Source: a virus. From it: DNA of 20,688 bases. The notes beneath the pieces were generated by a model. That model did not search any database and was not told the DNA's origin. It worked only from the letters and a program-made list of their open reading frames with translations. Where the stretch lies: the IMG/VR virus record IMGVR_UViG_3300008516_001652, positions 1-20,688 of that record. One strand, 5' to 3'. Positions 1-20,688 of this stretch are shown piece after piece (the first letter of the stretch is position 1; every line of letters starts with the position of its first letter). The position numbers and the translations under genes were made by a program.

Positions 1-1
1 C

Positions 2-652
2 CTGGCGACGGAGGCCGGACTCAATCACCTGAACGTCTTCCAGATCGCTATCAAGACATGGGACGACCTACTCGGAGCGTGCGCCGAACTCCTAAACGGG
101 AAGCACAGCTTCAAAACCATAATCGTTGATACTCTTGACAATGGCTACCGGATGTGCGCCGAGTACATCTGTGAAAAGCACGGCATCAAGCACGAAAGCG
201 ACCTGGGCTACGGCAAGGGTTTCGCACTCGTAAACACCGAATTCCACCGGGTGCTCAACAAGCTGTCCCTTCTGCCCTATGGTCTGTTTCTGGTCTCGCA
301 CTTGCAGGAGAAGGAGATCGAGGAACGCACCGGGAAATATATCCGTTACATGCCGAATCTTCCCGACAAAGCCCGTAAGACGGTGGCGGGGATGTGCGAC
401 ATGGTTCTCTACTTCGACAGCGAAGAGAGAACACAGGAGGAGGGCAACGTAACCCACCATCGCATTATCCGCACCAAGCCGACCCGCTATTACGAAGCCG
501 GTGATCGCACTGGCAAACTCCCCGACGTCATCGATCTCGATTTTGACAAGTTCCTCGCGGCTTACAAGATTGCCGTGTCGGATAAGGGCGGTGATTCAAA
601 CAGACAGAATCCCAAACCATCAACCACCCAAAACAGGAGTAATGCAAAATGA
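2..652 (+). CDS. Phage AAA_24 / Sak4-like RecA-fold ATPase (5' truncated)
   Basis: The reading frame is open from base 2 and runs off the left edge, so the N-terminus with the Walker A loop is missing. What remains has a Walker B-like strand (FKTIIVDTLDN, bases 110-142), a region around HRVLNKLSLLPYGLFLVSHL that fits a following RecA-core strand, and a basic, polar C-terminal tail. This is the pattern of phage nucleotide-binding proteins of the AAA_24 type, related to Sak4 single-strand annealing proteins, which act with a phage single-strand-binding protein in recombination. The next gene, a DUF669-type protein, is the usual partner and overlaps it by ATGA. An internal ATG at 152 would start after the Walker B strand and is not a credible start. 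Confidence is high for a P-loop ATPase and moderate for the Sak4-like role. Confidence 0.75.
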   Translation: MATEAGLNHLNVFQIAIKTWDDLLGACAELLNGKHSFKTIIVDTLDNGYRMCAEYICEKHGIKHESDLGYGKGFALVNTEFHRVLNKLSLLPYGLFLVSHLQEKEIEERTGKYIRYMPNLPDKARKTVAGMCDMVLYFDSEERTQEEGNVTHHRIIRTKPTRYYEAGDRTGKLPDVIDLDFDKFLAAYKIAVSDKGGDSNRQNPKPSTTQNRSNAK

Positions 653-1110
653 ACGAAGAAGGCACTGAAAGGATCGACCTGTCGCATCTGGACGAGGAGT
701 ATGCCGAAACCGAGGTTCCCGAGCAGGACTTCACTCCGATTCCGGATGGCAAGTTTCAGGTCATGGTTGAAAGGGCTGAGATTGTCACGGCACGGTCGAC
801 CGGCAACCCGATGCTCAAGTGGACGCTGCGCATCCTCGGTCCCACTTACAAAGATCGCCTGCTGTGGAAAAACAGCGTCTTGATCTCCGGTCTCATGCAG
901 TACGTGAAAAGGGACTTGCAAACCTGCGGCATCCATCTGCAAGGTCTGTCCGAGCTGGAAAGTCATCTTGAGGAGCTGCTGGACCTGAAACTGGAGATCA
1001 CCAAGAAGACCAAGGGCGAGAATGAGAACATCTACTTCAACAAGCTTATCGCCGGTGCGGCGGAAAGCAACTATGATAAGGCTTCTGAAGAGGCAAAGAC
1101 GCCCTTCTAA
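649..1110 (+). CDS. DUF669-type protein, candidate phage single-strand DNA-binding protein
   Basis: This 153-residue protein starts at the ATG of an ATGA overlap with the ATPase gene; a possible purine-rich ribosome site (ACAGGAG, 633-639) lies upstream. The core pattern (DGKFQVMVERAEIV, then GNPMLKWTLRILGPTYKDRLLW) matches the DUF669 family, which accompanies AAA_24/Sak4-like ATPases in phages and is thought to bind single-stranded DNA. The C-terminus is acidic and ends EEAKTPF, resembling the SSB tip that recruits partner proteins. The primase-helicase encoded downstream ends in a similar way. Family assignment is from remembered pattern, and the DNA-binding role is inference from family and context. 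Confidence 0.68.
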   Translation: MNEEGTERIDLSHLDEEYAETEVPEQDFTPIPDGKFQVMVERAEIVTARSTGNPMLKWTLRILGPTYKDRLLWKNSVLISGLMQYVKRDLQTCGIHLQGLSELESHLEELLDLKLEITKKTKGENENIYFNKLIAGAAESNYDKASEEAKTPF

Positions 1111-1569
1111 GTGGGAAAGCCTGTCATAATTATCGACACCCGCGAGCAGGAACCGTATGCTTTCGATCCGGACACAACTGAGATAAAACACAAGGCTCTC
1201 GCTGTCGGTGATTACAGTCTGGACGGCTTCGAAGATATGGTTTGCATCGAGCGGAAGAGCCTTCAGGATTATGTCCAGAGTGTCATTCGCAGGCGCGACC
1301 GCTTCATGAAGGAAGTCGTGAGGCTTTCCGACATACCGTACAGTTGCATCGTGGTCGAGAGCGACCTGGCGGATATCATGGGCAAGCATTACCGGAGTGG
1401 CGCCCATCCGAGCTCGGTGCTCGGAGCGACCTTATCCCTGATGATCGATCATGGTGTTCCGGTCTGCTTCTGCTCCGATCGTCAGTTAGCCAAGGTTTTC
1501 ACTGAAATGTATTTAAGACGGGTTTTTAGAAAATTGACAAGTGAAGCGACAGACGAAATCGAAAAATAA
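1111..1569 (+). CDS. ERCC4/XPF-fold structure-specific nuclease
   Basis: This 152-residue protein begins with GTG directly after the stop of the previous gene. It carries the ERCC4 nuclease signature: a first strand with IDTREQ (D9, E12), GDYS (D34), then the catalytic ERK at residues 47-49 followed by SLQDY. This is the GDx(n)ERKxxxD metal-dependent active site of XPF/Mus81-type enzymes, which cut flaps and branched DNA at forks or recombination joints. It is a stand-alone nuclease without an HhH tail or helicase fused to it, although an HhH-containing helicase is encoded next, overlapping it by 29 bases. The likely role is processing branched replication or recombination intermediates. Confidence in the fold is high; the substrate is inferred. 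Confidence 0.85.
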   Translation: MGKPVIIIDTREQEPYAFDPDTTEIKHKALAVGDYSLDGFEDMVCIERKSLQDYVQSVIRRRDRFMKEVVRLSDIPYSCIVVESDLADIMGKHYRSGAHPSSVLGATLSLMIDHGVPVCFCSDRQLAKVFTEMYLRRVFRKLTSEATDEIEK

Positions 1570-3760
1570 GGATGCTCTTGAGAAGCTTCGGGGGCATGTA
1601 GAGACTCTCTTTTATTCCAGTCCGCACTTCTCGGCTGGTCGCCTCGAAACTGATGACGGCGAAAGGATTTCCTTTGCCGGATCGTTGATAGTACAGGATG
1701 GTGACCGCGTGTTGCTGTATGGTGAGTGGACTAAACATCCTCAATACGGTCGTCAGTTTCAGGTCGATCGGTTTGAATATGACATGCCGCTCGATCCGGA
1801 TGGACTGGCATCATACCTCGCCAATCACCCCAACATAAGTGGCATCGGTCCGGTAAGAGCCAGAAAGATAGCCGATAAGTTCGGTTGCGAGTTTGAGGCC
1901 GTTTTATCGGAACGTCCTGAGGAAATAGCTGCTTGCGCAGGATTGCCGATCGAAAAGGTCAAGGAACTGCGAAAGGAATGGCTGCGAACTAAGGCTTTCA
2001 ACGGCGCTTTAACCTGGTTGTCATCTTTCGGGTTGACCTTCAAACAGGTCTCGACGCTTGTCGACAAATTCGGCAACGACGTGGTGGCTGTCCTGAAGGA
2101 GAATCCCTACCTGCTGATGAGGGAGATCAGGGGATACGGTTTCAAGAAGATCGATAAAATCGCTCGAAAAATGGGATCACCCAAGGACAACCCTCACCGT
2201 ATCCGCGCAGGCCTGCACCATTGTATTAACGAACAGGTCGACGCCGGTCACTGCTGGATCGATTACGAAGAGCTGATCAACAAAGCCAATGACCTGTTGG
2301 TGATGGATTGCCTGAATAGTCGTGAGCTGATTGAGAAGGAACTCGACTCGCTGATCGACCGGGAAGAGCTTGTCTGTCCGTCGCATGGCGGACGCTTCAT
2401 TGTCGCTCGCCCCGATTTGTATCGGATGGAGAATGATCTTCACGACTGGCTGAAAGAGGGTAATGGCGATAATCCTCATTTTGCAGGTGAGAAAGGTCTG
2501 GAAGATCTCGTTCACAAGACTGCACCAACCTTGAATAAATGTCAACGAGATGCTGTGCTTACCGCCCTGTCATCTCAAATAACTCTAATCAGCGGTGGCG
2601 CGGGAAGTGGTAAGACTTTCACAATCGGGGTTATTACCGAGCTTTATCGATCCCAAAAGAAAAAGGTTATTCTGGCGGCTCCAACCGGTAAAGCTGCCAA
2701 GCGGATGGAACAGGTGGTCGGCGGCGAAGCCTATACCATCCATCGCCTGTTAGCCTATGATGGAAAGAATTTCAACCTCGAAGAGCTGATCGATGCCGAT
2801 GTGGTGATTATCGACGAGGTTTCGATGGTGGATGTTCCGCTCGCCTGGCATCTGTTTAAGTCCATCGATTTAGACAATACGGCTGTCGTGCTTGTGGGCG
2901 ATCACAACCAGTTGCCTCCAGTCGGTCCGGGTAATATCCTCCGCGACCTCATCGACACACGTCTCATTCCCTGCGTGGTATTGGATGAGGTGGTTCGTCA
3001 AGCTGGAATACTAAAGGAGAACAGCACTGCAATCCTGCGGGGCGAGGTACGTAAGACGGCGCCTGAAAGCACTAACGGACGTCGTCCCTGGTATCTGGTC
3101 AATCAATTCACCGACCTGTTGGACGTGCAGCGTTTCGTTATCGATCTGTTCGAAACGACCCTTCATGAGCGGCTCGGATTCGATCTCCTGCGGGAAGTCC
3201 AGATGATCACTCCCACGAAGAAGGGTCCGCTGGGTGTGGATTTCATGAACATAATCCTGCAGCAGGTGCTGCAGAAGAAACTGTTCAGCGTCGATGTGCC
3301 GGCGCCGAAGCCGGGTCGTCGCCCCAAGTTTCTCTTGTATGACAAGGTCATCCAAACTCGGAATAATTATGAACTTGGTGTGATGAACGGTGCGATGGGA
3401 ATAGTTGAAGAGGTTTATCCAGGCAGCGGTCTGCGCATCCGATTCGAAGATAGAACGGTCGAAATCGAGCCCGGTTCGCCCGACTTGAGCGATATCTCTC
3501 TGGCTTATGCCCTGACGATCCACAAAGTGCAGGGATCTGAATTTCCCTGTGTGGTGGTGATCATTCACAAGGCGCACACCTTCATGCACAACCGCAACCT
3601 GTTCTACACCGCCGTGACGCGTTCCCGGCAGAGTGCGGTGATTATAGGTGATCGCTGGGGACTGCGAAACTGCGCCCAAAAGAAGCTGGTCGACAGGCGA
3701 CGCACATTTCTGTCATTGGTTAAGAAGAATCCCAATTCTGGTGAAGTGCTGCTGAAATGA
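1541..3760 (+). CDS. RecD2-like superfamily 1B DNA helicase
   Basis: This 739-residue protein starts at GTG 1541, the first start after an in-frame stop at 1535, and overlaps the nuclease gene by 29 bases. An N-terminal OB-like region is followed by a helix-hairpin-helix (SGIGPVRARKIADKFG, about residues 100-115) and a second HhH-like segment (IRGYGFKKIDKIARKMG). The helicase core has Walker A GGAGSGKT (352-359), Walker B VVIIDEVSMVD (D425, E426), motif III GDHNQLPPVGPG (453-464), a UvrD_C_2-type segment with AYALTIHKVQGSEFP near 650, and motif VI YTAVTRSRQ (R694). This architecture is that of RecD2, a 5'-3' helicase working without RecBC. Length matches the family. It lies in an operon with an ERCC4 nuclease and a primase, so it probably acts in phage replication or recombination. 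Its stop overlaps the next start (ATGA). Confidence 0.92.
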   Translation: MKRQTKSKNKDALEKLRGHVETLFYSSPHFSAGRLETDDGERISFAGSLIVQDGDRVLLYGEWTKHPQYGRQFQVDRFEYDMPLDPDGLASYLANHPNISGIGPVRARKIADKFGCEFEAVLSERPEEIAACAGLPIEKVKELRKEWLRTKAFNGALTWLSSFGLTFKQVSTLVDKFGNDVVAVLKENPYLLMREIRGYGFKKIDKIARKMGSPKDNPHRIRAGLHHCINEQVDAGHCWIDYEELINKANDLLVMDCLNSRELIEKELDSLIDREELVCPSHGGRFIVARPDLYRMENDLHDWLKEGNGDNPHFAGEKGLEDLVHKTAPTLNKCQRDAVLTALSSQITLISGGAGSGKTFTIGVITELYRSQKKKVILAAPTGKAAKRMEQVVGGEAYTIHRLLAYDGKNFNLEELIDADVVIIDEVSMVDVPLAWHLFKSIDLDNTAVVLVGDHNQLPPVGPGNILRDLIDTRLIPCVVLDEVVRQAGILKENSTAILRGEVRKTAPESTNGRRPWYLVNQFTDLLDVQRFVIDLFETTLHERLGFDLLREVQMITPTKKGPLGVDFMNIILQQVLQKKLFSVDVPAPKPGRRPKFLLYDKVIQTRNNYELGVMNGAMGIVEEVYPGSGLRIRFEDRTVEIEPGSPDLSDISLAYALTIHKVQGSEFPCVVVIIHKAHTFMHNRNLFYTAVTRSRQSAVIIGDRWGLRNCAQKKLVDRRRTFLSLVKKNPNSGEVLLK

Positions 3761-6309
3761 AGAATCCGCCCGGAACACCGCAACCACATGTCATAACGCA
3801 GAAAGATATCGAGCGCATTCGGGCGAACTTCCCCGCTGAAATGATCGCTCTTCCGCAGTGGGTTCCATACAGCCTCCGGTGGAGTGAGAAAACCGGCAAG
3901 TTCGACAAGATCCCGATGAATCCCAACACCGGATACAATGCCAAATCGAATAAACCGGAAACCTGGGGACGTTTTGAAATAGCCGTAAAACGAGCTCTCA
4001 ATCGTGGATTGGGCGGCGTCGGTTTCGTGTTCAGCGAGAACGATCCCTATGTCGGGATCGATCTGGATAAATGCGTGAACGAGGATGGCGAGATCGAGAC
4101 CTGGGCTTCTGAAATCATCGCCGAACTTAACAGTTATACGGAATTATCGCCATCCTGCAAGGGCTATCACATTATAGGTCGTGGGCAACTGCCACCGCGA
4201 GGGCGGCGCAAGGATCGTATCGAGATGTACGATTCCAACCGCTTCTTCACCGTCACCGGATTAGTAAATGGTTCCGGAGAGCTGCGAGATTTCCAGAAGG
4301 AGCTGAATAAGCTGCACTCCAGGACATTTAAGAAGTCTCGGGTCCGGAAGAAGAAATCGCCGCCCAACGGCAGAAATCCACCGGCTCTTTCGGATGACGA
4401 CATCATCACCAAAGCCCTTAATGCCAATAATAGCAGCAAATTCGAGGCATTATGGCGCGGTGATTGGGAGGGTGCGGGATATCCTTCCCAATCCGAGGCA
4501 GACCAGGCGCTCTGCAATCACCTGGCGTGGTGGACGAATTACGACTCGATGAGGTTGGATGCTCTTTTCAGACGATCCGGTTTGTTTCGACCTGAGAAAT
4601 GGGACGCGAAACACTATTCCGATGGGCGGACCTATGGACAGGGGACAATTGAGAAGGCTCTCGAGGGGCACAGCGTAGGTGATGGATACAATCCGACGAT
4701 CTCCAAGGGTTCGGTCTCGGTAAAGAGAAAAAAAAACTCCAAAATCCCGTTTATCCCCATTAATCGACAATTAAGCGATGTTCTATCAGATACTTGGGAA
4801 ATGGTTTTAGACGTCAATAAAGAGAATAATCAACCGTCGTTATTTCTTCGCTCGGGACAGCTGGTGAGGATTCGTGAGGACGAGGGCAATCCGCTGCATA
4901 TCGAGCACATGAATAAGGACGCGGTAAATGTACTCCTGTTCGAGAACGCCGACTGGGTGGTGGAAACCGATGAGTCAATCAGACCGGCAAAACCGCCCAA
5001 GGAGATCACTGCCGCGCTCATCTGTGACCCTCATCCCGGGTTGCCGCAACTCGAGAACGTAGTCAGTACGCCATTTATCGGTCGTGATGGTCGACTGGTA
5101 GCCACAAACGGATATCACGAGAAGAACCGCACCTGGTTGAAACTCAGCGATGATCTGAAGGGAATAGAAATCCCCGATGACCCGTCCATATCCCAGATCA
5201 GAGATGTGGTTACCCTTTTCACCGATGAGTTGCTGGTCGATTTCCCCTTCGTCAGCCAGGCTGATAGAGCCAATGCAATCGGCGCTTTCATACTCCCTTT
5301 CGTCCGGCAGATGATCGAAGGACCGACACCCCTCCATCTGATCGATGCGCCAACCCCGGGCAGTGGTAAAGGTCTTATAGCCACGCTGATTTCCATTCTC
5401 GCAACTGGCGAAGGAATGGTTATACAGACACTGCCATACCATGAAGAAGAGTTGCGAAAACGTATATCCTCCGAATTGCTCAAGGGTCGTCCGATCATCG
5501 GTTTCGACAACGCCGAGACCCGGCGGAAGTTGGATTCTGGTACTCTGGCGGCTGTCCTGACTGCCACTATCTGGAGTGATCGATTGTTAGGGCAAAACAA
5601 AGATCTGACAGTTCGCAATCGATCAATGTGGCTGCTCACCGGCAACAATCTTCAGGCGTCCAGCGAGATTGCCGACCGCGTGATCTGGATACGGATCGAT
5701 CCCAAGATGGAACGACCGCGTGAGCGCAAGGGATTCAAGCACGATCCGATTGAAGGATGGACGATTGAGAATAGACGACGTCTGGTTGAAGCTGCCTTGA
5801 CGATGGTCTCCGCCTGGCTACGTGCCGGGAAGCCATTCTCCGGTCGGAAGATCGGTTCTTTCGAAAACTGGACGAGGGTGATAGGTGGAATACTCCAAAT
5901 ATGCGGCATAGATGGATTTCTCCAAAACCGCGAGAAATTTTACGAACAGGCGGATGAGGAGAACGAGATCTGGCGGGAATTCGTCAATGTATGGTGGTCA
6001 TCCTTCGCCGGTGAACCGGTTACAGCCAAGTCATTATACAGCGTATGTGAGGACAACGATCTGATGATGCACGTTCGCGGTGATAAGTCCGAACGTTCGC
6101 AGCAGACTCGGCTGGGTAAAGCGTTGAAATCTGCGCGTGATCGTACTATCGGTAATTTCCGAATCCGCGCTGCATGGGCGCGAAATCCATCAGGGAATCT
6201 CGTAACCGGTTATCAATTAGTGCAGGTCGAACCACCCGCTGAAATATCGACGGACAACGAAGATGATTTATCGGGCACTGACTCTTTCGAAGAGGAGGCG
6301 CCATTCTGA
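3757..6309 (+). CDS. Primase-polymerase (AEP type) fused to P-loop helicase domain
   Basis: This 850-residue protein starts in an ATGA overlap with the helicase gene. The N-terminus has archaeo-eukaryotic primase motifs: PQWVPY (33-38), catalytic GIDLD (D102, D104), KGYHIIGRG with H138, and RIEMYDSNRFFTVTG (residues 154-168, with E156 and D159). This resembles the NrS-1-type phage primase-polymerase. A PriCT-like helical segment follows (about 240-310). The C-terminal half has Walker A DAPTPGSGKG (530-539), Walker B RPIIGFDNAE (D584) and a sensor-like WLLTGNN (625-631), as in phage replicative helicase domains. It probably opens the origin, unwinds and primes. The final residues, SFEEEAPF, form an SSB-like tip. 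The putative origin lies immediately downstream. The enzyme class is well supported; polymerase as opposed to primase activity is inference. Confidence 0.87.
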   Translation: MKNPPGTPQPHVITQKDIERIRANFPAEMIALPQWVPYSLRWSEKTGKFDKIPMNPNTGYNAKSNKPETWGRFEIAVKRALNRGLGGVGFVFSENDPYVGIDLDKCVNEDGEIETWASEIIAELNSYTELSPSCKGYHIIGRGQLPPRGRRKDRIEMYDSNRFFTVTGLVNGSGELRDFQKELNKLHSRTFKKSRVRKKKSPPNGRNPPALSDDDIITKALNANNSSKFEALWRGDWEGAGYPSQSEADQALCNHLAWWTNYDSMRLDALFRRSGLFRPEKWDAKHYSDGRTYGQGTIEKALEGHSVGDGYNPTISKGSVSVKRKKNSKIPFIPINRQLSDVLSDTWEMVLDVNKENNQPSLFLRSGQLVRIREDEGNPLHIEHMNKDAVNVLLFENADWVVETDESIRPAKPPKEITAALICDPHPGLPQLENVVSTPFIGRDGRLVATNGYHEKNRTWLKLSDDLKGIEIPDDPSISQIRDVVTLFTDELLVDFPFVSQADRANAIGAFILPFVRQMIEGPTPLHLIDAPTPGSGKGLIATLISILATGEGMVIQTLPYHEEELRKRISSELLKGRPIIGFDNAETRRKLDSGTLAAVLTATIWSDRLLGQNKDLTVRNRSMWLLTGNNLQASSEIADRVIWIRIDPKMERPRERKGFKHDPIEGWTIENRRRLVEAALTMVSAWLRAGKPFSGRKIGSFENWTRVIGGILQICGIDGFLQNREKFYEQADEENEIWREFVNVWWSSFAGEPVTAKSLYSVCEDNDLMMHVRGDKSERSQQTRLGKALKSARDRTIGNFRIRAAWARNPSGNLVTGYQLVQVEPPAEISTDNEDDLSGTDSFEEEAPF

Positions 6310-6376
6310 TGATTTTGAACACTTCATCCGAGATAATAAGGACGTTGAGTCTGAAAATAAGGACGTTGATAAGGAC

Positions 6377-6391
6377 GTGCATAAAATGCAC
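6377..6391. repeat. Short perfect hairpin GTGCAT-AAA-ATGCAC
   Basis: A 6-bp perfect inverted repeat with a 3-base loop overlaps the end of the third iteron copy and lies 16 bases before the extended -10 element. It could be a regulator half-site pair or a small structure in the origin. It is too short and lacks a T-run, so it is not a terminator. Confidence 0.45.
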
Positions 6392-6406
6392 TGTCTCGCA
6401 ACATGC

Positions 6407-6415
6407 TGATATAAT
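6407..6415 (+). promoter_or_regulatory. Extended -10 promoter (TGATATAAT) inside the repeat array
   Basis: A perfect TATAAT at 6410-6415 is preceded by TG one base upstream, the extended -10 form, which can work with a weak -35. The best -35 at 17-bp spacing is TGCACT (6387-6392), which is poor. Transcription would start near 6422 and run through three abutting iteron copies (6433-6462) towards the gene at 6709. A protein bound to these copies could block it, and the transcript could serve as origin-activating RNA. The motif is seen; activity is inferred. Confidence 0.45.
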
Positions 6416-6479
6416 AGGATTTGAAAAACGTGATAAGGACGTTAAGGACATATAAGGACGTTTTATAGTGCTTCGCAGG

Positions 6480-6544
6480 CGCGCGTGTAGGCGGGCGCGC
6501 GCTAATATATACATATATAGCACGCATGCGCGGGCGCACGCGCG
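6480..6544. repeat. Quasi-palindromic origin core: GC tracts around an AT-rich centre
   Basis: CGCGCGTG (6480-6487) and CACGCGCG (6537-6544) are inverted about position 6512. The 21-base AT-rich stretch at 6501-6521 sits on the same centre and begins GCTA and ends TAGC. The flanks are nearly pure alternating purine-pyrimidine GC/GT sequence, a type able to adopt Z-DNA under supercoiling. The AT centre could be the unwinding element. The inner six iterons share this axis of symmetry. Confidence 0.6.
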
Positions 6545-6618
6545 TGTATGGCGGTTACGCAAAACGTCCTTAACGTCCTTATACGTCCTTAACCTCAAGG
6601 TATAGACTGGAGATAATC

Positions 6619-6646
6619 ATAAGGACGTGAGCCTCGACGTCCTTAT
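6619..6646. repeat. Perfect inverted pair of iterons upstream of the 6709 gene
   Basis: ATAAGGACGT (6619-6628) and ACGTCCTTAT (6637-6646) form a perfect 10-bp inverted repeat with an 8-base spacer, about 60 bases before the start codon at 6709. This is the only head-to-head pair in the array. Its geometry suits a dimeric regulator, so it may be the operator for the downstream gene rather than an origin iteron. Confidence 0.55.
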
Positions 6647-6708
6647 GAAATCCCCATAACGTCCTTATTGAAATGAATTCAGAAGGGTATTTTCAAGAGA
6701 TCGAATAA

Positions 6709-7449
6709 ATGTCAATCGTTCAGCAAACACTTTTTAGACAGGAGCTCGTTCAATCCATCCCATACGTGTCGACCGACCTGCGGATGACGGAATTAACTGC
6801 GCCGGAAGCCGTTCGCCAGGATATGATGATCGAGGGTGTATGGTACCGGCGACTGGACGCACAATACTTCGTGTGGATTGAACATCAAGCAGAACTGGCT
6901 CGGAAGATCGCTGAGCAGGGCAAAATTGCGAAACCAGCTCTCGATGCATTGTTGTCACGCTTCCAGGACGTGAGGGAATGGGTGGACGAGAATCTCGACA
7001 GTGACAAGCTTCAAGCCGCAAGAAAGCTCTTCGATCCGGCGACATACATTCCACCCCCTGCGGCTCAGCAGGTGTCTGGGATGAAGGGAAATCCATCCGC
7101 TTCATCGTCGAACACCACACCGCATCTTAATCCCACAGATGGCGATTGGAAATTCACCAGACCTGTTCCTCCTGAAGTGGTAGCTCAGGTGGATGTGATC
7201 CGTGATAAAGCCCTGGCACTCGGCTGGTCGGAAGCGCGGCTATACCAGAACCGTGGTAACATCAAATACCCGTGTGGTCAGGATTGGGGTCTGGTCTGCA
7301 CCCTCGATAATGGCGAGACCATCGGTGAAGTGACTCGCCAGTATATCGAGATATTCACGCAGAGCGGTGTTCGACAGAGGTTTATAAACTTCGATGTCGA
7401 CCAGCCGTGGATTAAGAGGGTGAAACAGTCAATGGATAATGGCAAGTGA
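6709..7449 (+). CDS. Phage protein of unknown function, downstream of origin candidate
   Basis: This 246-residue protein starts at ATG 6709 with a weak AAGAGA ribosome site (6695-6700). I do not recognise it. The N-terminal half (1-120) is helical-looking and charged. A low-complexity Ser/Pro/Asn linker (about 118-145) leads to a more conserved-looking C-terminal half with ALALGWSEARLYQNRG, KYPCGQDWGLVC and GETIGEVTRQYIEIF. There are no transmembrane segments and no obvious catalytic motif. Being the first gene after the repeat array and its promoter, it could be an origin-binding or regulatory protein, but nothing in the sequence proves this. Its end overlaps a 33-codon ORF by 11 bases. Confidence 0.7.
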   Translation: MSIVQQTLFRQELVQSIPYVSTDLRMTELTAPEAVRQDMMIEGVWYRRLDAQYFVWIEHQAELARKIAEQGKIAKPALDALLSRFQDVREWVDENLDSDKLQAARKLFDPATYIPPPAAQQVSGMKGNPSASSSNTTPHLNPTDGDWKFTRPVPPEVVAQVDVIRDKALALGWSEARLYQNRGNIKYPCGQDWGLVCTLDNGETIGEVTRQYIEIFTQSGVRQRFINFDVDQPWIKRVKQSMDNGK

Positions 7450-7540
7450 AAAGAAGGCAAAAACGTCTCCCCGCGCCGTTGCCGGCAAGCGGATACAACC
7501 CGAGGGCAAATGGGATTATAAATGCCTCTTGAACGAATGA
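7439..7540 (+). CDS. Coupled mini-ORF, 33 residues, unknown
   Basis: An ATG at 7439 opens a 33-codon frame inside the end of the preceding gene. It closes at TGA 7538-7540, forming an ATGA overlap with an ATG at 7537 that can start the next gene. The peptide is basic at its N-terminus (ASEKKAKTSPRAVAGKR) and ends in KWDYKCLLNE. Overlaps at both ends match the coupling style of this genome, which argues for a real mini-gene, but the ribosome site is poor and the product is too short to judge. Confidence 0.35.
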   Translation: MASEKKAKTSPRAVAGKRIQPEGKWDYKCLLNE

Positions 7541-8082
7541 AAAAACAATGTACGGCAACCAGTAAACTGTCTGGTGAGAGATGTAAAAATCCAGCTGTCA
7601 AAGGATATGATGTTTGTCGGATGCATGGTGCCAGAGGTGGCGCTCCGAAGAAGAATCTCAATGCCTTAGTGCATGGCTGCTTCGTGGATCGCTTTCTGAA
7701 GGAAGGCGAGGTGGAGATGTTCAATCGCTTCATGGATGGTTTAAAGAACGATATCCCGGACATGAATGAGTCCTCCGATTATGCTATCGCAGTTACGGCA
7801 GGGATGGTATTCATTCGGTTGCAGCGTGCAATCGAAGGGGACGCGCAGCCCAACAGTCTGGATTTCCTTTCCAAGACGTTGATCCGGCACCTGGAAGCAT
7901 TGAAGATCACCAGACATGCCAGGAAGGGAACGGATATTAACCTGCCCAGTCCGGCACAATGGGCGTTGGAATTGATTGAGAAGACAAGACAACGTCAGAA
8001 GGAACTCGATGAAGGGAAAGAGGTACGAAGTCTGCCGGGTGAGGGCTTTGAGATCGAAGATGCCGAGGTCGTGGACGTATGA
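7522..8082 (+). CDS. CCCH zinc-finger-like protein, candidate small terminase subunit
   Basis: The frame gives 186 residues from ATG 7522, or 181 from ATG 7537, which sits in an ATGA overlap with the mini-ORF; ATG 7522 has a GGGA at 7512-7515. Counting from ATG 7537, it begins with C5, C16, C27 and H30 in evenly spaced C-x10-C-x10-C-x2-H, then HGARGGAPKKNLNALVHG. Short zinc-binding N-termini followed by a GAPK.N.NAL.HG segment are common in phage proteins near the terminase, including putative small terminases. The rest is helical, with a charged C-terminus. Position before the large terminase supports a packaging role, although a leftward cassette now separates them. The zinc motif is clear; the terminase role is inference. 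Confidence 0.6.
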   Translation: MPLERMKKQCTATSKLSGERCKNPAVKGYDVCRMHGARGGAPKKNLNALVHGCFVDRFLKEGEVEMFNRFMDGLKNDIPDMNESSDYAIAVTAGMVFIRLQRAIEGDAQPNSLDFLSKTLIRHLEALKITRHARKGTDINLPSPAQWALELIEKTRQRQKELDEGKEVRSLPGEGFEIEDAEVVDV

Positions 8083-8265
8083 TGCAAATCCGGATGCACA
8101 AGGTGGCACGTGTTGGCAAACTGGAGGCGACTTGGAGTGGTTGCTCGACTTTATGCAGTCGGCGAACGTGAGCGATTTGTGATTATCACCTGAACAACGT
8201 GGTGTTTTCTGAAAAATGGAAATAAAGGGTCACATAACACAGGGAATCGGAGGTTGTAAGTCTTT
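8083..8265. other. Gap with possible gene remnant and a short direct-repeat copy
   Basis: No well-supported gene lies here. A 30-codon frame at 8079-8171 begins with ATGA overlap, reading VARVGKLEATWSG. The +1 frame over its second half reads VVARLYAVGERERFVIIT to a stop at 8172-8189. Joined, they look more protein-like than either alone, suggesting a frameshifted small gene, but this cannot be decided by eye. One copy of AAAGGGTCACATAA is at 8224-8237, and a good GGAGG (8249-8253) precedes the ORF at 8266. Confidence 0.3.
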
Positions 8266-8303
8266 ATGAATTCGAGATCGGAGTTGGTGAAAGGGTCACA
8301 TAA
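8224..8303. repeat. Direct repeat AAAGGGTCACATAA (two copies)
   Basis: Identical 14-bp copies lie at 8224-8237 and 8290-8303, 66 bp apart. The second copy forms the left arm of the inverted repeat at 8294-8319. Together they give three occurrences of GGTCACATA within 100 bases. They may be regulator or recombinase binding sites. Confidence 0.7.
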
Positions 8304-8451
8304 GAGCCCGTATGTGACCGTTCTAAGGTCGTCTGCTGGCGGGATTTTGGGAAAGTCAAAATCCAAAGCTCGAAGCACCTTGCAAGGGCAAAGCGAAAAT
8401 GGTGCTCTCGCGGGGGAGCAGGTGTCAAAACTCCGGGAGGAACCGGAATGA
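8266..8451 (+). CDS. Small basic ORF, 61 residues, unknown
   Basis: The ORF starts at ATG 8266 with GGAGG 12 bases upstream (8249-8253, rather distant) and ends in an ATGA overlap with the small membrane-protein gene at 8448. The peptide is Ser-, Lys- and Gly-rich with no recognisable domain (LVKGSHKSPYVTV, GKSKSKARST). The inverted repeat at 8294-8319 lies inside it, so the protein sequence may be a by-product of a DNA site. The coupling to the next gene is the best evidence that it is translated. Confidence 0.35.
   Translation: MNSRSELVKGSHKSPYVTVLRSSAGGILGKSKSKARSTLQGQSENGALAGEQVSKLREEPE
8294..8319. promoter_or_regulatory. Inverted repeat GGTCACATA-N8-TATGTGACC, possible recombination or operator site
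   Basis: Two perfect 9-bp arms flank an 8-base asymmetric spacer (AGAGCCCG). This is the geometry of a tyrosine recombinase core site, and a recombinase gene ends about 390 bases away at 8710. A further copy of one arm sits 66 bp upstream. An operator for a dimeric regulator is an equally good reading from sequence alone. Confidence 0.45.
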
Positions 8452-8588
8452 CATTACTGGTGGGCGTTTTAGTGGTGTTGCTGGTCATCGCTGTGATCTA
8501 CATCCTCGTGGATCGAGTGATGGTGTGGTTGACGAGGCATGGAGGCTTCACAATTCGGATAGAGTCGGTCGATGATAGCGATGAATAA
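8448..8588 (+). CDS. 46-residue single-pass membrane protein, holin-like candidate
   Basis: ATG 8448 has a textbook ribosome site, GGAGG at 8436-8440 with 7 bases spacing, and overlaps the upstream ORF by ATGA. Residues 3-21 are a continuous hydrophobic helix rich in Leu, Val and Ile (LLVGVLVVLLVIAVIYIL). A short amphipathic part with Trp, Arg and His follows, then an acidic end (ESVDDSDE). The lack of charge at the N-terminus and the charged C-terminus suggest one transmembrane span with the tail in the cytoplasm. Small phage membrane proteins of this kind can be holins, antiholins or inner-membrane regulators. The M15 lysin candidate is 3.4 kb away, so a lysis role is only a possibility. 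Confidence 0.6.
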   Translation: MTLLVGVLVVLLVIAVIYILVDRVMVWLTRHGGFTIRIESVDDSDE

Positions 8589-8709
8589 TATGCCACGATC
8601 AATCCTTCGATGTGCCTTAAAAACTCTGCTGGTAAGGGTTTCAAGCATTTTGAACATCACCAATCCATGCCATGCTCATCCAACCGGTCGAGGTGGCTCA
8701 AACCCTTTA
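8589..8709. other. Convergent gap between the membrane-protein gene and the recombinase gene
   Basis: Rightward and leftward transcription meet here. No T-run hairpin terminator is visible. An imperfect inverted repeat, GTAAGGGTTTCAAGC (8632-8646) and GCTCAAACCCTTTAC (8696-8710), with a 49-base interval, ends at the recombinase stop codon. It could be part of an attachment site, whose usual place is next to the integrase gene, or a long-range stem. The core site cannot be fixed without the other end of the prophage. Confidence 0.3.
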
Positions 8710-9594
8710 CTACAGAGTGTCGAGGGCTTCTTCAAGGGACTCGTCGAGCAGGTGTGCATAAACCTGAGTCGTAGTCACAGACGCATGTCCGAGCGCTTGC
8801 TGAACCGCGAGAAGGTTGGACGTGCGGGCGTAAACCGATGTGGCGAACGAGTGCCGCAATGTATGAGGCGTAACTCGCTTGTCAATCCCCGCTTTAGCGA
8901 TCCATTGGTCGAGGCGGCGTTGAACCTGGCGTGTGGTAATCCTGCTCAACAGTTGGCTGAGGAAGAGCGCCTGGTTTTCAACGAATATCTTCCTGCGTTC
9001 ATTCAGATAGCGATGCAGGACGGCTCGCACCTTGGAGTTAAGAAACCTGTGAACGATCTGCCCTCCCTTAGCTCGGATCGTGATCCGCTTCTCAAGCAGG
9101 TTGACATCGCCGATATCGAGGTTGACGAGCTCGGAGAGCCGGATACCAGTGTGAAGAAAGAGGGTGACCATGACCAGGTCCCTATATGCCTGCCATCCTT
9201 TATGTGTTCGGATGGTCTTCAGCAGCATCCGTTTCTCATCCTCGGTCAGATAGATCGGCGGCTTGCGGTTGTTGCGCTTGATGCGAATGCCGGCGGAGGG
9301 ATTGTGGGCGATCATCCCGGTATCCGTCAGCCATCTGAAGAATCCTTTGATGCTGGCTCTTGTGCGGTCGATGGATGTGGGCTGCTTGGGACGACCGTCC
9401 GACTGCATGATAACCGGTTCGCTGAGGAGGAAACGGTCGAGGTCGTTGTGCGTGATGCGTTCGACCTGAATCTCACTTCCCAAGTTGCTGACCAGCAGCC
9501 TCAGGTCGCGTTGATGCGCCCCGATGGTGTGAGGCGAGCGTCCATTGGCGAGCTGGTGTTCCAAAAATTGTGTCACCGCATGTTGGATGGTCAT
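8710..9594 (-). CDS. Tyrosine recombinase, XerC/D-like integrase
   Basis: This 294-residue protein starts at ATG 9594 with a GGAGGAG ribosome site and an ATGA overlap with the upstream gene. Residues 1-90 form a SAM-like core-binding domain, and the catalytic domain follows. Active-site residues are present: R152 (HTGIRLSEL), K176 (AKGGQ), H244 and R247 (HTLRHSF), H270 (LGHAS) and the nucleophile Y279 (TTQVYAHL). There is no extra N-terminal arm-binding domain as in lambda integrase, so it resembles XerC/XerD, integrating or resolving at short dif-like sites. It is the last gene of a leftward cassette inserted among rightward packaging genes. It is probably the phage integrase; dimer resolution of a plasmid-like prophage is the alternative. 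Confidence 0.93.
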   Translation of the reverse strand: MTIQHAVTQFLEHQLANGRSPHTIGAHQRDLRLLVSNLGSEIQVERITHNDLDRFLLSEPVIMQSDGRPKQPTSIDRTRASIKGFFRWLTDTGMIAHNPSAGIRIKRNNRKPPIYLTEDEKRMLLKTIRTHKGWQAYRDLVMVTLFLHTGIRLSELVNLDIGDVNLLEKRITIRAKGGQIVHRFLNSKVRAVLHRYLNERRKIFVENQALFLSQLLSRITTRQVQRRLDQWIAKAGIDKRVTPHTLRHSFATSVYARTSNLLAVQQALGHASVTTTQVYAHLLDESLEEALDTL

Positions 9595-9836
9595 AACTCC
9601 TCCTCGTTCTCCGGTTCCGGATCGTCGATCGGCATCCAGCTCCAGTTGGTCTGGTCGGTGATGAACAATCGGACGGGTTCTTCGACGAACTCGCTGATCG
9701 GAGAGGTCATCCGGCGGTCGCCGATGAGGCTGAATCGGTTGCCAGCTCTGTCGATGAAACCAACGATGAGGAGTGTGCTCATATACCGGAGCGACTTGAC
9801 GGTGGCGACACGCTCTTCTGGTATGTTGTTTTTCAT
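9591..9836 (-). CDS. 81-residue protein of unknown function, acidic C-terminus
   Basis: I choose ATG at 9836 because AGGAG lies 7 bases before it on the minus strand; a longer frame to 9884 has no such site and would overlap the upstream gene. The protein has a compact beta-rich look (STLLIVGFIDRAGNRFSLIGD) and ends in a strongly acidic tail (DDPEPENEEEL). It shows no known motif. Its stop overlaps the recombinase start (ATGA), so the two are probably co-translated. A recombination directionality factor or recombinase partner is possible from position only. Confidence 0.6.
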   Translation of the reverse strand: MKNNIPEERVATVKSLRYMSTLLIVGFIDRAGNRFSLIGDRRMTSPISEFVEEPVRLFITDQTNWSWMPIDDPEPENEEEL

Positions 9837-9852
9837 TGTCTGTCTCCTGTGG

Positions 9853-10080
9853 TTATCGGTGCATTCCGGCGAGCTTACCCTCATCGGCGAGGCTGAGTTT
9901 AGAAAAGTACCCGGACTTGATCCGCACCCAACCGGCAGAGGTCTTCAGTTCGTAACGGGCTGCGATGCGGGACAGCTTGAAGCGGTAGACCTTGCCGTTC
10001 AGGTCTTTCTTCAGGTGTCCGAAGCGGTCGAGCTTCCAGCCCCGGACTTGAGCCCAAGCAATAAATTCTTGTTTCGTCAT
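9853..10080 (-). CDS. Small phage protein, paralogue of the adjacent upstream gene (copy B)
   Basis: This 75-residue basic protein starts at ATG 10080 in an ATGA overlap with the gene before it. The N-terminus (MTKQEFIAWAQVRGWKLDRF, then GHLKK) aligns with the neighbour's MTRDHFISWAESQGYQFDDQ, then GHLLKK. Both continue with a short beta-rich stretch (NGKVYRFKLSRI versus NGVLMRFRIIRG) and an SKLSL/SELNI ending. Proteins of this form occur in many phages without a known role. No catalytic residues or DNA-binding motif are evident. Gene duplication explains the pair. Confidence 0.65.
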   Translation of the reverse strand: MTKQEFIAWAQVRGWKLDRFGHLKKDLNGKVYRFKLSRIAARYELKTSAGWVRIKSGYFSKLSLADEGKLAGMHR

Positions 10081-10337
10081 GAGTTCGTTTCCCTAATAGC
10101 GGGTGTTAAACCCTTGATTAGATTGTCTTTACTGATGTTTAACTCTGACAGTTTACCGTGGCTTATGGATTGCCAGAGGTCTAACTCTTCGTTGTATCGG
10201 GTCTCCTGATGCACGATCCCTCGAATTATCCGGAATCGCATAAGAACACCGTTCGAAAGTTTCTTAAGCAGGTGTCCCTGATCATCGAATTGGTAACCTT
10301 GGGATTCAGCCCAGCTGATAAAATGATCTCGCGTCAT
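10077..10337 (-). CDS. Small phage protein, first gene of leftward cassette (copy A)
   Basis: This 86-residue protein starts at ATG 10337 with AGGAGA about 6 bases upstream on the minus strand. It is related to the next gene: the shared pattern is MT...FI.WA...G...D..GHL.K.L.NG...RF, about 30 alignable positions. Copy A is more acidic and has an extra C-terminal tail (ISKDNLIKGLTPAIRETNS). The role is unknown. It opens the four-gene leftward unit ending in the recombinase. A promoter must lie in 10338-10440, but no good consensus was found there. Confidence 0.65.
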   Translation of the reverse strand: MTRDHFISWAESQGYQFDDQGHLLKKLSNGVLMRFRIIRGIVHQETRYNEELDLWQSISHGKLSELNISKDNLIKGLTPAIRETNS

Positions 10338-10439
10338 GATAATCTCCTGTTCTTACTTGGATTAGGCTTAATAATTGCCGTTCCAACAGTGCAGTTTATG
10401 TGATTGAAAGTCAAGGCAAATGATTATAAATGTGACGTA

Positions 10440-11993
10440 ATGAAGGTGAAAAAGAAGAAAGATTTATCGGCATTATCGCAGCGCGATGAGAAGACGCTTT
10501 TCAGGATTCTGACCGATCCCGTGAAGTGGGGCGAACTGTTTCTACACAACCGGAACGGCAGTTCACGTCGCTTCTGGGATCACCAGAAGGAGGATCTGCG
10601 CTGCCGGTCGAAGAATATCATTCACCAGGACGGACGGGATGTGGGCAAGTCGGTCTGCATCGTCACAGACCTGTTGCACTATGCTTTCACAACCAAGGGT
10701 GGCAGCGGATTAGTGGCTGCTCCGCACCAAGGACATTTGGATACTCTGATCGATGAGTTTGAGTTTCAACTGGGAGAGAATCCCGATCTGATGTCGGCGA
10801 TAGCGATCAATAAGTCAGGTCATGTGGCGATCATCCGCAAACCCTATTTCAAAGCCCAGTTCATATCGGGAACAGTTCTTTACTTCCGACCGGGCGGGGA
10901 CTACGGTAAAGCGTTCCGTTCACTGCACGTCGACCGGGTATGGGTGGACGAAGCTGCCTGGCTTCCAGAACAAGCCTGGCGGGCGGTCAGGCAGTGTCTA
11001 AATGCCGGAGGGCGATTCAGGTTATACTCAAATCCAAACGGGCTGCGGGATACGACTTATTACCGGTTAACGAAAGAAAAGAAGCGTTGGAAGTCATTCC
11101 GTTGGCCGTCATCTCTCAACCCTAACTGGACGGAGGAACGCGAACAGGAGCTGGCGGACTTCTACGGCGGGCGGGATACTCCGGGCTTTCAGCATGAAGT
11201 GCTGGGCGAGCATGGACGACCGTCCTATGGCGCGTTCAACCACGAGCAGTTCAAGCTGTGTCAGAAGGTTTATGATGGTTACCGAGCTGTTCGTATCCCC
11301 GGCGAGGAGCTTTCCGATTGCGACTCCGAAGAGGAGGTCCGGGATCGATTAGACCTGCTGATGTGCCTGGCGCCGGAGGACGGACTGTTCTGGGTCGGTG
11401 CAGATACCGGATATACAAACGATCCATCCGAAGTAACGGTCTGGCGTGAAGACGAGGATGGAGTGTTGAGGCTGGTGTTTCGCCTGCGTGCCGAACATGT
11501 GGCTTATCCTGCACTGGCGGAAGCCATTGCGTTGATCGACCGTTACTACAACCCGCGCGGGATCGGGATCGACAACGGCGGCAACGGGCTGTCGGTGGTT
11601 CAGGATTTGAAGAATCTGGACAAGTTCCGCGGGCAGGACTTCGAGACGAAGGTGCGTGGCTTCGACTTCGGTGGGGCGACGGTTATCGGTTATGATGATG
11701 ACACCAAGCCGGTCCGCAAGCGGACGAAGGAATATATGACCGCCCTGATCAACCGGGCGCTTGCAAAGCGTAAGGCAATCTTCCCCATCGATGACATCGA
11801 CATCGAGAACGAGTTTACCACGCACACTTACACTTTGCAGAACGGACGTGTGGTGTATTCAAAGGGCAACGATCACATCGTGGACTCGACTCGCTGTGCT
11901 TTCCTGCGGCGGGAAATGGAGAAGCTGGAAGGGCTCGATCCACACTATGAAGAAGTCTACGTCGCGCCCATGGCGACGAATCCCATTTTCTGA
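10440..11993 (+). CDS. terL: Phage terminase large subunit
   Basis: The chosen start, ATG 10440, gives 517 residues. The frame can be extended to a TTG at 10404, but neither has a clear ribosome site. The ATPase domain shows a Walker A-like GRDVGKS (65-71), Walker B VDRVWVDEAAW (D170, E171) and a coupling-like LYSNPNG. The RNase H-fold nuclease domain has acidic residues at D322 (VGADTGYTND), D378 (GIDNGGNG) and D482 (DHIVDSTRCA). The protein pumps DNA into the prohead and cuts it. Length and motif order are normal. It is separated from its likely small-subunit gene by the leftward recombinase cassette, which is unusual, since terS and terL are normally adjacent. Confidence 0.93.
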   Translation: MKVKKKKDLSALSQRDEKTLFRILTDPVKWGELFLHNRNGSSRRFWDHQKEDLRCRSKNIIHQDGRDVGKSVCIVTDLLHYAFTTKGGSGLVAAPHQGHLDTLIDEFEFQLGENPDLMSAIAINKSGHVAIIRKPYFKAQFISGTVLYFRPGGDYGKAFRSLHVDRVWVDEAAWLPEQAWRAVRQCLNAGGRFRLYSNPNGLRDTTYYRLTKEKKRWKSFRWPSSLNPNWTEEREQELADFYGGRDTPGFQHEVLGEHGRPSYGAFNHEQFKLCQKVYDGYRAVRIPGEELSDCDSEEEVRDRLDLLMCLAPEDGLFWVGADTGYTNDPSEVTVWREDEDGVLRLVFRLRAEHVAYPALAEAIALIDRYYNPRGIGIDNGGNGLSVVQDLKNLDKFRGQDFETKVRGFDFGGATVIGYDDDTKPVRKRTKEYMTALINRALAKRKAIFPIDDIDIENEFTTHTYTLQNGRVVYSKGNDHIVDSTRCAFLRREMEKLEGLDPHYEEVYVAPMATNPIF

Positions 11994-12004
11994 AAGGATA
12001 TTAA

Positions 12005-12370
12005 ATGGCAAACAAAATCATCAACACACATTTCAGCGACCGTGAGATGGACTGCCATTGCGGCTGCCAGAAGACGGTCTCGTCGGAGCTGCTGGTGCGT
12101 CTGGAGGCGCTGCGGCGCATGCTCGACCGACCGCTGTCGGTTACCTCCGGAGCCCGGTGTGAAACTCACAACCGCGAGAGCGGCGGAAAACCCGGCTCAT
12201 GGCATCTGAAAGGGCTGGCAGTGGATATCTCCTGCGTTGACAGCGAGTTTCGCGGGGAGATCATTCGCCTGGCGGGAATGCTGGGCTTTAATGGAATCGG
12301 GGTGGCGAAAGTCTTTATCCATCTCGATCTGCGACCAGAGGAAGAGAAACGCTGCTTCCTCTACGATTAA
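12005..12370 (+). CDS. M15-type peptidase, candidate endolysin
   Basis: This 121-residue protein starts at ATG 12005 with AAAGGA about 7 bases upstream. It has the Peptidase_M15_3-like pattern: SGARCETHN (R51), then SWHLKGLAVDI with the zinc ligands H67 and D74, and FIHLDLR with H106 and D108. These enzymes cleave D-Ala-containing peptides in peptidoglycan, as endolysins or as virion-associated wall hydrolases. No signal peptide is present, so release would need a holin or delivery with the virion. Four Cys near the N-terminus and at 52 are of unknown meaning. Placement between terminase and portal is common in some phages. Confidence 0.85.
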   Translation: MANKIINTHFSDREMDCHCGCQKTVSSELLVRLEALRRMLDRPLSVTSGARCETHNRESGGKPGSWHLKGLAVDISCVDSEFRGEIIRLAGMLGFNGIGVAKVFIHLDLRPEEEKRCFLYD

Positions 12371-12389
12371 ACTAAACGAGGGAAGAATA

Positions 12390-12674
12390 ATGGTGGAAGA
12401 ACTTCAACCCACGATCTGCGTCCCTGCCGATGGCAATGAGCGGACGGTGTGGGTGGTCGATGAGAACGGCGAGCGGATCAATTTCTTCAATATCATCCGC
12501 TATCCATCTGGGACAATAGTGTTGCTTCAACAGAACGTCCGCGTGGATTTCTGGAAGGAAGATCAGCAGGAGACTTATCAGCTTCCCTGCCTAGCGACGA
12601 TGCTCGTTTTCGCGCCGGGCTCTAAGGACAAACCTGAATCTGCGGAAGTCGTTACCGGACCGGAGTCGTCGTGA
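12390..12674 (+). CDS. 94-residue protein of unknown function
   Basis: ATG 12390 is chosen because it has GAGGGAA a few bases before it; the same frame opens earlier, at 12237, but that would overlap the peptidase gene. The protein looks like a small beta-rich fold (TVWVVDENGERINFFNIIRYP, shown here as residues 17-37, followed by TIVLLQQNVRVDFW). It has no membrane segment and no known motif. The stop overlaps the next start as GTGA. I do not recognise it. Confidence 0.6.
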   Translation: MVEELQPTICVPADGNERTVWVVDENGERINFFNIIRYPSGTIVLLQQNVRVDFWKEDQQETYQLPCLATMLVFAPGSKDKPESAEVVTGPESS

Positions 12675-13210
12675 TTTTATACTTGGACCTTGACGGGGTT
12701 TGCGTTGGTTTCGTAGAGGCTGCATGCCGGGTGCATGGGCGCGATTTCGACGAGGGGAGTTGGCCGGCGGGCGAATACGATATCACCAAGGTGCTGGGCA
12801 TCGGCGATGAGGAGTTCTGGGAAGTTATCCACCGTCAGGGCGTGGAATTCTGGCGCGGACTTGAGGCGTACCCTTGGTTTGAGAGGCTCTACACCGAACT
12901 CCAGCGATTGGGACGCGTTTACTTCGTCACCTCGCCGACGGACAGCTCTCATAGCGCAGCGGGAAAGATGCTGTGGCTTAAAGACAGGTTTGGCAAGGGT
13001 TTCAGGGATTTCACCATCACCCGATGCAAGTATCTGATGAGCGCGTCTCGATGTATTCTTATCGATGACTCGGATCACAACATCGAAGCCTTCGAAAGAC
13101 ACGGTCAGGGTAAGGGGATTCTGTTCCCGCAGAGGTGGAACTCTGCTTATGAACATATCAACGGCGACCGGGTTGACTGGGTCATGGACAGGATTCAACG
13201 ACTCAAATAA
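12671..13210 (+). CDS. HAD-family 5'(3')-deoxyribonucleotidase-like protein
   Basis: This 179-residue protein starts at GTG 12671, overlapping the preceding stop. HAD motifs are in order: motif I DLDGV with nucleophile D6 and acid D8, motif II VTSPT in the strand near residue 90, and motif III/IV KYLMSASRCILIDDSDHNIEA around residues 118-140 with paired Asp. A helical cap lies between motifs I and II. This matches NT5C-type nucleotidases that phages carry, which remove phosphate from deoxynucleoside monophosphates and adjust nucleotide pools. Substrate is inferred from family. Confidence 0.8.
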   Translation: MILYLDLDGVCVGFVEAACRVHGRDFDEGSWPAGEYDITKVLGIGDEEFWEVIHRQGVEFWRGLEAYPWFERLYTELQRLGRVYFVTSPTDSSHSAAGKMLWLKDRFGKGFRDFTITRCKYLMSASRCILIDDSDHNIEAFERHGQGKGILFPQRWNSAYEHINGDRVDWVMDRIQRLK

Positions 13211-13249
13211 TCTTCGAAACATTCAGAAAGACGAGCAGAGGATGATACA

Positions 13250-13594
13250 ATGGACAGAACTATTATTGACATGGACGGTCAGAGCGACATGCCCATCTCG
13301 GAAGCCGCTCTGGAACGGCTGGGTGACAATTCCATTGTCGATGACTTGCACCGGCACAGCAAATTGGTGGCGCCCGACGGGTCGTCTGATCCTGCGCTGC
13401 ATATCAACAACGCCGGGAAGACATGCGGTCTAAAACTGCCAATCGAGACCACTTTGGCTTGCAATGTCGATTACGAGATCGGTGACTTGTTCATCTATCA
13501 CGTTGTTGCGCAGGGAAAATACTACCTCGCCTTCAAGAATGCGGATGGAAGCGCCAAGGCGGCGTTGATGAACAATGATCTAACCTTAACCTGA
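13250..13594 (+). CDS. 114-residue protein of unknown function, possibly structural
   Basis: ATG 13250 follows AGAGGA at about 7 bases. The protein begins acidic and polar (IIDMDGQSDMPISEAALERL). The second half looks like a small beta-sandwich: LHINNAGKTCGLKLP, YEIGDLFIYHVVAQGKYYLAFKN. It might be a head-decoration or fibre-like structural piece given its place just before the portal gene, but no family is recognised. No signal peptide or membrane segment is seen. Confidence 0.55.
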   Translation: MDRTIIDMDGQSDMPISEAALERLGDNSIVDDLHRHSKLVAPDGSSDPALHINNAGKTCGLKLPIETTLACNVDYEIGDLFIYHVVAQGKYYLAFKNADGSAKAALMNNDLTLT

Positions 13595-13658
13595 AATATG
13601 GCGATCGGGTGGGTTGGGTTATAGGCAGGATTCGGCAACTCAAAAGCGGACAGGTATA

Positions 13659-15224
13659 ATGAAGACCGATACGAAAACACCCCCATCGCGGGGAGATGAG
13701 GTTGAAAACTTGGGGGCGATCAATGCGATTGTGGTCGATCCCGAAATCATGGGCACTGCAGCGAACATCGCTTCCGGTGTTTTCAGCTCCGAGTATGAGA
13801 TTAAGGGTATTCCCTCCGACTGGAAGGAACGGGCACGCAAGGCATGGGAATATTATTGCGAAGAACCGATCGTATCCAACACCATCAATACCTGGCGGAC
13901 GTTCGCCATTGGTGACCAGGTGAAGATCACCTCAGATGATGAGTCGGTGCGAAGTGAGGGCACGCAGTTGTTCAATACGCTCAATGTGAATCGCTTCCTC
14001 AAGGACATGATCCTGCAGTTATTGGTGAAGGGTGAGTGCATCGGTTATAAGCGTTATGGCTCGAATGGGAAAGCCTCCAAGGGCGAGCATAACGATATCG
14101 TCAAATTGACTTGCATTAATCCACCCTCCGTCGATTTCGAATTTGAGGGGGGAGAATTGATCAAGGCGATTCAGAAGCCGGAAACCGAAAGCGGCTCCAC
14201 CGGCGATGAAATTGAACTCCCACTCGATCAGCTTATTCACCGCAAATGGAATGCACCCCAGTTCTCGGCACGAGGCAACTCGATGGTGACACCGGCGTTC
14301 GAGTCAATTGAACTCTTGCGTGACTATCGCCGAGCGCAGCGTGCTATTGCCAAGCGCTGGACGACTCCCCTGCGGTTTATACTCGTCGGCGGGAAATACG
14401 GCGACAAGGTGATTATGCCGACCCAGAAGATGATTTCGACCATCCGCGATCAGATCAATAAGATGGATTTGAAGTCGGGTCTGGTCGTGCCGTTCTATGT
14501 ACGAGCAGAGACTTATGGCACAGAGGGGCAGGTCTTAAACACCGAAGACAAGGTCAAGGAGGTCAAAGAGGACATCATCGTCGCCCTCGGCGTGGCGAAA
14601 TCCCTCGTCACAGGAGATGGACCGAACTTCGCAACCGCCTCCATCGCCTTCCAGAAGATGGTAATCATGCTGAAGGAGATCAAGCAGGTCGCACGCGAGA
14701 TACTCGACTGGATTTTCGACGACTGGAAGGAGATGAAAGGCTATACCGAGAAGAAAATCCAATACATCTTCTCCGATGTTGACCTGACCAACGAGATCGA
14801 AGTCAAGAAACTGCTGATCGAACTTTACGACCGCAACCTGATTTCCAAGAACACTATCCAGACCAAGATGGACTTAAATCCCGATGTCGAAAAGTCTAAT
14901 CGCACGAAAGAGGGTACACTGATTGACATGTCGTGGGACATCAAGGATATCGTTTCGCTGGTTCAGATGGGAGTCATGTCTGTACAGACAGCGCAGGAGA
15001 TGCTGGGGCTCGACCAGGTAAAGGAGTCCTCTCGCGTCGAAAAGCAGGAGAAGTCAGAAGCCGAGGATTTATACGCTTCGGCTGATGATGATCGTCTTTG
15101 TGGTGATTGCGCTTTCTACGACGCGGACAATAATCGCTGCCATGTGACAAGTGCGGAATGTCGTTTCGATCAGGCTGCCTGCCGACAGTTCATGGAAGCT
15201 GAAGTTGTGGAGATATCGGGTTGA
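13659..15224 (+). CDS. Phage portal protein with Cys-rich C-terminus
   Basis: ATG 13659 gives 521 residues, with AGG (13652-13654) a short distance upstream. The protein has the portal pattern: NTWRTFAIGDQVKI, LLVKGECIGYKRYG, a GNSMVTPAFESIELLRDYRRAQR clip/stem segment (spread over residues 206-228), and a long helical C-terminal part with DVDLTNEIEVKKLLIELYDRNLIS. The portal forms the dodecameric ring through which DNA enters the head and binds terminase and head completion proteins. An unusual tail carries five Cys (C481, C484, C494, C501, C508) in C-x2-C-x9-C-x6-C-x6-C spacing. Its stop overlaps the MuF gene start as TTGA. Confidence 0.87.
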   Translation: MKTDTKTPPSRGDEVENLGAINAIVVDPEIMGTAANIASGVFSSEYEIKGIPSDWKERARKAWEYYCEEPIVSNTINTWRTFAIGDQVKITSDDESVRSEGTQLFNTLNVNRFLKDMILQLLVKGECIGYKRYGSNGKASKGEHNDIVKLTCINPPSVDFEFEGGELIKAIQKPETESGSTGDEIELPLDQLIHRKWNAPQFSARGNSMVTPAFESIELLRDYRRAQRAIAKRWTTPLRFILVGGKYGDKVIMPTQKMISTIRDQINKMDLKSGLVVPFYVRAETYGTEGQVLNTEDKVKEVKEDIIVALGVAKSLVTGDGPNFATASIAFQKMVIMLKEIKQVAREILDWIFDDWKEMKGYTEKKIQYIFSDVDLTNEIEVKKLLIELYDRNLISKNTIQTKMDLNPDVEKSNRTKEGTLIDMSWDIKDIVSLVQMGVMSVQTAQEMLGLDQVKESSRVEKQEKSEAEDLYASADDDRLCGDCAFYDADNNRCHVTSAECRFDQAACRQFMEAEVVEISG

Positions 15225-16084
15225 ACCAGGCTGAACGAATCCAGCAGGCTGTCTTGCGGAGCATGCATTCGCGTGACCTTTACACCGAACGTCAGGTGAA
15301 CGCAATGTTGAAGGTCTTGCGGAAATCTGACACTTATATCAAGGCGGAGTTAGTCCACATCGGTGACAGTAAGGTTTTGAAAAAGGGGCTCGAAGTCAGG
15401 AAGGAACAACTCAAGGGGATACAGAACCAGATTGACGGGATCGTTCGGGATTTAAAGAACGAACAGACTTTGATGATGAAAACGGCTGTTAAGGAATCTT
15501 TTCAGAATGGGATAACCGGCGGTATCCGTGAATTCAGTGAGCTTGATTTCCCTTATTACAACGCACTTTCACATGAGGATCGAGTGCGTATGGCTGGTCA
15601 GGTGATGAGTCTGACAGATCGTTCAGCGCTCGACTTCCTGGTCAACTACGACCTGCAACTCTTGGGCAACGTCACCCGCGAGCTGGCGGACGGGATCAAG
15701 CAGCAGATCGCGGTGGGGATTGTCACTGGAGAATCCATAGCCAAGATCGGTGAGAAGATTGGCGGGGTGATCACCGATCCAGAAGCGTTCCGCAAGGCAG
15801 GCAAGACCGTGTTCAGGACCGCACAGAACCGGGTGGAGGTCATCACCCGCACCGAGACGCTAAGGGCTCATGGGCAGGGACGACGGAAGTTCTATGATAC
15901 GGTCGGGGTGCGTATGGTCGTCTGGGTGACCGCAGGCGACGAACGCACCTGCTCGCAGTGCGGTCCGCTCGAAGGACAGGAGTTTCCAATAGATCAAATA
16001 CCGCCTTTTCCCCACCCTCAGTGCAGATGTTCGTTTTTTGCAGCCCGGGCTAAGGTCTGCCGGGCGGGAGTTCCGGTGCATTGA
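15221..16084 (+). CDS. MuF-like (SPP1 gp7-type) head morphogenesis protein
   Basis: This 287-residue protein starts at TTG 15221, overlapping the portal stop. The N-terminal 150 residues are helical with a coiled-coil stretch (around 45-75). The C-terminal domain is characteristic of Mu F/SPP1 gp7 minor capsid proteins: NRVEVITRTETLRAHGQGR, VWVTAGDERTCSQCGPLEGQEF and PPFPHPQCRCSF, with conserved Cys and His that may bind metal. These proteins sit in the head near the portal, are packaged in a few copies and can leave with the DNA. Position next to the portal is normal. The stop codon overlaps the next start. Confidence 0.9.
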   Translation: MNQAERIQQAVLRSMHSRDLYTERQVNAMLKVLRKSDTYIKAELVHIGDSKVLKKGLEVRKEQLKGIQNQIDGIVRDLKNEQTLMMKTAVKESFQNGITGGIREFSELDFPYYNALSHEDRVRMAGQVMSLTDRSALDFLVNYDLQLLGNVTRELADGIKQQIAVGIVTGESIAKIGEKIGGVITDPEAFRKAGKTVFRTAQNRVEVITRTETLRAHGQGRRKFYDTVGVRMVVWVTAGDERTCSQCGPLEGQEFPIDQIPPFPHPQCRCSFFAARAKVCRAGVPVH

Positions 16085-19000
16085 TGATCACTAATCCGAC
16101 TACAAACCTCTATACCTGGGCATTGGCGATCCAGGCAGCGGCGAAGCAGCCGGACTACGACTGCATTCTCGTGCCGTCAGAGATCGCTGAAATGGCAGCC
16201 AAGAAGCATGGCGAGGCGGTCAAGATCGGGACGGCTGTTTCGAAAGGGGAGTTCGAGAAGTTGACTATGAAACAGTTGCAGAAGCTCGCCCAAGCCAACA
16301 GCATCTCCATTGCCCGCACCAAGAAGGATTTTATCAAGCTGCTGAAGCCATTAGAACCGGACGTCGATCTGGAATCTCTGAAGGGAACTCAGCTTAAGGC
16401 GCTGATTAAGAAGCACAAGATCGGGGCGTTGCGCTCGAAGAAAGAGCTGATCGCTCTGCTGAAACAACAAGCGGAGAAGGAAGCCAAAGAGGAGCTCACC
16501 CAGCAGTTGGTGCAGCAGCAGATCGAAGCGGTCAGGGAGAAAATCGCATCGGGACTTTCCGAACTGCCTGCCTTGAAACCACAGAACTTCCAGGAGGCGC
16601 TGACCAAGCTGGATGAGATGTCACAGGCGTTATCCAAAGCAAAGAAGCTGCTTCCCGAAGTCGAATGGACGGCACTTAAGGGGCAGGTTGAATTCGCCGG
16701 GGAGAGCTTCGTTCAATCGGTTAAGGTCCTGAGCGCCGGGGAATTGAAGCAGATCGCCAAGTCTGCCAAGCTGCACCACTACCAGTGGGCGTCGAAGGAC
16801 GAGCTGATCGTCCTGATGACCTCAACTGACAAAGGCAAGCTCGAAGCAGCCAAGGTGGGGATCAAAGCCAAGTGGGCGAAATGGGCTGAAAAGCACGGCG
16901 GCAAGAAGGTCAAGGTCAAGCCTAAACAACCACCTTCGAAAGTCACCACACCGACGCCGAAACCTGTTGCACCGAAGGAACTAACGTCAGCGGACGACAC
17001 TTGGCAGAGGCTCGTCGAATCGGAACCGTTCAAGTTCCAAGGGCGCGCGGACATCGAGGGAGCGCACACCAAGTATTTCTTTACTGATCGGAAGGGAGCA
17101 AAATGGCTGTTCAAGCCGACTGAGGAGTTTCGAGCCTATGGCGACGAGACGGCTTATCGGATCGGCAGGCTGATCGATCCCGACGCCATCGAGGTGCGGT
17201 ATATCGAACTCGATGTTCCGGAACGAGGCAAATTAAAGGGTTCGATCCAGAAATGGCGCACCGACTTGAAGAAGGAATTTGATTTCCGGGATGCGGTTGT
17301 CGAAAAGCTCAACTCCGCTGAGCTTGAGCAACTCCAGCGCGAGCACGTGATTGACTGGTTGATCTCCAATCACGATGCGCACGGAAAGCAATTCCTACGG
17401 TTGAAAAAAGGACACGTTCGGGGAATAGACAAATCCCAATTATATAAGTATTTGGGCGATGACAAGCTATCTCTCACTTATCATCCCAATCATGGCTGGG
17501 GCGAGAAGGAGCCGTTCTACAACGCGGTGATGCGTGCCTGGCGGGACGGAACGATCAACCTCGACCTGCAGGCGACATATAGATACATCCGCCGCGTCGA
17601 AATGATCACTGACGATGCCTACGTTGAGCTACTGAAACCCTATGCTGAACGCCGGTTTCGACGGCAGCCGCTGAAGCTGAAACAGTTCTATGAGACCGCT
17701 CTGGTTCGCAAGAATAACATCTGGAGTGATTTCGAGGAGTATTACACCGGGCTTCTTCGGCAGCGCACCGGCGACCGCACGGCGGTGTTCAGTTTCGATG
17801 TGGACATGAAGGTGTTGCCGACTGATAAAGCTGCCGGAAAGTGGAAGCATATTCCCGATGAGGCTGAAGCCTTGATCGATGATGCCCGTGAGTCTGGCTG
17901 GCAGGGAAAGTCACTCCCTGTGGACATCGACGACATCGAGGATCAGAATGTGCTGCTTTATACCGAGCAGGTCAAAGGGAAGATACGCACGGTGATGCGG
18001 ATGAAGATCCGACCTGAAGCCGAACGCAAGCTGCTGGCGGCATTATCCACGGGCGCAGATGACACCATCGGGCAGGTGGCGGGGAGCGCTCTGGCGGACG
18101 ATCTATTTTACGATGACATTCTGACAGCAATCAAGTCGATCAATCACCACATCAAACAGGGGGACTTCAGTTTCAATCGACAGAAGATAGATCAAGCCTT
18201 GAAACACCGCGCTGCATTGAAGCGCCTTACCAGGAGCGGTGATAAAGACCTGCGAGCTATGGCACGTGATTATCTGAAGACGCTGGACGAAATCGACGTC
18301 TCGGCAACGGCTGGCGGTAAGAAGAAGATAAGCGCATTTGACCGATTCCTGAAAAAGGAGCCTGCGGTTAAGCCCTCCGGCGACAAGATCTCTGCGGTCA
18401 AGCGGACAATCCTTTATGGGGATCAGAAGCAGGTTCAACGAGGTCAGATCAGGATCGTGAAAGAGGATATCGAATTCGGCAAATATCACCACAACTTCAC
18501 ATCCCGCGGACTTGAGTATCGCATCGACCTCCCTGATGGCGTTGAGGGGATTTATCGTCCGTGTATCAAAGAGAACTACTACGCACATCAGGGGCAACTC
18601 GAGCTGCGGATTGCAGCGGAGTGCACCCCTGAGACCGCAGAACGATTGTTATCGGGATTGGAACGACTGGGAATCGAAACATCCTTTGCATCGCCGGATG
18701 AGGCCGAGATTTTGTATTTGTTGAAGTCGGCATACATCCTGAAGGAGGATACCACGCCTGCTTGGAAGAAGATGTTGCGGGGTCTGGACACTGGCAAAGC
18801 CTCCAAGGCTGAGCGAGTGAAGGCTCTTCGGCAATATTGGTCGGATCGGTTAGGAATTCAGGATGTCACCAAGGTTCCAGGGTATGATCCAGAAGGGCGG
18901 TATTCGATAATGTCGTCCGCCTGGAAGAAGAAAAGGGAAGCCGGTTATCGTCATCAGCTCCGCTTCGATCTGACGGACGAGCAGATCAAGCGCGAGCTGA

Positions 19001-19545
19001 AGGACTACGGCTTGTATCACAGCTTAACCGATGGAACCGATGTGGCGACGGTACTCGACACGATACTGGATCATAACGGTGCGATGATATCGACGGTTGA
19101 GAAGGTGCGGATCGGTGTTCCAGTGGGTGGGATGAGCCCCGGCGCGGACATGGAATCGGGCGGAGCCAGTTACTTCTTCACCCGCATTCGCAAGCTTCCC
19201 GGCAAGGGCGGAGGCAGCGAACGATCCGGTTTCTATCTCAAGCCGGAACTGCTGCGCCGGATGGATGCGATCACCTATGAAAACGATAAATACGGGCGAG
19301 TGACCGGCAATCACGTCCGCCAGTATCGAAGGACATCCATCCAGGACTTCAAGCGAATTGAAGCACGACGGGGCTCGGATGAGACGATCTTTAAAAACGA
19401 GGTCACGCTTCTGGACAATATCCAGGTCGTATCGGTGAGAAATGAAACAGAACGCAAGCGTGTGCTGGAGGTGTTCCGCAAGCACGGGGTGGCGCAACTG
19501 CCGGATGGGCGGCGGGTGCAGGATATTGTTACAACGGCAAGGTAG
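16084..19545 (+). CDS. Giant multidomain phage protein: SAP-like repeats, HipA/PI3K-like kinase, ART-like C-terminus
   Basis: The protein has 1153 residues from ATG 16084, one base overlapping the MuF stop; TTG 16081 would add one residue. Numbering here counts from 16081. Three SAP/Rho-N-like helical motifs are at 61-88, 98-127 and 216-246 (pattern L..L..LA....I...R.K.DLI..L), with a Gln/Glu-rich coiled-coil stretch between the second and third. A Pro/Lys-rich linker spans about 280-300. A kinase-like domain follows: lysine strand KWLFKP (K345), helix GDETAYRIG (E356), catalytic loop SNHDAHGKQFL (D432, H434) and RGIDKSQ (D450), the order of HipA/PI3K-type kinases. A long middle part contains KYHHNFTSRGLEYRIDLPDG. 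The end has SGGASYFFTRI (1026-1036) and GSDETIFKNEV (E1101), resembling ADP-ribosyltransferase signatures. It lies beside MuF and portal genes, suggesting a virion protein delivered to the host. Domain calls are by eye; ART is the least certain. Confidence 0.72.
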   Translation: MITNPTTNLYTWALAIQAAAKQPDYDCILVPSEIAEMAAKKHGEAVKIGTAVSKGEFEKLTMKQLQKLAQANSISIARTKKDFIKLLKPLEPDVDLESLKGTQLKALIKKHKIGALRSKKELIALLKQQAEKEAKEELTQQLVQQQIEAVREKIASGLSELPALKPQNFQEALTKLDEMSQALSKAKKLLPEVEWTALKGQVEFAGESFVQSVKVLSAGELKQIAKSAKLHHYQWASKDELIVLMTSTDKGKLEAAKVGIKAKWAKWAEKHGGKKVKVKPKQPPSKVTTPTPKPVAPKELTSADDTWQRLVESEPFKFQGRADIEGAHTKYFFTDRKGAKWLFKPTEEFRAYGDETAYRIGRLIDPDAIEVRYIELDVPERGKLKGSIQKWRTDLKKEFDFRDAVVEKLNSAELEQLQREHVIDWLISNHDAHGKQFLRLKKGHVRGIDKSQLYKYLGDDKLSLTYHPNHGWGEKEPFYNAVMRAWRDGTINLDLQATYRYIRRVEMITDDAYVELLKPYAERRFRRQPLKLKQFYETALVRKNNIWSDFEEYYTGLLRQRTGDRTAVFSFDVDMKVLPTDKAAGKWKHIPDEAEALIDDARESGWQGKSLPVDIDDIEDQNVLLYTEQVKGKIRTVMRMKIRPEAERKLLAALSTGADDTIGQVAGSALADDLFYDDILTAIKSINHHIKQGDFSFNRQKIDQALKHRAALKRLTRSGDKDLRAMARDYLKTLDEIDVSATAGGKKKISAFDRFLKKEPAVKPSGDKISAVKRTILYGDQKQVQRGQIRIVKEDIEFGKYHHNFTSRGLEYRIDLPDGVEGIYRPCIKENYYAHQGQLELRIAAECTPETAERLLSGLERLGIETSFASPDEAEILYLLKSAYILKEDTTPAWKKMLRGLDTGKASKAERVKALRQYWSDRLGIQDVTKVPGYDPEGRYSIMSSAWKKKREAGYRHQLRFDLTDEQIKRELKDYGLYHSLTDGTDVATVLDTILDHNGAMISTVEKVRIGVPVGGMSPGADMESGGASYFFTRIRKLPGKGGGSERSGFYLKPELLRRMDAITYENDKYGRVTGNHVRQYRRTSIQDFKRIEARRGSDETIFKNEVTLLDNIQVVSVRNETERKRVLEVFRKHGVAQLPDGRRVQDIVTTAR

Positions 19546-19548
19546 GCC

Positions 19549-20019
19549 ATGAAGGAAGACATCGAACAGGCAAGGGGGGAGTTTCAAAGCAGGCTGGACG
19601 CGCTTCTGAAAGACGGAGCTGGATGCATGGTCATGGACGGCGATGAGGTTGTGACCTCGTTTTATCTGGTTTCGTTCGAGGTGCTGAAGGCTGTGCCGTT
19701 CTTCTCTCGTTCGACAGGCGAGCTGCTGCGCTTCACGTTCTGGTGCTGGTTTCAGGAAGTGCACTTCGAGGCGGGGATGCAGCGGGCGCACCTGATACAA
19801 GCGAAACAGATCGAATGGCTGAACGATCGCAACCTGCGTTTGAAAACCGATGATTACACCTTTCTGATCAGCGCTCTCGATCCACAGGAGGTCGATCCGA
19901 TTGGAAATGAAGTTTACAACGAGTGGCGTGAGTTTCAAGCAGTCAATCCATGGCTCGATAAGGTTACAGCCGAACAACGGGAGGAGTTCCTGGACATGGC
20001 AAGGCGGGTGTCATCATGA
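19549..20019 (+). CDS. 156-residue protein of unknown function
   Basis: ATG 19549 follows three bases after the giant gene's stop, with AGG at 19542-19544. The protein is acidic and Trp/Phe-rich in the middle (LLRFTFWCWFQEVHFEAG) with helical ends (MKEDIEQARGEFQSRLDALL; TAEQREEFLDMARRV). No transmembrane segment is long enough to be convincing. It shows no known motif. Its stop overlaps the next start (ATGA), so it is co-translated with the following gene. Position suggests a partner or immunity-like companion of the upstream protein, but this is only inferred from placement. Confidence 0.65.
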   Translation: MKEDIEQARGEFQSRLDALLKDGAGCMVMDGDEVVTSFYLVSFEVLKAVPFFSRSTGELLRFTFWCWFQEVHFEAGMQRAHLIQAKQIEWLNDRNLRLKTDDYTFLISALDPQEVDPIGNEVYNEWREFQAVNPWLDKVTAEQREEFLDMARRVSS

Positions 20020-20345
20020 GACTGCGATACTTTATCGACTATCGTTACGACGATAAGGCTGGCAGTTTCCTGCCGATCGGCATCTGGATACAGGACATGG
20101 ACGATCTGGGGATCGATATGTATTATCCGAAAGAGGAATCGTCAGGTGAGTATATGAACGCTATGTGGGTAATCAATCGTTTGGTAGAAGCGGATCTGAA
20201 CGCGCCGACGGACTTCCTGGAGTTTCATCAAGCACGAGCAGGATACCGGGGAATGCGGAGCCAGATATTCGAAGAGGAGACTGAGTTGTCTATCGATGAG
20301 TTTATGAAGAAGACGTTATGGAAATTCAGGGACAGAGAGGATTAA
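20016..20345 (+). CDS. 109-residue acidic protein of unknown function
   Basis: ATG 20016 lies in an ATGA overlap with the gene before. The N-terminus looks like a beta hairpin (RLRYFIDYRYDDKAG, FLPIGIWIQDMDDLGIDMYY), and the remainder is helical and charged (VINRLVEADLNAPTDFLEFH; ETELSIDEFMKKTLWKFRD). No domain is recognised. The pair with the preceding gene forms a coupled unit directly downstream of the putative effector gene. Confidence 0.65.
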   Translation: MRLRYFIDYRYDDKAGSFLPIGIWIQDMDDLGIDMYYPKEESSGEYMNAMWVINRLVEADLNAPTDFLEFHQARAGYRGMRSQIFEEETELSIDEFMKKTLWKFRDRED

Positions 20346-20570
20346 TTGCAACTTGTCAAAGAAAAAGAAGTCCTAATCAATCGTAAACAGATGATCGATA
20401 TTGCACGCAAGTACAATATCTTTACTTCTATAGGAACGATTCATCGCTGGGCTAATGAACCGGATTTTCCTTTGGCAATCGGAAAGAATGGGAAACACCT
20501 AATATACTCTCAAAGTGATTTCGTAAATTTTCTTAAGCAGAAGTTGCATAAGATCCAGGCGGAACACTGA
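20346..20570 (+). CDS. AlpA/excisionase-like winged-helix DNA-binding protein
   Basis: This 74-residue protein starts at TTG 20346, placed immediately after the preceding stop, with AGAGGA a few bases before it; ATG 20392 would remove part of the first helix. The sequence follows the MerR/AlpA small winged-helix plan: a helix with RKQMIDIARKYN, a recognition helix with IGTIHRWANEPDFPLAIG, a wing with GKHLIYSQSDFVNFL, and a basic helix. Such proteins are excisionases or transcription activators. It is the last rightward gene before the transposase-like gene, and the sequence is more AT-rich than its neighbours. The DNA-binding fold is likely; the target is unknown. Confidence 0.6.
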   Translation: MQLVKEKEVLINRKQMIDIARKYNIFTSIGTIHRWANEPDFPLAIGKNGKHLIYSQSDFVNFLKQKLHKIQAEH

Positions 20571-20592
20571 TATTAATCAGTGCAGAATATTG

Positions 20593-20621
20593 TTGACAAA
20601 TGTGGTTGTTTGATGTATATT
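20593..20621 (+). promoter_or_regulatory. Near-consensus sigma-70 promoter (TTGACA, 17 bp, TATATT)
   Basis: TTGACA at 20593-20598 is a perfect -35. The -10 TATATT at 20616-20621 has one mismatch, and the spacer is 17 bases. Transcription would start around 20628, at or next to the ATG at 20629. It is the strongest promoter visible in the window and serves the transposase-like gene. No Shine-Dalgarno fits between promoter and ATG, so the message would be leaderless. Confidence 0.75.
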
Positions 20622-20628
20622 GTTCTTT

Positions 20629-20688
20629 ATGGAAATCCAAGATGCAAGATCGCTATCACCTTCCGCGCAGGAAGCGTTGCGCAAACGG
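20629..20688 (+). CDS. Start of IS630-type transposase or its HTH protein (truncated by window end)
   Basis: Twenty codons are visible, beginning at ATG 20629. The peptide contains DARSLSPSAQEALRKR, which is the usual opening of IS630-family and related transposases, where a winged helix-turn-helix DNA-binding domain follows. The gene has its own strong promoter and a base composition unlike the phage genes upstream, as expected for an insertion element. The element's terminal repeat cannot be placed from one end alone. Only 20 residues are available, so the assignment is moderate. Confidence 0.5.
   Translation, partial: MEIQDARSLSPSAQEALRKR

Follow-up and report, generated by a model that had tools for sequence, protein, structure and literature searches.

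A two-sided array of twelve short elements, lying directly after a primase-helicase gene, functions with a probability of close to nine in ten as the replication origin of the phage represented by IMG/VR record IMGVR_UViG_3300008516_001652, of which a stretch of 20,688 nucleotides (hereafter the window) was analysed. Origin function had been proposed in an earlier note on this DNA, and it finds strong support in the conservation of the array, in plasmids in which the array persists although only the initiator gene is kept, and in the footprint of a homologous initiator. The array, its conservation, its grammar, its location beside the initiator gene, and the predicted domain fold of the initiator form the basis of this analysis; binding, membership in a minimal replicon, and bidirectionality have been shown by others for a homologue. 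Three features are new: a mirror grammar common to many arrays, centres prone to Z-DNA, and arrays contained within a gene. The mirror grammar is broadly conserved and apparently undescribed in the open-licence literature, which is not proof of novelty. Dozens of phages and plasmids have the mirror layout beside related replication genes, and the repeat sequence differs in most of them.

The array in the window

All twelve copies of ATAAGGACGTT were found where the earlier note had placed them, between 6336 and 6668 with six on each side (Table 1), and the gene upstream, the primase-helicase gene named in that note, ends 26 bp before the first element. Seven copies are on the plus strand and five on the minus strand, in mirrored arrangement. 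The copies at 6369 and 6619 end in GTG, the copy at 6442 (+) is degenerate (TTAAGGACATA), and one of the twelve copies carries three mismatches to the 11-mer. The array is far beyond chance: with one mismatch allowed, the most frequent 8-mer family is found 12 times in the 450 bp that follow the initiator gene, whereas 1,000 dinucleotide shuffles average 4.2 copies and never exceed 7 (0/1,000 reach 12). Among 389 other 450-bp stretches of the window, the highest count is also 7. The exact 11-mer does not occur in the rest of the record, and a reversed-pattern control returned 0 matches.

Table 1. Coordinates of the array, its modules, and the neighbouring genes in the window
Feature	Position	Strand	Remarks
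ATAAGGACGTT copies	6336, 6357, 6369, 6433, 6442, 6452, 6619	+	
ATAAGGACGTT copies	6563, 6572, 6582, 6636, 6658	-	
Left outer module	6336..6379	+	three inward-facing elements (6336, 6357, 6369)
Left inner triplet	6433..6462	+	6433, 6442 (degenerate), 6452; pitch 9 and 10 bp, conserved in relatives
Centre	6463..6563		alternating purine-pyrimidine tracts (~6479-6501, ~6520-6550) flank an AT stretch (~6502-6518)
Right inner triplet	6563..6592	-	6563, 6572, 6582; pitch 9 and 10 bp
Right reversed element	6619..6629	+	'>' of the outer '><<' module
Right outer element pair	6636..6668	-	6636, 6658; spacing 22
Sak4-like recombinase ATPase gene	2..652	+	start missing at the record boundary; in a replication/recombination operon
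DUF669-type single-strand DNA-binding protein gene	649..1110	+	
RecD2-like helicase gene	1541..3760	+	
Initiator gene	3757..6309	+	PrimPol and helix-bundle (~23-305), D5-type SF3 helicase (~330-745), winged helix (~757-824), acidic tail
246-aa gene	6709..7449	+	no known family; syntenic in L001, L007, L012

The ACGT-core spacings, counted outward, are 10, 9, 64, 12, and 21 on the left and 9, 10, 42, 12, and 22 on the right, exactly as first reported, and the two axes (inner 6512-6512.5, outer 6501.5-6502) and the single same-orientation pair (6369/6619) were likewise reproduced. The symmetry recurs in relatives, but in the window alone 4/6 pairs fall on one axis (p = 0.13); the shifted axis and the left copy that is not reversed keep this score from significance. 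It is the relatives that carry the case for symmetry.

A search of Rfam gave no match. The array contains no exact DnaA box (TTATNCACA) and a single match with one mismatch at 6376, with the proviso that this box may not be that of the host. Direct-repeat iteron plasmid origins with DnaA boxes have a single iteron orientation, unlike the window array, which has both. Searching with the window-element pattern also returned two stray copies in unrelated genomes (L002 and L003), which were set aside. Four direct 22-bp repeats on another contig (L004:312-400, consensus AACGTCCTTATATGAGCAGGG) were judged unrelated; they have a 10-mer in common with the window element and are probably an unrelated plasmid-type iteron.

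The initiator gene and its neighbours

The N-terminus of the initiator matches Pfam PF22763 (E 5e-23; NrS-1-like PrimPol and helix-bundle) and PHROG primase families, and a PDB profile search matched the protein to NrS-1 polymerase (2e-38). A Pfam search of the C-terminal half found no family. An AlphaFold2 model from 30 sequences (pLDDT 85.8) yielded Foldseek matches to pox D5/E5, AsfvPrimPol, the NrS-1 CTR, SaPI PriRep1, and SaPI5 Rep, and based on this fold match the initiator is predicted to be a D5/SF3-type hexameric helicase. Residues 757-824 of the predicted model adopt a winged helix (H-H-H-E-E).

The acidic tail of the initiator ends in EEEAPF (window 6286-6306), and acidic tails with a terminal PF were observed for the window, L001, L007, L037, L059, and L061 (EEEAPF, DEEVPF, NDEAPF, EEELPF, and CDEHPF). 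The tip of bacterial SSB is DDDIPF, which the initiator tails much resemble, and the tail may recruit host proteins that bind SSB. The DUF669 SSB-like protein (649-1110) also ends in PF (SEEAKTPF).

An ERCC4-type nuclease gene is also among the genes ahead of the initiator. Downstream, the 246-aa protein is probably not the binder of the array because it is missing from plasmids that still have the array; a search of viral contigs with this protein returned no matches. The region 7522-8082 encodes a small protein with a C..C..HG motif, assigned to phrog_3678 (unknown function) and strongly conserved in L001 and L007, and is a possible small-terminase-like gene. A tyrosine integrase is located at 8710-9594 (-), between the replication and packaging genes, and a similar ORF occupies the same place in L001.

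Conservation of the array and its grammar

Wherever a close relative retains the PrimPol, it retains the array as well; absence of the array in close relatives, one of the outcomes that the earlier note had named as refuting, was not observed. L001, with an initiator 78% identical, has the same twelve-element layout built from the element TTTAGGACGTT. In L007 (59%), which comes from an Electryoneota MAG, the inner triplets, the reversed flanking copies, and the outer copies are all present with the element GTTACAACC, and the element of L037 (54%) is nearly that of L007. The more distant L012 has a different N-terminal primase and a conserved helicase half, and the layout is kept with CCGAACCT. 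A contig from a Calditrichaeota MAG (L006) is identical to the window over the initiator and array, and a host from this group or its vicinity is therefore probable, though the binning of phage contigs is uncertain.

Beyond these close relatives, a search with the helicase half identified 53 viral loci in addition to known phages and plasmids, and 75 loci were examined. Arrays were accepted at z >= 6, above all 100 shuffles, and no more than ~700 bp from where the helicase match ends, and 34 of the 75 loci have such an array near the 3' end of the gene, each with its own element. Some loci below this bar nevertheless have a fitting layout: pWTY27, L072, and, with minimal 3+3 arrangements, Azospirillum AZO_p2 and Methylobacterium pMNOD06. 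No array was detected near the gene in homologues from the phiCbK group, RpAliso, the Psychrobacter and Cereibacter plasmids, KL1, and BPP-1; not every enzyme of this class therefore comes with the design. A search with the phage A2 sequence added no new loci.

Many arrays follow one grammar (read from left to right, with > pointing toward the centre): >>>< [>>(>) | (<)<<] ><<<. Elements of the inner modules mostly have a pitch of 9-10 bp, and the centre measures 56-107 bp (mean 84 across 31 arrays). Between the reversed copy and the inner module there are usually 45-50 bp; this gap differs by no more than 3 bp between the left and right sides in 15/23 arrays, and several of the other eight differ by 11-13 bp, approximately one helical turn or one extra element. 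The right reversed copy is also present in L001, L007, L012, L017, L024, L037, and others, and the left outer copy nearest the centre is reversed in most relatives. It is in this one point that the window and L001 depart from the family, with the left copy at 6369 unreversed. The shift of one helical turn between the inner and outer axes also occurs in L001, whereas manual calculation from the element positions puts the two axes of L007, L017, L037, L072, and L079 no more than about 1 bp apart. Individual loci have further repeats or a displaced array: two overlapping repeat families follow the gene in L062, a second array (TTACGGCG) lies ~600 bp downstream in L072, and the array of L042 starts ~480 bp downstream.

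In 13 phages (L038-L041, L043, L044, L046-L049, L051, L052, and L058) the array is inside the initiator ORF, with all copies within the ORF except for one copy in L058. In the loci read in detail, the reading frame crosses the array for about 140 codons before a tail such as VDLADF or IDLANLP. Translation of the array gives the initiator of these phages a long extension of low complexity.

Arrays inside the initiator ORF argue for an element tied to the initiator gene and against a transcriptional operator, at which a repressor or the initiator would bind to control the downstream genes. The window array does lie upstream of the gene at 6709-7449, and multiple sites near the start of a gene could be operators, but the downstream genes change between relatives as the array remains with the initiator, and no promoter-like sites above chance were found in 6250-6760. 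An operator is considered very unlikely.

Probable drift of the element

Across the family, consensus elements are often like ACGTCCNNA, including ACGTCCTTA, ACGTCCCCA, ACATCCCGC, GGTCCCGCA, and GTTCCCAC, which suggests that in much of the family the elements drift gradually and are not replaced wholesale. Similarity among elements follows that of the winged helix (Mantel r = 0.59) and, almost as closely, that of the helicase core (0.53); the correlation thus does not pin the binder to the winged helix, and the covariation of element and winged helix is confounded with phylogeny.

Comparison with known systems

The earlier note considered the window array to be an origin of a new type, a claim that is not supported, as SaPI Rep, SCCmec Cch2, pWTY27, and phage A2 already have iteron origins downstream of a primase-helicase. 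Plasmid pWTY27 offers the strongest evidence on function. Its RepA shares 31% identity with the window initiator across the helicase half, winged helix included (E 5e-68). In footprinting, RepA binds the inverted repeat of the plasmid, the minimal replicon consists of repAB and a ~300-bp repeat (iteron) region, and replication is bidirectional (PMC3583192). Because this homologue binds such an array within a minimal bidirectional replicon, origin function for the window array is very likely. As in the window, the array of pWTY27 is positioned right after the initiator gene and has the mirrored grammar, the reversed flanking copies, and the outer pairs. Unlike the window, which has three elements in each inner module, pWTY27 has inner doublets at 9 bp, its element is GTGGGAAC, and the primase is supplied by a separate gene, repB. 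Its authors described IR1-IR3 and a possible stem-loop, but no shared grammar.

The SaPI Rep proteins (SaPIbov1 and SaPI5) and SCCmec Cch2 are self-loading primase-helicases of the same fold with iterons directly downstream, though their helicase sequence is remote from that of the window and Cch2 has three direct iterons only. Their C-terminal domain binds the downstream iterons, and SaPI Rep apparently forms two hexamers (PMC7581432).

Phage NrS-1 has 14 copies of the element GGTTACACTTT in a related layout right after its PrimPol (0/300 shuffles reach 14). The N-terminal PrimPol and helix-bundle are homologous to those of the window and the helicase fold matches, whereas the helicase half is not alignable by sequence and the NrS-1 centre is AT-rich. 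The 8-mer recognized by the NrS-1 PrimPol, TTTGGTTA (PMC8718748), occurs once in AB746912 at 17198-17205 (L094) on the minus strand, at the junction of two elements inside the array; of the two copies published for NrS-1, only this one was found in AB746912. There was no match to TTTGGTTA in the window.

Like the window, Lactobacillus phage A2 has Sak4, helicase, SSB, and primase genes, and the rep_origin annotated in GenBank comes next, in the position of the window array, with a small two-sided array of its own. A2 differs in having 8 elements, an AT-rich centre, and a Firmicutes host. P4 has a separate crr, for which no counterpart was noted in the window. The P4 alpha protein combines a primase, an SF3-type helicase, and a winged helix and binds origin repeats (PMC4234260), but its primase is of the Toprim type, as opposed to the AEP-type PrimPol of the window.

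These systems also bear on two further readings of the array. A packaging (pac) site for a small terminase would be consistent with the possible small-terminase-like gene at 7522-8082 (phrog_3678), ~850 bp downstream and of unknown function, and with the terminase genes that also follow the array region in NrS-1. The same layout in Streptomyces plasmids, the requirement for the array in pWTY27 replication, and an array presence that tracks the primase-helicase and not the terminase make a pac site very unlikely. A partition centromere, or a locus for incompatibility or copy-number control rather than a start site, is suggested by the small numbers of repeated sites that are also typical of centromeres and by outer modules that might pair origins. 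The direct binding of the pWTY27 array by RepA speaks against it, as does the lack of any ParA/ParB family among the window proteins scanned, and this reading is considered very unlikely. The outer modules might nonetheless have a control role in addition to initiation.

The centre between the inner triplets

The earlier note was wrong to describe the centre as AT-rich: 6463-6563 is 58% GC compared to 52% for the record. Most of it is GC-rich DNA in which purines and pyrimidines alternate, such as GCGCGCGCTAATATATACATATATAGCACGCATGCGCG, and the AT stretch in the middle comprises only ~18 nt. Alternation in the centre (0.78) reaches or exceeds the 99.9th percentile for the record. When the longest alternating run of each of 34 centres is ranked against its own locus, the median percentile is 0.99, and individual runs have lengths of 52 nt (L037 and L054), 44 nt (L012), and 43 nt (L079), and a CGCG(T/C)G-like core is common to the centres above dinucleotide shuffles. 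The tract is missing from the centres of L086 and L088, and several loci (L059, L062, L021, and L032) have AT-rich centres instead. Enrichment of GTG, a possible priming motif, is weak in the centres (mean percentile 0.63). A role for the alternating tracts as Z-DNA is conjecture.

It has been proposed for pRN1 and phage BIP-1 that the essential element is a stem-loop, in which case the repeats of the window would be only its arms. The downstream origin of pRN1 is a structurally conserved 100-nt stem-loop (PMC4234260), and the inner triplets of the window are indeed inverted repeats. However, the arms would be ~100 bp apart, the 101-nt centre folds no better than shuffles (z = 0.23), and the outer modules and the pitch are kept as individual sites of varying orientation, as expected for protein sites. 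A stem-loop as the essential element is very improbable here. BPP-1, nearly identical to BIP-1, showed no array, and so its origin may be of another type.

A model for initiation and its implications

Under the origin reading, the array would be bound by the PrimPol-helicase encoded immediately upstream, presumably through its C-terminal winged helix. The inner triplets, facing each other across ~100 bp, could each nucleate one D5/SF3 hexamer, and one hexamer per triplet would therefore result in a head-to-head pair, a putative double hexamer. The outer modules may recruit more molecules or regulate loading. Two rings would strain and open the centre, where the PrimPol domain could prime on the exposed strands and send forks both ways. 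The suggestion of a bidirectional or paired initiator is upheld to the extent that a paired complex fits a D5/SF3 hexamer, but GC skew lends it no support, with no sign change at the array. Comparable arrangements are found for SV40 T-antigen and papillomavirus E1, which have an SF3 helicase, inverted short sites, and proposed head-to-head hexamers. Their origin-binding domain is N-terminal, in contrast to the presumed C-terminal domain here, and the binding domains have no sequence relation. The analogy to SV40 T-antigen and E1 origins has been drawn previously (PMC7581432).

A broader proposal is that these arrays constitute a widespread and unrecognised class of origins with a fixed mirror grammar and a drifting element, sometimes wholly in-gene, in which a Z-prone alternating tract, and not AT-richness, is the conserved feature of the centre, and in which the centre absorbs torsion or flips to the Z-form as two hexamers load from both sides. 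This proposal is tentative, and we consider it somewhat doubtful as it stands. Should the alternating tracts prove functional, they would represent a way of opening an origin that does not depend on AT-rich DNA.

The published recognition site of the NrS-1 primase can now be placed within an array of this kind. Loci that would otherwise be read as a hypothetical protein plus repeats become instances of one origin design, recognizable from its layout even where sequence similarity is lost. The layout also allows precise predictions to be made about the assembly on DNA of D5/SF3 primase-helicases, whose fold group is common to phages, plasmids, and large DNA viruses.
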